Source of the DNA: an uncultured Candidatus Nitrosopumilus sp.
GTDB lineage: Archaea; Thermoproteota; Nitrososphaeria; Nitrososphaerales; Nitrosopumilaceae
Assembly: GCA_951812645.1 (NCBI GenBank)
Contig: CATOSM010000001.1
Location: forward strand, 1,157,560-1,221,559
Direction of reading: 5' to 3'
DNA length: 64,000 nucleotides
A program made the translations under genes and the position numbers. The first letter of the stretch is position 1, and every line of letters begins with the position of its first letter. The notes under the pieces are model-generated. The model worked only from the letters and a program-made list of their open reading frames with translations, ran no database searches and was not told the DNA's origin. Below, piece after piece: positions 1-64,000 of this stretch.

Positions 1-8
1 ACCACAAA

Positions 9-1112
9 ATGAATACGCCTGATGTGGAAAAAGAAAAGACAAAAATGAAGACAGGTTATACTACAGGAAGTTCTGCGACAGCAGCAGCAAAAGCTGCATT
101 ATTGTCAATAATTAATCAAAAAGAAATTGAAAGTGTTTATATTTTATTGCCTAAGAAATCATATCTTCAAATTCCAATACACTCATGCAAATTTGAATTA
201 GATAAAGCGAAATGCTCAGTGATTAAAAATGGTGGAGATGATCCCGATGTCACCCATGGGGCAGAGATTATTGTTGACTTGTCATTTACTGAAAAAGTAA
301 ATGAAATTGAGATTGATGGTGGAGAGGGTGTAGGTACAGTAACAAAGCCAGGATTAGGATTGGAAATTAACAAGGCTGCAATAAATCCAGTTCCTAAAAG
401 AATGATTACAGAAAACCTAAGAGAGGCGGGAGAAGAAATTCTTTTAGAAAAAGGAATCAAGGTAATTATTTCAGTACCTAAAGGAAAAGAATTGGGGCCT
501 AAAACAGATAATCCAAGATTAGGTGTTACAAATGGAATTTCAATTTTAGGAACCAGTGGGATTGTTATTCCATTTTCTACAGCATCATATGCAGCGTCAA
601 TAAGACAAAATTTGGATGTTGTAATTGCAGCAGGTGACGATACAGTGGTATTAGCAACAGGTGGAAGAAGTGAGGATTTTGCAAAAAAAATAGTGGATTT
701 ACCAGTTCATTGCTTTGTACAAATGGGGGATTTTTCAGGATATACAATTCAACAGTGTGGTAGAAAAGATATCAAAAGAGCATACGTCGTTGGTTTCATC
801 GGAAAACTAGCAAAAATGGCAGCAGGTGTTAAACAAACTCATGTGAAAGGTTCTAAAGTTGATATGGGTTTTCTAGCAGAGTTAGCAAGAAAATGTAATG
901 TTGATGAAAATATAATTCAAGAAATTAAAAAAGCAAATACAGCAAGACATGTTTCAGAAATTATTCAAGAAAACAAGATTGAGGGGTTTTTCGACCTGAT
1001 TTGTGAGGAGACGTACAAACATATGAGAAAGCATTCTGAAGAAAAAGTTCCAATTGATGTAGTGTTGTTTGATTTTGGAGGGAATATTTTGGCTAGAAAA
1101 TCTGAAGAGTAA
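9..1112 (+). CDS. cbiD: Cobalt-precorrin-5B C1-methyltransferase CbiD
   Basis: The 367-residue product has the CbiD family signature TGYTTGSSATAAAKAAL near its N-terminus and the internal GxGxGTVTKPGL-like segment. The family methylates C-1 of cobalt-precorrin-5B with S-adenosylmethionine in oxygen-independent corrin-ring synthesis, in the cytoplasm. It is the first visible gene of a + strand run (cbiD, cbiG, cbiX, cbiC) with short gaps or overlaps, so an operon is likely, and it may begin left of the window. The ATG at 9 is used here; an ATG at 45, just before the conserved motif, is an alternative. The family call is secure, the start is not. Confidence 0.95.
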   Translation: MNTPDVEKEKTKMKTGYTTGSSATAAAKAALLSIINQKEIESVYILLPKKSYLQIPIHSCKFELDKAKCSVIKNGGDDPDVTHGAEIIVDLSFTEKVNEIEIDGGEGVGTVTKPGLGLEINKAAINPVPKRMITENLREAGEEILLEKGIKVIISVPKGKELGPKTDNPRLGVTNGISILGTSGIVIPFSTASYAASIRQNLDVVIAAGDDTVVLATGGRSEDFAKKIVDLPVHCFVQMGDFSGYTIQQCGRKDIKRAYVVGFIGKLAKMAAGVKQTHVKGSKVDMGFLAELARKCNVDENIIQEIKKANTARHVSEIIQENKIEGFFDLICEETYKHMRKHSEEKVPIDVVLFDFGGNILARKSEE

Positions 1113-1137
1113 GGTATTTTATTAAAGTTGAAAGATT

Positions 1138-2196
1138 TTGATTGTGGAAAAAACTTCGGTTCTTGCTATTACTAAAAACGGGATAAAAATTGGAGAAAAT
1201 CTAAAAAAAATATTTCCAGATTGGAATGTATTTGCTCCATCAAAATTAACAACTGAAACGGCAGGAATTGCTTGGTATTCTGAGCCTACAACAGAGAAAA
1301 TCGTTGAACTTTTTAAAAATAATAATGCGTTAATCTGTATTTTTTCATTAGGAGCAGTAATTAGATTAATTGCTCCATATTTGAAAGATAAAAAAACAGA
1401 TCCAGCGGTAATTGTTATTGATGATAAAACGAAATTTGTAATCAGTGTTTTATCCGGACACATAGGAGGAGCCAATGGACTTACAGAAAAGATCGCAGAA
1501 AAATTAGGAGCTTTATCTGTAATTACCACAGCAGCTGATGTGAACAAAACAATTGCAGTTGATCTAGTGGGAAGAGAATTTGAATGGAAAATAGACGATG
1601 ATTCTACTGTAACAAAAATTAGTGCACATATGGTAAATGAAGAGCCAATAGGATTATTTCAAGAAGCAGGAAACAAAAATTGGTATAAAAAATTACCAAA
1701 AAATGTTGCAAGTTATGAAAATATGGACGAATTGAAAAAATCAAATTCTAAAGCTCATCTTATAATTTCAGATAAAATCATTGATGATGAAATAATTAAG
1801 GAATCAGTAATTTATCGTCCTCCAAGTTTAGTGATTGGGATTGGATTACATCGGGATACTGCAAAAGAAACAATTAGAGAAGGTGTTGATTTTTGTTTAG
1901 AAAAATTCAAACTCAGTCCAAAATCAATTGCAAAACTGGTGTCTATAAAAAAGCCTGAAGATGTACAAGGATTGATAGATCTTGGTAAAGAGATGGGAAT
2001 TCCAGTAGAATATGTCAATAGAGAAGATTTGGCAAAAGTTTCTGCTCCAAATCCATCTGAAACAGTAAAAGCATTTGAAGGAACTGCAAGTGTTTCTGAG
2101 GCTGCTGCTATCAAAGTGTCTCAAGGCCAATTAATAGTAGAAAAGCAGAAATTCCCACCAAATTTGACTATAGCCATAGCGAGGATAATGAATTGA
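1138..2196 (+). CDS. cbiG: Cobalt-precorrin-5A hydrolase CbiG
   Basis: The 352-residue protein has the CbiG layout: an N-terminal domain with LSGHIGGANGLTEKIA (about residues 102-117), a linker, and a C-terminal domain starting at GIGLHRDT (about residue 235) and including SEAAAIK. CbiG opens the delta-lactone of cobalt-precorrin-5A, releasing the two-carbon unit as acetaldehyde, the step next to CbiD chemistry. Translation appears to start with TTG at 1138, 25 nt after cbiD stops. The stop (TGA, 2194-2196) overlaps the TTG start of cbiX, which suggests translational coupling. Confidence 0.93.
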   Translation: MIVEKTSVLAITKNGIKIGENLKKIFPDWNVFAPSKLTTETAGIAWYSEPTTEKIVELFKNNNALICIFSLGAVIRLIAPYLKDKKTDPAVIVIDDKTKFVISVLSGHIGGANGLTEKIAEKLGALSVITTAADVNKTIAVDLVGREFEWKIDDDSTVTKISAHMVNEEPIGLFQEAGNKNWYKKLPKNVASYENMDELKKSNSKAHLIISDKIIDDEIIKESVIYRPPSLVIGIGLHRDTAKETIREGVDFCLEKFKLSPKSIAKLVSIKKPEDVQGLIDLGKEMGIPVEYVNREDLAKVSAPNPSETVKAFEGTASVSEAAAIKVSQGQLIVEKQKFPPNLTIAIARIMN

Positions 2197-2945
2197 GGCG
2201 TGGATTATTACTAATTGATAGAGGAAGTAGGGAAAGAGAGGCATCTGAGGAATTAGATGTAATTTGCCAAGGCATCAAGGCTAAAGGAGACTATGTCTTC
2301 ACAGATTTTTGCTTTCTAGAGGTAGAACCGCCCTATATCGAAGATGGGATACCTAAATGTCTAAACCATGATATTGATTCTCTGACTATAGTTCCATACT
2401 TTTTGTATCCTGGAAAAAAAGTAAAAAATGCAGTTACAGATGTAATGAAATTTCAAAAAGATACCAAAGTGAAATTTCTAGTTACAAAACAAATGAGTAT
2501 GCATAAAACTTTGGTGGATGTTGTTGAAAATAGAATAACTACAACACTACAAGAAAATAATGTCACACTTTCAAATGAAGAAGTAGATGTAATGATTATT
2601 GGACATGGAAGTAAAGATCCTAATGCACAAAGATCACTAGATTACATTGTAAACGAATTAACAAATTCATATAGAAATGTTAGCAGGTGTTGGCTAGAGA
2701 TAGAACAACCCGATATTTTTGAAGGCATTAAGAAATGTGAAAAAGACAATCCCAAAGTTTTGATAATTGTTTTTTATTTTCTACATGAAGGAGCGCATGT
2801 TAAAACTGACATCAATAATGATTTAGTACCAGCACTTGAAAAATCTACTATAGAAAAAGCATACATTACAAAACACATAGGTACAGATCAAAAAATGATT
2901 GATTTAATACTTGAGAGAGCCAGAGAGGTAGAAAATGCAAACTAA
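2193..2945 (+). CDS. cbiX: Sirohydrochlorin cobaltochelatase, two-domain CbiX
   Basis: The 250-residue protein is a tandem CbiX-like chelatase that would insert Co(II) into sirohydrochlorin, the entry to the anaerobic cobalamin route. The C-terminal half keeps the expected catalytic histidines (MIIGHGSKD near residue 132 and LHEGAHVKTDI near residue 205). In the N-terminal half the matching positions read LIDRGSRE and YPGKKVKNAV, so both histidines are missing and this half is probably structural. The TTG start overlaps the cbiG stop, and the end overlaps cbiC by 11 nt. The distinction from SirB/CbiK iron chelatases rests mainly on the cobalamin neighbourhood. Confidence 0.88.
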   Translation: MRRGLLLIDRGSREREASEELDVICQGIKAKGDYVFTDFCFLEVEPPYIEDGIPKCLNHDIDSLTIVPYFLYPGKKVKNAVTDVMKFQKDTKVKFLVTKQMSMHKTLVDVVENRITTTLQENNVTLSNEEVDVMIIGHGSKDPNAQRSLDYIVNELTNSYRNVSRCWLEIEQPDIFEGIKKCEKDNPKVLIIVFYFLHEGAHVKTDINNDLVPALEKSTIEKAYITKHIGTDQKMIDLILERAREVENAN

Positions 2946-3576
2946 GAAAGGTCAATCAATTGAAGATGCAAGCATGCAAATGATTGAAGACGAGGTAGGA
3001 TCACATGAATTTAACGAAAAAGAATGGCCAATCGTTAGAAGAATAATTCATTCAACAGCTGATTTTGATTTTGCAGATAAAAACAAGCTAGTTTTTCACA
3101 AAGATGCGATTGAAAGTGGAATGAATGCCTTGAAAAATGGCTGCAGTATTGTGGCTGATGTTAACGGAGTGATTGGAGGAATGAATAAACAGAATCCTAA
3201 AGATTTTGGAAATAACATAATCTGCAATATTTCAAAGCCAGAAATCACGGAATTGGCAAAAAAAGAAGGTAAAACTCGTTCTCAAGTATCTATGAGAGAA
3301 GCAAAAGAAGACATCGATGGAGGAATTGTAGCAATAGGAAATGCCCCAACTGCGCTTCAAGAAGTGATTCAAATGGTAAAAGAAGGCACGGTAAAACCTG
3401 CATTAATTATCGGAATTCCAGTAGGATTCATCTGTGCTGCCGAATCAAAAGAAGAATTAGCAAAGTTACGAGGGGCACCGTTTATCACAAATATTGGAAG
3501 AAAAGGAGGCAGTTCCTCAGTGTCTGCTACAATTAACGCTATTTTCAAGTTAATTAGAGCAGAATCATCTCTTTGA
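2935..3576 (+). CDS. cbiC: Cobalt-precorrin-8 methylmutase CbiC
   Basis: The 213-residue product matches CbiC/CobH in length and motifs: VRRIIHSTADFDF near residue 36 carries the conserved histidine that moves the C-11 methyl to C-12, and GIPVGFICAAESKEEL and GRKGGSSSVSATINA lie in the C-terminal half. It converts cobalt-precorrin-8 to cobyrinate. It overlaps cbiX by 11 nt at its 5' end and the convergent cbiA by 12 nt at its 3' end, so it closes the + strand cobalamin operon. Confidence 0.94.
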   Translation: MQTKKGQSIEDASMQMIEDEVGSHEFNEKEWPIVRRIIHSTADFDFADKNKLVFHKDAIESGMNALKNGCSIVADVNGVIGGMNKQNPKDFGNNIICNISKPEITELAKKEGKTRSQVSMREAKEDIDGGIVAIGNAPTALQEVIQMVKEGTVKPALIIGIPVGFICAAESKEELAKLRGAPFITNIGRKGGSSSVSATINAIFKLIRAESSL

Positions 3577-4920
3577 ATTTTTTATACAGTTTTTAACAAA
3601 AATTTCTGCATAATTGGAACTATCAAAATACAGATGGCCATAGGAAGCCAATGTGTTATCTTGAATTAATCCATCCTGATGTTTCTCAATGCCTTCACCT
3701 ATTTCTAGAGAGTATGCAAATTTCGAGTCAGATGAGACAGAATCTAAATGAGAATAATGAAATTCGTGTCCTTGAATATTATGTAGTCTTTCTGATAGTA
3801 TATTTTTTGCAAGAATTTTCCCTTTGGTGTAATTTAATCTCGTTTTTTTAGTCATTTTAGTTTCAGCATCAAACAAACCAATCATTTTGTATTTTTTATT
3901 TTCAGATAAGATGGATTTTGTCAGATACATTAATCCGCCGCATTCAGCATAAATTGGAAGCCCAGATTCAGATAATTTTTTTATTGATTTTTTCATAATT
4001 TGATTTTTTTCAAGTGAGTTACCCAAAACCTCAGGAAATCCACCACCAATGTATAGTCCATCGCATTTGGGAATTTTTTTATCTTTAACAGGACTAAAAA
4101 ATTTTAGCTGTGCGCCTTCACGACGTAATGCTTCTAAATTATCTTGATAATAGAAATTAAATGAAGTATCAAGTGCAACTGCAATCGTGGTTTTTGTTTT
4201 TTTATGGATGGATTTGGATTTTTTGATAATAACAGGTGAATTTTTTGCAATTTTTAAAATTTGGGCAATGTCAATATTTTTTGAGATTGTTTGGGAAACC
4301 TTATCAATTTGCTTTTTAAGGATTTTATTTTCTAATGTTGAGATTAATCCCAAATGCCTAGATGGCATAGTCAACAAAGAATTTTTTGGAATTACGCCAA
4401 CAGTCGGGATTTTAGTTTTTTTTAACGCACTTTTACAGAGGAATTCGTGTTTTTTACTACCTATTTTATTAAGAATAATTCCAGATATACGAGAGTTTTT
4501 GTGAAATTTTAAAAAACCAAGTGCAGTTGCTGCGATAGAACGTGACGTTTTGCTAGCATCAAGAACTAGTATGACTGGAGATTTTGTCAGTGACGCTATA
4601 TGATGGGTACTTGCATAATTTGAATCTCCTTTAAATCCATCATAAAATCCCATTGCACCTTCTATTACAGATATATCGGAACAGGAATTTGAAATGAAGC
4701 TGTAAAGTAATTGTTTTCCCCCCATAAGCCATGCATCTAGATTGTATGTATCATTTTTAGAAATGCTAGAAAGATAGCCAGGATCAATATAATCAGGTCC
4801 GACTTTAAATGGTTGTACAGAAAAACCATTTTTTTGTAAAGCATGTATGATTGAACATGTAATTGATGTTTTCCCAACTCCACTAGTGGCACCTGCAATT
4901 ACAATTCTAGGAATTTTCAA
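3565..4920 (-). CDS. cbiA: Cobyrinate a,c-diamide synthase CbiA/CobB
   Basis: The 451-residue protein has an N-terminal P-loop ATPase (IAGATSGVGKTSI, residues ~8-20) of the dethiobiotin-synthetase type and a C-terminal class I glutamine amidotransferase with the nucleophile in PIYAECGGLMYL. It amidates the a and c side chains of cobyrinate using ATP and glutamine. The start is TTG at 4920; no in-frame ATG is close. It is convergent with cbiC and divergent from cobA, so it is a separate transcription unit with the shared 4921-4997 spacer as promoter region. Confidence 0.94.
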   Translation of the reverse strand: MKIPRIVIAGATSGVGKTSITCSIIHALQKNGFSVQPFKVGPDYIDPGYLSSISKNDTYNLDAWLMGGKQLLYSFISNSCSDISVIEGAMGFYDGFKGDSNYASTHHIASLTKSPVILVLDASKTSRSIAATALGFLKFHKNSRISGIILNKIGSKKHEFLCKSALKKTKIPTVGVIPKNSLLTMPSRHLGLISTLENKILKKQIDKVSQTISKNIDIAQILKIAKNSPVIIKKSKSIHKKTKTTIAVALDTSFNFYYQDNLEALRREGAQLKFFSPVKDKKIPKCDGLYIGGGFPEVLGNSLEKNQIMKKSIKKLSESGLPIYAECGGLMYLTKSILSENKKYKMIGLFDAETKMTKKTRLNYTKGKILAKNILSERLHNIQGHEFHYSHLDSVSSDSKFAYSLEIGEGIEKHQDGLIQDNTLASYGHLYFDSSNYAEIFVKNCIKNSKR

Positions 4921-4997
4921 TTTGCATGACTAGGATCATTTTTTATTTAAATTGATAGATTTGAAAAATCCTTAATGTTTTTAGTAAGAATCATTGA

Positions 4998-5540
4998 ATG
5001 AAACTTGTGGAAAATGATGGATTAACTATCGTTTATACTGGAAAAGGGAAGGGGAAAACAACTGCCGCTTTAGGAATTGCTTTACGTGCGACAGGATATA
5101 AAAAGAAAATTTGTATGATCCAATTCATTAAAGGCTCGTGGCACTATGGTGAAATGGACTCATCAAAAAGACTTGAGCCAGAATTTGAAATGCTAGCTGT
5201 AGGTAAGGGATTTGTTGGAATAATTGATGATAAGAGTCCAAAAGAAGATCATGAAAAAGTAGCAAAAGAGGCAATCGGAATCAGTAACGAGAAAATTCAA
5301 TCAGGAAATTATGACATAGTGATTTTAGATGAGATAAATTACGCGGTAAATCTAAATTTAATCTCAGTTAACGATGTTGTAAATATGATAAAAAATAAAC
5401 CAAAAGGAGTAGATTTGGTTTTAACAGGAAATTACGCAAAAAATGAAATCATCGAAATTGCAGATTTGGTAACAGAAATGAAAGAAATCAAACATCCATT
5501 TCAAAGGGGTATCAAAGCAAAGAAAGGTATTGATTTCTAG
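4998..5540 (+). CDS. cobA: Corrinoid adenosyltransferase CobA/CobO family
   Basis: The 180-residue protein has the family Walker A region TGKGKGKTTAALGIALRA at residues 14-31 and the acidic motif VILDEINYAVN near residue 108. CobA/BtuR/CobO enzymes transfer the adenosyl group from ATP to Co(I) corrinoid to form the upper ligand of adenosylcobalamin. It sits divergently from cbiA, which amidates the likely substrate, fitting one pathway. The spacer has the AT-rich run TTTTTTATTTAAATTG around 4937-4952, a plausible TATA region though rather far from this ATG. Confidence 0.93.
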   Translation: MKLVENDGLTIVYTGKGKGKTTAALGIALRATGYKKKICMIQFIKGSWHYGEMDSSKRLEPEFEMLAVGKGFVGIIDDKSPKEDHEKVAKEAIGISNEKIQSGNYDIVILDEINYAVNLNLISVNDVVNMIKNKPKGVDLVLTGNYAKNEIIEIADLVTEMKEIKHPFQRGIKAKKGIDF

Positions 5541-5580
5541 TCACAAACATTAATTTACACATGAATGAGTTTTAGAAGAA

Positions 5581-6378
5581 ATGTCTACTGAAATCCAAGA
5601 AATGCCTGAACAGGGGGAAATAATTCTGGCGACAATTACAAAAGTGATGGATCATGGAGCATATGTTACATTAGATGAATATGATGATATTCAAGGATTT
5701 TTGCATATTTCTGAAATTGCTCCCGGATGGATTAGATCTGTAAATAGATTTGTTAAAGATGGGGAGAAAAAAGTACTTCTTGTAAAAAAAGTAAATCCTC
5801 AACGGGGAGATATAGATCTTTCATTAAAACAGGTTTCAAAAGATCAGAAAAAACAGAAATTAAAGGAAGTTAAAAAGTTTGAGAAAGGCAAAACATTATT
5901 ACAGAATGTTCAAGACAAAGCCAAATTATCAGATGATGAAATTGAGAAGTTAGAAGATAACATTTATTCAAAATTTGATTCAGTGTATGATGCTTTCATA
6001 TCTATTGGAAGAAATGGAATAGATTCAGTTAAAGATCTTAAAATCGCAAAAAAAACTGCAGCAGTAATTGAAGACATATGTTCGAAAATAAAACTCCCAT
6101 CAGTAGAAATTAGGGGAATAATGAAAATAACAAACAATAAACCAGACGGAGTGGAAATAATTAAAAAAACATTACTAGATGTTATAAAAAAAGATTCTAC
6201 TATAGATATTACCTATTTAGGTGCACCAAAATATAGATTATCAATTACTTCAGAGGATTTCAAATCTGCTGAAAAATCATTAAAGCCAATAATTGAAGAA
6301 ATTGAATCAAAAATAGAAAAGAAAAAGGGTTCATTCAGATTCACTAGAGAAGATTCAAAGAAAACTAGAGAAAATTAA
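5581..6378 (+). CDS. Translation initiation factor aIF2 alpha subunit
   Basis: The 265-residue protein has an N-terminal S1 domain (residues ~10-85, with GEIILATITKVMDHGAYVTL and GFLHISEIAPGW), a helical middle and a C-terminal alpha/beta domain, the three-part layout of archaeal eIF2alpha. With aIF2beta and aIF2gamma it delivers initiator tRNA to the small ribosomal subunit. It is followed at once by nop10 (ATG at 6380), a linkage common in archaea. The gamma subunit is in this window at 9569-10843; beta is not seen. Confidence 0.95.
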   Translation: MSTEIQEMPEQGEIILATITKVMDHGAYVTLDEYDDIQGFLHISEIAPGWIRSVNRFVKDGEKKVLLVKKVNPQRGDIDLSLKQVSKDQKKQKLKEVKKFEKGKTLLQNVQDKAKLSDDEIEKLEDNIYSKFDSVYDAFISIGRNGIDSVKDLKIAKKTAAVIEDICSKIKLPSVEIRGIMKITNNKPDGVEIIKKTLLDVIKKDSTIDITYLGAPKYRLSITSEDFKSAEKSLKPIIEEIESKIEKKKGSFRFTREDSKKTREN

Positions 6379-6379
6379 A

Positions 6380-6535
6380 ATGAGATTTTTATTAAGAAGA
6401 TGTTCAAAATGTAATCATTATACACTAAAAGAAAAATGCCCAAAATGTAAAGAAGATACCATTTCTGTACATCCGGCTAAATTTTCTCCTGACGACAAAT
6501 ACATGCGTTATAGATTAGCTGAAAGGTATTCTTAA
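6380..6535 (+). CDS. nop10: Ribosome biogenesis protein Nop10
   Basis: This 51-codon ORF follows aIF2alpha by one base. The protein starts MRFLLRRCSKCNHYTL and has two CxxC pairs (CSKC and CPKC) forming a zinc ribbon, then HPAKFSPDDKYMRYR, the conserved Nop10 tail. Nop10 is the small scaffold subunit of the H/ACA ribonucleoprotein that pseudouridylates rRNA with Cbf5 (known for the family). Length and motifs fit archaeal Nop10 closely. Its stop overlaps the convergent aglB stop in the palindrome CTTAAG, so the two messages would overlap at their 3' ends. Confidence 0.95.
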   Translation: MRFLLRRCSKCNHYTLKEKCPKCKEDTISVHPAKFSPDDKYMRYRLAERYS

Positions 6536-8670
6536 GATATGGGCATGTATTCTTTATTTACCTCATAAACAAAAATGCCAATAACAGGCCCCACCTTTTC
6601 TTCATTAAAGCTAGGTGATGCATAAACTAATTTTAATGGACCGTTACCATCAGAAGGGTATTTGATATCTTTTTCATAGATTGCAATCATTCCAGGTAAA
6701 TAAGTGGGGGACTGATCATTCACATTATTAGGATTAACGTATCCTAATAGACGAAATGGAAACATCTGTCCTAACAAAGTTTCATTCCAGAAATAATCAG
6801 TTCCACTGGAACCGTCTGAATGTAAATATTTGGATAGATCATCTCCAGCTATTCTAATAAACCAGGGTTTCTTAGATTCATCACCACCTCCACCTAAAAC
6901 ATAAACTGGATTAGGAGTATCAAAGGCCAATTGTTCAGCAACTACAAAAACAAGAACATAATCAGCTTCCATTTGATTTAAACTCAGCCATGCAGAATTT
7001 GGATTATCAATGAACATCTTTGCAATATTTTTAATTACTGAATCAATAAGAGTAGAATTATCTGCTAATGAGGCTCTTTCGCCCATTGTAGAAATCCAAT
7101 ATCCATAATCCCACCATGACGCAACAACAGAATCCTTAGGAGTGTTATTCTTAATCCAATTTAGAGTATCTAACCAATCAGTAGTAGAAATCCAATATCC
7201 AGACCCTCCATTCATTATTGTAGGCGGGATGTCTGTTACAGAAGGGGTGTCTGAACCTACAGGGTAAACCATAGGCATCATTAAGAAAATTATTATTCCT
7301 ACAACATATGGTATTTTTATGAATGCAGTAATGGGTCTTTTTGATTCATTACTATTTTTGAGAAATTCTCTTGTCAATATCGTTAAGCCTAATGATGCTA
7401 AAACTATGACGGAAATAGATGCAAAAACTTCCAATCTAACAAATGTTGAACTTACATAAACGCCTGTAATTCCCAAAATTAATGAAAATGCCAACATGTC
7501 ATTAGAAATAAAATTAAAATTTTTATTTTGTACATTTTTAATTATTAACCAGATTCCTAATCCTGAAAAAATCATTAAAACTGAATGGAAGAAAAAGGAT
7601 TGAGATGTTGTTGTTGTTGCATGTTCAGATACTGAATCTACTAATGGATCAGTAGTAGTTAAAAAAGGATTAAGGGCATTAAGATATCGATGGCTAGAAG
7701 AGGGCAAAAATTGGGAATCAGAATTGACAACCATAATGCCTGGTGCAATTATTAAAATTGCAAGTAAAAACAATGCACCATTTCGTAATTTGTTTTTAGA
7801 ACTTTTATGCTGTATTAAAATACAAGATACTAAAAGTAGTGTTGATACTAACAGTGTTAATCCACCCAGTCCAAAAATAAAACCAGAACTTACTCTTTCA
7901 ATTCCTAAAGAAGGGATAATTGTGGAAGCGGTGTAAACAGGTATTGCCCATACAATGAATTTGTGATCATTTCTTAGAAGGGGTAAAACAATAAAAAAAA
8001 GTCCTATTGGAATAATGAAAAATTGATTTCCCCCCCAAGCGGAAATTGAAAAAGTAGTAAAAATACCAGCACCAATAAGCTTCAATAATGCTATTTTTTT
8101 ATTTGGAGACCGAATTCCGCTGATGAGCAAATAGGTCATCAGTAAACCAAAAAATAATCCTAAAGGTTCTGACTTGAACCATCCAATTGGACTCCTAACG
8201 AGAATTGGTAAAGAAACAGAGAACAAAAGAGCAGAGAACAAACCAGCAGTTGTACCACCAACTACACGAACTAGAGCAAAAATTACTACTGCAGATAATG
8301 ATCCAAAGATTACTGGAAACATGATCGTAAAATCATATAGATCTGTCCCTCCACCAAAAATCCAATATGTTGTTGCAGCTGTTAAATGAAGCATAACTTG
8401 GGAAGTTGTAGACACATCCCTGCCGTGAGGATGCCAACTTAGGTTATCATTCCATTGTAAATATTCACTAATTCCGTTATCAACAATATATTGCGTTGCT
8501 CTATAATTGAAGAAAGGATCAAATTCGTTTAATTCGAAACCGAAATCAGCAGGTTGAACACGTAAAAGAAATGAAACAGTAAAAGCTAAAGAAAGAATTC
8601 CGATAATTAAAAGATGGTTTAATTTTAAATCAAAATTTCCCACAGAAACAAGTTTAGTATTTGCAATCAA
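6532..8670 (-). CDS. aglB: Oligosaccharyltransferase AglB (STT3 family)
   Basis: The 712-residue membrane protein has an N-terminal hydrophobic helix followed by an acidic FELNEFDPFFNYR segment (external-loop metal site), about a dozen membrane helices to residue ~450, and a soluble C-terminal domain opening with the STT3 signature SWWDYGYWI. It would transfer lipid-linked glycans to asparagine in N-x-S/T of exported proteins on the outer face of the membrane, matching the many secreted proteins encoded at 27-56 kb. The start is TTG at 8670. It converges on nop10 with a 4-nt overlap. Confidence 0.95.
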   Translation of the reverse strand: MIANTKLVSVGNFDLKLNHLLIIGILSLAFTVSFLLRVQPADFGFELNEFDPFFNYRATQYIVDNGISEYLQWNDNLSWHPHGRDVSTTSQVMLHLTAATTYWIFGGGTDLYDFTIMFPVIFGSLSAVVIFALVRVVGGTTAGLFSALLFSVSLPILVRSPIGWFKSEPLGLFFGLLMTYLLISGIRSPNKKIALLKLIGAGIFTTFSISAWGGNQFFIIPIGLFFIVLPLLRNDHKFIVWAIPVYTASTIIPSLGIERVSSGFIFGLGGLTLLVSTLLLVSCILIQHKSSKNKLRNGALFLLAILIIAPGIMVVNSDSQFLPSSSHRYLNALNPFLTTTDPLVDSVSEHATTTTSQSFFFHSVLMIFSGLGIWLIIKNVQNKNFNFISNDMLAFSLILGITGVYVSSTFVRLEVFASISVIVLASLGLTILTREFLKNSNESKRPITAFIKIPYVVGIIIFLMMPMVYPVGSDTPSVTDIPPTIMNGGSGYWISTTDWLDTLNWIKNNTPKDSVVASWWDYGYWISTMGERASLADNSTLIDSVIKNIAKMFIDNPNSAWLSLNQMEADYVLVFVVAEQLAFDTPNPVYVLGGGGDESKKPWFIRIAGDDLSKYLHSDGSSGTDYFWNETLLGQMFPFRLLGYVNPNNVNDQSPTYLPGMIAIYEKDIKYPSDGNGPLKLVYASPSFNEEKVGPVIGIFVYEVNKEYMPIS

Positions 8671-8732
8671 GTGATAATTTTCAAAAAACTTGACTTATTA
8701 CTCTTTTGGACAAAAAATTATCTAAATTGGAG

Positions 8733-9185
8733 TTAAGGGGAATAACGTCCTTTTAATTGAGATTGTGCAATAACATGATCTTTGATCATTGATTCAATTT
8801 CTTGTTTGGTTGAGCCCTTAGGAGCATCTAATTTTTTATCTATTGCATATAATTTGAAAATATACGTATGTTCTTTATCAGGAGGAGCAGGGCCACCATA
8901 ACCAATTTCGCCAAAATCTGTTTCCCCTTCAATACAATTTGAAGGTAAAGAATTTTCGTTAAATTCGATGTTATCAGGTGAGATATTCCATACAATCCAA
9001 TGAACCCAAATTTTACCAACTGCACCCATTGCATCAGGATCATCCATTATCAGAACAAGAGATGCCGTATTTCCTGGAATTCCTGAAATTTTTAGAGGAG
9101 GACTTGTGTTTCCATGTTTATATCCATATTTTTTTGGAATGATTCCATTATTTTCAAATGCTGTACTGGTCAAGGTTAATGTCAC
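8733..9185 (-). CDS. PEBP family protein (YbhB/YbcL-like)
   Basis: The 150-residue product is a phosphatidylethanolamine-binding / Raf-kinase-inhibitor-like protein: SPPLKISGIP, LVLIMDDPDA, WVHWIVWNI and GYGGPAPPDKEHTYIFKLYA are the core motifs around the ligand pocket. The prokaryotic role is not settled, and proposed substrates are small anionic ligands. It has no signal peptide. It lies downstream of the PIN gene with a 34-nt gap on the same strand and may be cotranscribed with the aIF2gamma group. Confidence 0.88.
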   Translation of the reverse strand: MTLTLTSTAFENNGIIPKKYGYKHGNTSPPLKISGIPGNTASLVLIMDDPDAMGAVGKIWVHWIVWNISPDNIEFNENSLPSNCIEGETDFGEIGYGGPAPPDKEHTYIFKLYAIDKKLDAPKGSTKQEIESMIKDHVIAQSQLKGRYSP

Positions 9186-9219
9186 AGTACAATTTGATTT
9201 ATCTTGAAATTAAATATTT

Positions 9220-9588
9220 CTAAGATTCTAGAACGATTTTATTATTGGAAAAAGACATTATCGAGCTTCCATGTTTTTTAATTTGAGTTTTTAATTCTTT
9301 ATCCATTGTGGCTATAATTATCCTATTTTTTGAAACATAATCCAATAATTCTTTATCAGCAAATGAACCAAGCATGGGAATGGTTTTGAAATTTTTGATG
9401 TAATTTAAGGTCGATTGAATTTCTCTTTTTTTTCCAGGTTGTTTTTCCAATTTAAATAATTCATTTTTTACAACTTCAGGCACTACAAAAGTAATTTGGC
9501 CTATTTCAACATCTAGATTATCCAAGTTTTTTATTCTGTTCGTAGCTAGATGAATTAGAAAATTTGTGTCACAGATTACTTCGACCAA
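9220..9588 (-). CDS. PIN domain protein next to aIF2gamma
   Basis: The 122-residue single-domain protein has the PIN acidic residues in VICDTNFLIHLAT (Asp at residue 7), VPEVVKNEL, ADKELLDYV and IIATMDKELK, placing it in the VapC9/Fcf1-like group. PIN domains are metal-dependent ribonucleases. It overlaps the 3' end of the aIF2gamma gene by 20 nt and has no antitoxin partner. A PIN gene coupled to aIF2gamma and S6e is a known archaeal arrangement, which points to a ribosome or RNA-processing job rather than a toxin. The target is unknown. Confidence 0.82.
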   Translation of the reverse strand: MVEVICDTNFLIHLATNRIKNLDNLDVEIGQITFVVPEVVKNELFKLEKQPGKKREIQSTLNYIKNFKTIPMLGSFADKELLDYVSKNRIIIATMDKELKTQIKKHGSSIMSFSNNKIVLES

Positions 9589-10843
9589 CTATTCCTGCAC
9601 CAATAAGTCTCCATCTTTCAGCAATTCTTCTACTAATTGCAACATTTCCACCTTCAAATATACATGCAGGTCTTCGTAATTCAATCTCAGTATTTTTTGA
9701 TTTTATTTTGATAACCTTGCCTAATACTGGCGCAGTACCAATGTTGAGTCTAAGTAATTCTCCAGATGAGATTGGTTGGACCTTAATATCCTCATTTGCA
9801 CCTACAGCAGAATCAAACAGATTCACTTCTAATTTTAACAAGGTTGAATTCTCGGGGAGGGTGCCAGGTTTGCCAATAACTGATCCTATGAATGAATCAC
9901 TTCTAGTCATTGCAGGATCTAATTTTGTTCCAATTGCAACTAAACCGCCGGGTTTTACCGATTCTACAATCCCTGCAGCAGTTCCCAAGGAAGTAATTTC
10001 TGTTAGTAGAGGCTCGTAGGTTTTTTTCTTTTCATTTATGATTCCAGGTTTAATTTCTATCTCATCTCCAATATTAAAAATTCCCTGAGTAAGACTTCCA
10101 CCTATGACACCTCCTTTGATATCCTTTAGTTTTATTCCTGGTTTGTTTACATCAAAGGAACGCAAAACATGCATTACAGTATCTGCTTTTTGATCTCTTT
10201 CAGGAGTTTTAATACTTGATTCGATTGCAGCAATAAGCGCATCAATATTTAATCCAGATTGTGCTGAAATTGGAATTACAGGCGCTTTTGCAGCATGACT
10301 TCCTTTAACAAATTTTGTAATTTCTTTATAATTAGAAAGGGCCTCTTGATAAGAAAGTAAATCAACCTTGTTTTGAACTACAACAATCTGTTGAATGCCA
10401 AGTGTTTGAAGTGCTAAAAGATGCTCTTTAGTTTGAGGTTTAGGTACTTTTTCATTTGCTGCAGCTAAAAGTAACGCACCGTCCATTAATGCAGAACCTG
10501 AAAGCATATTTGCCATAAGACTTTCGTGACCAGGACTGTCTACAAAACTAACTACTCTAGATAGTTCACTCTCTTTTCCACAGTTGTTACACTTTGGAGT
10601 AGTAGAATATCCCAAAGGTTCTTCACATTTTTTACACTTGTAAAATGCAGCATCAGAATATCCAACACGAATTGTAATCCCACGTTTGAGTTCTTGACTA
10701 TGAACACTAGTCCATGAACCAGTTAGAGCTTGAATAAGAGTAGTTTTTCCATGATCTACATGGCCAGCCGTACCAATGTTGACACATGGCTGATAACCAT
10801 ATTTTTTTATGTACCAATCGGGAAGAGTTTCTCTCCAATGCAT
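9569..10843 (-). CDS. Translation initiation factor aIF2 gamma subunit
   Basis: The 424-residue translational GTPase has G1 in GTAGHVDHGKTTL (residues ~24-36), a zinc knuckle in the G domain (CKKC and CNNC near residues 54-73), G3 DSPGHE, G4 NKVDL and a SAQSG G5 loop, then two beta-barrel domains. It is the core GTP- and tRNA-binding subunit of aIF2. It is 31 nt downstream of the S6e gene and overlaps the PIN gene, forming the archaeal S6e-aIF2gamma-PIN cluster. Confidence 0.96.
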   Translation of the reverse strand: MHWRETLPDWYIKKYGYQPCVNIGTAGHVDHGKTTLIQALTGSWTSVHSQELKRGITIRVGYSDAAFYKCKKCEEPLGYSTTPKCNNCGKESELSRVVSFVDSPGHESLMANMLSGSALMDGALLLAAANEKVPKPQTKEHLLALQTLGIQQIVVVQNKVDLLSYQEALSNYKEITKFVKGSHAAKAPVIPISAQSGLNIDALIAAIESSIKTPERDQKADTVMHVLRSFDVNKPGIKLKDIKGGVIGGSLTQGIFNIGDEIEIKPGIINEKKKTYEPLLTEITSLGTAAGIVESVKPGGLVAIGTKLDPAMTRSDSFIGSVIGKPGTLPENSTLLKLEVNLFDSAVGANEDIKVQPISSGELLRLNIGTAPVLGKVIKIKSKNTEIELRRPACIFEGGNVAISRRIAERWRLIGAGIVGRSNL

Positions 10844-10874
10844 GAGTCAAAAAACGAAATCGGTATATGTTAAG

Positions 10875-11276
10875 TTATTCTTTTTTATCTTCAGTTTTTT
10901 CTTCTGCAGCTTCTTCAGCAGGAGCTTCAACTGGCAATTCTCCATCAAATTTACAATTTACTTGATAGGTTTCTTCAGAGACGGTATTTCCACGCATTAG
11001 TTTTCTTTTTCGTTGTCCATGTTCTGCATCTTGTAATCCAACTCCTCTAGAGAGTAAAACTTTTTTTCTTGCGGCACCATGAACATCATTTCTCATTGGA
11101 ACGCCAGATTTATCGCTACCACCAGTAAGTTTTAATTTTCCAGATAGTCCTACGATAGACGCATCAGTTTCATTTCCTAATTGTAAACCCAGCAAAGGAT
11201 TAGCATCACTATCCTTGAGCTCTTTTGAAAGAGATTTTCCTTTTACGTCAGATATTGTAAGTTTGAAGTTAGCCAA
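10875..11276 (-). CDS. rps6e: Ribosomal protein S6e (eS6) with acidic tail
   Basis: The 133-residue protein has the S6e core: GGSDKSGVPMRNDVHGAARK followed by RKRKLMRGNTVSEETYQVN. After the usual archaeal end it carries a short Glu/Ala/Lys tail (EEAAEEKTEDKKE), which could be disordered. It is a small-subunit ribosomal protein and leads the cluster with aIF2gamma. The spacer to 11350 is the divergent promoter region shared with the small zinc-ribbon gene. Confidence 0.95.
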   Translation of the reverse strand: MANFKLTISDVKGKSLSKELKDSDANPLLGLQLGNETDASIVGLSGKLKLTGGSDKSGVPMRNDVHGAARKKVLLSRGVGLQDAEHGQRKRKLMRGNTVSEETYQVNCKFDGELPVEAPAEEAAEEKTEDKKE

Positions 11277-11350
11277 TTATTTCAAAAAAAAGTTGAACGA
11301 CTAATTAACCTTTGGACATAATTTTTAAATCAACAATCATAATGGTGGGC

Positions 11351-11473
11351 ATGGCAGAAAAAATCACATGTCCAAGATGTGATAAAGAAATGGTAGACAT
11401 GCAAGCGTGTCATATGTTTTGTCCAAATTGTGGAGCCCATTTAGATTGTTCGGATAAAGGAAGTTATTGGTAA
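11351..11473 (+). CDS. Small double-CxxC zinc-ribbon protein
   Basis: A 40-codon ORF encodes a protein with ITCPRCDKEM and FCPNCGAHLDC, two CxxC knuckles typical of a rubredoxin-like or zinc-ribbon fold, plus one further cysteine. The AT-rich box ATTTTTAAAT (11321-11330) lies about 25 nt before the ATG at 11351, favouring that leaderless start; an ATG at 11342 would add three residues. Function is unknown; such mini-ribbons usually bind nucleic acid or protein partners. It lies tail to tail with another small ribbon gene. Confidence 0.75.
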   Translation: MAEKITCPRCDKEMVDMQACHMFCPNCGAHLDCSDKGSYW

Positions 11474-11647
11474 TTAAATTCCAGGTCTATCTGGAATGTA
11501 TTCAGATGACATGTTAATTGCTTGATCTTTCATGATTTCAATATACGTTTCGTAATCTGCCTCAAAATTACAATGAGGACACTTTACTTTAGTTACATTA
11601 TCGTCTAATATTGCAACTTTTTCACATTCAGGGCATCTTGCATCCAT
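11474..11647 (-). CDS. Small zinc-ribbon protein, 57 aa
   Basis: A 57-codon ORF begins MDARCPECEKVAILDDN, continues with VKCPHCNFEADYETYIEIM and ends ...SEYIPDRPGI. The two CxxC pairs make a one-ribbon domain followed by a short helix, like archaeal Lrp-independent or transcription-factor-like ribbons. It converges on the 40-aa ribbon gene: its stop starts one base after the neighbour's stop. No specific function can be assigned. Confidence 0.75.
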   Translation of the reverse strand: MDARCPECEKVAILDDNVTKVKCPHCNFEADYETYIEIMKDQAINMSSEYIPDRPGI

Positions 11648-11699
11648 GTTTTGGATTACCAGTGAAGATATTTAATCATAGTTGCTGAAATTATTCCAA

Positions 11700-11773
11700 G
11701 CGGAGTTAGTTTAGTCCGGTATGACGTCAGCTTCCCAAGCTGAAGGCCGCGGGTTCAAATCCCGCACTCCGCA
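11700..11773 (+). tRNA. tRNA-Gly (anticodon CCC)
   Basis: The segment folds as a cloverleaf: acceptor GCGGAGT pairs with ACTCCGC, the T arm is GCGGG-TTCAAAT-CCCGC, and the anticodon arm is TCAGC-TTCCCAA-GCTGA, with CCC as anticodon and A as discriminator at 11773. The D arm is weaker but has the expected GG. No intron and no encoded CCA are present. The convergent gene on the other strand ends at 11774, directly against the tRNA. Confidence 0.95.
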
Positions 11774-12736
11774 TCATAATTCTCTTATTGCCTGTTCTAT
11801 CATACCCCTATCAGAAGCTTTGGGATAATATTTTAGATAGTTTTTAAGATCATCTTTTGCTTGAGGGTTGTTATTTTGTTTTTCTCTAAGATAGGCACGA
11901 TTTTTGTAAATTTTTGCAGATCTTTTCGGATTAATTTCTATGGCTTTGGTGTAATAATTTTCTGCTTTTCCAAACTCGTTTGTTTTAAGATAAAAATTTC
12001 CTAAACCATTAAGAGTCAGATATGATCTCTTGTTAATTTGTAAGCATTTTTTATAATACTTTACGCAATCAGTAGAATTCTGAGCATTTAGCACAGCACC
12101 AAGTAGATTCAAAGCTGTTGAATTACTTTCATCTAATTCTATAGCCTGTTTTAGTGATTCAAGAGCTTCGGAAGTATTTTTTAAAATATTTTGTTTTTCA
12201 GAAATAAGACACAATCTGTTTGACTTGTTGCCAGAATCATTTTCAAAATTTACAGATGTTAAAATATCAGATGGAGCTAAAGCTAGTAATAATCTTCCTT
12301 CCTCATACCATTCTTTATCAAAAACATCTTGAGGGATTGCACCTTCTTGTTGTTCGCCTTGTTGGTTACCTTTCTGGATATAATGCAAAATTGTTTTTTC
12401 TTTTTCATCATAACCTGTAATTACAGAAGCATGTTGAGTAATTTCAGGTATTCCTGGAAGAATCACAATTGGCGGAATTCCCAGATCAATGATGTTTTTT
12501 AGTTCAGTTAGCGATGAATGAACGATTTTGCATGTTAAGCCATGTCTTTCAGCAATTTCAATTCCTTCAATCAAAACACTGCCATCAAATCCAGAATATT
12601 TCTTTGCGGACTCGAGCGCTTCGGCCATGGGCAAATCAATATTCCAATATTTTGATACCACGTTGATGGGTAAAGGTAGACAGATATTTTCATCATCTAC
12701 AAGAGGCAAGAGTAATTCATGGTTTTCTTCTTCCAT
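11774..12736 (-). CDS. C39-like peptidase domain plus TPR repeats
   Basis: With the ATG at 12736 the protein is 320 residues (a TTG at 12769 would add 11). The first ~150 residues resemble the C39-like papain fold: a cysteine in NICLPLPINVVSKYW and a histidine in TQHASVITGYDE followed by an acidic stretch, as in catalytic Cys/His sites. From about residue 195 there are at least three TPR units (for example LKTNEFGKAENYYTKAIEIN). There is no signal peptide or membrane helix, so a cytoplasmic protease or binding scaffold is likely. It lies 33 nt after guaA on the same strand. Confidence 0.7.
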   Translation of the reverse strand: MEEENHELLLPLVDDENICLPLPINVVSKYWNIDLPMAEALESAKKYSGFDGSVLIEGIEIAERHGLTCKIVHSSLTELKNIIDLGIPPIVILPGIPEITQHASVITGYDEKEKTILHYIQKGNQQGEQQEGAIPQDVFDKEWYEEGRLLLALAPSDILTSVNFENDSGNKSNRLCLISEKQNILKNTSEALESLKQAIELDESNSTALNLLGAVLNAQNSTDCVKYYKKCLQINKRSYLTLNGLGNFYLKTNEFGKAENYYTKAIEINPKRSAKIYKNRAYLREKQNNNPQAKDDLKNYLKYYPKASDRGMIEQAIREL

Positions 12737-12769
12737 AAAACAAAGAATCTTCAGAGTTATTAAAATCAA

Positions 12770-13312
12770 TCAAAGAGAGCAGAACTTTTCGATTAAATCA
12801 TTACCATCTTTACTCATTTCAGGATGGAATTGGGTTCCAAAAATTGGTTTTTCATCATATTGAATGATTTCATATTTGCAATTATTTGATTTTGCAAGCG
12901 GAATTAAGGCAGTAGGTAATTTTGATATTTCAAAACCGTGACTTTCGAATACCTCCAAGGGATCAGTGCAAAAAGAATTTTTTAACACGGGTTGAATTGA
13001 TTCGATTCCTTTTTGAAGAGTAGGTATTTTTCTAATGGTACCGCCTAAAGTTAGGGCTAAAATTTCTGCGCCATAGCAGATTCCAAGCAATTTATTATTA
13101 TTTTTGATACAGTATTTGATTACTTTCGAATTAACTTCATTAATCTTTTTTTCATTTTTTCGGCGTCCAGAAAGGATGAAAGAGTCATATTTTGAAAGTG
13201 AATCTAATTGTAAAGATTGTGGTGAATATTTTTCAAATAAAATGTTTTTTTGGTTTAAAAAATCGGTTAGTTGTTTTGTGTAGATGGAGCCATTGTCAAC
13301 AACAAGAAGCAA
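12770..13312 (-). CDS. guaA: GMP synthase glutaminase subunit GuaA (GATase)
   Basis: The 180-residue class I amidotransferase has the nucleophile in LLGICYGAEILA, then GGTIRK, and the His-Glu pair in FGTQFHPEM. Archaea often split GMP synthetase into a GATase and a PP-ATPase subunit, and the length fits the former. It would release ammonia from glutamine for XMP amination. The TTG start follows the stop of the upstream UPF0182 gene with no gap, so translation is likely coupled. The ATPase half is not in the window. Another class I GATase role cannot be excluded. Confidence 0.8.
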   Translation of the reverse strand: MLLVVDNGSIYTKQLTDFLNQKNILFEKYSPQSLQLDSLSKYDSFILSGRRKNEKKINEVNSKVIKYCIKNNNKLLGICYGAEILALTLGGTIRKIPTLQKGIESIQPVLKNSFCTDPLEVFESHGFEISKLPTALIPLAKSNNCKYEIIQYDEKPIFGTQFHPEMSKDGNDLIEKFCSL

Positions 13313-16168
13313 TTAGTTGCCTACCTCAATTGACACATAATGTATCTCAGGAAGTTCATCCTTAACTAATACAGTTCCAATGTTAAGATTCCCATCTTCT
13401 TCCCACATGAAGACTCTATCAGTACGTGGCACTACAAAGTCATCAATGAATTTAGACAAGAATTCCTCAGTCTCAGATTGATCACTTTCAGTAAAGAAGA
13501 ATATTTCACCCTCATTAAATGATAGTGGGATCTGGATAGATGTTGGCTCAGAAATAGAAATTCCGTTTACTGTGAATATGTCCTTTATGATATCAATTCT
13601 GTTACTTCTGTCTAATTCGACATAATCATCATCAGCAGTAGTTGTAGTAGATGCAACACCTGAAACTTTCTTCAAGTATGCCTCAAATGCTTCTTCTTGG
13701 GTGTCACCCAAACCTACAAAATACTCTCCATTAAAGGCTGCACCAACGGCTGCAATAGTTCCCAGTTGGGCAACGACACCACCCGCACCTGCAGTATAAA
13801 CAGGAATAAAGTAAATATCATGATCACCTACACGATACAGAATATTATCACCAATCCTTGGATTTCTCAATAACGTCTTTAGTTGTGCAAATTCTGGATC
13901 CCTATCAAGTGCTTCTCGTACTGCAGTAGGACCAATCAGTTTAGTAGTAGAGTTTAGTGGGACTTCATAGAACTGTAAATCTCCCAGTTTGGCAAGGTCA
14001 TTTTCTACTACCATATATCCAGCAAGGTTTCTGCCTTGGGAACCCCTTAATTCTAATGAAAGTAATCCCAAAAATTCAGTTCGTTCAAAACCAGGCGGTT
14101 TGGCTTCAACATAGTAAGTATCAAGACCGCGTGGAATTTCATAGAATTCATTGGCTTGGATAAATGTCTCTACATTGGTAACATGGTATATGTTGTACAT
14201 TTCAGTTTTCCAATTAAACAATTCAACGGGATACCGTATTTGCTCTTCTAACCATGATGGCATTGGTTGGAATTGTTCGGAATATTGACTGGCAAACATA
14301 TCAGTAAAGAAATCATCACCTGTTTTTAGTAGTTGAATGTCACCATTGTAAGAATCAACAAGTGCATATCCTACTAAACGCAGGTAAGGATTTCCAACAG
14401 ACCAAGGAACGTCACTTGTATCAAATCCAATAATTAATGGGATTAACCAATAGGAATTTTCTCCATCAGTTACAGGAAGCGAATCTAATTCTTTTCCAAA
14501 TAAATCATATAGGAAATAAGGATACAAAGTTTCCATTCTGTCATGAACGTCCTTGTATCTCATAATATGAACGGATTCTCCTGGAAATGAGAGCAAAAAG
14601 TTTGGCTCAAATATCCAACTTAATGGAGGTGCAACGTCTAATCCACCTATTCCAGAATAAGATACCCCACCAAGTTCAGCGCTGGAATCTCCCCTTGAGT
14701 TTGGATAGCCAGACCAAGTTTGTTCAAACAATCCGCCCTCGCCATAGTAAATTTCCCTTTGTTTGAAAAATTCCCCACTATCAACAATTTGTCCATCTGT
14801 AGCTTCCAGTGTAAGAAATCCATCAGGTACGTGAGTATAAACAAGATGTTCGTTATACCATCTATTTTCAAGGCTAACAGATGTTGGTAAAATCGGTTTC
14901 ATTGATGCAGTCCAATACAGAGTATTATTGAAACGAAGTATGTCATTATCTTCAAAGTCGACATATGGAATCAAACCAATTTCAGGCTTTAATTTTGCAA
15001 AAGCTGCTTCCCAATCCCAAACACGTATTACATCAAGAACATCACTGTTTTGTTTTACATAATTTTTGATATTATTTGTGGAAACTGACGTTAATTGGAC
15101 GTCATGAGTATTTTCTTGTACATTATTTAGTTCTCCAAGATAACGATTCACACCAATCTGTTGGGCAGTATATGGTCCCAAAAACTCAATCTTCTTTGCA
15201 TCAGCAATACTGTTGTTAACTGAAACAAAACCCAAAACAATTATTGCAATTGCAAGAATTGTTAAGAATCGAATGTATACGTCCCTCTTAAACATGTGAG
15301 TTAGTACGCGTGCCCTGATTCTATCAACTATTGAAAATGCGATTAATGCAGCGCCAATAACTAGGGTACCGCCGATTACATATCTCGTATTATAATCGAT
15401 TTGATCTGTGAAAAATAAATTAAATCCTGCCCAAAGTATGCCAATACCAATTATTCCTTCAATAGTTGAAACATAGTTTAGATACCGTGGTTTGCCTCCT
15501 TTTGAATCTTGCAAAAATGACGTAATCACATTGATTATTCTGTGAATTCCAACATACAGCATTAAACGAAGTCCAATTGCTGCAAGTAATGGCGGAATCA
15601 ATACTACCAAAGCTGGAATCATTGGCACTACATTTTCTGCAGCATAGTTTGGATCAGTTTCAGGAGTTACAAACGGTAGAGAAAATAAAGAAGGCAGGTG
15701 TTCGATTCCCAAAGTATTTCCATCTATAAATGACATGGCTGCAAAACCAAACATGATATTTGCAAAGAAAGCTCCAAAAAGCAAGACTTTGGTAATCTGC
15801 CAGATTACAAATTGCGCTGAAGATAGCTTGTAGTCTCTAAAGCTTTGCACAGTACTTGATACTGGCTGTTGTCCACCAGATCCTAAAAATCCAATTGCAG
15901 AACTGATTGCATACCAGAAAATGGAAGAACGTCCAGCAATGTTGACTCTAACTAGTGCTATGGTGGACAAAATAATTGTAGAAACAAGTGTGTAGTAGAG
16001 GGGTTTGCTAAATTGATCGCCAAACTCGGTGAAATTCATAGATAAAATTACTGCCTGATTTCCCACCATGGTGAAAATAGCTACTCCGATTATTGCCACA
16101 ATGATTAATCTGATGTATTTCCCAGTATCAGGTGGCGGAGCTTGCTTATCAGTAGAGGCGCTATACAA
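13313..16168 (-). CDS. UPF0182 family membrane protein
   Basis: The 951-residue protein has seven or so hydrophobic segments in the first ~320 residues and then a large domain predicted outside the membrane, matching the UPF0182 family (900-1000 aa in actinobacteria, cyanobacteria and archaea). Family-like motifs are WDWEAAFAKLKPEIGLIPY and FFTDMFASQYSEQFQPMPSW. The function is unknown. The start used is TTG at 16168. It is probably cotranscribed with guaA downstream, while primase lies upstream on the same strand after a 47-nt gap. Confidence 0.9.
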   Translation of the reverse strand: MYSASTDKQAPPPDTGKYIRLIIVAIIGVAIFTMVGNQAVILSMNFTEFGDQFSKPLYYTLVSTIILSTIALVRVNIAGRSSIFWYAISSAIGFLGSGGQQPVSSTVQSFRDYKLSSAQFVIWQITKVLLFGAFFANIMFGFAAMSFIDGNTLGIEHLPSLFSLPFVTPETDPNYAAENVVPMIPALVVLIPPLLAAIGLRLMLYVGIHRIINVITSFLQDSKGGKPRYLNYVSTIEGIIGIGILWAGFNLFFTDQIDYNTRYVIGGTLVIGAALIAFSIVDRIRARVLTHMFKRDVYIRFLTILAIAIIVLGFVSVNNSIADAKKIEFLGPYTAQQIGVNRYLGELNNVQENTHDVQLTSVSTNNIKNYVKQNSDVLDVIRVWDWEAAFAKLKPEIGLIPYVDFEDNDILRFNNTLYWTASMKPILPTSVSLENRWYNEHLVYTHVPDGFLTLEATDGQIVDSGEFFKQREIYYGEGGLFEQTWSGYPNSRGDSSAELGGVSYSGIGGLDVAPPLSWIFEPNFLLSFPGESVHIMRYKDVHDRMETLYPYFLYDLFGKELDSLPVTDGENSYWLIPLIIGFDTSDVPWSVGNPYLRLVGYALVDSYNGDIQLLKTGDDFFTDMFASQYSEQFQPMPSWLEEQIRYPVELFNWKTEMYNIYHVTNVETFIQANEFYEIPRGLDTYYVEAKPPGFERTEFLGLLSLELRGSQGRNLAGYMVVENDLAKLGDLQFYEVPLNSTTKLIGPTAVREALDRDPEFAQLKTLLRNPRIGDNILYRVGDHDIYFIPVYTAGAGGVVAQLGTIAAVGAAFNGEYFVGLGDTQEEAFEAYLKKVSGVASTTTTADDDYVELDRSNRIDIIKDIFTVNGISISEPTSIQIPLSFNEGEIFFFTESDQSETEEFLSKFIDDFVVPRTDRVFMWEEDGNLNIGTVLVKDELPEIHYVSIEVGN

Positions 16169-16215
16169 AACTAAGTTTTCTTGAGATTCGGTAAATTAAT
16201 GTCTTACCGGTAAAA

Positions 16216-17337
16216 TCAAGCTATTCTAGCTAGTTTTTTACAAATCATATAAACTGCAGCAAACGTAGGAACCGTAATTTTTTCATTAACATAAGGCCCG
16301 AATTTTTTATTTTTTAATCTAAATTCAATTGGACAATTCGCCATAACCTCTACAGAGTCACCACTAAGAAAAGATGCTTCAACATATGGATCAAATTTTG
16401 TCAGATCGTTACACCGTATTTTTGTTAGCCCACTTTTACTGTTAATAGAACCGGGTAATCTGAAAATTCTATGTATATCCATTGTTACGTTGGGATCAAT
16501 TTTTACACCGATAGTTTCAGATGCGTCATCCAAAGTTTTTTGAAATGACGAATAACCGTTGCCAAGTAATTCTGTAATTATTTTTGAGCGTTTTGATTTT
16601 GAGCCAAAAACTTGTTTAGAAAATCTTCCTCCCCATCCTTTGTCTTCAAAATCTGCAAATAATTTTTTGTCAGGTTTGTGTTTATTCATTCCAATTGTTT
16701 CAGGAATAATTCCACGAAACGAAATATAATCAGTTAATTCAGAACGTTCTCTAGAACCAATCTCTTGGAATTGTGAGTCATAAGCATAAACATGGAATCC
16801 CTCATTGCCAGAAAAATATACTTGGATATTTTCTTTGGACAAGGCAAGATCATCTATTAAAACTTCGGATAATTTTGAAACTTCGGTTTTTGAACCGTCA
16901 ATACAATTCTTGCAAGGTAAAGATTTTTTTTCTAATTTAGTGGAATTGCATTTTAGGCATTGAGAAAGATTTTTAGAAACTTCATTGCATTCATTACAAA
17001 TTGAAACTGTATGGTTTTCTCTACAGGATAAATTAAGATCCTTTGCATCAATATCAAAAATTAGATCAGCCTCCTTCCAATCTTTTTCATTCATTGGCAA
17101 ATTAGGAAATGTATAGTATGCGTTTGAGCAATACACGTCAGATGGGGTGCTTTGTATGAGCATCAAATGTAATTCTTTGTCGTCCTTTAGAGCAATATGA
17201 CGTGTCATTCCAGAATTAAATTTTTGATACCCAAATTCTCTTTCTGGAGTTCTTTTAGGTACTTTGATTTGATCAAAATGATCAAAATAGTATTTTTTAA
17301 ACGAGTTCTCTAGAAATCTGATATCAGTTTCTTGCAT
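16216..17337 (-). CDS. priS: DNA primase small (catalytic) subunit PriS
   Basis: The 373-residue protein has the archaeo-eukaryotic primase catalytic acid motif LIFDIDAKDL (residues ~93-102), a cysteine-rich zinc insertion just after it (CNECN, CLKC, CKNC), and the FSGNEGFHVYAYD and DIHRIFRLPGSINS motifs. It makes RNA primers as a heterodimer with PriL. Its ATG overlaps the priL stop by one base, so the two subunits are translated from one message. The zinc insertion has more cysteines than in many archaeal homologues. Confidence 0.95.
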   Translation of the reverse strand: MQETDIRFLENSFKKYYFDHFDQIKVPKRTPEREFGYQKFNSGMTRHIALKDDKELHLMLIQSTPSDVYCSNAYYTFPNLPMNEKDWKEADLIFDIDAKDLNLSCRENHTVSICNECNEVSKNLSQCLKCNSTKLEKKSLPCKNCIDGSKTEVSKLSEVLIDDLALSKENIQVYFSGNEGFHVYAYDSQFQEIGSRERSELTDYISFRGIIPETIGMNKHKPDKKLFADFEDKGWGGRFSKQVFGSKSKRSKIITELLGNGYSSFQKTLDDASETIGVKIDPNVTMDIHRIFRLPGSINSKSGLTKIRCNDLTKFDPYVEASFLSGDSVEVMANCPIEFRLKNKKFGPYVNEKITVPTFAAVYMICKKLARIA

Positions 17338-18428
17338 TATTTCCTCTTCCTTCCAAATTGTAAGGGATTAATGATGTTATCACATTCTGATGTTGCAAAA
17401 CAAAGATCTTGTGTTTTTAATTTTTCGCATGATGGACAAGAATATTTGGTACCGCTTCCTGATGTTCCTGCTAAATGATTTAGCTGGTATAATGTTACAC
17501 GCTCATTGTAATCAGGGGCATTTTTGAATAACGGTGCAATTTGTTCAACTGTCTGTCCCTTAGACAAAAGAAAAGTTGCAAGCATAAATCTTCCAGAATG
17601 AGGGAGGTTTTCACCTTTTTCAAGTACGTCAGTTGCGTGTTTTACGCATGGAGGATATTCTCCAGTATCTACAGTATGGATTACAAATTTTTTTCCTAAT
17701 AAAATAAGCCTGTTTACGTAATCCTCAAATCCAGGAATCATTTCAGGAGTTTTTCCTTTACTGATTTTTTGATCAATGTATTTTCCTAATTCTTTTCTTA
17801 TCAACCTAACAGTATGATGTGAGGATAAATGCACTTTTCCATTTGCAACTTTTCTATTAATTAATTTCCATTCACGTTCATGAAATTGAATTGAACGTGT
17901 GAGATAATCTGATACATTAACCAACCATTCGTCTTGGGCTGAAGTTAAACTTCCTTCTTCTTTTTCTTCAGGTTGAGAAATTTCAATGCCAGAAATTTCT
18001 TTAACTATTTGAACGGCTACTACTCTTATAGATTTGTGTGTATCAGTAAGAAGTACGGAACCGCTAGGATTGTTAGATATTTTCAAAGTCCCTTCCAATA
18101 ATTTTTCTGCACGTCTTGACTCTTGCATTGAAAATCTCTTGATTAGGGTATGCATGCCACTTAACTTCAGTAGAACAATTGCCAATAGAAATGAGAAGAT
18201 TTCCCTGGGAAGTGCGGCATCTTTTGAAGCATGATCCCCGTCTAGATCTGATTTGTATATTTTTCCATCAGCTGCTACTGTAATTCTCTCATATGCCCTA
18301 TCGATTATCTGCTTCAAGTCAGGATCTGTACCAAATTGCTCAAGTGAAAACCCTTGATCCTTCAAATACTGACCGGCATCTGCCAAAAAGGGATATTTTG
18401 CAATTTCGTCTTGACCGAGTGCAAGCAT
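17337..18428 (-). CDS. priL: DNA primase large subunit PriL
   Basis: The 363-residue protein has the PriL C-terminal iron-sulfur domain: YPPCVKHA, LPHSGRFMLATFLL, KYSCPSCEKL and LCFAT carry four cysteines for a [4Fe-4S] cluster. PriL regulates product length and primer transfer. It comes first in a two-gene unit with priS, and a divergent promoter spacer (18429-18511) separates it from nfo. The start ATG gives MLALGQDEIAKYPFLADAG, a normal N-terminus for the family. Confidence 0.95.
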   Translation of the reverse strand: MLALGQDEIAKYPFLADAGQYLKDQGFSLEQFGTDPDLKQIIDRAYERITVAADGKIYKSDLDGDHASKDAALPREIFSFLLAIVLLKLSGMHTLIKRFSMQESRRAEKLLEGTLKISNNPSGSVLLTDTHKSIRVVAVQIVKEISGIEISQPEEKEEGSLTSAQDEWLVNVSDYLTRSIQFHEREWKLINRKVANGKVHLSSHHTVRLIRKELGKYIDQKISKGKTPEMIPGFEDYVNRLILLGKKFVIHTVDTGEYPPCVKHATDVLEKGENLPHSGRFMLATFLLSKGQTVEQIAPLFKNAPDYNERVTLYQLNHLAGTSGSGTKYSCPSCEKLKTQDLCFATSECDNIINPLQFGRKRK

Positions 18429-18511
18429 GAAAGTGATTCCCCTAGTTTACTTAAAAATCTGATTTTTTGAATTTGGTGCTGGTTTAAATTATGTTTTAAA
18501 AAATATTACAC

Positions 18512-19351
18512 ATGAAAGTCGGATGTCATGTCTCAATATCTGGCTCAATTGATAAATCAGTCGATAATGCAGTTGAGAGAGAATGTTCAGCATTTCAAAT
18601 TTTTACAAGAAATCCAAGAGGATGGCGTGCAAAACCACTTACAAAAGAAGACATTGATAATTTCCAATCAAAGCTCAAAGCAAGTAAAATCGATAGGTTT
18701 GCAACGTGTGCACATATGCCATATTTACCTAATCTTGCAACACCGAAAGATGACGGATTTGAAAAATCTGTAAAAACTTTGATTGATGAGTCTGAAAGAT
18801 GTGCCCAATTAGGAATCCCATATTTGGTGACTCATCTTGGCAGTCATTTAGGAACTGGCGATGAAGCTGGAATAAAAAAACTGGTTAAAGGATTAACACA
18901 GGCAGCTAAAGCAAAAAATGACGTAGTGATTTTATTGGAAAATACTGCAGGACAAAAAAATTCTGTGGGCTCTGATTTTAAGCAATTGGCAGAAATTTTC
19001 AAACAGCTCAGGCCTACAAAAAAATTTGGCGTATGTATAGATACATGCCATGCATTTGTTGCAGGATATGATTTAAGAACTAAAGAAGCTGTAAAGAAAA
19101 CTTTTTCAGAATTTGACAAACATGTAGGAGTTGATAATTTGAAAATTCTTCACCTTAATGACGCAAAAGGTGAGCTGGGATGTAATCTCGATAGACATTA
19201 CCACTTGGGATTAGGAGGGATAGGAAAAGAAGGGATTTCAGCGATGGTTAAATTTGCAAACAAGAAGAAAATTCCCATAATTTTAGAGACTCCAATTGAT
19301 GATGATAGAGATGATTTTGAAAATGTTAGAATAGCAAAGGAGTTTGCGTAG
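18512..19351 (+). CDS. nfo: Endonuclease IV (Nfo)
   Basis: The 279-residue TIM-barrel enzyme has the expected zinc ligands: THLGSHLG, ILLENTAGQ, CIDTCHAF, LHLNDAKGELG, DRHYHLGLGGIG and IPIILETP. It cleaves DNA 5' of abasic sites in base excision repair. The length matches bacterial and archaeal Nfo. It is divergent from priL and is followed by GlyRS on the same strand after a 31-nt gap that contains its own AT-rich box. Confidence 0.95.
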   Translation: MKVGCHVSISGSIDKSVDNAVERECSAFQIFTRNPRGWRAKPLTKEDIDNFQSKLKASKIDRFATCAHMPYLPNLATPKDDGFEKSVKTLIDESERCAQLGIPYLVTHLGSHLGTGDEAGIKKLVKGLTQAAKAKNDVVILLENTAGQKNSVGSDFKQLAEIFKQLRPTKKFGVCIDTCHAFVAGYDLRTKEAVKKTFSEFDKHVGVDNLKILHLNDAKGELGCNLDRHYHLGLGGIGKEGISAMVKFANKKKIPIILETPIDDDRDDFENVRIAKEFA

Positions 19352-19382
19352 AAATTTATTTTATGCATAAGTGGATGTTATA

Positions 19383-20840
19383 ATGGATTATGAGGCAGTG
19401 ATGAAACTAGCACTTGAGCGTGGATTTTATTTTCCTAGTTGTGAGGTGTATGCAGATGCACAAGCTGGATTTTGGGAATACGGTCCATCTGGTGTCAGTT
19501 TAAAAAATAAATTTCTTGAATTATGGAGAAGAGAGCTAATTCGTAGAGACGGAATGCTAGAAATTGATGGCTCACAGATCATGTCTAAATCAGTTTTTGA
19601 GGCTTCTGGACATTTAGGAAATTTTGCTGATCCAATAATAAAATGTGCAAAATGTGATGCAACATTTAGAGCAGATAGAACAATTGCCGAACTAACACAG
19701 ATTGAAATGCCTGAAAGCGCAGATTTGGAAGAATTTGATAATGCAGTTATACAAAACAATATCAAATGCCCAAGATGCAAAGGCAATTTTAATAAAACAA
19801 AAAATTTCAACATGATGTTTAAAGTAGGAGTCGGTCCCGAAGAAGAAGAAGCGTATCTACGACCTGAAACATGTCAATCAATCTTTGTAGATTTTCCTAG
19901 ACTTTACAAAACAATGAGAGGTAAGCTGCCTTTAGGAATCGCTCAAGCAGGTAAGAGTTTTAGAAATGAGATAGCCCCAAGACAGAGTCTTCTTAGATTA
20001 AGAGAGTTTTATCAAGCTGAAATTGAAGTATTTTGTAATCCAAACAGGCTTTCTGAAATGGAAAGATTTTCAGAAATTCAAGATGTTGTTATAAGGATCC
20101 AAACAGACTCAGACCCTATTTCTATGACATGTAAGGAAGCAGTAGAATCAGGCGCTGTTCCAAACAAGTTTGTAGCATACTATTTGGCAATTTTAACTGA
20201 ATTTTATGAAAAAACTGGTATAGACATTGCAAAAAGTAGATTTAGAAAACTAGGAGACAAGGAAAAGGCATTCTATGCTGAAGTTGCATTTGATTTTGAA
20301 GTAAAGACTACAATTGGATGGCTTGAATTAGTTGCATGTAACTATAGATCTGACTATGATTTGTCTAGTCATGCAAAAAAGAGTAAACAGAAATTTGAGA
20401 TAATGGATGGGGATGACAAAGTATTACCACATGTGTTTGAGATTTCAATGGGAATTGATAGAAGTCTGTATACAATACTAGAACATAGTTTAAAAGATGA
20501 TAAAGAGCATGAAAGAATGGTACTGTCATTAAGACCATATTTGGCGCCTGTACATGTAGGAATGTTATCTTTGGTTAAAAAAGACGGTCTTAAAGAAAAA
20601 ACAGATGAAATCTATCTTCAAATTAAGAGAAAATGTGATGCGTTCTTGGATCATTCAGGTGCAATTGGTAGACGATATCGCAGGTTGGATGAGATTGGAG
20701 CGCCATTTGCAGTAACTGTTGATCATCAAACATTAGAAGACGATACAATAACAATTAGAAAAAGAGATTCGATGGAACAAAGTAGAATAAAAATTTCTGA
20801 TCTTGATTCCATTATTTATGAATCAATTTCATATCCTTGA
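19383..20840 (+). CDS. glyS: Glycyl-tRNA synthetase (archaeal alpha2 type)
   Basis: The class II synthetase is 485 residues from the ATG at 19383 (an upstream GTG at 19371 is possible). It has the GlyRS opening ALERGFYFPSCEVY, a cysteine pair in an insertion (CAKC and CPRC), class II motif 2 around FRNEIAPRQSLLRLREFYQ, and a C-terminal anticodon-binding domain with RRYRRLDEIGAPFAVTVDH. The AT-rich box at 19352-19363 sits about 25 nt before the ATG at 19383, favouring that leaderless start. The window also encodes a tRNA-Gly(CCC). Confidence 0.96.
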   Translation: MDYEAVMKLALERGFYFPSCEVYADAQAGFWEYGPSGVSLKNKFLELWRRELIRRDGMLEIDGSQIMSKSVFEASGHLGNFADPIIKCAKCDATFRADRTIAELTQIEMPESADLEEFDNAVIQNNIKCPRCKGNFNKTKNFNMMFKVGVGPEEEEAYLRPETCQSIFVDFPRLYKTMRGKLPLGIAQAGKSFRNEIAPRQSLLRLREFYQAEIEVFCNPNRLSEMERFSEIQDVVIRIQTDSDPISMTCKEAVESGAVPNKFVAYYLAILTEFYEKTGIDIAKSRFRKLGDKEKAFYAEVAFDFEVKTTIGWLELVACNYRSDYDLSSHAKKSKQKFEIMDGDDKVLPHVFEISMGIDRSLYTILEHSLKDDKEHERMVLSLRPYLAPVHVGMLSLVKKDGLKEKTDEIYLQIKRKCDAFLDHSGAIGRRYRRLDEIGAPFAVTVDHQTLEDDTITIRKRDSMEQSRIKISDLDSIIYESISYP

Positions 20841-20996
20841 TTTTTTCTTGGATGGGGGTTTTGTTTGCTCATCTGCCATTTTCAGAAGTAGTAGTGTTTA
20901 ACTGCTGGGCATATCCCCATACGATACGCCGTCATCCCTAAGCACACTGCAGAAATTCCATAATTTTTGGACTGTGACTGGTGCCTCATTTGACAT
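20841..20996 (-). pseudogene. HsdM 5' relic (type I R-M methylase)
   Basis: On the - strand an ATG at 20996 opens a frame reading VQKLWNFCSVLRDDGVSYGD, the typical N-terminus of HsdM-type DNA methylases. It is followed by an in-frame stop and then LLLLKMADEQTKPP in the same frame, which is the next part of that N-terminus. The relic is cut off exactly where the GlyRS gene ends. Only about 50 of some 500 codons remain, with no catalytic NPPF motif, so it is dead. A decayed hsdS lies nearby on the other strand. Confidence 0.7.
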
Positions 20997-21083
20997 TTTT
21001 TATTGACATATTGGCTGTTTTGATTACTGTTTTTCTCTTTGTTATCAAATGGTTTATTTGTAAAGCCATATGAAAATATCATA

Positions 21084-21290
21084 ATGTCTGAGGAAAAACC
21101 AAAGATCGTGGTTGTAACAATAAGAATGCCGGATGGTAAAGAGCATGAAGTGCCGCTACCTGCAAAGACATTCAGTTCTGGCAGGAAGGGATTCTATTCA
21201 CAAATTCCACCGATTGTATATGATGGTGAAATATACGGTGGACAGATTCAAATTTGGAGCAAGAATAAAACCGTAGAAAAAAATGAGTAA
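21084..21290 (+). CDS. Hypothetical protein, 68 aa
   Basis: The ATG at 21084 gives MSEEKPKIVVVTIRMPDGKE and the frame ends ...KTVEKNE. An upstream in-frame ATG at 21039 exists but its extra residues do not resemble a protein start. The product is small, basic to neutral, mostly beta by composition, and has no signal peptide. Its final codons overlap the ATG of the decayed hsdS gene, so both may once have formed an operon. I do not recognise the family. It looks intact and well coded. Confidence 0.55.
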   Translation: MSEEKPKIVVVTIRMPDGKEHEVPLPAKTFSSGRKGFYSQIPPIVYDGEIYGGQIQIWSKNKTVEKNE

Positions 21291-21861
21291 ATCATCTTCA
21301 GAGAAATTGGTCTTTGAGAAAGAGAATCTTCCAAGAGGATGGATTGAAACAAAATTGGAAAATATATGCAGTGATTTTAGGACAATCACCACCTTCATCA
21401 ACATATAATTTATCAGGAAAAGAAATTCCATTTTTCAAGGTGAATCTGATTTTGGAGAATTGTATCCGAAAACAAGGGCATAATGTTCCGATCCGAAGAA
21501 AGTAGCTCAAAAAGATGATTTGCTATTATCGGTTCGTGCACCAGCTGGTTCTACAAATTTAGGATTGGAACAATGTTGTATAGATAGAGGATTAGCTGTT
21601 AGACCGCTTGAACAGAATATGGATATCAAATGGCTTGTTCATTACTTCAGACATGTTGAAAATCATTTAGAAAATCTGGGAACAGGAACAACATTCAAAG
21701 CAATTTCAGGTAAGCAAATAAAAGAATTGGAAATAATCATTTCTCCGCTAAACGAACAGAAAAGAATCGTCACAAAGATTGAATCAATCTTTGACAGAAT
21801 TGATGCGATTTTTATTAGAATAAAACTAGATAATTTGATTCAGGATTACATAATCGTGTGA
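21283..21861 (+). pseudogene. Decayed HsdS specificity subunit
   Basis: The relic begins with an ATG at 21283 whose frame reads LPRGWIETKLENIC, the usual start of an HsdS target-recognition domain. The frame then shifts to ILGQSPPSSTYN and GKEIPFF, shifts again with an in-frame TAA near 21481, and resumes as KDDLLLSVRAPAGSTNLG, FKAISGKQIKELEI and PLNEQKRIVTKIES, the conserved end of a TRD and spacer helix. Only one half (~190 codons) of a two-TRD protein is represented. With at least two frameshifts and a stop it cannot work. Confidence 0.85.
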
Positions 21862-21990
21862 AATAATCTGATTTAGAAAACATACTCAAAAAAATAAGAA
21901 TTTGTGTATGATTGCTTATTGAAAAATATGGGATGTATCACATTATCTGATGAATCCATAAAATCAAAATATACAGCAAAAAACTAGAAT

Positions 21991-22206
21991 TTGCATCTAA
22001 AGCAATTCTTGAAATATATGAAGATAAGCTCTGCTGATGCATTATTGCCATATGATACATCAGAACTACAACGAAAATTAGAGGATTGCATGATTTATCC
22101 AAAACAAACAAAAAATCCCAATTCAGTACCATCAAAATTCCGAAGAATCAGGCATTTCTGCATTATGAGTGAAATTCCTCTTAACTGGAATAAAATATAC
22201 AAGTAA
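21991..22206 (+). CDS. Possible gene remnant, 71 codons, unrecognised
   Basis: An open frame reads MHLKQFLKYMKISSADALLP and later KTKNPNSVPSKFRRIRHFC, which has protein-like composition, but no family is recognised. It lies in the decay zone after the hsdS relic, lacks a clear promoter, and could be a fragment of a larger lost gene. The surrounding 21862-21990 and 22207-22599 hold no convincing intact gene. Confidence 0.25.
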   Translation: MHLKQFLKYMKISSADALLPYDTSELQRKLEDCMIYPKQTKNPNSVPSKFRRIRHFCIMSEIPLNWNKIYK

Positions 22207-22435
22207 TTGAGACTTGGGCACAACTGGCTCTAATTTTTGGGTCAATTCCCAAACCATTCAAATGGAAAAAGCCAGGGATCCTTACAATGTTATTTCATTG
22301 CAACACGAATGTAAAAATCCCCGGCGACATGAGATGTGAATCATCTCCTATTGGCGTTTTGTATTTGGTAGGAATGCCGTCTTTGTATGAGGGGGTATTC
22401 AGGCCGGGCAGACCGCACGTGTACCCTGCCAGTTC
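22186..22435 (-). pseudogene. GC-richer coding-like relic, unrecognised
   Basis: On the - strand the frame from 22435 reads LAGYTCGLPGLNTPSYKDG and later DDSHLMSPGIFTFVLQ, meets a stop at 22295-22297, and continues in the same frame with RIPGFFHLNGLGIDPKIRAS. The stretch is visibly richer in G+C than its neighbours. One in-frame stop within ~80 otherwise open codons suggests a relic, but the family is unknown and a structured non-coding element is also possible. Confidence 0.25.
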
Positions 22436-22599
22436 TCACGGTACGATTGATCAAAACTCGTCTTAAAAAAGGGTCAAAAATAAAATCCAACAAGAAAAGA
22501 GACGTTGTTCCTTCTTAATAGAAAAATGATTTCAGAAGAGCAAAAACAATTACTACCATAACCAAAAACTAGGTTTCTCAGACAAAACAATTCTTTATT

Positions 22600-22617
22600 A
22601 GTAAGAAATTTCTTACT
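22600..22617. promoter_or_regulatory. 18-bp perfect palindrome, likely MazE operator
   Basis: AGTAAGAAATTTCTTACT is its own reverse complement. It lies between the TATA-like TTCTTTATTA (22591-22600) and the antitoxin ATG at 22624, so it covers the expected transcription start. AbrB/MazE antitoxins usually repress their own operon through palindromes at this position, so autoregulation is inferred. Confidence 0.65.
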
Positions 22618-22623
22618 TTTTCT

Positions 22624-22890
22624 ATGAATGAATCCATTCTCAAAACAATAAGCGTGTCAGATAAAGGACAGATAACCATACCTAGAGAAATTCAAAAAAA
22701 ACTAGGAATCAAAAAAGGAGATAGTTTAGTAATTGCATCAATTAAAGAAAAGATTTTGATTTTACAAGGTGCAGACCTGTTAAAAAGTGTGGAAGATGAT
22801 TTTTCAGATATAACAAAATTTTCAGAATCATTGTTAGACAAAACATGGTCAAACAAAGGAGATTATGTGTGGAAGAAATACCTAGAATGA
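22624..22890 (+). CDS. AbrB/MazE family antitoxin
   Basis: The 88-residue protein has a swapped-hairpin AbrB/SpoVT DNA-binding domain: ISVSDKGQITIPREIQKKLG and KKGDSLVIASIKEKILIL in the first 50 residues, then an acidic, helical C-terminal tail that would cover the toxin. Its stop overlaps the ATG of the downstream MazF-like gene (ATGA), the usual coupling of toxin-antitoxin pairs. An 18-bp palindrome sits just upstream. The pair lies in a region rich in relics, typical for a mobile addiction module. Confidence 0.9.
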   Translation: MNESILKTISVSDKGQITIPREIQKKLGIKKGDSLVIASIKEKILILQGADLLKSVEDDFSDITKFSESLLDKTWSNKGDYVWKKYLE

Positions 22891-23222
22891 CAGAACAAAG
22901 AGACATCATATTACTATCATTCCCATTTACTGACCTTAAAAGTGCAAAGATAAGACCTGCAATAATTTTATCAAACAACAAGTACAATAAAACATCTCAA
23001 GATATCATCGCAGTTCCTATAACATCAAATCTCAAAACAAATCAATTTGATATTTTGATAAAAAATAAAGATTTGGAAAAAGGGGAATTAATAGTAGATA
23101 GTAAAATAAAAACAGATAAAATTTTTTCAGTGGAAAAGAAAATAGTCAGGAAGAACATTGGGAAAATTAACAGACAGGCATTTACAAAATTAAAAGCAAA
23201 TATTTCAGAAATCATAAGATAA
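22887..23222 (+). CDS. MazF/PemK-like endoribonuclease toxin
   Basis: From the ATG at 22887 the protein is 111 residues, normal for MazF. It contains RDIILLSFPFTDLKSAKIRP and IIAVPITSN, the conserved RP and threonine/serine-containing core of the PemK/MazF fold, and ends in a helix. The family cleaves mRNA at short sequences unless bound by the antitoxin. The gene looks intact and overlaps the antitoxin by 4 nt. The target sequence cannot be read from the DNA. Confidence 0.88.
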   Translation: MTEQRDIILLSFPFTDLKSAKIRPAIILSNNKYNKTSQDIIAVPITSNLKTNQFDILIKNKDLEKGELIVDSKIKTDKIFSVEKKIVRKNIGKINRQAFTKLKANISEIIR

Positions 23223-23469
23223 ATTTAATGGGATTGTTTCATGTTTTAAAATTATTAAAACTTGAACGATGATGCAATAGCCAACATTTACAGGCGTATA
23301 AAAATGTGAAGCAGTGTTTTGGGCACTTTTTACAAGTGTCATTATTGAATTATCAAAATGAAAACGAACCATGGCAGCAACTCTGTCATTTGAAGTGCTA
23401 GTGTCAGGATCGTCATTGATTGCAACAAGGAGGGGAAAGAACCGTCTGCAGCAAGTTGCCTGCATACAT

Positions 23470-24304
23470 TTACTGAATTGTGTTGTAATATGGTGGTTCA
23501 GCTGTAGGATTAGATGTATCTTTATCCACTGGACATGATGAATGGACAGTATTGCATCCTGTAGTGTTTGTTCACCTTGAATCACCCTAACATTTAATCC
23601 AATTTCTTTTGCCTTACTAGCAGGGATATGACGTTCATGGGATTTTGTGCTATTGTGGACATAATTTTATCAAGTATTGGAATAGGTTTAGGTTCATCTT
23701 TAAGCATGCCATCTTTTAACCATTCCCTAGTTATTCCTTCAAACCATTTTACGGCATTTTGACATTCTCCAATCAAGGTTGGAGTGTATTTAGAAATTAT
23801 AGAATGCCATAAGGCTGCAGTTGTTTTATCCTGTTTTACATCATCTTGTGCTTTTTTGAACTCAGATAAAACACCTTGAGCTGATACACCACAATGTTGA
23901 GGATCTATCGGACCTGAACTGGATTGTTTCCCCATCAGGATTTCCTTTGATGAACATGCCATCATAGTACCACCGGACATAGCAATTTGTGGAACAGTTA
24001 CACGAATGTCAATTCCAAAAATCTGTCTCAAATAATGTACTATAGATTCAGTTGCTCCTACTTCCCCACCAGGAGTATGTAAAATAAGATCAAGACCTTT
24101 AGTTTTATCCAACCCATGAATGCATTAATGTCATTATCATCAATTCCAAAAGAAACACTTGGAACAGCACCATTTAACCAACCGGAATAAAACATTATTT
24201 CTTCCAGTTAAATCACTTAATTTTTTGAGATATTTTTTTCTAAAAAAATCAAACCTATTTTCATATTTATCCAATTGAGTTCCTATTTCATCTAATGAGG
24301 GCAT
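23470..24304 (-). pseudogene. Frameshifted SDH-type serine protease (ClpP-like)
   Basis: A full-length gene can be traced from ATG 24304 to a TAA at 23470, but in four or five frames: MPSLDEIGTQLDKYENRFDF, then YSGWLNGAVPSVSFGIDD, then LDLILHTPGGEVGATES with the serine motif VPQIAMSGGTMMAC, then IPASKAKEIGLNVRVI and LQDAILSIHH, then a short tail ending PPYYNTIQ. These match the SDH (serine dehydrogenase proteinase) family with its Ser and nearby SSGPIDPQ. At least three frameshifts make it inactive unless they are sequencing errors. It follows a 48-aa ORF on the same strand by 6 nt. Confidence 0.8.
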
Positions 24305-24310
24305 TAGATA

Positions 24311-24457
24311 TCAAGAACGGATAGATGTTGTAGTTTGATAAGTTACATGCAAAGGTTTTTTATCAAGAAATCCAGTTTGAGATACTGCCATATCTTCAGA
24401 AGTGATTTTGATATCCAAGAGTTCAAAAGTTTCTTTAATTTCTTTATCAGTCATCAT
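24311..24457 (-). CDS. Small ORF upstream of the SDH protease, 48 aa
   Basis: The frame starts MMTDKEIKETFELLDIKITS and ends ...TYQTTTSIRS, 6 nt before the protease start. It is acidic at the N-terminus, has no signal peptide, and its spacing suggests one transcript with the protease. It is not recognised and could be a small adaptor or a fragment. Confidence 0.4.
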   Translation of the reverse strand: MMTDKEIKETFELLDIKITSEDMAVSQTGFLDKKPLHVTYQTTTSIRS

Positions 24458-24548
24458 ACTTGCTCACCATTTGATTTGATATATTATTCATTAGTAATAT
24501 TGGGATGATAAGGTAATTAAGAATTTTAAAGAACATGAAGGCTCTTGG

Positions 24549-25524
24549 GCGTAAGATCAATCATCGCCTTCAGATGAAACACACAGAATGGATCATGGTA
24601 ACTACAGGTAGGGCGATCATGAGATCGTATTATTACCACATCTATGCTTGTTTGTTGCAACATACAACTTATCTCAAAACCCTCCAATACACCATGATGC
24701 ATGCCAAGTAGACAAATCCCAGATAGCTATCACATTTCTTTTTGTATCTGATTCCTGCTCTGTGAAAACCGTTCTTTAGCCAGCCAAAGAACCTCTCTAC
24801 AATACACCTGGCTGAATTGTACTTCTTGTATGGTTTGGTTTCTAATGATTTGCCGCTGTTTCTAAACGGAATGCATGCAGTCAGATTTCTGTTTTTCAAA
24901 TAATCTCTGGTAGCGTTACTGTCGTATCCCCTATCTGCATAAACTGCAGCAGTTTCTTTAATGGCGCCATCGTCTACAAATTCTGAAATGTTTTCTATGG
25001 CATCAATTAATTTGGCACTGTCATGAACATTTCCAGGACCAGTTGTGATTGAGATTGGCAATCCGTTGCTCTCTACAGCAACATGGATTTTTGTGCCTGA
25101 AATTCTTTCGAGTCCATCAAACCCAATCATATCGCCCCTTTTTTGTCAGTAATTGGTGAGGAACCAACTGGTATCCTTTGCAGGCTGATTTTGTCTTGCC
25201 TGTGTGCAGATTTTATCAGTTCAGACAGAATCCTCTTCCAGACTCCTCTTTTCTGCAGATCCTTAACCCTCTGTGTGCTAATGATTAAGAGCCGTGCCTC
25301 GCAGGCAGGTCAATCCACCTGCAACCAGTACAAACATGATTGCATTGATTGTGGTTCTGTCGTCACTTCCTGGCCTTCCGGTTTTTGCAGGCTTTGGCAG
25401 ATGGGATGCAACTGTGTTCCATTGAATGTCTGACATTTCTTTGTGAATAATGAAGGATGCATCAGCAGAGTCATCGTTAGATCCCGATCATCGTGAATTA
25501 TTTACAAAATGATCGGTCTTAGGA
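24549..25524 (-). mobile_element. Degenerate IS5-family insertion sequence
   Basis: A ~976-bp element carries a frameshifted IS5-type transposase on the - strand. Its ends match imperfectly as inverted repeats: GTAAGATCAATCAT (from 24551, reading inward) and CTAAGACCGATCAT (complement of 25509-25522), 11 of 14 identical. The right end also resembles the outer sequence of the relic at 47.3 kb. The element sits between the SDH protease relic and a 5'-truncated ORF. Exact ends and target duplication were not resolved. Confidence 0.7.
24669..25436 (-). pseudogene. IS5-family transposase, frameshifted
   Basis: The N-terminal frame (MSDIQWNTVASHLPKP, GRPGSDDRTTINAIMFVL) shifts after the GG codons to CRWIDLPARHGS, then to KDLQKRGVWKRILSELIKS and SLQRIPVGSSPITDKKG, and again to the long intact C-terminal frame (24669-25130) with the DDE-type segments VAVESNGLPIS, YADRGYDS and CIVERFFGWLKNGFHR. 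The parts in order match IS5/IS1031 transposases. At least three frameshifts mean it cannot transpose itself. Related shorter relics lie at 47.4, 49.8 and 50.0 kb. Confidence 0.85.
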
Positions 25525-25999
25525 TGAGTTGTGGATGTACTGAAGACATACTATTGGACATACCCGTCTTAAATACAATCATTGGGGATATGCTAGATAT
25601 ACAAGATCGAATATTAGATTATGTAACGCCGTTTCAATTCCAAAATACAACTTTAATTGGAATCAAAATAAATCTTGAAAAATTATTTGGTCGAAACTCT
25701 ATACAATTCCAAATTTCAATTAAAGACAAAAAAATTGCAATTGAAGGTCCTGAAATATTAAGATCCACACCATTCGTACTAAGAGGAGAGATTGAATTTA
25801 CAACCATAGATAGTAGAGATAACGGAAATAGATTTTGGTTTGGACTGGTAAACAATGATCAAACCAATGGTCACTAGGCAAATTAATTGGCAATGCAGAT
25901 GCAACAACTGACGTACTCACACATCTAAAAATTGCAGATCAAATTGATGGTTCAGGTGGCAGAATAGTTCAAGGCAATATTGATAATTTGGCTTTATGA
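25524..25999 (+). pseudogene. Hypothetical gene, 5'-truncated by IS and frameshifted
   Basis: An open frame from the IS right edge (ATG at 25509 inside the element or 25524 at its edge) encodes ILDYVTPFQFQNTTLIGIKI and ends at 25877. The next frame continues with LGKLIGNADATTDVLTHLKI to a TGA at 25997-25999, so one frameshift near 25865 is likely. The 5' part was probably lost when the IS inserted. The product is not recognised. Confidence 0.4.
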
Positions 26000-26121
26000 A
26001 ATGGCCCAAGTTCTGCTCCATAAATTCAGATTAGGAAGTAAAATTGAAAAATAGGATTGATTTCGTACCGTAAATTTCTGATCGCTGTATACTATTCTTC
26101 CAGGCACAAATAACCAGACAT

Positions 26122-26298
26122 TTACAATTGCTTTCCTGCTAAAAACCAATTTTCTTTAGGATTGTCTTCAAAAACAACAATAACATGACTTTCTTTTGTT
26201 TTTAGAATATCAACTGCTGATTTTGTGATTGCTTTTGCGTATTCGTCCTTTTGTTCCCGAGTCCTACCAGGATACATTGATACTGTAATCAAAGGCAT
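26122..26298 (-). CDS. 4-oxalocrotonate tautomerase family protein
   Basis: A 58-codon ORF encodes a tautomerase-superfamily monomer: after Met removal the N-terminus is PLITVSMYPGRTREQKDEYA, with the catalytic Pro1, and later SHVIVVFEDNPKENW. The usual 4-OT length is about 60. It would act as an oligomer on an enol/keto substrate; the substrate is unknown. It lies 33 nt downstream of the rhomboid gene on the same strand. Confidence 0.85.
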   Translation of the reverse strand: MPLITVSMYPGRTREQKDEYAKAITKSAVDILKTKESHVIVVFEDNPKENWFLAGKQL

Positions 26299-26331
26299 AC
26301 AAATTTCAAATAAAAACAGGAATTTATTCTT

Positions 26332-27102
26332 TCAATAGTCTGGTCTGTAACCATATCTTGTACCATATGTAAAGTCAGGGCTGTACATTTTTTTGTAGAT
26401 GTATCCAGTTGCCAAACCAACTGCAAATCCACCAATATGGGCAAGATAAGCTACGCCACCACCTGCAACACCGAATCCTCCAATGAAAAACGGAAGCAGG
26501 TTTTGAAAGATTAGCCAAAACGGTAAGAACCAGCGAGCCTGAATATGCATCATTCTCCAAAAGAAACCGAGCATCATGAAAGTTTGAATTCTAGCTCTTG
26601 GGAAAATTACAAGATATGCTCCAAGTATTCCAGAGATAGCACCAGAAGCCCCAACTGCAGGAATTACACTACTAGCATCTCCAAGTATGTGAATTAATCC
26701 TGCAGAAATCCCCCACATCAGATAGATTCCAAGGTATTTGAGTTTACCAAATTTTTGTTCGATGTTATCACCAAATATCCATAAAAATAACAAGTTACCA
26801 CCAAGATGGATTATACCGCCATGCATGAAAGTGGATGTGAGTAAAGTGATTTCTGAGAATGCTGGACATTGTTGTATTCCATTACCAGTGTCAATTCCAC
26901 TAAACTCGCCTGTAACACAAACTGGAACTGCACCCCAATTGTAAAACATTACAAATGCATTTTGATTTGTAAAATCAAAAAATTGTCCTGTATATGCCAC
27001 TTGCATAAAAAATACAATTACATTAACAATGATTAACGCATAGGTAACTTTTGGTTTGAAGCCTGGAGGATGCGGATTTTCATCTCGTAGTGGAAACAGC
27101 AT
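26332..27102 (-). CDS. Rhomboid family intramembrane serine protease
   Basis: The 256-residue protein has an N-terminal PLRDENPHPPGFKPKVTY segment and about six membrane helices, with the rhomboid catalytic serine in VGASGAISGILGAYL and the histidine in YLAHIGGFAVGLATGY. GGIIHLGGNLLFLWIFGDN is the family HxxxN oxyanion region. It cleaves membrane proteins within or near the bilayer. A palindrome and TATA-like box lie 150-170 bp upstream, so it may have a long leader or follow a small RNA gene. Confidence 0.93.
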   Translation of the reverse strand: MLFPLRDENPHPPGFKPKVTYALIIVNVIVFFMQVAYTGQFFDFTNQNAFVMFYNWGAVPVCVTGEFSGIDTGNGIQQCPAFSEITLLTSTFMHGGIIHLGGNLLFLWIFGDNIEQKFGKLKYLGIYLMWGISAGLIHILGDASSVIPAVGASGAISGILGAYLVIFPRARIQTFMMLGFFWRMMHIQARWFLPFWLIFQNLLPFFIGGFGVAGGGVAYLAHIGGFAVGLATGYIYKKMYSPDFTYGTRYGYRPDY

Positions 27103-27129
27103 TTGATACTTTGTTTTAATAAAAATTGT

Positions 27130-27216
27130 ATAATAAGATTATTCAACATAATGAAAAATAAGATGAGAAACTGGTACCGAGATGACTCCTCCGTTTCTCA
27201 TCTAACTATGGCCTGT
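27130..27216 (-). ncRNA. Candidate small RNA or leader with 10-bp hairpin
   Basis: On the - strand, downstream of a palindrome (27254-27274) and the TATA-like TTTTTATC (27246-27239), a transcript would start near 27215. It would contain a perfect 10-bp stem, GATGAGAAAC pairing with GTTTCTCATC (27162-27171 and 27193-27202), with a 21-nt loop, followed by the T-rich TTATTTTT. No ORF is seen. It could be an independent small RNA, a terminator-like hairpin, or the 5' leader of the rhomboid mRNA. The stem sequences resemble but do not prove C/D-type boxes. Confidence 0.35.
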
Positions 27217-27253
27217 ATGAGATAACTAGAACATTGTAGATAAAAACAAAATT

Positions 27254-27274
27254 GGTACATTCTCAAAATGTACT
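27254..27274 (-). promoter_or_regulatory. 21-nt palindromic site A
   Basis: Two 8-nt arms, GGTACATT and AATGTACT, are separated by 5 nt; 7 of 8 arm positions pair. On the - strand the proximal edge is 7 nt from TTTTTATC, the same spacing as at sites B, C and D (29797, 35410, 37631). This suggests a regulator-binding site next to the promoter. Confidence 0.6.
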
Positions 27275-27318
27275 GGTTTGATCAAAGAAATCATTTTGGA
27301 ATTATAGGATATGAAAAA

Positions 27319-27766
27319 TTAATCAAAATCATATTTTTTAATTAATTTTGCAATCAATAAATCATTTTTAATATGAAATATTTTCTTAGAATCACTGATT
27401 TTTTGAAATATTAAATTAGAGTCAAGCAGTTTTGTAATATTTTGGGATGTAGTTGAAGGGGATTTTTTTATTTTTTCTTTAATTTGGTGAAATTCTAGAT
27501 CTTTATTTTTAATTAATTCCAAAATTATTAGTCTAGCTGTATCTTGCCTTAAGCATTGTATGATTTTTATCTCTTCAGGATTAATTTGTGGAGAGAGATA
27601 TCTGGTTTTTTTTTCACGTTGAATTTGTATAATGCCTCTAATTCTAGTTTATTGATGTAATGGGCTAAAGTACCATTCTTATTCCTGATTTTCTAATTAT
27701 TTCACAAAAATGAATTCCATAATTTTTATAAATTAAATCAGTTAAGATGCCAATTCTATTAGCCAC
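27319..27766 (-). pseudogene. Broken two-winged-helix regulator
   Basis: Traced from a GTG near 27766, the frames read ILTDLIYKNYGIHFCEIIRK, then KNGTLAHYINKLE, then EKKTRYLSPQINPEEIKIIQ and LEFHQIKEKIKKSPSTTSQN. The order and residues follow the intact regulator at 36707-37207 (KNGVLSHYLGKLE, LEFSELVKEAKKSPSTVS). At least two frameshifts separate the pieces. The surviving last frame (27319-27522) encodes most of the second winged helix and could be made as a short protein, but the full regulator is lost. Confidence 0.75.
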
Positions 27767-27839
27767 ATAACAAATCTTGAAAAAAAATTCAAAAACAAAC
27801 TGGCTTATCTATGAAATGCACTGGTACGTTAACAAAATA

Positions 27840-29756
27840 TCAAATGTCAATAATGCCATTTGTGATCATCCATTCAATACCTTTTAGAAAATCTGAATCA
27901 GGCAAAAGACCCTCAGACCACCATGCTGCGTTACTGCGTAACCAATCAGGAATTGTACTTTCTGAAGTCTCAGGAGCGGATAGGTTTTCTGGGACATCTA
28001 TCAAATTTTCTTTAATCAGATATTCTAATCCATTAGCAAAGTCTGCATCAGATAATTGACCCTCAGACCACCATGCTGCGTTGTTCTTAACCCAACTTGG
28101 AATTGATGTGATATGTGCCAATTCTTCAGCATCAGCTGTTTCCGATGAAACATTGATGATATTTTGTTTGACTAGATATTCAATTCCCTCTGCAAAAGCA
28201 GGATCACTAATTTCTCCATTAGACCACCATGCTGCGCTGTTCTTAACCCAACTTGGAATATCTATATCTGCTGAGACTGGTGTAATTGTGGAAGTGGTTC
28301 CAACAAACAGTTCAGGGTCATTTGGAGTTTGTGTAACACCAGTATCTACCACATATGCTCTAGCAGTAATTTCTAATGTATCACTTGTAGCATATGGTCT
28401 TGGTAGTGTAAGGTCTTCATATTCAACGTAAATTGTATCGCCATTTGAGACTCTTAATTGATCTTGATCATCAGATGAATCATCAGAAGTCATATAGAAT
28501 CTTCCTGGAAGATAGTTGATGTAGTGTGGATGTTCATATCCTTCAAAGTAGCTTGGAACATTACCTCTATCAAAAGCACTGTGTCTGGATACGACTTGTT
28601 CCAAAATGGCTTCTGGTGCTACTTGGAATGAAAAGTTGACCCCTTGACCTTGATCAAATATGTTTGAAATTACAATTTTTGCTGAACCTCTTTGATCAAA
28701 TCGGATTGGTTCTACCCCCTGTCCATCAACCGCGTATCTATCAGTTCTGCTTTCTACTAGTTCACCGTTAAGATAGATATCCACATCATATGAGAGACCC
28801 GTTTCATGGATATCAGTCAGGCCATCATGTACCATCAAGTTTAGATCATAATCTTGATCTACACCAATAACACCACCTGGCTCCCACCACAAGTAGGTCT
28901 TCCATTCTCTATCAGGAGTGTATTTTGTTAGTGAACTTGCTGCGGGTGAAGTCAGGTGAACGCTTGTAAGTTCATTTTGAATTTTTGCATGTTCCATTGC
29001 CTTTACAAATTGAACGCCTACATTGATTCCAGCAATATCAGAATCAGAATAAACTCTAACATAATTTGTGAAAAATTCTCCATGATGTTTCCATAGATCA
29101 GTGTCTCGGATAAAGAAAGTTACTTCTTCATTAAAGTCATAAGCGTCCTTGTGGAATTCCACTTGACCAATTTGCCAAGTGTAAGATGCAGATCTTTGCA
29201 TAACTTCATCTTCATTAAATTCCCATGCAACAGTAATTCTTCCATCCTGTGTATCTGATGCAATCATAACTGCACGATCGTGTGTTGAAAGATCAAGTCC
29301 GTCTCCATCCATAGTCATGCCAGGAACTGTTACTCTAGTAAGATAAGTATCATGTACAACATAGCCTCTTTGACCAGTCATTTTTACTACGCCCATAAAC
29401 ACTCCAGTGTCAGGTCCAGTTTCTGAAAATTCTACATTATCAACACGTGCTACATTTGTGTATACCGTTATAGGGTTACTAGCATCTCCAATTTTTTCTA
29501 TATTGGCTTCATCTTCATTCCAACCTGGTGCATAAATCAATACGTTGATTCTATCAGTCCATCCAATTCCTTCATATCGCTCATGACAATCTTGTAACAG
29601 GAAAGTTTCATTTGCACAGAATTTCATAATAATTCCAGAAGATTTCTTTACATTGGTAAAACCAAGTTCAGCAAAGGCCTCAGACGGTGTTGAAATAGGA
29701 ATAGCTAGAGCGCCAGCAAGCACGAAAACTGCCGCTAGTTGTAAGATTCTATTCAT
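27840..29756 (-). CDS. Secreted protein with three C-terminal W-rich repeats
   Basis: The 638-residue protein has a clear signal peptide (hydrophobic LAAVFVLAGALAIPI, cut near SEAFA) and a large beta-rich domain of unknown family. Three tandem ~37-residue modules close it (residues ~520-638), each of the form IPxWhKxNAAWWSxG, acidic turn, then GhEYLIKxxIIxV. Such modules recur in four other proteins of this region. A role at the cell surface is inferred. Upstream, a 21-nt palindrome (29797-29817) and TATA-like CTTTTATC (29790-29783) mark its own promoter. Confidence 0.8.
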   Translation of the reverse strand: MNRILQLAAVFVLAGALAIPISTPSEAFAELGFTNVKKSSGIIMKFCANETFLLQDCHERYEGIGWTDRINVLIYAPGWNEDEANIEKIGDASNPITVYTNVARVDNVEFSETGPDTGVFMGVVKMTGQRGYVVHDTYLTRVTVPGMTMDGDGLDLSTHDRAVMIASDTQDGRITVAWEFNEDEVMQRSASYTWQIGQVEFHKDAYDFNEEVTFFIRDTDLWKHHGEFFTNYVRVYSDSDIAGINVGVQFVKAMEHAKIQNELTSVHLTSPAASSLTKYTPDREWKTYLWWEPGGVIGVDQDYDLNLMVHDGLTDIHETGLSYDVDIYLNGELVESRTDRYAVDGQGVEPIRFDQRGSAKIVISNIFDQGQGVNFSFQVAPEAILEQVVSRHSAFDRGNVPSYFEGYEHPHYINYLPGRFYMTSDDSSDDQDQLRVSNGDTIYVEYEDLTLPRPYATSDTLEITARAYVVDTGVTQTPNDPELFVGTTSTITPVSADIDIPSWVKNSAAWWSNGEISDPAFAEGIEYLVKQNIINVSSETADAEELAHITSIPSWVKNNAAWWSEGQLSDADFANGLEYLIKENLIDVPENLSAPETSESTIPDWLRSNAAWWSEGLLPDSDFLKGIEWMITNGIIDI

Positions 29757-29796
29757 GTATCAGGTAACCTAAATGGGATTTTGATAAAAGGCCAAT

Positions 29797-29817
29797 GGTT
29801 CATTTGAGAAATGTACC
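29797..29817 (-). promoter_or_regulatory. 21-nt palindromic site B
   Basis: The arms GGTTCATT and AATGTACC are separated by TGAGA; 7 of 8 arm pairs match. On the - strand it ends 7 nt before CTTTTATC, the likely TATA box of the secreted W-repeat protein starting at 29756. It also touches the end of the upstream operon. Confidence 0.7.
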
Positions 29818-29819
29818 AA

Positions 29820-31175
29820 TTATTCATATTGTGAAATCATTCTAGTAATTTTGCAAGTACTGAAATTTTCATTCCATTTTGAATGGCCTACAAATCTTTT
29901 TGATTCAAATTCTTGTAGATCATAAAAAATTGCGGTAGTTTTTCCCATGGTATTTCCTTGATTATCCAAAAATGATACGACCAGATCAATTTGATCACGT
30001 TTAATGTTGTCATTGCGATATTGGCCAGAAATAGTCACCAAACCAAAATCATCTCTAACACAGGAGAAATTTCTTACTCCTTGAGTAATGGAAGTTTCAG
30101 GGTCAATGGGTTTTGGATTTAATGCAATATTATTTTCTGATGGCCCGTAGAGTTCATCTAGTAGATTTGACTGTAATACACTATGCAGAGGATAGTTCAC
30201 GCTATGATTCTTTTCATTGCTGATTTTTTTCAAAATTTCTCCTAAGAATCTACTAGTTGGTTCAGTTTTGTCTAAAACAAGTTCATCTGCGTCATAATCA
30301 AAGTGTTCTCCATGTTGATCAAATATGATCACTTGCACTATCATGTTATCATAGATACAAGAAGTAATTGCGCCATCTGCCGTATAATTAAACATACATT
30401 CAGAATTTTCATTAGGGTTTCCCGTCAAGTATGCAGAATCAAATATTTTTTGTTTGTCTGTACCTTCAAAAGAATCCCAATAAGTATCCAAATCATTTTG
30501 ATCATTAAATTCAGATATTCGCATAGTCAGTGTAGGAATTTTAAACTTGTAAAAAATTGGATCGTAAACTCTTGTAATATCTGTAAACATGATTTTTACA
30601 GAATCTACAATCCCTTCCTTTTCTTCAAGCTCATATTCAGTAGAAAAAATTCTCCAAGTAGTTTCTTTAGTGATATTCAAAACTTCTTTGTTATCCAACA
30701 AAAATCTCTCAAGACTATTTTCAAAAGTTTCATCATTTGAAAAAAGACTTTTCTCTGGAGTATGTTCCAAATATCCTGTTTCTCTGAGATAGTGTATGGT
30801 TCGAAGGAATTGCTGATCAGTGATTTTACCTTCAACCCACCATTCTGCTCTATCTTTAACCCAGTGAGGGGTTAATTCTGAAGTGCTTTTGCCATATAGT
30901 TCAGGCAAGTCTTCAATTACGATCTTTGCAGTATCTTTCATAATTTCTTCAGATTCGATTTCATTAGGCAAGATCTTGTTCTCAAGCACATTTTCAATTA
31001 ATGCTAAGAATTCAGCATCAGATGACTCACCACTCACCCAAATAGAAGTGGATAATTTTACCCAGTCAGGAAATATTTTTTCTTCTTCACTTTGTGCAAA
31101 AGATTGGCTTTGAAAAGATACCAAAATCATACAAAATACAATTCCCAGAAATGGAATAATTTTGAAATTATTCAT
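29820..31175 (-). CDS. Secreted protein with N-terminal W-rich modules
   Basis: The 451-residue product has a signal peptide (IIPFLGIVFCMILVSFQSQS, cut after SFA) followed at once by two degenerate W-rich modules (FPDWVKLSTSIWVSG and LTPHWVKDRAEWWVEG), so the module is N-terminal here, not C-terminal as in its neighbours. The rest (residues ~150-451) is not recognised; two cysteines and a C-terminal beta-rich stretch are visible. It is the last gene of the MoxR operon, one base after the DUF4129-like gene, and its stop abuts site B. Confidence 0.75.
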   Translation of the reverse strand: MNNFKIIPFLGIVFCMILVSFQSQSFAQSEEEKIFPDWVKLSTSIWVSGESSDAEFLALIENVLENKILPNEIESEEIMKDTAKIVIEDLPELYGKSTSELTPHWVKDRAEWWVEGKITDQQFLRTIHYLRETGYLEHTPEKSLFSNDETFENSLERFLLDNKEVLNITKETTWRIFSTEYELEEKEGIVDSVKIMFTDITRVYDPIFYKFKIPTLTMRISEFNDQNDLDTYWDSFEGTDKQKIFDSAYLTGNPNENSECMFNYTADGAITSCIYDNMIVQVIIFDQHGEHFDYDADELVLDKTEPTSRFLGEILKKISNEKNHSVNYPLHSVLQSNLLDELYGPSENNIALNPKPIDPETSITQGVRNFSCVRDDFGLVTISGQYRNDNIKRDQIDLVVSFLDNQGNTMGKTTAIFYDLQEFESKRFVGHSKWNENFSTCKITRMISQYE

Positions 31176-31796
31176 CTATGAAATCTCCTTAGTAAATTTG
31201 GATAATGCGTTATTGAAATCATCATCATTTGAATCATATTTTGCATATTCTACACTTCCGCAAAGTGAGAGCCAATCCCTAACACGATTGTATTCACCAC
31301 GTTTTAATTTATTCAGTATGGTTAGCAACTCCAAGTTGGTCATTTCTTTGTAAATTCCCAGATTTTGAGAATAATAGTATCTTATTGCCTGACTAAGAAC
31401 CTCACAAGCTTCTTTTTTGTTATTGCTGTCATACATTGCTTTAGATTTAGCAAGCATGTCTTGTGTTAATTGACGGAAATCAATTTGAGGTTCTGAAACC
31501 TGTATTGGAATTTCCGCAGGTTTTCTTTCAAAGAACTTTTGGCGCATGAAATATGCAAATACTATCAATCCAGCCAAAGTAGTAACTGCCAATATGGATG
31601 ATAGATATTCTACATTCTCTGAAGGCGGAGTCAATTGCATTGGGTTGCTCTGTATTGAATCTCGAATATGTCTTGTATTTTCAAATTTAGACTGTTCAAA
31701 TTTGAAATTATCAAACATGTTTCTAGAATCCTGTTGTTGCGAAATTCCTATTTCGGGATTATTCAAAGCACCATGTCGTAAGTTTTCGCCAGACAT
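31176..31796 (-). CDS. One-helix membrane protein, DUF4129-like C-terminus
   Basis: The 206-residue protein has one membrane helix (SSILAVTTLAGLIVFAYFM, residues ~66-84) with a short basic inside segment, then a C-terminal helical domain with ACEVLSQAIRYYYSQNLG and MTNLELLTIL resembling the DUF4129 domain found in MoxR/DUF58 operons. No signal-peptide cleavage site is evident. It is probably a small membrane subunit of the MoxR-VWA system encoded upstream. Confidence 0.65.
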   Translation of the reverse strand: MSGENLRHGALNNPEIGISQQQDSRNMFDNFKFEQSKFENTRHIRDSIQSNPMQLTPPSENVEYLSSILAVTTLAGLIVFAYFMRQKFFERKPAEIPIQVSEPQIDFRQLTQDMLAKSKAMYDSNNKKEACEVLSQAIRYYYSQNLGIYKEMTNLELLTILNKLKRGEYNRVRDWLSLCGSVEYAKYDSNDDDFNNALSKFTKEIS

Positions 31797-31823
31797 AATG
31801 TCATTGAAAAGATCTGATGATTG

Positions 31824-32411
31824 CTATGTGAGTGCATTCATCATTCCCTCTTGAATTTGTTCTTTGGTGAGTATCAAATGATTTGGAGAGTACTCTCTAA
31901 GATCAAAAGAGCCATCACCCGATTTTATGGCATCTTCCATGAGTTGACGCCCTAGCGTGAATTCTTTTGGCGAGAATATATCATTAGGAATTGCTGCTAA
32001 ATTATCCATGGAATAGCCTCGTTCAAGCACGAAAAGTTCCAAATTTGAGTTTGGATTATAATCATAGGATCTTCCCTGAATGATATACCTGCTATCACCA
32101 ATTGGATCTAACAATGCCTCGGCTACCTCAATATAGCCATCTGAAAATCTATCATAATATTTTATTTTGTGTTTAAAACTATCTTCTCTAAGGTCTCTTT
32201 GTTCTACCAACATTCCATTCAAAAGTTGACCTTCTTCTGATTCAATAGTGATTTTATAATCACCAATAGAGTATCCATTGTTGGTTATGAATTTATCATA
32301 GATTGGCTTGGTTGGATCTTCCTTCCTGACAAGTCCGTCATAGCTTGAAACAGTGTGTGATTCCTGTGGAGTAATTTCTTGATTAATTTGTCCTTCAATT
32401 AGCCAATCCAT
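31824..32411 (-). CDS. Secreted operon protein, N-terminus uncertain
   Basis: The frame from ATG 32411 gives 195 residues (MDWLIEGQINQEITPQES...). In the same frame the sequence upstream reads FFFVSCFFTTPAYADDLDIE, a hydrophobic stretch ending in a typical AYA cleavage site, but no ATG, GTG or TTG occurs between it and a TAA near 32500. Two runs of seven T lie there, so either an ATT/ATA start, a slip in a homopolymer, or a sequencing error is involved. The mature domain is unrecognised. It sits between VWA and DUF4129-like genes of the same operon. Confidence 0.6.
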   Translation of the reverse strand: MDWLIEGQINQEITPQESHTVSSYDGLVRKEDPTKPIYDKFITNNGYSIGDYKITIESEEGQLLNGMLVEQRDLREDSFKHKIKYYDRFSDGYIEVAEALLDPIGDSRYIIQGRSYDYNPNSNLELFVLERGYSMDNLAAIPNDIFSPKEFTLGRQLMEDAIKSGDGSFDLREYSPNHLILTKEQIQEGMMNALT

Positions 32412-32519
32412 TTCAATATCTAAGTCATCTGCATATGCAGGTGTTGTAAAAAAACAAGAGACAAAGAAAAAAATATTATGCCGTGATTTATTGGAAAAAA
32501 ATTAAAATTTTGTGATGTC

Positions 32520-33470
32520 TTATGCGACAATTCTATATCTCCCATAAATTGCGTATGCGTCTATCAATAGCAATACAATTGCAGCAGCTATAAACCAATC
32601 TCGAAGAGTTGAATATTCTATTTCATAAGTAAGATTAGAACGCAAGATTAGAAGTATTTCATCAAGTGTTTGTTCATCAAGAGATTTGAAATAATCACCG
32701 CCGGTCTCCTGAGAAATTAAAATAAGAGTATCTTCATCTAGTTCTGCAAATTGAGGTTCGCCATAGACATCATTTCTTAAAAAAACATGCTCAATAGAGC
32801 CTAAACCAATTGTATGAATTTGTACATTGTTGATCTTTGCGTATTGGATAGCTTCTTGTGGAGTAAGTAATCCAGAATTATGAACGCCATCACTGAGTAA
32901 AATTACAATCCCCCGTTTGTCGGGAATTGATGAGGCCATATCAATTCCTAATGCAAGTCCATCACCAATAGCGGTGGCACCTTGACCTTGTTGAATGGAT
33001 GAAATTGCGTTAGTGAGTTTTTCTTTATCTGGTGAAAGATAAGATACTGTGGCAGCCCCTGATTCAAAAAGAACTATGCCTACATTATTTTGAGAATCAA
33101 TTTTTGTGACCAAGTCACTGATTGCTATTTTGGCAGCATCTAGGCGTGTAGGTGCGTAATCTGTGGCTGCCATACTCTCAGAACCATCTAACACTATACT
33201 CAGATTGATGCCTTTTTCAGCAGACAATGTTGGTATTTGAGGATTGGCAAGACCAACAATTGCCAAAGCCAGTATGCCCATCATTAATGCAAAGGGTAAA
33301 TGTTTTCGGGAAAAATTTTTCCCCATGACAGATTTTTTAACAATTTTCAATGAACTGAATTTTAGAATAGATTCTTTTTTCTCAGTATTGTATTTTGAAT
33401 ATAAAATATACAGACCAGGAATCAAGAGAAGTAAAAATAATGCATAAAGAAATTCAAATTGTATTTCCAT
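32520..33470 (-). CDS. VWA-domain membrane protein (BatA-like)
   Basis: The 316-residue protein has an N-terminal membrane helix (FLYALFLLLLIPGLYILYS), a second one near residue 65, a von Willebrand factor A domain with the MIDAS motif VLDGSESMA and ILLSDGVHNSG, and a C-terminal helix. This is the BatA/aerotolerance layout found downstream of MoxR and DUF58 genes. The domain would face outside and bind a divalent metal and a protein partner. It begins where DUF58 ends, with no gap. Confidence 0.88.
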   Translation of the reverse strand: MEIQFEFLYALFLLLLIPGLYILYSKYNTEKKESILKFSSLKIVKKSVMGKNFSRKHLPFALMMGILALAIVGLANPQIPTLSAEKGINLSIVLDGSESMAATDYAPTRLDAAKIAISDLVTKIDSQNNVGIVLFESGAATVSYLSPDKEKLTNAISSIQQGQGATAIGDGLALGIDMASSIPDKRGIVILLSDGVHNSGLLTPQEAIQYAKINNVQIHTIGLGSIEHVFLRNDVYGEPQFAELDEDTLILISQETGGDYFKSLDEQTLDEILLILRSNLTYEIEYSTLRDWFIAAAIVLLLIDAYAIYGRYRIVA

Positions 33471-34349
33471 TTAGCGTCTACCTCTAGTTTTTGTTCGAAT
33501 ATATCGATTAAATGCAATGCCAAATGATTCTTCATTTGATAAATTCAAAAAATCTATTCCTAGTTTTTTCATTTCATATTCATTTTGTTCTTTATTCTTT
33601 TTCATTAGATTCGAGTAATCATCTTGGAATTTCTCATCAGAAGTATTGACAAGAATTTGTTCTCCTGATTCTGCATCTTCTAAATATACACGACCAATCT
33701 CAGGAATTTTGAGTTCATTGGCATCTGAAATATTTAGCAAAACGATTTGATGCTTATGCCTTAGTAATTTTAGTGGATTAACAAATGTATCTGAAATAAA
33801 ATCTGAAATAATGAAAATTACACTTTTTTGTTTGAGATTTTTTTGTAATTCAGAAAGGGATTTGAAAATATCAGTTTGTCTGTTTTTTGGCTCATATTTT
33901 ATTAATGCATTGAGAATTTCCATCGTGTGTTTTTTACCTTTTTTAGCTTGGATGAATTTTTCAAGAGAATTTGAAAACAATCCCATACCGACCTTGTCAT
34001 TATTTTTTAATGCTGAAAGCATTAGCGATGCTGCGACTTCAAATCCCAATTCTTTTTTACTTTTTACAAAACCAAAATCATTAGATGCAGACAGGTCAAT
34101 TACGACATAAACACTGAGCTCATTTTCCTCGACAAACTCTTTAACAAAAAGATCATTGTAACGTGCTGAAACATTCCAATCCATTCTTCTTGCATCATCG
34201 CCTGCAGTGTATTGACGAACTTCAGAAAATTCTATGCCTCCGCCTCGAAATCGGGATCTGTAGCCACCGGATTCCATCCCCTCAACCAGATTTTTCGTCT
34301 TAATCTCCAGATTCTTTACCTGTTTCAAAAGTTCAGAAAGCTGAGTCAT
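33471..34349 (-). CDS. DUF58 family protein of the MoxR system
   Basis: The 292-residue protein has the DUF58 signature FSEVRQYTAGDDARRMDWNV near residue 40, then KEFVEENELSVYVVIDLSAS, a VWA-like fold start. It lacks membrane helices. DUF58 proteins accompany MoxR AAA+ ATPases and VWA proteins and are thought to help assemble or activate partner complexes. It lies one base after moxR and directly before the VWA gene, so tight cotranslation is expected. Confidence 0.9.
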   Translation of the reverse strand: MTQLSELLKQVKNLEIKTKNLVEGMESGGYRSRFRGGGIEFSEVRQYTAGDDARRMDWNVSARYNDLFVKEFVEENELSVYVVIDLSASNDFGFVKSKKELGFEVAASLMLSALKNNDKVGMGLFSNSLEKFIQAKKGKKHTMEILNALIKYEPKNRQTDIFKSLSELQKNLKQKSVIFIISDFISDTFVNPLKLLRHKHQIVLLNISDANELKIPEIGRVYLEDAESGEQILVNTSDEKFQDDYSNLMKKNKEQNEYEMKKLGIDFLNLSNEESFGIAFNRYIRTKTRGRR

Positions 34350-34350
34350 T

Positions 34351-35373
34351 TTACGGCGGACTGATTTTTTCTAAAACAAAATCTATTACTTTGTCAGAAC
34401 TAATTCCATTGGCTTCGGTTTCAAAAGTGAGAGTTATTCTATGACGTAAAACTTCATGAGCAATTTCTTTGACATCTTCAGGAATAATGAATCCCCTTCC
34501 ATTTAGTAATGCGTTGGCTTTTGCAGCCCGCATTAGCCATATTGATGCTCTAGGGGATGCGCCAAACTCGATCATGCCATCTAGATCCAAACCATAGTCT
34601 TTTGGATTTCGTGTTGCGTTAACAATGTCTGCAATGTATTCCGTAATTACTTTGTCTGCATAAATTTCTTCGTTAAAATTTTGAATTTCAATGATTTTTG
34701 TTGGATCAATTAATGGTTTTATAGAAACAGGATTACTCAAAGAGTTTTTCTCAATAATTTGCAATTCCTCTTCTTTAAACGGATAATCAATCAGGATTTT
34801 CAGTGCAAATCTGTCTACCTGAGCTTCTGGAAGTTTGTATGTTCCCTCATTTTCTATTGGGTTTTGAGTGGCCAAAACAAGAAACGGTTTCTTTAATTCA
34901 TATGTATCACCGTGAATACTGACGTTTTTTTCTTGCATTGCCTCAAGTAATGCAGATTGGACCTTTGGAGGAGCACGGTTTACTTCATCAGCTAAGACAA
35001 AATTATTAAAAATAGGTCCTTTATGAGTTACAAATGAACTTGAGGTATTCCTGTAGATTTTTGTGCCTAGAATATCTGCAGGAAGTAAATCGGGAGTGAA
35101 TTGAATTCTCACATGATCAACATTAAAGATTTGAGCCATAGTTTTTGCCATCAGCGTTTTTGCTAAACCAGGCACACTCTCAAGTAAAATGTGGCCATCA
35201 GAAATTATTGCAATGAGAATTTTCCTTAACGGATCCTCTTGACCAATAATGACCTTATGGGATTCATCAAAAACAGCATGCAGTGTTTTAGAATGTTCTT
35301 CAGCTTTTTCATTAAGGACCTTGATGTCTTGATCAGAAATTGAATAATTCACATTGTTTTCTCTAAATCCCAT
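34351..35373 (-). CDS. moxR: MoxR-type AAA+ ATPase
   Basis: The protein is 340 residues from the ATG at 35373 (MGFRENN...). It has Walker A ESVPGLAKT, Walker B FVLADEVNRAP, the sensor region LATQNPIENEGTY and the arginine-rich VDRFALKILIDYP of MoxR chaperones. The longer frame from 35406 is less likely, because the TATA-like CTATTAATTT (35403-35394) lies ~25 nt before 35373, and a 21-nt palindrome lies 7 nt further upstream. It leads a six-gene - strand unit (moxR, DUF58, VWA, 195-aa, DUF4129-like, W-repeat protein). Confidence 0.93.
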   Translation of the reverse strand: MGFRENNVNYSISDQDIKVLNEKAEEHSKTLHAVFDESHKVIIGQEDPLRKILIAIISDGHILLESVPGLAKTLMAKTMAQIFNVDHVRIQFTPDLLPADILGTKIYRNTSSSFVTHKGPIFNNFVLADEVNRAPPKVQSALLEAMQEKNVSIHGDTYELKKPFLVLATQNPIENEGTYKLPEAQVDRFALKILIDYPFKEEELQIIEKNSLSNPVSIKPLIDPTKIIEIQNFNEEIYADKVITEYIADIVNATRNPKDYGLDLDGMIEFGASPRASIWLMRAAKANALLNGRGFIIPEDVKEIAHEVLRHRITLTFETEANGISSDKVIDFVLEKISPP

Positions 35374-35409
35374 ATCCTTAGAGATCAGTGGAGAAATTAA
35401 TAGCAATCC

Positions 35410-35430
35410 GGTTCATTCGAAGGATGTACC
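35410..35430 (-). promoter_or_regulatory. 21-nt palindromic site C, MoxR operon
   Basis: The + strand arms are GGTTCATT and GATGTACC with a 5-nt spacer (CGAAG); 6 of 8 pair. Read on the - strand, the edge is 7 nt from CTATTAATTT, the likely TATA box of moxR. The position just upstream of the TATA/BRE suggests an activator or an architectural regulator more than a start-site repressor. Confidence 0.7.
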
Positions 35431-35487
35431 AATTATTGTAGGATGAGAATGGAAATTGTCGCAATTGTGATTTTAATTATTTTGAAA

Positions 35488-36777
35488 TTAAACTGTGATT
35501 ATTTTTCGTTTTACCAAGTTCTCAATGATATTAAGAAAGTCATCATCAGAAATTTTTTCTTCGTACCACCAACCTGCAGAAATTTTCACCCATGATGGAA
35601 TATTCCATTGTGATTGGTTTGTGGTGTCACGTTCAGGTACATCGACAATCTGTTTTTCAAATAGGAAATCTATCCCTTCAAGAAATTCTGAATCAGAAAT
35701 TCGGTTCGTTACCCACCAGTTTGCGTTGGTTTTGATCCATTGGGGAATTTTTGGCAGTTCAGGAGGTAAACCTTTGTCAAAACCAGAAATTTTGATTGTT
35801 CCTTGAGATGTTGGGCCCACATCAAAAGCTACATGCCAAAATCCCATATCGTCTATACTTTGAATAGATTCTATGGGTTCATCATTTAACGTAACAGCAA
35901 ATTTTTCATTGCCTGAAATAGGGGAAAATTCGAAGTTGGCATACGTCTCTAAAGGATAACTGTTGTATCCTCTGATGCTCAATGTAGTTCCCGCCTCATC
36001 AAATTCTGCAGCAGAATACCAAGCACCTGAATCATATCTAAAGTCAAAATCACCACCATTTTTCTTTGCGGTAATAGGAATTACAGTCGTATCAACAGGC
36101 GCAAAGCAACTATAGTAAAAGACTTCATCTGTAATAGATGGATCAGGATACATTGTAAAATCCAGTATCTGTCCCGGTTCAATTTTTTCAATAAATTCTA
36201 TGTTTTGTCCAATGTCTAAGACTCTATCATATCCATGAATTACTGCAAAAATTTTAGGGTTGTGGATAGTTTGTTCCCCAGTGTTTTGAATTCTCCCAGT
36301 AAGATGACCATCATCATGCTTTATCAGAGTCTTATCATAAAGAACAGATATGGGTATTGTATCTTGAATTGTTCTTTCAAAGGATAATTCTACTGGAAGT
36401 AGCTCAACATAATTTGAAACATTTGGGAATTTGGTTTTAAATGGAACTTCTGCACCAGGGCCCAAAGGAACGTGATTGATTGTTTGAGATTGTATTGTAT
36501 GATTATCCATTACAGATACAGTAACTGTTGGAACAATGGCATAATCATTTGTGTTTTTTACATTTCCAACAACCGTATAAATTCCAGCAGAATCAAAATA
36601 TCCAACATATTCGTCAGCAGGAACATAAACCTCTGCAAAGGACAAGTCTGGAATTAGCAGCAATGATAGTCCCAATAGCAATAACGAAGGTTTAGGACAG
36701 AATAACCTAGAAGGAATTGATGATATCTTCGAATCCAGATGTCGGCTTTTCAAGCAGGCTTGGCCTATAGTCTTCAA
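35488..36777 (-). CDS. Secreted protein with two C-terminal W-rich modules
   Basis: The 429-residue product has a long basic n-region and hydrophobic core (PSLLLLGLSLLLIPDLSF, cut near SFA), then a beta-rich domain with recurring tandem strands similar to FxxxT/GxVxNTxxY adhesion-like folds. Two W-rich modules close it (IPQWIKTNANWWVTN and IPSWVKISAGWWYEE). The ATG at 36777 lies inside the end of the upstream HTH gene (71-nt overlap), and no later ATG fits the signal peptide. Its function is not known; it probably acts at the surface. Confidence 0.78.
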   Translation of the reverse strand: MKTIGQACLKSRHLDSKISSIPSRLFCPKPSLLLLGLSLLLIPDLSFAEVYVPADEYVGYFDSAGIYTVVGNVKNTNDYAIVPTVTVSVMDNHTIQSQTINHVPLGPGAEVPFKTKFPNVSNYVELLPVELSFERTIQDTIPISVLYDKTLIKHDDGHLTGRIQNTGEQTIHNPKIFAVIHGYDRVLDIGQNIEFIEKIEPGQILDFTMYPDPSITDEVFYYSCFAPVDTTVIPITAKKNGGDFDFRYDSGAWYSAAEFDEAGTTLSIRGYNSYPLETYANFEFSPISGNEKFAVTLNDEPIESIQSIDDMGFWHVAFDVGPTSQGTIKISGFDKGLPPELPKIPQWIKTNANWWVTNRISDSEFLEGIDFLFEKQIVDVPERDTTNQSQWNIPSWVKISAGWWYEEKISDDDFLNIIENLVKRKIITV

Positions 36778-37207
36778 TTAATTTACCAATAAGATCTCTT
36801 GCTTTAATATGATATCTTCTTTTGAGTTCCACCAGTCTTATCTCGACTAGTCCATCCTCTACAATTTGAGAAAGATATAATGAAACTGTGGATGGTGATT
36901 TTTTAGCTTCTTTAACTAGTTCTGAGAATTCCAACCCATCATCTTTGATTAATGCAAGCAGTAAGTCGCGTGGAGTTTGCTTACGTAAGGCCTTGATGAC
37001 AACAGATTCTTCTTCAGTAATTTGTGGCGGATAGAATCTTGATTGACGCGGTCCGCGAATTACTTTGATTATGCCATTTTTTTCTAATTTTCCCAGATAA
37101 TGACTTAGAACGCCATTCTTTAATCCAGATGAACGCATAATTTCTCGGAATTGAATTCCGGGATTTTGTTCAATAATTTGTTGTAATTGTGAATCTCTAT
37201 CAGTCAT
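36707..37207 (-). CDS. Two-winged-helix transcriptional regulator
   Basis: The 166-residue protein contains two winged HTH domains. The first, residues ~8-55, has FREIMRSSGLKNGVLSHYL; the second, residues ~80-140, has FSELVKEAKKSPSTVSLYL. Its paralogue at 27319-27766 is broken. It overlaps the membrane protein gene upstream by 8 nt and the secreted W-repeat gene downstream by 71 nt, so the three genes form one unit preceded by palindromic site D. It is the best local candidate to bind the 21-nt palindromes. Confidence 0.85.
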   Translation of the reverse strand: MTDRDSQLQQIIEQNPGIQFREIMRSSGLKNGVLSHYLGKLEKNGIIKVIRGPRQSRFYPPQITEEESVVIKALRKQTPRDLLLALIKDDGLEFSELVKEAKKSPSTVSLYLSQIVEDGLVEIRLVELKRRYHIKARDLIGKLIEDYRPSLLEKPTSGFEDIINSF

Positions 37208-37592
37208 TTCTAAACACTCCTAATGCCAATAATCCTAATGTAATGAATGTCAATAAATGTCCTATCTCACTTAGAGGCATTAATTCAAAGTCAAAAACTG
37301 ATGGCCATGTGGCATCTGCAAGTAATACAATTTCAGCTGCAATGAAATTTGTAAAAGCTATTGCGCTTAGCAAAAGTCGTTTTGTTCTTAATCTATAGTA
37401 TGCAAACCCTGCCAGTACCGAAATAAAGACTGCAAGAGAGATCCCTCCAACATGCAAAAAGATGTGAGCAATATGATAGCCGTGTAGCAAATGAGGGACA
37501 ATTATTGGTAAAGCCAAAATTGCAACAACGCCAGTTATTACAATAGAAAAGAGGGTTGATTTTTTCTCAACTATGCGTTCAGGCCTAAACAA
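37200..37592 (-). CDS. Small membrane protein, four helices
   Basis: The 130-residue protein is mostly hydrophobic with four predicted membrane helices, including VVAILALPIIVPHLLHGYHI and a later helix with GHLLTFITLGLLALGVF. Several histidines lie in or near the helices. The start appears to be TTG at 37592, which agrees with a leaderless transcript from the TTAAATTTAAAA box at 37612-37623. It leads the unit with the HTH regulator, so it could be a sensor for it, but this is inference. Confidence 0.65.
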   Translation of the reverse strand: MFRPERIVEKKSTLFSIVITGVVAILALPIIVPHLLHGYHIAHIFLHVGGISLAVFISVLAGFAYYRLRTKRLLLSAIAFTNFIAAEIVLLADATWPSVFDFELMPLSEIGHLLTFITLGLLALGVFRND

Positions 37593-37630
37593 AGTGATCC
37601 GTGTTATAGTCTTTTAAATTTAAGGGGACT

Positions 37631-37651
37631 GGTTCATTGATCGAATGGATA
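37631..37651 (-). promoter_or_regulatory. 21-nt palindromic site D (half degenerate)
   Basis: The left + strand arm GGTTCATT is intact but the right arm reads AATGGATA instead of AATGWACC. The intact arm is 7 nt from the AT-rich TTAAATTTAAAA box (37623-37612, - strand) before the membrane protein/HTH operon. Same layout as sites A, B and C, weaker sequence. Confidence 0.5.
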
Positions 37652-37655
37652 TCGA

Positions 37656-39257
37656 TCAGGTACGAATGATTCCGTTTTTGATTAAATATTCCAGAGCTTG
37701 AACAAATGTTTCGTCATCCATCTGACCCTCAGCCCACCATGCAGCATTGCTTCTAATCCAAGACGGGATTTCTTGAGGCTCTGAAATTTCTTGTTCAGCT
37801 TGAGGAATTGAAATTATATTGTTTTTAATCAAATATCCGATTGCCTGAATGAAAGTACTATCATCTATCTGTTCTTGAGACCACCACAATGCATTGCTTC
37901 TAACCCAATCAGGTAATGAAATTTCATCACCGCTAGTTTTTCTATCAATTACAATAGGAATTACAGATTTTGCAAGATTGTTATTGTCTAAATTTTTAAA
38001 ATTCAGATTTACAATGCCAGAAACATCATTTGGAATAAAAAATTCTGCGACATTATGTCCATCTTTTGAATCGGAACTAATTCCACTTTGTTGGTAAATA
38101 ATTCTGTCATTTTGAGTCATTGAAAAATCATAGTTTGTTGCGACAGGTTTGTTTTTTAGGAAAATATCTGTTACATCAAAAAATATTTTCGCATTTGAAT
38201 CTGATTTTAGATTTTCAGGTTCCCAAAATGTTAGGATTCTGAATTGACCATTATCAGTTACAGAACTCATGTGAGGATAATCAAGATTGGGCGTAATTTT
38301 GAAATTCATTCCGTCTAGATTTGAAGCATTTTCAAAAATATTTTGCAACTCTTTTTGATAAATAATAAAATGGACTGTTCTTCCATCAGAGAAAAAATCA
38401 TCAATATTTACAATATCTTCAGATAATTCTATTCCATTAACATTCATTGTAAATCCAGACACAAGTAAATCACCAAAGGCTTTTGGTATAACTAGTTCCT
38501 CATGAACTACAGATGTTTGATTGATGTTTGATTGATTCCAATCAAAAGGCATGAAAAAGCTGATTTCCTTAGAATTTGAGTCATAGTTGAAATTTGAAAT
38601 TTCGTCATAGTAGGTAATTACGTCAATTTTCTGCTCACCAAAATTTGGATCAACAAGATCATGTCTGGAGGTTTGAGCAATTGAAATTCCTGCATTAAAC
38701 ACTAGAGGCTCATCTAATTTCTGTGAATAATCATCTGCAGTCAATACACTGACATCTAATTTGTATAATCCACCACCACTCAAATTAGGACCTTTAACGT
38801 GAACCATCCTACTCTCCAACCCCAATAAAGAACCAAGCAATCCCCCACCGTTTTCTTCTTCTAGGATTATGGAATCAGTTTCTTCAGATACAAAATTAAA
38901 AACTATGAATCCATTGTCAGCTTTGAATTCTTGCTCAAACAGAAACTGTTCTCCACGTTCAGATTTGATTAGAAATGTAACATCACGCAAAGTAATTTTT
39001 GAATCAAAATCAATTAAGGAAATAGATATTTGTTGATCATCGTTTGTTTCAGGATCGCTTTGGGATGATGAAACTTCTAATGTTACAGATTTTCCATTAA
39101 GATCAACGGGGGGAAATGTTTCACTTCCAACACCATGGCCATACACACTATCAAAAGCAGCAATGCAAAGAATTGGAACTAGTAAAAGTGCAAATAATGG
39201 AATATTTTTCAACCTATGTCCACTTGTCTGGATTTTTCTTTCTGATTTCTTTTCCAT
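37656..39257 (-). CDS. Secreted HG-family protein with two W-rich modules
   Basis: From the ATG at 39257 the protein is 533 residues; an in-frame ATG at 39305 adds 16 residues that overlap the upstream small ORF. It has a signal peptide ending before HGVGSETFP, a large beta-rich domain, and two C-terminal W-rich modules (LPDWVRSNALWWSQE and IPSWIRSNAAWWAEG). The mature N-terminus and the segments VITYYDEISNFNYDS, FMPFDWNQ and VVHEELVIPKAF align by eye with the proteins at 39442-41163 and 53914-55296. It is one of three paralogues with different C-termini. The function is unknown. Confidence 0.8.
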   Translation of the reverse strand: MEKKSERKIQTSGHRLKNIPLFALLLVPILCIAAFDSVYGHGVGSETFPPVDLNGKSVTLEVSSSQSDPETNDDQQISISLIDFDSKITLRDVTFLIKSERGEQFLFEQEFKADNGFIVFNFVSEETDSIILEEENGGGLLGSLLGLESRMVHVKGPNLSGGGLYKLDVSVLTADDYSQKLDEPLVFNAGISIAQTSRHDLVDPNFGEQKIDVITYYDEISNFNYDSNSKEISFFMPFDWNQSNINQTSVVHEELVIPKAFGDLLVSGFTMNVNGIELSEDIVNIDDFFSDGRTVHFIIYQKELQNIFENASNLDGMNFKITPNLDYPHMSSVTDNGQFRILTFWEPENLKSDSNAKIFFDVTDIFLKNKPVATNYDFSMTQNDRIIYQQSGISSDSKDGHNVAEFFIPNDVSGIVNLNFKNLDNNNLAKSVIPIVIDRKTSGDEISLPDWVRSNALWWSQEQIDDSTFIQAIGYLIKNNIISIPQAEQEISEPQEIPSWIRSNAAWWAEGQMDDETFVQALEYLIKNGIIRT

Positions 39258-39420
39258 CGACTGTGAGACGATCTTGTTCTTCAAAAACAGTGTGCCATCT
39301 GCCATTGTCAGGAAAAATTTTATTCATTTCTTTTAATTTATCATTGGTTGGTGCTTTGTTCATTAATGCGCCCCATCTCATATTTGGTACTTTTGGCATG
39401 ATATCATTGATGTCTTTCAC
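39214..39420 (-). CDS. Small hypothetical protein, 68 aa
   Basis: The frame encodes MKDINDIMPKVPNMRWGALM and ends ...IRKKNPDKWT, with well-spaced hydrophobic and basic residues and no signal peptide. It overlaps the start of the secreted protein gene downstream by 44 nt if that gene starts at 39257. The stretch reads as real protein but no family is recognised. An overlap of this size with a signal-peptide region leaves it uncertain. Confidence 0.5.
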   Translation of the reverse strand: MKDINDIMPKVPNMRWGALMNKAPTNDKLKEMNKIFPDNGRWHTVFEEQDRLTVDGKEIRKKNPDKWT

Positions 39421-39441
39421 TTCATTATCACTTTACAGAAT

Positions 39442-41163
39442 TTATTTAAAAACTTGTGATTGTACTCTCATAATTCCCTCTTTAATCAAATATTGGATGC
39501 CCTGTATGAAAGAGTCATCATCGATTTGTCCAGCTGCCCACCATTCTGCATTATTTTTAATCCAACCCGGAATATCGCCTGGACCACCACCAGTACCTTG
39601 AGTGGTTGGAGGAATCTTTAGAACGTCCTCTTTAATCAAATATTGGATGCCCTGTATGAAAGAGTCATCATCGATTTGTCCAGCTGCCCACCATTCTGCA
39701 TTATTTTTAATCCAACCCGGAATTGGTGCTTTTTCTACAGCCGGGGGAGTTGTAATTCCAGAACCCGGACCAATTTCAATAATTGCCGAACCTATTCCTG
39801 CATAAGTTGGATCATAATCTAAGCCAGTTCCATATACCCAAACGTCAAGTTGAATTTGTCCTGAAGATGGAACATGGACTTCTTGTATGTCTATTCCTTC
39901 AATAGAGGTCAGTCCAGGAAGCAGAGAATCTTCAGGAGCATATCTAAACAATTCTTGTTGAGAATCATCGATGACTGCATATCCATATCTTACATCTTTG
40001 ATCAAATCTCTATTTTCGTTAAAGAATGTAAATTCAAATGGAACATTTTGATTAGCACCATACTTTCCGTCCCACGAAATATTTACCGTAGCTGGTACCT
40101 GTTGTTCCCAGTTTGTAGCATCTACAAGATAGAATTCAGTAGAACTCTTTTCTGTTTCTGCCAGTGGAACTAATTTTAAGTTCATATTTTTGTTGTCGTA
40201 GTTATCAGGGCCCAAAGATTCATTGATTGATTCTAAATCACTTTTTGATACCAAGAAATGGATCACATTGGTATCATCATATGAGTATGGATCATTTAAC
40301 AGAGCCTTTTGGCTAATTTCTACACCGTTAACATATCCTTTGAATTGTTTTCCTTCAGCATATGGAACAAATGATTTTGGTACTCTAACTTCCTCATGTA
40401 CTACTTGAACTAGATTGACATAGTCTGGACTCCAATCAAATGCCATATCGAAATTAATTGAATTGTCAGATGTGTCGAATTGGAAATTTTCAACTTCGTC
40501 ATAATATGTTTTTACGACTATAGGTACATCAGCATTTGCGGTTTGAATGAAAAAGTCTTGCTCTTGTGCAACACTAACAAAGGTATCATAGGTCAATCTC
40601 TGAGCTAGTACGCTTTTAGGACTAGTGGCAGCCTCAATGTCTACTTTGATGTTGTATAATCCACCCTTATCAAAAATCGGGCCAGTGATTGTAGGTCTAG
40701 CACAGATGTCCAAATTCTCATCAGTACACGCCGCACCTTGAACATACAATGCTCCAGGTGCACTAACATGTTCAGAACCACCATATATCGTGCATTTCCA
40801 AAGTTCAGCCTCATCACAGCCAGGCTCCGGTCTGATTTCTACATCTAATGATCCATCTAAATCATAAAACAAACTTCGTGCAAGCAAGTCTCCACTTCGC
40901 CAAACTTCCACCCTGTAAGTTACTTTTTCCAAAGTGGTATCAGTAAGAGTGTCAAAAAATCTAATTTTCATATTTACATCCTCAATATCATCCATAGTGA
41001 TATCAGAAGGGGACAGATCGGTACGGACGGTAACTTCCATGCCACCAAAGCTAATTGGTTCAGCTTGATCTCCACCAAGTCCATGTGCAAATGCAGTCGG
41101 CAGAATTGCAGGAATCGTGAAAATTCCAATAATTGTAACTAATAAGGCAAACTTGTTGTGCAA
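39442..41163 (-). CDS. Secreted HG-family protein with two identical W modules
   Basis: The 573-residue product has a signal peptide ([17 protein letters not shown]) and a mature start [10 protein letters not shown] shared with its two paralogues, then a beta-rich domain with [24 protein letters not shown] and [12 protein letters not shown]. The last ~100 residues are two W-rich modules, [20 protein letters not shown], identical over 32 residues and over 97 bp of DNA, separated by a Gly/Pro linker. Likely a surface-layer or adhesion protein; the ligand is unknown. A TATA-like TTTAAATATGG (41193-41183) lies ~25 nt upstream of its ATG. Confidence 0.82.
39477..39573 (-). repeat. 97-bp exact direct repeat, copy 1
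   Basis: This segment is identical over 97 bp to 39627-39723, exactly 150 bp (50 codons) away. It encodes the last W-rich module of the secreted protein. Perfect DNA identity, while the modules of other proteins differ, points to a recent duplication or gene conversion. Confidence 0.95.
39627..39723 (-). repeat. 97-bp exact direct repeat, copy 2
   Basis: Second copy of the 97-bp repeat, encoding the first W-rich module in the protein. Both borders change at once to unlike sequence, and the period is a multiple of three, so unequal recombination could add or remove modules in frame. Confidence 0.95.
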
Positions 41164-41275
41164 TACTAAATTTGCACCAATTCCATATTTAAAGATGGTA
41201 CAGCATTTCTATGCGTGAGTTTTTTCATTTAGAAAATAGAGTACAACTTTTATTTCCGATTTTCAAAATAGCAAT

Positions 41276-42088
41276 ATGAAATTTTTACTTTCACTATCAC
41301 TCATTCCATTGTTAATGGTTCCAGCATTTGCAGAATCACAAACTTTGCCAACGGACAAAGGAACTTTGGATGTAAAATTAACACATGATGTAATAGAACC
41401 AAATATTCAAACAAAGATAAACATTGATTTTCTAAACCCTCAAACACAAAAAGTCCAAGAACACATTGATTATACGATTGCAGTGTCTAAAGATGGAGAA
41501 GCAGTGTTTGGCCCAATTCCATTAACTCACACATCGTTGGGTTCTGTGAAAATCCCGATTGAATTTAATCTAGGGGATGGAATATACACAATGGACTTTG
41601 AAATAGAGGGCATATTGTTTCAACCAATTCCAACTGAAACAGTATCATTTGATATTCTAGTAGGAGAAGCAAATGCTCAACCACCAGCAGATGTTGATCC
41701 ACCTAAAGAAAATGGAAGCTGTTTGATTGCAACTGCAGCATATGGTTCTGAGATGGCACCACAAATTCAGCAACTAAGAGAACTTAGAGATAACACAGTA
41801 ATGTCGACAAAATCAGGAGCTGTGTTTATGAGTGGATTTAATCAATTCTATTATTCGTTTTCACCTAGTGTAGCTGATTATGAAAGAGAGAATCCAATTT
41901 TCAAAGAAATGATAAAAGTTGGATTAACTCCAATGCTATCATCACTATCTTTGCTAAATCATGTTGAGATAAATTCTGAACAAGAAATGTTAGGATATGG
42001 TATCTCCTTAATGCTGTTAAACGTAGGAATGTATGCTGGAATTCCCGTATTTGCAATTTTCAAATTGTGCCAGCTCAAAAAGAACTAG
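41276..42088 (+). CDS. Secreted protein with CFI-box C-terminal domain
   Basis: The 270-residue protein has a signal peptide (FLLSLSLIPLLMVPAFA), a beta-rich domain, a proline/aspartate linker near residue 140, and a C-terminal domain with SCLIATAAYGSEMAPQIQQL, the CFI-box-CTERM signature, plus YYSFSPSVADYERENP. The C-terminal region has hydrophobic helices that may anchor it. The role of this domain is not known; it occurs at the end of many secreted thaumarchaeal proteins. It stands 57 nt upstream of the cupredoxin gene on the same strand. Confidence 0.85.
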   Translation: MKFLLSLSLIPLLMVPAFAESQTLPTDKGTLDVKLTHDVIEPNIQTKINIDFLNPQTQKVQEHIDYTIAVSKDGEAVFGPIPLTHTSLGSVKIPIEFNLGDGIYTMDFEIEGILFQPIPTETVSFDILVGEANAQPPADVDPPKENGSCLIATAAYGSEMAPQIQQLRELRDNTVMSTKSGAVFMSGFNQFYYSFSPSVADYERENPIFKEMIKVGLTPMLSSLSLLNHVEINSEQEMLGYGISLMLLNVGMYAGIPVFAIFKLCQLKKN

Positions 42089-42145
42089 TTCTAATGCTGG
42101 AAATTCCAGTGAGGTTTTTATGTATCCAGCCAAGTAATTTGTCTA

Positions 42146-43027
42146 ATGAAGACTAAAGCACTTAGCTCATTCTTCGTACTATTTGCTATCGCAGCAGGTA
42201 TGCTTACAATGGCACCAGCTGCTTTTGCAGATCATGCAGAGGTAACTATTGAACCAGCAATGGGTTCTGGTACACCAGGTTGTGAAGAAACTCCAGAAGG
42301 ATGTTACATTCCAAGTACTGCAACTGTTGACGTTGGCGGAAAAGTAATTTTCTCAAACACTGATAGTGCAGCACATACATTCACATCAGGTATGGCATCA
42401 GATGGTGATTCTGTTGGAGCCGTATTTGATTCCAGTCTAGCAATGGCAGGAAGTTCATTTGAATGGTCCCCAACTGTGGTTGGTGAACAACCATACTTCT
42501 GTATAGTTCATCCTTGGATGGAAGGAATTATCATAGTACAAGAAGTAGGAGCTGCTGAAGATACACATGACGATCATGGTGACGACGGTGAAATGATGCA
42601 CATGAAAGGTGATGCGTCTGGAACCGGAATGTTATCTGATAGCACAGTGGTTTCAGTTTGGACTTCAACACCAACTGCAGGTGAAATGATGGAAATCTCC
42701 ATCGAATTCAAAGATGCAGAACATGTTAACCACGACATAGTGGTTACACAAAACGGTGAGGAAGTACTAAACGATGAAGGCGCACACCATCACGACGGTA
42801 AAGGCGTTCACACTACAGCAGCATTAAGTTCTTCTGATCCAGTAGACATCACCATTACCTTCCAAGGTTATGGTGTTGATGATCCTAAGACAGGACCAAT
42901 TGGTGAAGAAGTTGTATTCTCAAACGTTGTCCCAGAGTTCGGTACAATTGCAATGATGATACTGGCTGCTGCAATCATAAGCATCGTAGCAGTAACTGCA
43001 AAATCTAGAGTCGTTCCAAGATTTTAG
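42146..43027 (+). CDS. Cupredoxin (plastocyanin-like) with PEFG-CTERM
   Basis: The 293-residue exported protein has a signal peptide cut near AAFA|DHAE, then a cupredoxin domain with type I copper ligands His77 (SAAHTFTSG), Cys119, His122 and Met125 (FCIVHPWM). A His/Asp-rich linker (HDDHGDDGEMMHMKG) and a second beta domain follow. The C-terminus has VVPEFG, a hydrophobic helix and a basic end, the PEFG-CTERM archaeosortase signal. Thaumarchaea use many such blue copper proteins for electron transfer outside the membrane. It is near the CopC/CopD-like gene, fitting a copper-handling area. Confidence 0.93.
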   Translation: MKTKALSSFFVLFAIAAGMLTMAPAAFADHAEVTIEPAMGSGTPGCEETPEGCYIPSTATVDVGGKVIFSNTDSAAHTFTSGMASDGDSVGAVFDSSLAMAGSSFEWSPTVVGEQPYFCIVHPWMEGIIIVQEVGAAEDTHDDHGDDGEMMHMKGDASGTGMLSDSTVVSVWTSTPTAGEMMEISIEFKDAEHVNHDIVVTQNGEEVLNDEGAHHHDGKGVHTTAALSSSDPVDITITFQGYGVDDPKTGPIGEEVVFSNVVPEFGTIAMMILAAAIISIVAVTAKSRVVPRF

Positions 43028-43041
43028 GAATTCCTCTTTTT

Positions 43042-43677
43042 CTATTTTCTTTTCACTAGAGAAATTATTGCCAAGATAATAGCTGCTGCTGCAATTGACA
43101 ATCCAAATATTGCAAAGTCGTAAGCTTGCCCACCATTAGAATCAACTTTGGTTTCGCCTGAATTAATTTTAGAAACATCTTGCTGTAATGATGCAATTGC
43201 CTGTTTTAATGCTCCAATATCAGTGTCACCACCGCCAGAGGTTGGAGGAAAATCCAAAATTGCTGTTGGTTCTACGTCTTCAATAGGTATTTTGATATCA
43301 ACTGGAACCCCGCGAATCTCTCCCTTTAATTCAACCATGTAGCTTCCAGTTTTAGTTGGAATGATAGGCGAGAAGTAATATCCAGGTCTTGGATCAGAAT
43401 TAATGTCAATTCTTTTAGTAGCACCGCCAAACATTACAGTTGCATCGGTACTTTTGAAAACGTTTGTGACACCAGTGTATGTGCCTTCTTTTTCACCTGA
43501 TTCTGTAATCTTCAAAACAAGGTTATTTCGAATTCCTACTACAGGAGGCTCAATTCCCCATCCAGCCTCAATGGCATATTGTTCTACGTGAACTGTAGTA
43601 TGCGCATATGATGGAGCAGTCATTCCAATTGAAAATAATAACGCAATAAAGCCGAAAAATGCTATCTTCACGACCAT
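43042..43677 (-). CDS. Exported membrane-anchored protein, 211 aa
   Basis: From the ATG at 43677 the product starts MVVKIAFFGFIALLFSIG, a signal peptide cut near SYA|HTTVHVEQ, and ends with a membrane helix (FAIFGLSIAAAAIILAIISL) and VKRK. The mature start His-Thr-Thr-Val-His could bind metal. The middle has beta-strand-rich Ig-like sequence (PGYYFSPIIPTKTGSYMVEL). The longer 255-aa frame from 43809 would run across the divergent promoter and is rejected. It diverges from the CopC-CopD gene and may be its partner, possibly in copper handling. Confidence 0.7.
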   Translation of the reverse strand: MVVKIAFFGFIALLFSIGMTAPSYAHTTVHVEQYAIEAGWGIEPPVVGIRNNLVLKITESGEKEGTYTGVTNVFKSTDATVMFGGATKRIDINSDPRPGYYFSPIIPTKTGSYMVELKGEIRGVPVDIKIPIEDVEPTAILDFPPTSGGGDTDIGALKQAIASLQQDVSKINSGETKVDSNGGQAYDFAIFGLSIAAAAIILAIISLVKRK

Positions 43678-43714
43678 CAATGGAGAATCATCAGTTATTA
43701 TCTTTATGTAAATT

Positions 43715-43740
43715 GGTACAAATTTAGAAGAATGTAAACT
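43715..43740. promoter_or_regulatory. Divergent promoter with loose palindrome
   Basis: The arms GGTACA and TGTAaaC lie in a 26-bp span between two AT-rich boxes: CTTTATGTAA (43702-43711) for the - strand gene and GTTTAAATTG (43741-43750), ~25-30 nt before the ATG at 43773, for the + strand gene. The arms resemble the 21-nt sites A-D but with longer spacing, so the relation is tentative. Confidence 0.4.
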
Positions 43741-43772
43741 GTTTAAATTGTCATAGATGATCTTATCAACAA

Positions 43773-46547
43773 ATGAGAAAATTTCTGATAGTTTTACTTG
43801 TGCTATCATTCATTTCTATTCCATTTGCAGCAGCCCACCCATTTACAGAAGAAACTATTCCAAACCTATCATCTAATGCTCCAGTAGGAACAACAGAAGT
43901 TATTGTGTATTTTTCAGAGCCAGTAGATATCAACTTTAGTGAAATCAAAGTTTTTGACAGTAATGGAAATCAGGTTGACAATAGAGATACAAAGTATCAT
44001 GAAGGGGAACTATCCCTAATTGTAACTACGTCGCCACTTGAAGATGGGGTTTACACCGCATCAGTAAAAGTACTATCCAAAGTAGATGGGCACCTGGTTC
44101 CAAGTGCATTTTTGTTTGGGGTTGGAGATGTCATCATACAGGATACAAGCATGCCAGACGTGGAAACAGAAGTTGTATTTTTGCCTGAGGCTGGAGCAAG
44201 ATTCCCAGGAATAGTAGGTCAAACCGTTGTTTTAGGGGCAGCCATTGCATCATTACTGATTTGGGGAACACAAAACAAACAGTTAATCAAAGAAGAATTA
44301 GACAAAGTGGAGGTTTTTCATCACGGAAAATTCATGTCAGTTACAGGCATGGGATTGATGCTTGTATTTGTTTCAGATATTTTGATGATTGTTGTTCAAA
44401 CAATCAGATTGGAAGCTTCACCACTTGATGTCATTCAAACATATTTTGGAACAATTTGGCTTGCTAGAATGATTATTACCATAATACTACTAGGAATCTG
44501 GTTTGGAATGGATAGAAGAAAGAATCTATCAAAGAAGAATCAAATTCCAATGCTAATTGTATCTCTAGCGTTAATTTCAACATCTACACTCATAGGCCAT
44601 GGTGCAGCAAGTGAACAGATTGGGGCAATAGCACTAGACTATATTCATAACTTAGTTGGAGCAGTTTGGATTGGAGGAATCATTTACTTTGTTTTTACAT
44701 TGCTTCCAACGCTCTCACAACTCAAGGAAGTAAGCAAAGAAAAGATGAGTCTGGTAATGATTCCGAGATTTTCTATTGCATTTATCATCTCAGTAGGAAT
44801 TGTCATCATAACAGGACCGACTCTTATGTGGTTCTTAGAATCTGATGTAGGATTAATCACAGAATCGGTATTTGGCCAGTTAATCATTCTCAAGATAGCA
44901 ATTGCAGCAGCAATGGTAGGATTAGGAGGATATTTCCAGCTTAAAGTACAAAAAAATGCTGAAAAGAATTTTTCATCAGGTAAAATTTCAGTGCATAAAA
45001 AACTCAAAAAATCACTAAAAGTGGATGCGGTGTTAGGAATTATCCTACTAGGAGTAGTTGCCCTACTAACAAACGGAACATTACCTGCAGGGGAAATCCA
45101 GAAAGTTGAAGCACAAGAAATAGCATATGGGTTTAAAACGATTGAATTTACAGAAAATGCAAAATTTGATATCGATATTTCTCCATTTACTAGCGGAGCA
45201 AACAGAATTCTGGTCAAGGTAAGTGATTTTGAGGGAAACCGGCTTTATGATTCAGATGAAATTCAAATAAAAATATCAAACCCATCAAAAAATATTTCTC
45301 CAATTGAGGTTCCAATTCTATTTACAAATCTTTCAGATCCTATTGAATTTGAAAGTGAATTAACATTTGGATTCTCAGGAGAATGGCTAGTAGAAATTGA
45401 AGCTCAAAGAACAGAAAACGCAAATGAATCAATTGCGTTGAATTTACTTGTAAAACCTAGACTGACAGACATTCAAACACAAATTATTGAGTACGAATTA
45501 ACACAAGAGGCCAAACCGTGGTTCCCTTTGTATGATGGAAAAGATTCTATTTGGATAAGCGATCCTTCTGCTCCTAGAATATGGCAATTTTCACTTGAAA
45601 CAAAGGAATTTTCTTCATACACATTTGACGGAGTTTCTACAATGGTTCTAACTATGGATACAGATGGAAAAATTTGGTTTACAGACATGGCAAGAAATCA
45701 AATTGGGTTTATTGATATTCAAACAAAAGATATCACGACTAAAACTTTGCCAAAATTTGATCCTTTAATTTCAGATAATTCTCCATTGTTTATCAAAGCA
45801 GATTTTGATGGCAATATTTGGATTGCCATAGTCAATAAAGATAGAATTGTAAAATACGTTCCAGAACAAGATGAATTTGAGGAAGTAGTATTACCAGATA
45901 AACAATCACTTCCACTTTCTTTAACGCTTGATAATGATGGAAATTTGTGGTATGCAGCAGCTGGAATAGGCAAAATTGGATTTATAGACACAAAAGATAA
46001 CAGTGTAACCCAAATTGAAACCGAGACAATACTGGAATCACCAGAGGCACTACTTTTTGATGATGATGGAAATTTGTGGATAGCAGAGCACTCAGGTTTG
46101 GCAATTACCAGGTTTAATCCAGTTTTAGAAACATTTGAAAAAGTAACTATTCCTAATAATGAGGCACTGCCATTTGGTATGACATTTGACAGATATGGAA
46201 ACGTATGGTTTGCTCAACATACAGTTGATAGTTTAGGAGTTTATGATCCAGACAATAACGACTTGTTAGAAATTCCAGTTCCAACTGAAACATCATTTGT
46301 TCAATTTATGGCATCTGATGATAACAGCAACGTATGGTTTGTCGAACAGGAAGCAAATAAGATTGGAACTATACAAATCACAGAAATTCCAATAAGTGTT
46401 ACAGAAATTCAAAATTCAAGCAGTCCTGAAATAAAATATACCGAACTTGCATCACCGTTAATTGCATTAGGAATTATTGCAACATCTCTATTTTATGTAA
46501 AGAGTATTCAGGATAAAAGAAGACTAAATTCTCTAATTAATTCTTAG
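43773..46547 (+). CDS. CopC-CopD fusion with Vgb-like beta-propeller
   Basis: The 924-residue protein has a signal peptide cut just before HPFTEETIP, giving an N-terminal histidine. It then has a CopC domain (VIVYFSEPVDINFSEIKVFD, DGHLVPSAFLFGVGD, to ~125), a CopD-like region with about eight helices (residues ~145-430, with histidines in LIGHGAAS and YIHNLVGAVWIGGI), a beta domain, and six or so Vgb/NHL-type blades (GKIWFTDMARNQIGF, GNLWYAAAGIGKIGF, GNVWFAQHTVDSLGV). A final helix precedes the C-terminus. CopC binds Cu at the surface and CopD moves it through the membrane in known systems. The propeller addition is unusual. Confidence 0.85.
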   Translation: MRKFLIVLLVLSFISIPFAAAHPFTEETIPNLSSNAPVGTTEVIVYFSEPVDINFSEIKVFDSNGNQVDNRDTKYHEGELSLIVTTSPLEDGVYTASVKVLSKVDGHLVPSAFLFGVGDVIIQDTSMPDVETEVVFLPEAGARFPGIVGQTVVLGAAIASLLIWGTQNKQLIKEELDKVEVFHHGKFMSVTGMGLMLVFVSDILMIVVQTIRLEASPLDVIQTYFGTIWLARMIITIILLGIWFGMDRRKNLSKKNQIPMLIVSLALISTSTLIGHGAASEQIGAIALDYIHNLVGAVWIGGIIYFVFTLLPTLSQLKEVSKEKMSLVMIPRFSIAFIISVGIVIITGPTLMWFLESDVGLITESVFGQLIILKIAIAAAMVGLGGYFQLKVQKNAEKNFSSGKISVHKKLKKSLKVDAVLGIILLGVVALLTNGTLPAGEIQKVEAQEIAYGFKTIEFTENAKFDIDISPFTSGANRILVKVSDFEGNRLYDSDEIQIKISNPSKNISPIEVPILFTNLSDPIEFESELTFGFSGEWLVEIEAQRTENANESIALNLLVKPRLTDIQTQIIEYELTQEAKPWFPLYDGKDSIWISDPSAPRIWQFSLETKEFSSYTFDGVSTMVLTMDTDGKIWFTDMARNQIGFIDIQTKDITTKTLPKFDPLISDNSPLFIKADFDGNIWIAIVNKDRIVKYVPEQDEFEEVVLPDKQSLPLSLTLDNDGNLWYAAAGIGKIGFIDTKDNSVTQIETETILESPEALLFDDDGNLWIAEHSGLAITRFNPVLETFEKVTIPNNEALPFGMTFDRYGNVWFAQHTVDSLGVYDPDNNDLLEIPVPTETSFVQFMASDDNSNVWFVEQEANKIGTIQITEIPISVTEIQNSSSPEIKYTELASPLIALGIIATSLFYVKSIQDKRRLNSLINS

Positions 46548-46728
46548 ATAATAATCAAAATACTTTAAAATCAGTTCCAAATGTATCGAGTATTTTTGCT
46601 CATCTTCTCAGTAATAGGTCGTTTTCCATTTTGAAACAAACCTGTTGCCTCTTTTGTTATGGCTCTCTTGCTTACTAGTAAATCCAACAAAACAATCATG
46701 CGATTATCTTCTTCTTTAGGACAGGGCA

Positions 46729-46905
46729 TTATGCGGCTGCAGTCCTTTTGGTTAATGCTTTTTCTGGTTCTATGTGTATTTCTTGTCCTTTATCTCCAGA
46801 TCTAAAAGAAATTTGTGCTCCTTTTTCAAAACAATGTGCTTCTAAATCTGTAAGATGCAAATACAGGCACTTGGGCTTGAGGTTTGATTGTAAGCCATGT
46901 TAGAT
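46729..46905 (-). pseudogene. Gene relic, unrecognised
   Basis: A - strand frame ending in TAA at 46729-46731 reads LTDLEAHCFEKGAQISFRSG and GQEIHIEPEKALTKRTAAA. The other frame just upstream (to ~46990) reads HIPRPEDWKILGVANNHLTW. The pieces look like one protein split by a frameshift, without a start codon in the last frame. The family is not recognised. The rest of 46548-47335 shows no other gene. Confidence 0.4.
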
Positions 46906-47335
46906 GATTGTTTGCCACGCCCAAAATTTTCCAATCTTCAGGCCTTGGAATATGCGTAGTCAAAACCAAATCCTGAAAGTTTCAGAGCAAGTGTTTCGGA
47001 TTGTTTCAGTCTGATTTTTCATGAACGTGCATTAAAATTGTTGTTAATAAATTATAAATTCCCAACAACCATTTGTATTCTAAAAATCAGAATGTTGTAA
47101 GGGATTATTAACAAACAATATTTTCATTCATGTCGTTTTCACTTTTGAATTTTTTATGAGAATCCCATGGAAATAACAAATTCGTTCAGGCACAAAATTT
47201 TTTCTAACAATAACAGAATTATGAATATCCAGATTAAATCAGCTCAAGCGTTATGAATGCAAGGCGTGCAGGATGTCAACGTATACCCCGATATTGCAAT
47301 AATGTTTCATTTTGTACAGTATGCATAAAAGATGT

Positions 47336-47381
47336 TGAACTGATCCCAAAACCGACCATTCGGGCAATTTCTGATGATCAT
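47336..47381 (+). repeat. Left inverted repeat of the island, 46 nt
   Basis: The reverse complement of this segment equals 49889-49934 at 43 of 46 positions. Its core ACCGACCATT also resembles the right end of the IS5 copy at 25.5 kb, so it is probably the terminal sequence of this IS family. Confidence 0.85.
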
Positions 47382-47416
47382 TTGGATCTGTTTGTATTGG
47401 CATCAAACATATTTTC

Positions 47417-47829
47417 ATGAAATTTACAAAAATGACAGACTCACAATGGCACACAATAAAGAAACATCTTCCAAGACATGCTAAAATGGGAAGGCCCAGA
47501 GCAGATGACCGAACAGCAATAAGCGCAATCATGTTTGTACTGGTTACCGGTTGCAGGTGGATTGACCTGGGGCTATGATGCGGCATGCATCAGAAACTAT
47601 TGCAGATGTCATGGAATCAGATGCTGCATTCCCTGCAGGAAAAATTCCAGATTCGTTGTGCCAGGGAATGTACAAAACGGGTACGGCAAGGCAGGGTTTG
47701 CCGTTCAGAGGTTTCCTTGCCTGGCTCAAATGCGGACTTTATAGAATTGCAACAGGATACGAAAGGAACTGTGGGAACCATCCGGGATTGGTCTGCCTGG
47801 CATGCATCATGATGTATCGGAATGGGTAG
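47417..47829 (+). pseudogene. IS5-family transposase relic, internally deleted
   Basis: The first frame reads MKFTKMTDSQWHTIKKHL, GRPRADDRTAISAIMFVL and VTGCRWIDL, like the N-terminus of the copy at 25.4 kb. It then jumps over the catalytic middle, continues with IRCCIPCRKNSR, and ends in a third frame with FRGFLAWLKCGLYRIATGYE and LVCLACIMMYRNG. About 140 of some 270 codons remain in three frames, so it is inactive. The deletion removes most of the DDE core. Confidence 0.85.
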
Positions 47830-47926
47830 GTTATGTTTTTCCCGAGTCCGTAATGTATCCTATTGCGGCATCATGGCAAAAGGGGAAAATATGGCTGCCG
47901 TACATTGGGGCCGTGTGGTCGGATTT

Positions 47927-49636
47927 CTAGCTGCAGGTTGCAGAATAGGTTACGGATTCCGTGATGGTGACATCGGCGCCCGTTGCAACGCCGGTAAGGT
48001 CAAGCACAAAGCCGACCAGTGCAGAACCAGGGGATCCTGAGACTGGAAGCGCGTTTGATCCGGTAAAGTTGCGATTGTCAAAGTTGATGCCGGCCATACC
48101 AGCGGTGATGGGTGTATAGGATGTCGCATCGGCGACATTGGTGCCGACCCTGGATACGGCATCAGAAAGGGCAGTGCCGTCAGGCTTTTGCCATCCGGTA
48201 GAGGTAAACTTTATTCCCCCAAGGTCCTGGTTGCCGGCATTTTTGATTTGGTTTTGCACAATACTGGACGTGGCGCCGTATTTTGCGTCTGCAAAGTCCA
48301 TGATGTAGCTTCCAAGGGATATGGAGCACACTGGTGATACGTCAAGGTCTGCAATTGACTTTTGTACCGGCCCGGTGCCATCATCTACCAGCACCTTGCG
48401 TTCCGGATCATTATAGTAGGGATTGTAATATACGGGGCCTTGCGTTCTTGCGGCAAATGTGGGCTGTGGGGTCCCGTAATAGTTGTGCGTTGCGACCATC
48501 GGACCGAATGCCTTGTTGATAATGTCAAAGCCGTTTACATTGTCAAAAATATTATGGGTAAACTTGTTTGTACTGTCAGTCTTTGTTGCCGGATCAATTA
48601 TATGGCCAGCATATTTGGCATCTCCCAGTTGATCCGGATGTACCCCACATACTCCCGTACAGTAGACAATACCGTTATTGCCGCCAGAGATGGTGTTGTT
48701 AATGACAGTAACGTTAGACGTATTGACTGGCCACAACACGATAGCTCCTTCAGTGGTATCTTCTCGAACTCCATTAAGGTACTCTAATGCATTGTTTGCA
48801 TTACGTATGTCATTGTCAAGAATCCTTATCTGGTTGCCGTCTGGTCCGACTCCAATTGCAAACGCAGGAACGTTTGAGATTGTGTTGTTCTGGACCAGAA
48901 CATTTTGAGTATTGACCAAGTTTATTCCGGCAAATGTCACAGTATCAATGGTGTTGCCGGTGATTGTGGCGCCTTGCAGGCCTCCTCCTTCTGCAGTTGA
49001 TCTACTAGTAACAAGGAATAATGCAGTCTTTAATGCCTTGGCCTTTTGTTCAAGAGTTGATCCCGGAGCGTAAAATGTTCCAATGTTCTTAAACACGTTA
49101 TCTGTTATAGACAGGCCTCGTATTACAAGGTCATTAACTGCATTCTGGAGTAATATTGCATGTCCTCTGGTGTCTGCAAACGTGTTGTTGTGTATTGTTG
49201 TACCAGTAGTATCAAGGCCAACATATATTACATTACTATTCCATGTGCTATTCTTAAAGAAGAGATCCCTTATGGTCACACCATCACCGTATATGTCAAA
49301 CCTAGAGTCTCCAGTAAGCGTTACCTTGTCGCTTGGAGATGCAGGCTTTACTGTCCAATCGTTCCCTGCAAGTACTAATCCACCTTCATTATGATAGGTT
49401 CCATTTGAGATGGATATGGTATCGCCTGTAGCTAGCGCTCCCTTTGCAATTGCATCTTTTATCGTCTTAAATGTCGTTCCATCACTACACAATTTTGTTC
49501 CAGCATCAATATTTCCACATGTTGCATCCACATTAACTGTGGCAGCATGTGCGGAAGGAACCGCAATCAGCACGGCCAGTGCCGCAATCATAAACATCGT
49601 ATATTGTAAGGTAGTGAATTTTCTCATGGAATACAT
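47927..49636 (-). CDS. Secreted parallel beta-helix protein
   Basis: The product is 569 residues from ATG 49636 (MYSMRKFTT...) or 566 from ATG 49627. A longer frame to 49705 has no extra conserved sequence. A signal peptide (MIAALAVLIAVPSAHA) is followed by FKTIKDAIAKGALATGDTIS and many right-handed beta-helix turns of the NTFADTRGHAI, NTIDTVTFAGI and NTISNVPAFAIGV kind (residues ~70-430), as in PbH1/DUF1565 surface proteins. The last ~130 residues are a different beta domain; no PEFG signal or anchor is seen. The coding sequence is GC-richer than its surroundings, with IS relics on both sides. Confidence 0.85.
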   Translation of the reverse strand: MYSMRKFTTLQYTMFMIAALAVLIAVPSAHAATVNVDATCGNIDAGTKLCSDGTTFKTIKDAIAKGALATGDTISISNGTYHNEGGLVLAGNDWTVKPASPSDKVTLTGDSRFDIYGDGVTIRDLFFKNSTWNSNVIYVGLDTTGTTIHNNTFADTRGHAILLQNAVNDLVIRGLSITDNVFKNIGTFYAPGSTLEQKAKALKTALFLVTSRSTAEGGGLQGATITGNTIDTVTFAGINLVNTQNVLVQNNTISNVPAFAIGVGPDGNQIRILDNDIRNANNALEYLNGVREDTTEGAIVLWPVNTSNVTVINNTISGGNNGIVYCTGVCGVHPDQLGDAKYAGHIIDPATKTDSTNKFTHNIFDNVNGFDIINKAFGPMVATHNYYGTPQPTFAARTQGPVYYNPYYNDPERKVLVDDGTGPVQKSIADLDVSPVCSISLGSYIMDFADAKYGATSSIVQNQIKNAGNQDLGGIKFTSTGWQKPDGTALSDAVSRVGTNVADATSYTPITAGMAGINFDNRNFTGSNALPVSGSPGSALVGFVLDLTGVATGADVTITESVTYSATCS

Positions 49637-49763
49637 GTGATCAGTGGGATTAATAAACTGTTGGTTCTGCAGAGGCCGTTTGTTTTTGACCCAGCTGCGG
49701 TGCATTCTGGCCTGATCTGTCCGGGATATGGGATCCGTTCATCACCAAACACAGTACATTCTC

Positions 49764-49934
49764 ATGAAACTTCAAGAACCGACAGATTCACAATGCGTGC
49801 AGCGTGAAATCATTATCAAACGGTGCAGGATGAGCATGGTACGGAACATCCTGACGTGAGACGATTTGATACCGTGGACAAAACCCGCATGATTATCAGA
49901 AACTGCCCGAATGGTCGGTTTTCGGATCAGTTCA
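49764..49934 (+). mobile_element. Mini-relic of the same IS5-family element
   Basis: At 49764 ATGAAACTTC and GACAGATTCACAATG copy the transposase start seen at 47417 (MKLQEPTDSQ against MKFTKMTDSQ). After ~70 nt the similarity is lost, and at 49889-49934 the IS right end appears, so almost the whole transposase is deleted. The size (under 250 bp including its 5' flank) is like a MITE derivative. Confidence 0.65.
49889..49934 (-). repeat. Right inverted repeat of the island, 46 nt
   Basis: Reverse complement of 47336-47381 with three mismatches. It includes AATGGTCGGTTTTC and ends ...GGATCAGTTCA, marking the right edge of the island or of the mini-IS relic next to it. Confidence 0.85.
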
Positions 49935-50002
49935 CTAATTGTTACAATTCAATTCACAAAGAAACAAACAAGAGAAACAAAAAATTGTTTATAAAAAATA
50001 AC

Positions 50003-50079
50003 CATCCTGTGGCGGCAGGTTTTGGCAGCAACGGTTCTATCATGTCCCATTGTCTGTCTGTTATTTCAGTGAATTTCAT
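50003..50079 (-). pseudogene. IS5-family transposase N-terminal relic
   Basis: On the - strand, ATG 50079 opens MKFTEITDRQWDMIEPLLPK followed by PAATG, a good IS5-family N-terminus. It ends in an AT-rich stretch without the rest of the transposase. Its upstream flank (50080-50135, GATCATTTAGATC) matches the 5' flank of the 47.4 kb copy. The spacer 50136-50271 downstream of this flank holds no gene I can support, only a short signal-peptide-like reading frame. Confidence 0.75.
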
Positions 50080-50271
50080 GTACAGCTTGGAAACTAACAG
50101 TTCATGGATCTAAATGATCCCCAAATATTGTCCAAAGGGTTAGTTTTAAGATAAGTTGAATATTCAATTTTTCTTTCGGTGCCATTGGCATTATTGGCAG
50201 GTGCGTTTACAATTGTTGTTCCACAAGATTGCAAAATAAAGAAGAAAAATAATTTAAAATGAAATTTAGAA

Positions 50272-51126
50272 TTAGCTGTTATGCGTTATTTCAGGTTTTT
50301 TCTTGATATCTATTTTTTTTATTAGCCCTGCAGATTTTGCCAAAAGTATTCCTATTAGAATTGTAACTGCAACTATAACGATCATTCCTGATGGTGCAAT
50401 ATTGTAATAGTATGACAAAAGTATTCCACTTACCGCAGATGCAACTGAAATTGACATTGATATTGCCACTGTCTGTTTGAATCCTTTACCAAACATCATA
50501 GCACTGATGTTTGGAATCACCACTAATGCAGATATCAACAAAATTCCAACCAATCGCATTGATGTAACTACTGTTACAGATGCTATGATTACAAAAGCAT
50601 AGTTTAACAGTGTCACGGGTAATCCTGAAATTTTTGCTTGCTCTTCATTAAATGTGATTTGTAAGAATTGTTTTTGTAATACAAATAATGTTGCAATAAT
50701 CCCTGCACTGATTGTTAGAATCATCACGGTGTCTTCATTACTTATCAACAGGATGCTTCCAAACAAAAAGCTGAACAAATCTACTGAAAAACCTCCCGAT
50801 GAGCTGACCAAAATAACTCCTACAGATAAGCCCGTAACCAGAACTACAGCTACTGCTGCATCCCCTGAAATTTTTGTACTTTCTCGAAGTTTTTGTAGTC
50901 CTATTGCTCCAAATATTGATACAATATATGCACTCCAAAGTGGAAATATTCCCAAAAACAATCCTACAGAAACTCCCCCAAATGCAACATGTGCAATGCC
51001 ATCACCAAACAAGGAATAACGTCTTAGTACAAGAAAGGTACCCATAAAAGAGCAAATTAAAGCAACAGCAATTCCGGAAATCAGTGCTTTTTGAACAAAT
51101 GCATATGATAAAGCCTCAAGAACCAT
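50272..51126 (-). CDS. znuB: Zinc/manganese ABC transporter permease (ZnuB-like)
   Basis: The 284-residue protein has eight or so membrane helices and the ABC-3 family segments FLVLRRYSLFGDGIAHVAFG (coupling helix) and LVGILLISALVVIPNISA. It would form the membrane channel of a metal importer with the ATPase and binding protein encoded just upstream. It follows znuC by 14 nt. The C-terminus is Lys-rich. Metal specificity, Zn or Mn, cannot be set from this subunit alone. Confidence 0.9.
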   Translation of the reverse strand: MVLEALSYAFVQKALISGIAVALICSFMGTFLVLRRYSLFGDGIAHVAFGGVSVGLFLGIFPLWSAYIVSIFGAIGLQKLRESTKISGDAAVAVVLVTGLSVGVILVSSSGGFSVDLFSFLFGSILLISNEDTVMILTISAGIIATLFVLQKQFLQITFNEEQAKISGLPVTLLNYAFVIIASVTVVTSMRLVGILLISALVVIPNISAMMFGKGFKQTVAISMSISVASAVSGILLSYYYNIAPSGMIVIVAVTILIGILLAKSAGLIKKIDIKKKPEITHNS

Positions 51127-51140
51127 TCGAATCTAATCCA

Positions 51141-51938
51141 TTAATCATGATGGTGCATGTGCATTTGCATGGATGATTCTGTATATGTCTTTAGAAGATC
51201 TTTGTTTGAGAAAAATTCTTCTTTTTCTCCATGGAAAAATAATTTTTTGTTCATGCATGCAACTCTGGTTGCATATTTTGAAATTGCATCTAGATCATGT
51301 GATGACCAAACAATTGTAATCTGATTTTCTTGATTGATTTTTTTTATCAGGTCATAGAATTTAGTTTGGGATTCAACATCTACACTTGTTACGGGTTCAT
51401 CTAGAATTAACAATAAAGGATCCTTGACAAGGGATTTTGCAATAAACACACGTTGTAATTCACCCCCTGAAAGTTCCCCAATTCTTCTGTTTTTCAGAGA
51501 TTCTAATCCTACAGTATTAAGAGCAGTCAAAACCTTGTCTTTGATGTTTCCAAGATCACTGTAAATCCTATTCCAGCAACAACCACATTGTTGTACAATC
51601 TTTGCACCTTTGACAAGTTTTTTGTTTGATATTATTCCCATAGATACAACATCATAAACAGTTGCAGGAAAGTTTGGCTCAAAAGCTACCTTTTGTGGCA
51701 CATACCCAATCAAAGGCAATAATGAACGATAGTTTGAATCTTCTAATCCAAACAGTTTGATCTTTCCAGAATATTTCTGTAACCCTAAAATTGCTCTAAA
51801 CAATGTTGTTTTGCCTGCTCCATTTGGTCCAACAATACCAAGCAGATCCCCTTCTTGTACGTCAAAATTAATTTTATCAACTGCCCGATGATTGTCATAT
51901 CCGACAGCAAGATCTTCTACTTCAAGTACACTTGTCAT
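51141..51938 (-). CDS. znuC: Metal ABC transporter ATPase (ZnuC-like)
   Basis: From ATG 51938 (overlapping the znuA stop as ATGA) the protein is 265 residues. It has Walker A GIVGPNGAGKTTL, Q-loop YVPQKV, signature LSGGELQR and Walker B LLILDEPVTSVD. Two unusual features are a cysteine-rich insert before the signature (QQCGCCWNR, residues ~119-127) and a His-rich C-terminal tail (MQMHMHHHD), both of which could sense or store metal. It is the middle gene of the import operon. Confidence 0.92.
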   Translation of the reverse strand: MTSVLEVEDLAVGYDNHRAVDKINFDVQEGDLLGIVGPNGAGKTTLFRAILGLQKYSGKIKLFGLEDSNYRSLLPLIGYVPQKVAFEPNFPATVYDVVSMGIISNKKLVKGAKIVQQCGCCWNRIYSDLGNIKDKVLTALNTVGLESLKNRRIGELSGGELQRVFIAKSLVKDPLLLILDEPVTSVDVESQTKFYDLIKKINQENQITIVWSSHDLDAISKYATRVACMNKKLFFHGEKEEFFSNKDLLKTYTESSMQMHMHHHD

Positions 51939-53206
51939 TGACACTCAAGTGCCATCTTTAGGGAATTAAGGTTTTGTTCCATCTTGTCTATGTATGTAAC
52001 ATCCTTACCTATTTCCTCAGGCGATAATGCTTCAATTGGACTGAACATTAAAACTTCTGCGCCGGCTTCATCTGCAATAACTTCTGCTAGACGTGGATCC
52101 ACTAGTTCTTCTGCAAAGATTACCTTGATGTCATTCTGTCTGACAAAATCAACAAATTCTGCAATCTCTGCTGCAGTGGCCTCTGAGTCAGGAGCTATTC
52201 CACCCAAGGCCATGACTTTGAGATCATATCTCTCTCCAAGATATGTAAATGCATTATGAAATGGAACAAAAGTATCTTTACTACAAGATGCTAGTGATGA
52301 TTTTATTTTCATATCTAATGTGTTTAGTTTTTCGTTGTATGCCATAGCATTTTGTTCGTAACGTTCTTTGTTATTTGGGTCTGCTTCAATTAATGCATCT
52401 CGAATATTGTTGACTTGTTGCTTTACAAGAATTGGATCTAGCCAAATGTGAGGATCAAATTCAAAATCATGAGCGTGCCCATCATGGCCTTCTTCAGCTC
52501 CATGGCCTTCTTCAACATCTAGAATAATATGATGAATCTCTTCTATTCCTTCTTCAGCACTAACATGACCCTCTTCGATTTCATGAATGACCGCTTCAAT
52601 TTTTTCAATGGTTTCATTTCCGTGAGCATGTCCATCTCCCTCGTGTTCATGTAGTATCTCTTCAATGCTTGCAAGTGCTTGAGTTGAATCAATGTGGCCT
52701 TCCTCAAACTCTTCTATCACATGTTCTGTCTCTTTTGCAAATTCTTCTGCATGGGCATCATGGCCTTCTTCAGGTTTTATCAATTCAACTCCTTCAGATA
52801 CTTTAACAAACATAACATTGTCAAATTCACCCGAATCAATCATCTTCTCAACATAAGGCTCCATTCCCAATCCGTTATACACAAAAACATCTGCACCCTT
52901 CAGGGATTGAATCTCTTGAGGTCTTGGTTCCCAATCATGAGCTTCGATTCCTGATGGCATGTACTGAAGAACTGTTGCGGAATCTCCTGCTACATTTCTT
53001 GTAAACTCATAGTATGGATAAAAGGAGGCTAGAACTTGAATCTTATTTTGTTGTAAAGACACACTAGTATCACTTGTTTCGCCCATGTAGTTTTCGGAAA
53101 GGTCTTGGCTATCAGGTACTCCCGACATCGTAAGTATAATTCCTATAATTATAGCAGCAGCAATACCACCACCTATTGCAATAATTGACGGGCTTTTCAT
53201 TTTCAT
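51935..53206 (-). CDS. znuA: Zinc-binding lipoprotein-like protein (ZnuA-like)
   Basis: The 423-residue cluster A-I binding protein has an N-terminal membrane helix, the first ligand region ASFYPYYEFTRN, the GIEAHDWEPRP histidine loop, DPHIWLDPI, and a C-terminal IFAEELVDPRLAEVIA. Between the second and third ligands (residues ~145-255) it has a ~110-residue His/Glu-rich insert with repeated EEGH units (for example HEHEGDGHAHGNE), much longer than the usual ZnuA loop. This indicates zinc rather than manganese. It leads the operon; an 18-bp palindrome lies 86 bp upstream. Confidence 0.92.
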   Translation of the reverse strand: MKMKSPSIIAIGGGIAAAIIIGIILTMSGVPDSQDLSENYMGETSDTSVSLQQNKIQVLASFYPYYEFTRNVAGDSATVLQYMPSGIEAHDWEPRPQEIQSLKGADVFVYNGLGMEPYVEKMIDSGEFDNVMFVKVSEGVELIKPEEGHDAHAEEFAKETEHVIEEFEEGHIDSTQALASIEEILHEHEGDGHAHGNETIEKIEAVIHEIEEGHVSAEEGIEEIHHIILDVEEGHGAEEGHDGHAHDFEFDPHIWLDPILVKQQVNNIRDALIEADPNNKERYEQNAMAYNEKLNTLDMKIKSSLASCSKDTFVPFHNAFTYLGERYDLKVMALGGIAPDSEATAAEIAEFVDFVRQNDIKVIFAEELVDPRLAEVIADEAGAEVLMFSPIEALSPEEIGKDVTYIDKMEQNLNSLKMALECQ

Positions 53207-53291
53207 TCAGTCGAAATAGATTATTAACAATACAGTATAAACTTAATAAAAAATGAGAGAGAAAGTTTTCATGTTAATAATTTAGTAGGCT

Positions 53292-53309
53292 TAATTTTGG
53301 CCAAAATTA
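53292..53309. promoter_or_regulatory. 18-bp perfect palindrome upstream of znuA
   Basis: TAATTTTGGCCAAAATTA equals its reverse complement. It lies between znuA (start 53206) and the end of the TPR gene at 53356, ~50 bp upstream of the TATA-like GTTTATAC (53244-53237, - strand). Its GGCC-centred symmetry resembles known archaeal DtxR/MntR-type operators; a Zur-like or DtxR-type regulator is inferred. Confidence 0.55.
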
Positions 53310-53355
53310 TTAAGAAATGCGACTAGATTTAAATAACAATTAATAACATTCCGGT

Positions 53356-53847
53356 TTATGACAATTGTTTCAATCTCTCTAAATGAAGAAATTTTGAAAG
53401 AACAACCCCCAATCTAAAACATGCGTCATAATCTTTGGAATCAATTTCAAGTGCAGACTCGAAGCATGTTGCTGCATTTTTAAAGTCTCCAAGTTCTGCT
53501 AAAGAATTTCCTTTATTACATAAGGTATCCAAGTCGACAGAATTAGTCATTAATGCTGCATCAAAACATTTTATCGCTTCTTTATGTTTTGATTTTCCAG
53601 CAAATACTATTCCTTTGTTGTTAAGAATAACCACATCCCCTGGAATAATTTTTGGTGCTTTGTAATAATATGACAATGATTTTTTGTGAAAACCAGTCTC
53701 TGCTAGAAGATTTGCCTTGCTTACACTTGCATCAAAACTATTTCTGTTTGTTTTTAACATGGAATCGCATGTTTTGATTGCTTGTTTGAATTTATTTTGT
53801 TGAATCAAAGTTTGAATTTTTTTAAGAACAGTAGCAGTGCTCTTCAT
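53356..53847 (-). CDS. TPR repeat protein, 163 aa
   Basis: The 163-residue protein is made of about four TPR-like helical pairs: FKQAIKTCDSMLKTNRNSFD, HKKSLSYYYKAPKIIPGDVV, HKEAIKCFDAALMTNSVDLD and FKNAATCFESALEIDSKDYD. It has no signal peptide and would be a cytoplasmic scaffold. It is upstream of the znu promoter on the same strand. The partner is unknown. Confidence 0.85.
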   Translation of the reverse strand: MKSTATVLKKIQTLIQQNKFKQAIKTCDSMLKTNRNSFDASVSKANLLAETGFHKKSLSYYYKAPKIIPGDVVILNNKGIVFAGKSKHKEAIKCFDAALMTNSVDLDTLCNKGNSLAELGDFKNAATCFESALEIDSKDYDACFRLGVVLSKFLHLERLKQLS

Positions 53848-53913
53848 TAATGGATTATACCAGAATCATAATAAAAAGTAGAACTAATCGAGATTTTTGT
53901 CATGATACAGGTA

Positions 53914-55296
53914 TCAGGCTCTAATTAGAGAAAATGTTGTATATTTTCTACCGATTCCAATTACACCAATTAGTGAAACAGCAAGCATCACCATTGCAAC
54001 ACTGCCAAATTCAGGAACAACAACTAGTGCAAATTCAGTCTCTTGCCCTGTGTTTCGAATGTTTTCAAATTTGATTATTGTCGGACCGGTTTGATCTTCA
54101 GAAAATGTAAATTTTTCAAACTCACCACCTACTTGAGCAGTTCCAGATACGCGATGTATTTCCTGACCGTTTTGAATTATCACGAATGTATAATCAGAAC
54201 TTCGGAGAGGGCTATTTGTCAATCCATCTCGTATGGTAAATACAAAATTTGTAGGGACGTCGGGTTCTACTTTCATTGGATCCCACGAAAGATTTACTTT
54301 GAAATCTTCACTTTTTGTATATGCCTCTAAAGGAAATGAGGTGGTTTCACTTGTAGATATTCGAAATTCCATATTATCAGGTAAAGCGTCATAAGATTTT
54401 TTCATTTCATTTTTCATATATCGTAAATGATCTTGTAATAAAACAAGATGAACTACTCTTTCATTTTCTTCAGAATAATCATCTATAGATACTGAGGACT
54501 TGAATAGTTCAATGTCATTTACGTAAGCAGAATAGCTAGGAGGCAGAAATTCTACAAAGTCTTTTGGGAAATGGGTCTCAACATGAACCACAGGCACATG
54601 AGACATCTGTTTTTCACTCCAGTCAAATGGCATCTCAAATGTGACTTCTTTAGATTCAGGATTGTATTTAAAATTGGAAACAGTGTCAAAGTAGGATTTT
54701 GAGCGAAACTCTACATCAATATCCCCGGAATCTTTTTGCATGAACGAAATTGTTTCAATCAGGCTCAAATCTGCATTATAGATACCAGAATCCTCTATGA
54801 TGTTTGTAGGCTCATCAATGGTTCTAATTTCAATCTCAAAATTATACAATCCGCCTGAGGTGAAAAGGGGTCCAACTATTTCCACAGGATTAGATTCTGT
54901 TCCATGCCAAGCACCAAGTAGAGAATCTTGTTCTCCATTAATTACAAAATTATCAAATCCCGGTTGTGGCGATATTTTGATTGGTAAGACACCATTTTCT
55001 GCAAAGAAATAATTTCTAAGAATCATAGTGTCTTTGTGAAATAAACCGATTAGAAAAGTTACGTTTTTTGCATTTTCTTTTGTTTCATCTTCAGTTGCAG
55101 TAATTGTAATTTGGCCTTCTTGATCATTTTCAAAATACATTGGCATTTCTACTGAAATGGAAAGGTTTTTTCCCTGTACACTTACGTCTGAAATTGTGTC
55201 CATCCCGAACCCGTGTCCGTATGCACTGCTTGCTGGAAATAACAAACATGCAGTTATTGCAAAAATTCCTAAAGGAGTCAAAGATTTTGTAATCAT
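53914..55296 (-). CDS. Secreted HG-family protein with PEFG-CTERM
   Basis: The 460-residue product has a signal peptide (GIFAITACLLFPASSAYG) and mature start HGFGMDTISDVSV. Its beta-rich domain aligns by eye with the two W-module proteins at 37656-39257 and 39442-41163 (RSKSYFDTVSNFKYNPESKE, FDWSEKQMSHVPVVHVE, FPKDFVEFLPP). Instead of W modules it ends with VVPEFGSVAMVMLAVSLIGV and a basic tail, the PEFG-CTERM sorting signal. This indicates archaeosortase-dependent anchoring. Confidence 0.85.
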   Translation of the reverse strand: MITKSLTPLGIFAITACLLFPASSAYGHGFGMDTISDVSVQGKNLSISVEMPMYFENDQEGQITITATEDETKENAKNVTFLIGLFHKDTMILRNYFFAENGVLPIKISPQPGFDNFVINGEQDSLLGAWHGTESNPVEIVGPLFTSGGLYNFEIEIRTIDEPTNIIEDSGIYNADLSLIETISFMQKDSGDIDVEFRSKSYFDTVSNFKYNPESKEVTFEMPFDWSEKQMSHVPVVHVETHFPKDFVEFLPPSYSAYVNDIELFKSSVSIDDYSEENERVVHLVLLQDHLRYMKNEMKKSYDALPDNMEFRISTSETTSFPLEAYTKSEDFKVNLSWDPMKVEPDVPTNFVFTIRDGLTNSPLRSSDYTFVIIQNGQEIHRVSGTAQVGGEFEKFTFSEDQTGPTIIKFENIRNTGQETEFALVVVPEFGSVAMVMLAVSLIGVIGIGRKYTTFSLIRA

Positions 55297-55306
55297 TATA
55301 TCGCCA

Positions 55307-56017
55307 TTATCCTGCTGTCAATAATTTCCCTACACGTTGAATTAATTCTTCTATGGTTGTTGCTTCCAAAATTGGCTGTAATTCATTAGGATCCTTAGCG
55401 CCAATAGCAGATAAGGAGTATATGTAATCAATGGTAGGAGTGTCTGTTTTTAGATAGTATTGTTCTAGAACATGATCCAATGAATGAGAATCAACTACTT
55501 GTGGTAAAGCCTGTTTGATGATTTTCTTTTTCCATAATTCAATTAGTGTTTCCCATTGCTCAAGTGAAATGTTTTCATCAATTTCTGGAATCATTTCAAC
55601 TTCTGCTTGAATGTACATTTTTTCTTCTGTTCCAATTTTTTCATGTAGTTCAGAAATCTCATGGTGCCCTTCAACTGAAAGTGGATCATAGTTTGCAGGC
55701 TGAGAAATAGATGGGGGAATGATTCTTTTAATTCTAAAAGAGTTTCTTCCGAGTGTTTCAATGTGTAGTTGTAATCCATCTAATTCAACATCCTCACATT
55801 TTGAGATTTTTGCAATAGTGCCCACCAATTTAGGGGAATTCCAGCCATTTACTGAGCTAGTTTCATCAATCAGACATACGCCAAATTGACCATCTCCAAT
55901 CATACAATCATCAACTAATTGCTTGTAACGAGGCTCAAAAATTCTAAGGGGTAATTCTTGCCTTGGAAATAAAACCAGATCTAAGGGAAAAATCGGAATA
56001 ATTTTTGTTTCAGTCAA
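55307..56017 (-). CDS. LON substrate-binding domain protein
   Basis: The 236-residue protein consists of a LON N-terminal domain: IIPIFPLDLVLFPRQELPLR and IFEPRYKQLVDDCMIGDGQF, then GTIAKISKCEDVELDG, followed by helices. No AAA+ or protease domain follows, so it is a stand-alone LON-like protein, perhaps a substrate adaptor or a binding domain of unknown job. It lies 53 nt from pyrB and 10 nt from the PEFG protein gene on the same strand. Confidence 0.88.
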   Translation of the reverse strand: MTETKIIPIFPLDLVLFPRQELPLRIFEPRYKQLVDDCMIGDGQFGVCLIDETSSVNGWNSPKLVGTIAKISKCEDVELDGLQLHIETLGRNSFRIKRIIPPSISQPANYDPLSVEGHHEISELHEKIGTEEKMYIQAEVEMIPEIDENISLEQWETLIELWKKKIIKQALPQVVDSHSLDHVLEQYYLKTDTPTIDYIYSLSAIGAKDPNELQPILEATTIEELIQRVGKLLTAG

Positions 56018-56070
56018 CTAATCACAGTGAAACGTCTCTAGATATATGGAATACGGACTTTTCTAAAAAA

Positions 56071-57000
56071 TTAAAACCCATTCTTGTTTAGAATCATACC
56101 TAACAAGGCTGCACGAGTGTGTTTTCCATATTCGGCTTGCTCAAAGTATTTGGCATTTTTTGTTTTATCTACATCGGCTGAGATTTCATCAATTCTAGGT
56201 AGTGGATGCAGAACTATTGCATCATCTTTCATCTGTTTTATCACATCCAACCCTACAACATAACTTCCTTTGACTTTTAGGTATTCTTCTTCATCAGGGA
56301 ATCTCTCCTTCTGAATTCTAGTTACATACAGAACATCTAGATCATCTAGATGTTCTTCAATCTCAGTTGTTTCAGTAAAATCTAATTTCTTTTTAATTTC
56401 ATAAGTTGAATCAGATCTTATTCTAAGAGATTTTGGAGAAATTAAACGAACATCAACGTCGTAATTTCCCAATCCATGTAACAGTGAATAAACAGTCCTT
56501 CCATATTTTAGATCACCTACAATTCCAATTTTCAAACCACCAATCTTTTTCTTTTCTTTTTTAATTGTGAACAAGTCTTGTATTGCTTGGGTAGGATGCT
56601 CTTCGGTACCACTGCCAGCGTTGATCAGGGGTTTGTCAGAAATTTCAGCGGCAAATCTGCTTGAACCATCCAGGGTATGTCGTAATACAAGCAAATCAGA
56701 ATAAATCGACATTATTCTAACAGTATCAGCCAGACTTTCACCTTTTTGAGTAGATGAGGATGATATGTCAGAAATGCCTAAAGAATTTCCACCGATTGAT
56801 GCCATAGCAGCATCAAAACTAAGACGAGTTCTGGTACTTGGCTCATAAAACAAGTATCCTAATGTTTTACCCTTACAAATCTCTCTTCTTTCAGATAGAC
56901 CTAGCTGCATGATTTTGTCAGTGGCTGAAAAAATAGTTTCTAGTTGATCTTTTGTATAGTCCTTAATTGAGATGATGTCTTTTTGATAGAATTCGTTCAT
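56071..57000 (-). CDS. pyrB: Aspartate carbamoyltransferase catalytic chain PyrB
   Basis: The 309-residue enzyme has the carbamoyl-phosphate site FYEPSTRTRLSFDAAM, the EEHPTQAIQDLFTIKKE segment, and the C-terminal VLHPLPRIDEIS. It condenses carbamoyl phosphate with aspartate in pyrimidine synthesis. It is divergent from pyrI with a 41-bp spacer (57001-57041), instead of the more common pyrBI tandem arrangement. Confidence 0.96.
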   Translation of the reverse strand: MNEFYQKDIISIKDYTKDQLETIFSATDKIMQLGLSERREICKGKTLGYLFYEPSTRTRLSFDAAMASIGGNSLGISDISSSSTQKGESLADTVRIMSIYSDLLVLRHTLDGSSRFAAEISDKPLINAGSGTEEHPTQAIQDLFTIKKEKKKIGGLKIGIVGDLKYGRTVYSLLHGLGNYDVDVRLISPKSLRIRSDSTYEIKKKLDFTETTEIEEHLDDLDVLYVTRIQKERFPDEEEYLKVKGSYVVGLDVIKQMKDDAIVLHPLPRIDEISADVDKTKNAKYFEQAEYGKHTRAALLGMILNKNGF

Positions 57001-57041
57001 TCTTTCAATAATATATACAGGTGGCTATACAAAGTATTCTG

Positions 57042-57503
57042 ATGGAACAGTCCGACCTTATGGTTCGACGAATTAAGGAAGGTACTGTAATTGACCATAT
57101 AGATGATGGAAAAGGCCTCCAAGTCCTCAATGCATTAAGAATTGATGGCGGGGATGGAAGCCTTATCACCATAGCCCTAAATGTTCCAAGTGGCAAATTT
57201 AAGAAAAAAGACATTGTCAAGGTAGAAAACAAGTTCCTCAAAGATGATGATACAAACAAGCTGGCAGTCATTGCTCCAACAGCAACAATCAACATGATTA
57301 AAGAATACAAGCTAGTTGAGAAGCGAAGGGTGGCATTACCTAATGAGATTGACAGGATTTTCAGATGTTCAAATCCTGACTGTATCACAAACAGTACAGA
57401 GCATATTGAACCAGTAATGGATGTTATTGATAAGGAAGGAAGGGTTCTCAAGTGCAGATATTGTGCTAGAGTTTTGGATGTTAACCAGCTGAAATATAAT
57501 TAA
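57042..57503 (+). CDS. pyrI: Aspartate carbamoyltransferase regulatory chain PyrI
   Basis: From ATG 57042 the protein is 153 residues (MEQSDLMVRRIKEGTVIDHI...); an in-frame GTG at 57021 would add seven residues, and an ATG at 57060 would start at MVRRIKEG. The zinc domain is complete: CSNPDCITNSTEH and LKCRYCARV carry four cysteines. It binds nucleotides and clamps the catalytic trimers. It is transcribed away from pyrB, so the two subunits would need a bidirectional promoter. Confidence 0.95.
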   Translation: MEQSDLMVRRIKEGTVIDHIDDGKGLQVLNALRIDGGDGSLITIALNVPSGKFKKKDIVKVENKFLKDDDTNKLAVIAPTATINMIKEYKLVEKRRVALPNEIDRIFRCSNPDCITNSTEHIEPVMDVIDKEGRVLKCRYCARVLDVNQLKYN

Positions 57504-57541
57504 ATAAAAAACCTAAAAATTTGAAAAATATGTAGTTTGGA

Positions 57542-57850
57542 CTACTGTCCTAAGATGATGAACATCATAACTATACCGTAGATAGCGATTGACTCGACCA
57601 TGCCTACGAAAATGAATACTTTTGACTGTAAGGCTGGATTCTCACTGATTACTGCAAGACCTGCTGCACCTACTTGACCAAGGCCAATACCTGCACCAAA
57701 TGCTGCTAGACCGAAAGCCAGACCTGCACCAAGAATTTTGAGTGAATCAGAACTTGCGGCTGCATCACCTTCTGCAGCATAAGCGATTCCAGTAGATCCT
57801 GAAATGGATATTGCTGTTGCTGCCAAAAGTAGTAAAACGATAGGTTTCAT
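57542..57850 (-). CDS. atpK: A-type ATP synthase proteolipid subunit K (c-ring)
   Basis: From ATG 57850 the protein is 102 residues. It has an N-terminal hydrophobic segment ending in GIAYAAEGDA, which may be a signal peptide, and a helical hairpin: GLAFGLAAFGAGIGLGQVGA and VGMVESIAIYGIVMMFIILG, the second with the ion-binding glutamate. Many copies form the membrane ring. It is the last gene of the - strand ATP synthase operon, 55 nt after a 41-aa ORF. Confidence 0.94.
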   Translation of the reverse strand: MKPIVLLLLAATAISISGSTGIAYAAEGDAAASSDSLKILGAGLAFGLAAFGAGIGLGQVGAAGLAVISENPALQSKVFIFVGMVESIAIYGIVMMFIILGQ

Positions 57851-57905
57851 TTTATGATCAGGCTCTCTCAAATCCATATTTAAATCATGATAATAAAAAA
57901 CGGGT

Positions 57906-58031
57906 TTAACCTAGTGCTTTCTTTTTGAAAGAGGTTAGATCGCTTTTGATAGATTTTGAAAAATCTTCATGATCTTGTTCTATAATTTTTTTAGAATTTT
58001 CAATTAATCTTTTGATTTCATCTTTTCCCAT
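57906..58031 (-). CDS. 41-aa charged helical ORF in ATP synthase operon
   Basis: A 41-codon frame starts MGKDEIKRLIENSKKIIEQD and continues HEDFSKSIKSDLTSFKKKAL. Its ATG overlaps the atpD stop as TAATG and its end is 55 nt before atpK, so it is translated with the operon. It is a highly charged amphipathic helix with heptad-like leucine/isoleucine spacing, no cysteine and no membrane segment. No family is recognised. It could be a shortened peripheral-stalk helix (a G/H-like role) or an accessory factor; subunits C, F and H/G are not seen in the window. Confidence 0.6.
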   Translation of the reverse strand: MGKDEIKRLIENSKKIIEQDHEDFSKSIKSDLTSFKKKALG

Positions 58032-58663
58032 TATTTTCCACTTTCCATCTTTTCTTTCACTTTTTTTAACTTTGCGAATTCTTCTCTTTCTCTTTCTTCA
58101 AGAGTCGAAAGAATGAATCGGATATTGTCTTTGTATTGAGGAATAATGACATTTTCAAGTGCATTTAGCAATTTTTGTGTCTTTTCTAATGCCTTTGCAA
58201 GACTAAAAATAGAATTTTCATATTCTGCAGCTTTACAGATTTTTGGCATCAATTCTTTGATTTGTTTTGAGGCCCTATCAATAGATGAATTTGTGTCTGC
58301 AAATCCATAAGGCATTGATTTAGTGTCTTTTTCAGTAACTGTGAGTGCTTGAATTTTGACATCTACGACTCTTCTTACATTGACATCTACTTCCATTACA
58401 GGAGGAGTAGATTCTGCAACAGAGTCAACAGTGTTGGTTCCTAGTGCAAGATAAGCTTCGTTAACTGATTTGTAAATATCTTGTAAAGGATCCCAAATTC
58501 CGCCTCTTGCTTTAGATGCTTCTTGAATCATCTCTTCAATGTTTTTTAAGAGAACTTTGCGCTTATCATCTAAAATCTGCTGAACCATTACGGCTATTTG
58601 TGTAGATTTTTTGTATTTGAAGAGTTCAATTTTTGTTGCTGCAACGTTTTGTCCAAATGACAT
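58031..58663 (-). CDS. atpD: A-type ATP synthase subunit D
   Basis: The 210-residue coiled-coil protein matches the rotor stalk subunit D: N-terminal ATKIELFKYKKSTQIAVMVQ and long helices to VLLKNIEEMIQEASKA, then a C-terminal helix with LEKTQKLLNALENVIIP and IRFILSTLEEREREEFAKLK. It links the A3B3 head to the ring. It follows atpB with a 4-nt gap. Confidence 0.93.
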   Translation of the reverse strand: MSFGQNVAATKIELFKYKKSTQIAVMVQQILDDKRKVLLKNIEEMIQEASKARGGIWDPLQDIYKSVNEAYLALGTNTVDSVAESTPPVMEVDVNVRRVVDVKIQALTVTEKDTKSMPYGFADTNSSIDRASKQIKELMPKICKAAEYENSIFSLAKALEKTQKLLNALENVIIPQYKDNIRFILSTLEEREREEFAKLKKVKEKMESGK

Positions 58664-58667
58664 TTAG

Positions 58668-60053
58668 TTACTCTTCCTGATAATATTTTTCTACGTATTT
58701 ATCTTTGATTTTAGTAATCTCATTCTTTGGTAGTTTTGATACAATTTTCCACATTAGAGCAAGTGTTTCTTCAATAGTTCTATTTTCATCGGTTGCTTGT
58801 GTAAGGAATTCTTTTTCAAATGTATCACCAAGTTCTAAATATTTGAGGTCAATTTCAGTAAGCCCTGCTTTACCTACAATACCAGCTAACGCCCTTACTT
58901 CTTGTGATCTAGAATATGCATCATAAACTTGGTTAGAAACTTCACTGTGATCATCTCTGGTACTTCCTTCGCCAATTCCGTCTTTCATCAATCTGCTAAG
59001 ACTTGACAAAATATTGATTGGCGGATAAACTCCTTGTCTGAATAAATCTCTGCCAACTACTATTTGTCCCTCAGTAATGTAACCAGTAAGGTCAGGGATT
59101 GGGTGAGTAATATCATCAGATGGCATTGATAGAATTGGGACTTGTGTCACACTTCCTTTTCTTCCATCAAGCTTTCCTGCTCTTTCATAAAGTGTTGAAA
59201 GGTCAGTGTAAAGATAGCCAGGATATCCTTTTCTTCCAGGAACTTCTTCTCTTGCTGCACTAATTTCTCTTAGTGCTTCTGCATAGTTTGTCATATCAGT
59301 AATTACAACAAGAACGTGCATTCCTAATTCAAATGCCAAATATTCTGCCACGGTTAATGCTACACGAGGAGTAATGATTCTTTCAATTGCAGGATCATCT
59401 GCAGTGTTTAGAAATAGAACGCTTCTTTTGAGTGCACCAGATTCTTCAAGGCTTCGTCTGAAATATTCTGCTTCACTGTATTGCACGCCAATTGCTGCAA
59501 AGACCACAGCAAAGTCATCATCTGTTCCAACAACACTTGCTTGTCTTGCAATTTGTGCTGCCAAAAGATTGTGAGACATGCCAGAGCCTGAAAAGATTGG
59601 AAGCTTTTGTCCTCTAACTAGAGTCATCAATCCATCAATTACGGATACGCCAGTTTGGATGAAATCTTTTGGATATTCACGCTGTTCTGGATTCATTGGT
59701 TCGCCGTTAATGTCTACAAATTTATCAGCAATTGGATCTGGAAGTCCATCTTTTGGTCTTCCTAGTCCATCAAATACTCTACCAAGTACTTCTTTTGATA
59801 CTGGCATTTCCATGACTTTGCCTACAAATTTTGCGTTGGTTCCAGATATTGATAATCCAGTTGTTCCCTCAAATACTTGCACAATTGCTTTGCCGTTTCC
59901 TACTTCGAGAACTTTTCCTAATCTTCTTTCACCTTCTGTAGTTTCAATTTCTACTAGTTCGTCAAATGCTGCATTGTCTACATCGTCTACAACAACTAGG
60001 GGACCTTTGATTTCCGCAATCTTACTGTATTGAACTCCGCCTTCTGCTGTCAA
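58668..60053 (-). CDS. atpB: A-type ATP synthase subunit B
   Basis: The 461-residue non-catalytic head subunit shows the family motifs [19 protein letters not shown] in place of a Walker A loop, [19 protein letters not shown] and [24 protein letters not shown] [20 protein letters not shown]. It alternates with the A subunit in the hexamer. It overlaps the end of atpA by 4 nt, so translation is coupled. Confidence 0.96.
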
Positions 60054-61828
60054 TTTGATACCTTTACTCCCGAAATTGACTTGAATTGTTCCTGCATGTC
60101 TTTATCTAATTGTTCTAGTTTTGGCATCTCATCATCTTTGACATCCATTCTTGCTTTGAGTAAACTGCTTACTACCCCAAGTTCGCGAATCTCAGACAGT
60201 GATGCGCCTTCTTTGAGTGCTTGTTGTCCTTTCTTGTAAAAGTCAACGCATAATTTCATTAATTTGAATTGTTTTTCTGGACTACAGTAAGTATCGACAT
60301 CATCAAATGAGTTTTGCTGTAGCAAACCAATCTTTACCATTCTTGCAACCTCAAGGATTAATTTTTCTTCATCAGGTAATGCTTCAGGACCTAAGAGTCT
60401 GACAATTTCTTTTAGTGTATCTTCTCTTTGGAGTACGCCATAAGTTTCACTTCTAATGTTAAACCAATCTTCACTAATGTTTTCACTCCACCATTTTGCA
60501 ATGTCTGCAAGATAACCAGAATAGCTGTTCATCCAGTTAATTGATGGATAGTGTCTAGAGTATGCAAGTTTTGCATCCAAAGCCCAGAAAGTTTTGATAA
60601 ATCTCATTGTGTGTGTTGTAACTGGTTCTGTAAAGTCACCGCCAGATGGAGATACAGCACCAATCAAAGTAACTGAACCGTCACGTTCTGGACTGCCAGC
60701 TGCCTGAACACGACCTGCTCTTTCATAAAATTCTGCTAATCGTGATGCCAGATATGACGGATATCCTTCTTCTGCAGGCATTTCCTCCAATCTACCGCTC
60801 ATTTCTCTAAGTGATTCAGCCCACCTGCTTGTTGAATCTGCTACAAGTACAACGTCTTTACCCATATCTCTATAATATTCTGCAATTGTGACGCCAGTGT
60901 AGATACTTGCCTCTCTTGCTGCTACTGGCATGTTACTTGTGTTTGCTACAAGTACAGTTCTATCCATTAATGGTTTTCCACTACGTGGATCTTTAAGATG
61001 AGGGAATTCAACTAATACTTCAGTCATTTCATTTCCTCTTTCACCACAGCCGATGTAGACAACAACTTGTGAATCAGCCCATTTTGCAATTTGGTGTAAT
61101 GTTACAGTCTTTCCTGTTCCAAATGCACCGGGAATTGAACCAGTACCGCCTTTTGCAATTGGGAAGAATGTGTCAATAACACGTTGTCCTGTAAGTAACG
61201 GTACAGTTGGATCATATCTCTTGTGGTATGGACGTGGTTTTCGTACAGGCCATTTATGATACATTCTAACTGGAATTGATTCTCCGTCTTTCTCAGTTGC
61301 AGCTAGTACAGTTTCTAAGTCATAGTCTCCTTCTGATACAAGGTTTGAAATTTTTCCGCCTGCATGATCTGGCGGAAGCATGATTGAGTGTTCTATAAGA
61401 TCAGTTTCTTGAACGGTTCCGATAACATTTCCTGCAGCAACCTCATCGCCATTATTTACAGTTGGAACAAAATGATATTGTTTTGTCATATCTACAGCAG
61501 ATGTTGTGATGCCCCTTCCAATGAAGGAACCAGATGCTTTAGATAGTTCTCTTAGAGGTCTTTGAATTCCATCATAAAGTTGTCCGATAATTCCAGGACC
61601 CAATAATACACTTAACGGGTTTCCAGTACCTGCTACAGGCTCGCCTGGTTTGAGACCACTTGTTGATTCGTATACCTGAATAAATGCTACATCCCCTGTT
61701 AATCTGATTACTTCTCCTACTAACTTTGAATTTCCAACTGTTACAGTTTCATACATTTTGGCATCAGACATTCCGTCTGCTTTAACTGCGGGTCCACTTA
61801 CCCAAACAATTGTACCTTGTGCTGCCAT
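60050..61828 (-). CDS. atpA: A-type ATP synthase subunit A
   Basis: The 592-residue catalytic subunit has the P-loop GAFGTGKTV (about residues 236-244; GPFGSGKT is usual), the long insertion typical of A/V-type catalytic subunits, and the motifs [19 protein letters not shown] and [20 protein letters not shown]. The start is ATG at 61828, one base after the stop of atpE. It synthesises ATP from ADP and phosphate using the ion gradient. Confidence 0.97.
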
Positions 61829-61829
61829 C

Positions 61830-62444
61830 TTAATTATTCACTCCAAATTTTGCTGCAATATCTTTCCTAATTATAGGTTTCAGACGCTCAATTTTAGCAT
61901 CCAAAGTATTATCAAAAGTCATTGCACCATCTTTTGATTTGATTTTAACACCTCCAAGACACTCTATTGTCTCAGATGATAATTCAGAACCAGGATATCC
62001 AGACAAAGCAGATTGAACTACGTCCTTGTCTTTAGAATTTGTGTATACTATAACCTCAGATGTACCTAAAATTTGAGTAGATTCATCTAATAATGATCTG
62101 ATAAGATTGGAATAATCGCCACTGCGATCAGCATTGGCAATTTGATCTAGGGCATTTGTAAAGACCTTTTCAACAGACTCTTCTAAAGCCAAGAGTTGCT
62201 TGTTTCTTGCTTCAATATCAGAACCGCCGATAATCTGTTTTCCAATTTTGTCTGCTTCTTTCTTGCCATCTGCGATAATTTTGTCATATTCGCGTTCAAG
62301 TTTAGGAACAGCATCATCAAGGGTTTGCTGTGAATCGGATAAGGCAGAATTGATGTTAGATTCGATCTCTTTTTCGGTTTGGTTGAGGATTTTATCTATA
62401 GTTTGTTCAAGAGCAGAATTTGCCAATGGGTGGCATTTATCCAT
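61830..62444 (-). CDS. atpE: A-type ATP synthase subunit E
   Basis: The 204-residue protein has a long N-terminal helix ([20 protein letters not shown] and further [16 protein letters not shown]) and a C-terminal alpha/beta domain with [20 protein letters not shown], the peripheral-stalk subunit E. It opens the - strand operon E-A-B-D-(41 aa)-K. It diverges from subunit I; the 77-nt spacer (62445-62521) should hold both promoters. Confidence 0.92.
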
Positions 62445-62521
62445 AATAGATTTTAATGTTTGGGAAACAAAAAACCAATTCAGAAAGATATTAAAATCAA
62501 AGAAATCACCGATGGATTATC

Positions 62522-64000
62522 TTGGTAGTAGCAGATCTAAAGCTTGGAAGTATAATTTTACCAAGAAGTGATTCTCCAAGAGCAATTTCAAGATTAACTG
62601 AATTTGAATGGTTTCATAAGATTGACACTGAAAATGACATAGTCACCCCAGAAATTGATGATTTGCTGCTAGATGCCCAACAAACATACCAATCCATTGA
62701 TGACGTGGTAAAAGGCCTAGGCATGCCCCCAATGGTTGGAATTTTAGAGATTATGTTCAAAGGTACCACCATCAAGAAAAAAGATTATGAAATTGATGAG
62801 ATTGGTGGAATGGTTGATGAACTCAAAAAAAGAGCACCATCGATAATTGATGAGCCAGCCAAACTCTTAGAAGAGCAAGCCACAACAAAACGCTCACTTG
62901 ATGAATATAGAGCACTTAAAGAAACACTAGAAATTGCAAAGAAGCTGAACATTGATCTTTCAGGATTTGGACTAATGAAGTATTTTTACACAAATCTTTT
63001 TGTCATAAACTCTGCTGACTTTGAAGAAATTAGTAGGGGATTAGAAGGAATTACACTTTACAAATATGATTTAGCAAGTAAAGACAAGGCAGCAATACTT
63101 GTAATTTCCGGCATAGGGGATTCTGATAAAACCCTCAAAGTGCTCAGAGGATTTAACGCGAATCCATTTGTGATTCCAGAAGGAATTTCACAGATACCAT
63201 CAGAGGCATATGCATTAGCTGAAACAAAAATTAAAGAATTAACTGAGAGACAAAAGTCAACTGCAAAACAAATTGCAGGCATTACAAAAAAGATTAGACG
63301 TGAAATTTTAGCAATTCGTGAAGAGGCTCAGGTGGCAAAAGATGTTCTTGAGACAGTTAGAAAGCCAGGCGGAACAAAGCATTTTGCTGTAATTCAAGGA
63401 TTCATCCCTAGCAAAATGGAAGAGAAATTCAAAAATTCAACTAACCAATGGATGTCAGTAGTTGAAGACATTACTGATCCAAAATTAAAGGCCCAAGTTC
63501 CAACACTATTTGATAATAAGAAATTTGTGAGAACCTTTGAAGTAATCACAGAAAGTCAAGGTATTCCAAAACATGGAGAAGCAGATCCAACTCCAATGAT
63601 TGCCTTGATGTGGCCAATTTTCTATGGACTAATGTTTGCAGATATGGGTCACGGATTGTTACTAATGGGAATGGGATTGCTTTTCAAAGTCAAAGGTCAA
63701 GGCACACTCTCAAGATGGGGAATGCTAATTGCAATATCCGGAGCAGCGTCTGCAATAGCAGGTGTAGGTGCGGGTGAAGCGTTTGGATTCCATCTAGATC
63801 ACATGGGCCCATTGGAAGGATTGCTAGAAGAAGGCGGTGCACTCCATTCAGTCAGCTGGATTGTAGGAATTCTCAGTGTCGCAGAATTAACATTTGAACA
63901 AGTCATTAACATACTCAAAGTTTCATTATTCATTGGAATTGTTCACTTGGTTTGGGCAATGATTCTTCGTGTCAAGAGATTGGCCTCAGAAGGACACAAG
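62522..64000 (+). CDS. atpI: A-type ATP synthase subunit I (partial)
   Basis: The frame starts with TTG at 62522 (MVVADLKLGSIILPRSDSPR...) and stays open to the window edge, giving 493 residues. It has the cytoplasmic N-terminal domain and then helices from about residue 358, including MIALMWPIFYGLMFADMGHG, the conserved first helices of the V-type a/I subunit. It carries the ion half-channels. It is transcribed opposite to the other subunits. The C-terminal helices with the key arginine lie beyond the window. Confidence 0.94.
   Translation, partial: MVVADLKLGSIILPRSDSPRAISRLTEFEWFHKIDTENDIVTPEIDDLLLDAQQTYQSIDDVVKGLGMPPMVGILEIMFKGTTIKKKDYEIDEIGGMVDELKKRAPSIIDEPAKLLEEQATTKRSLDEYRALKETLEIAKKLNIDLSGFGLMKYFYTNLFVINSADFEEISRGLEGITLYKYDLASKDKAAILVISGIGDSDKTLKVLRGFNANPFVIPEGISQIPSEAYALAETKIKELTERQKSTAKQIAGITKKIRREILAIREEAQVAKDVLETVRKPGGTKHFAVIQGFIPSKMEEKFKNSTNQWMSVVEDITDPKLKAQVPTLFDNKKFVRTFEVITESQGIPKHGEADPTPMIALMWPIFYGLMFADMGHGLLLMGMGLLFKVKGQGTLSRWGMLIAISGAASAIAGVGAGEAFGFHLDHMGPLEGLLEEGGALHSVSWIVGILSVAELTFEQVINILKVSLFIGIVHLVWAMILRVKRLASEGHK

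Follow-up and report, generated by a model that had tools for sequence, protein, structure and literature searches.

At this locus, within the 64,000-nucleotide stretch of an uncultured Candidatus Nitrosopumilus sp. genome that we analyzed (the window), one palindrome recurs upstream of four promoters, raising the question of which protein reads it and which genes it controls. The preliminary description had claimed four palindromes as a real regulator site with a local regulon, and all four were present (Table 1). The 29797 operator had orthologous sites in relatives at loci L017, L025, L029 and L030, plus L171 by eye, and the 35410 operator had them at L017, L020, L025, L029 and L030. The arm at 37631 described as degenerate does deviate from the motif, as the distal GGTWC is lost while the proximal arm AATGAACC and the core ATTCGA are retained, but the asymmetric form is itself conserved. 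When we scanned the 2.2-Mb genome with at most one mismatch, we found four sites, three of which fell inside these 8 kb. The proposed regulon was mainly local, but one further good site in the same genome was 337 kb distant. At three mismatches the genome scan gave no excess (33 matches versus 31 for a reversed control), and the count in the window alone was weak (4 matches versus 1.7 expected, reached by 8 of 100 shuffles), so that the weight of the motif evidence comes from its conservation in relatives. In 31 relatives' loci (458,737 bases), the motif with at most two mismatches occurred 41 times, compared to a mean of 0.9 and a maximum of 10 for 40 shuffled-arm palindromes. Thirty-six of these 41 sites were intergenic, despite ORF coverage of 84.5% of the sequence. 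The motif was conserved at orthologous promoters, and the excess and intergenic position in relatives, together with the rigid spacing to the TATA box, support a real regulator site.

Table 1. Features of the locus (positions in the window).
Feature	Position	Strand	Basis or remark
Small RNA 1, predicted, about 60-65 nt	27154..27218	-	Conservation, covariance model, folding
TATA-like box TTTTTATC, small RNA 1	27239..27246	-	Sequence, spacing profile
Operator palindrome, small RNA 1	27254..27274	-	One mismatch to motif
Remnant of second regulator paralogue	27331..27639	-	39% identity over residues 44-147 (G000:C1:1184890-1185198)
Secreted protein, three W-rich repeats (by eye), 638 aa	27840..29756	-	Translation
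TATA-like box TTTTATCA, W-repeat protein gene	29782..29789	-	Sequence
Operator palindrome, secreted W-repeat protein gene	29797..29817	-	Exact fit
MoxR-type AAA ATPase, first gene of operon	34351..35373	-	Pfam AAA_3
TATA-like box TATTAATT, MoxR operon	35395..35402	-	Sequence
Operator palindrome, MoxR operon	35410..35430	-	One mismatch
FxLYD / W-repeat secreted protein, third gene of regulator operon	35488..36777	-	NF038353 27.4 bits, cut-off 23; start uncertain
Tandem winged-helix regulator, proposed operator-binding protein	36707..37207	-	Pfam, predicted structure, co-occurrence
His-rich membrane protein (by eye), first gene of regulator operon	37200..37592	-	Alignment
TATA-like box TTAAATTT, regulator operon	37616..37623	-	Sequence; relatives compared
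Asymmetric operator, regulator's own operon	37631..37651	-	Three mismatches; conserved in relatives
Conserved half-site TTTGTACCA + box ATAAAGATAA	43698..43722	-	Relatives' start regions

The gene-side edge of the palindrome had been placed 7 nt from a TATA-like box, and we saw this spacing at all four sites as well as in relatives' flanks. On the minus strand, the 7-nt spacer and box read AATTTTG then TTTTTATC at 27254, ATTGGCC then TTTTATCA at 29797, GGATTGC then TATTAATT at 35410, and AGTCCCC then TTAAATTT at 37631. Among 44 gene-facing flanks, many of which were orthologous and hence not independent, position +1 was A in 98% and positions +8, +9 and +10 were A or T in 98, 100 and 100%, respectively. 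The box was looser in the promoters of a second small RNA (RNA 2, below), where 16 of 24 had A or T at each of these three positions (one of the 24 being a misplaced site). The A content of target spacers was 0.16 versus 0.29 in 45 other promoters of the same loci. The operator geometry suggests activation, in which the regulator would bind the palindrome just upstream of the BRE/TATA. We consider it unlikely that the same regulator binds but represses, with a dimer abutting the BRE to block TFB entry until a signal releases the regulon. Autoregulatory sites are common among repressors, and the full-palindrome and half-site promoter classes could grade repression. Against repression, the operator precedes the BRE and TATA box at a near-invariant distance and does not cover them. 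In the available text of two sources (PMC5512572, PMC4158304), archaeal activators typically have their sites upstream of the BRE, while repressor sites typically lie over the promoter or downstream. The fixed spacing upstream of the TATA box found here is as in an archaeal activator operator.

The 36707-37207 protein had been named as the best candidate for the binder. It has 166 aa and two wHTH domains (predicted structure, pLDDT 87.8), of which the N-terminal one scored above the Pfam cut-off for HTH_HVO_0163_N, HTH_24 and MarR and the C-terminal one for HTH_5; fold and family profile both agree with a winged-helix (MarR/ArsR-like) protein. Pfam and the predicted structure revealed no recognized ligand domain. 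A PDB search found no whole-length match among the 50 entries listed (best query TM 0.44, single domains), and the PDB and fold searches together returned matches to single winged helices or weak whole-length ones. The regulator scored 44.1 bits over one HTH only against the MsvR NCBIfam equivalog, below its cut-off of 220 bits, and EarA was not among the models listed in the NCBIfam scan. The regulator forms a conserved gene pair with the histidine-rich membrane protein, in which six histidines (H34, H37, H40, H43, H47 and H112) were invariant in six aligned sequences; the membrane protein had 1112 homologues, and the 120 listed were unnamed or "hypothetical" and lacked a Pfam domain. The regulator's own promoter contained TG[AG]ACCAGT and TTAAAT in all 29 relatives with enough upstream sequence, and TTCGA in 28 (L022 was too short upstream, and L046 has a partial regulator). 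Through this asymmetric site the regulator would control its own operon.

We compared the occurrence of regulator and motif over 60 genomes, with kinship ignored. Of the 36 genomes with a close orthologue of the regulator, 32 had the motif, 21 had small RNA 1 and 26 had small RNA 2; among the 24 that lacked one, the corresponding numbers were 7, 0 and 8. The regulator was counted as present at an identity of at least 73%, including partial matches in G001 and G058; G014, G029 and G055, with homologues of 52-56%, were scored as regulator-absent, and G022 and G034 have broken copies of 52% identity. The small RNA 2 operator matched GGTWCAN9TGWACC exactly in 24 of 25 regulator-bearing genomes versus none of five in which the regulator was absent or broken. 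Matrix scores of the RNA 2 operators agreed with this erosion (Mann-Whitney p 0.0009, or 0.004 in a second test that added G004, G057 and G014; G026, with masked bases, was excluded), though they favor regulator-bearing genomes because the matrix was trained partly on sites from their loci, a bias that the mismatch count avoids. G017 had the regulator and a decayed RNA 2 promoter. G026, G028, G042 and G056 had the regulator and no exact motif match; three of these four assemblies are at most 80% complete, and the RNA 2 site of G026 contains masked bases. G004 and G057 carried exact operators and no close regulator, in assemblies 81% and 87% complete. Palindromes adjoined the 56%-identity regulator in G014, which had only a half-site at RNA 2, and the 53-56% regulators of two further genera (L214, L217); regulators below 60% identity had the motif at just 2 of 7 loci.

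The conserved half-site in its own promoter, the co-occurrence and the RNA 2 operator erosion all favored the 36707-37207 regulator, which is the most likely binder. The palindrome is thus probably the operator of this tandem winged-helix protein, which is paired with the histidine-rich membrane protein and would control its own operon, the MoxR operon, surface proteins and small RNAs. It is improbable that the binder is another winged-helix protein, for instance the 131-aa protein of L037 and L042 or the second L171 paralogue, and that the 36707 regulator only co-travels with the targets. These genes do have the same operator in their own promoters, but the 36707 orthologue tracked the motif over the 60 genomes (a test of that orthologue only), and its loss accompanied operator erosion.

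The target of the 27254 site had been given as a small RNA or a rhomboid leader. The site is predicted to drive a separate conserved small RNA gene; the rhomboid leader was rejected, as a separate conserved promoter, GAATAATCTTATTATACAA, precedes the rhomboid gene, including in species that lack the RNA. Small RNA 1, found in 21 of the 60 genomes, comprises ACAGGCCATAGTTAG, a 10-bp stem, a GGAGTCAT loop and a U-tract end, and had a folding z of -3.3. With a covariance model built without the promoter, an operator-like site was found upstream of 20 of 21 matches. Pair counts in the first 13 sequences included not a single double change and did not exceed those of shuffles. In 23 sequences, in an alignment that had been fitted to the model, the covariation score and paired cells were above all 500 shuffles, but only 3 pairs had double changes, a count that 104 of the 500 shuffles reached. 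Alignment A4 omits L130 (a decayed G053 copy), and two weak extra matches were dropped by a lower E-value cut. A stem with compensatory changes, an own promoter and a U-tract end agree with a structured small RNA gene, as which it is predicted. Rfam membership was rejected for both RNAs, since neither reached a gathering score, and there was no match whatever at the window's RNA 1 locus. When we searched the window's own genome for complements of the RNA 1 loop at two mismatches, we found 11 forward and 20 reverse matches versus 7 and 10 for the control; one was RNA 1 itself, and of the nine that we inspected, none lay convincingly at the start of an mRNA.

Small RNA 2 is a second, related family that has the same operator in relatives; a search of the window's own genome gave no copy of it. 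An operator-like site was located upstream of 32 of 34 matches to a covariance model without the promoter; promoters were read for all 34 matches, and for 20 of 23 other-genus matches. Two pairs had double changes, a number reached by 13 of 500 shuffles. The small RNAs, which may be paralogous, have RCCAUAGU heads in common, and some also have the GGAGUCAU loop. A third candidate (L004) folds well (z -4.5) and is tentative because its 3' stem is not retained in G015 and G017, where its promoter is. That the small RNA genes are instead tiny protein genes is highly unlikely. A short ORF (MRN.GVI...) was readable in many RNA 1 copies and one of about 18 codons in several RNA 2 copies, for which no count was drawn as the ORF reading hit unrelated coding stretches in many loci. 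However, RNA 1 loops vary from 13 to 27 nt by differences that are not multiples of three, AGTCAT is retained across differing reading frames (L126, L033, L128, L134), the stems of both RNAs are conserved, and RNA 2 copies L031 and L151 have a stop at the second codon. We give very little credence to the view that an alternative TFB recognizes the element as an extended promoter in place of an operator, even though the 7-nt spacing is the BRE position, because a 23-bp two-fold symmetric site that the spacing profile shows to be used both ways at divergent promoters points to a dimeric regulator, and the element tracks one winged-helix gene.

The other named targets, namely the W-repeat protein gene, the MoxR operon and the regulator operon, do follow the sites at 29797, 35410 and 37631. 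The W-repeat protein matched no Pfam family at E 0.001. The MoxR ATG is at +37 relative to the operator edge, and translation probably begins at this ATG at 35373 (leaderless) rather than at an upstream TTG; the genes after MoxR appeared DUF58- and vWA-like by eye. The looser match noted at 43715, in the divergent promoter between gene 43042-43677 and the CopC-CopD gene, was indeed conserved, but with the proximal arm alone left, as a half-site; TTTGTACCA was retained in 13 of 13 relatives with an orthologous start region, a count that leaves out L153 (a spurious row, 24% identity). The half-site suggested before the gene at 41163 was dropped as a member: its promoter CYRTACCATCTTTAAATATGG is conserved, but the TATA begins 3-4 nt past TACC, which is the wrong spacing, and TACC is absent in L167/L168. 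We also noted CopC/CopD domains by the half-site, a cupredoxin match below the cut-off (L175) and another by eye (L176); a copper link is not claimed.

The analysis indicates that in marine ammonia-oxidizing archaea one regulator probably governs its own operon together with genes for surface proteins and newly recognized, predicted small RNAs; the regulon would comprise the regulator operon, the MoxR operon, genes of secreted surface proteins and no fewer than two families of small RNAs. Much more tentatively, the histidine-rich membrane protein may detect a signal from metals or redox state at the cell envelope of these archaea and relay it to its tandem winged-helix partner, which would turn on a surface-maintenance program (the MoxR operon, W-repeat and CHRD secreted proteins, cupredoxin-like proteins and the CopC-CopD locus) and the paralogous small RNAs. 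Such an envelope-stress regulon with sRNA effectors would act in a manner similar to bacterial envelope-stress systems, but with an archaeal TBP/TFB promoter as its base. In a search of mainly open-access literature, by the openings of abstracts among the papers listed, we found no such operator, regulon or regulatory small RNA described for Nitrosopumilus, and no report of either small RNA family. One purified protein together with RNA-seq data could serve to test what emerges here: the DNA site, the candidate regulator and its membrane partner, the listed targets and both families of small RNAs.

Among known systems, the winged-helix activator of the euryarchaeal archaellum, EarA, likewise has sites immediately upstream of the BRE/TATA. 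Its motif A(C/G)(C/G)TACA(T/C), which keeps a constant distance to the BRE in the available text of PMC10665913, resembles the half-site GGTACAT found here, as compared by the published motif only; EarA differs in its repeated half-sites and archaellum targets. The activators TFB-RF1, Ptr2 and those of the Sulfolobus ara-box also have a site just upstream of the BRE and, in the available text of PMC5512572 and PMC4158304, activate by recruiting TFB or TBP. They belong to other families, whereas here a 23-bp palindrome is combined with two winged helices and no recognized ligand domain. HVO_0163-type and MarR/ArsR regulators have Pfam domain matches in common with both halves of the regulator, which differs in its tandem winged helices within 166 aa and its pairing with a histidine-rich membrane protein. 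Finally, ArnR/ArnR1 of Sulfolobus are likewise helix-turn-helix regulators of genes for surface structures and are linked to the membrane, but ArnR has its own transmembrane part, according to the available text of PMC6396743, whereas the membrane protein and the regulator are on separate genes here.

The palindromes at 27254, 29797, 35410 and 37631 were confirmed at these positions, and on the minus strand each had a TATA-like box after a gap of 7 nt. In the window itself their number was unremarkable (4 matches at three mismatches, 1.7 expected), and the 2.2-Mb genome (G000) contained four sites with at most one mismatch, three of them in the window. An additional good palindrome at G000:C1:1530676 faced a stretch that folds well (z -4.5); the promoter of this stretch was kept in two relatives, G015 and G017, unlike the 3' stem of the possible RNA. 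The same motif matches were repeated on C1 and C5 or C7 of G000; since this assembly is listed as 8.79% contaminated, some of these contigs may be strain duplicates.

Searching with the regulator, the predicted tandem winged-helix protein, yielded 31 loci, almost all of them from records titled Nitrosopumilus or Nitrosopumilaceae. The palindrome occurred there 41 times with at most two mismatches, as compared to a mean of 0.9 and a maximum of 10 for 40 shuffled-arm palindromes, and 36 of the 41 sites lay between ORFs. Conservation at orthologous promoters, named beforehand as the test, was thus observed, with recurring targets: the MoxR operon, the W-repeat secreted protein, the RNA upstream of rhomboid, a carbon-nitrogen hydrolase (PF00795) and small secreted proteins, one of which had a CHRD domain above cut-off. 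The gene-facing flank carried A at +1 and TATA at +8; given this A, the full putative operator is TGGTWCATTN5AATGWACCA. Target start codons were often at ~+35 to +41, compatible with mRNAs that have little or no leader. A scan of 60 genus genomes with GGTWCAN9TGWACC, independent of regulator position, identified 65 sites in 39 genomes versus 17 for the reversed pattern.

The 27254 site faced a predicted 60-65-nt RNA (RNA 1) with a 10-bp stem and a U-tract. The preliminary description had offered a small RNA or a rhomboid leader; the small RNA stands as a prediction, while the leader was ruled out since the rhomboid gene has its own promoter. In relatives, the operator before the carbon-nitrogen hydrolase also faced a second predicted family, RNA 2, on the opposite strand, whose start (RCCATAGT) was nearly that of RNA 1; some RNA copies had a GAGTCAT loop in common. 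The search models comprised the RNA sequences plus a few adjoining bases and left out the operator. RNA 1 matched in 21 of the 60 genomes and RNA 2 in 34, and an operator-like site, equally far upstream, preceded 20/21 (score 12.7 or more) and 32/34 matches (13.3 or more), respectively. Across the family, RNA 2 was found in 34 of 121 genomes and 4 of 22 genera, and 19 of the 20 matches read in other genera had such a site (10.8 or more); the RNA 2 model search did not find it in the window's own genome. The TATA box of RNA 2 was less strict: 16/24 had A/T at each of +8 to +10, the others being TCTTATG or alike.

Stem cells of RNA 1 were paired in 98.7%, and its covariation score exceeded all 500 shuffles with the alignment fitted to the model. 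Its three double-change pairs, mostly from one clade, were equalled by 104 of 500 shuffles, and the first 13 sequences alone had none. No reading frame was kept across the RNA 1 copies. For RNA 2, freely aligned, 13 of 500 shuffles reached its two double-change pairs and none its covariation score. We infer that both RNAs are transcribed.

The regulator has two winged-helix domains. Its operon begins with the gene for a small membrane protein, in which six histidines were unchanged across six aligned sequences, three of these from distant pairs. In the regulator's own promoter, the proximal arm TG[AG]ACCA and TTAAAT were present in 29/29 relatives whose sequence reached far enough, and 28 of these also had the TTCGA core; the distal arm was not kept, as in the window. 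The degeneracy described for one arm at 37631 is thus conserved too, and this speaks for a putative lower-affinity autoregulatory site. The motif occurred in 32 of 36 genomes with a close regulator orthologue versus 7 of 24 without (Fisher 3e-6, kinship ignored); by eye, the matches in G020, G029 and G055, among these 7, lacked the ATT/AAT core. The RNA 2 operator was exact in 24/25 genomes with the regulator and had one to three mismatches in all five where it was absent (G012, G031, G045) or broken (G022, G034), and matrix scores pointed the same way (Mann-Whitney 0.0009). On the other hand, G017 counts against the model: its regulator is present, yet its RNA 2 promoter has decayed. The conserved half-site, the co-occurrence and the RNA 2 operator together uphold the regulator as the best candidate binder. 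In the cluster where the window has the remnant of a second regulator copy (27331-27639), G002 has a longer paralogue, while G009 has a short fragment.

The looser match proposed at 43715 was only a half-site, but a conserved one: TTTGTACCA, then an (A/G)TAAAGATAA box at operator spacing, in 13/13 relatives, divergent from a gene with CopC and CopD domains. The half-site proposed at 41163 had the wrong spacing and was excluded from the regulon.

Coordinates of features in the window, its genome (G000) and relatives' loci
Feature	Location	Strand	Remark
ORF resembling IS-family transposase	window 24669-25130	-	by eye
RNA 1 (predicted)	window 27154..27218	-	
Truncated remnant of second regulator copy	window 27331-27639	-	39% identity; adjoins RNA 1 operator
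Regulator	window 36707-37207	-	
Core promoter CYRTACCATCTTTAAATATGG of 41163 gene	window 41120-41200	-	conserved in orthologous loci; L167 and L168 share the TATA part
Distal operator facing possible third structured RNA (L004)	G000:C1:1530485-1530705		RNA ~140 nt, complementary ends
Repeated TTTCCGTAACGAAAAAGTTACGGCCCCATTGAAGC units (L006, L007)	G000:C1:89271-98750		looks like CRISPR array by eye
131-aa winged-helix gene	L037:8893-9288		divergent from secreted protein with BNR repeats, operator in between
131-aa winged-helix gene	L042:14412-14807		divergent from secreted protein, operator in between

The putative operator abuts the BRE. According to passages of PMC5512572 and PMC4158304, archaeal activators have their sites next to the BRE, and repressors have theirs on top of the promoter or downstream of it. 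The spacers of target promoters had less A than 45 other promoters in the same loci, counting orthologues, which are not independent of each other. Because of this position and these spacers we favor activation: if the operator assignment is right, the regulator probably activates by TFB or TBP recruitment. A literature search of titles and abstract openings showed neither an operator nor a regulon or regulatory RNA of this kind for Nitrosopumilus. In euryarchaea, EarA acts at a position comparable to that of the putative operator, and its motif, as given in part of PMC10665913 and compared by motif only, resembles the half-site identified here.
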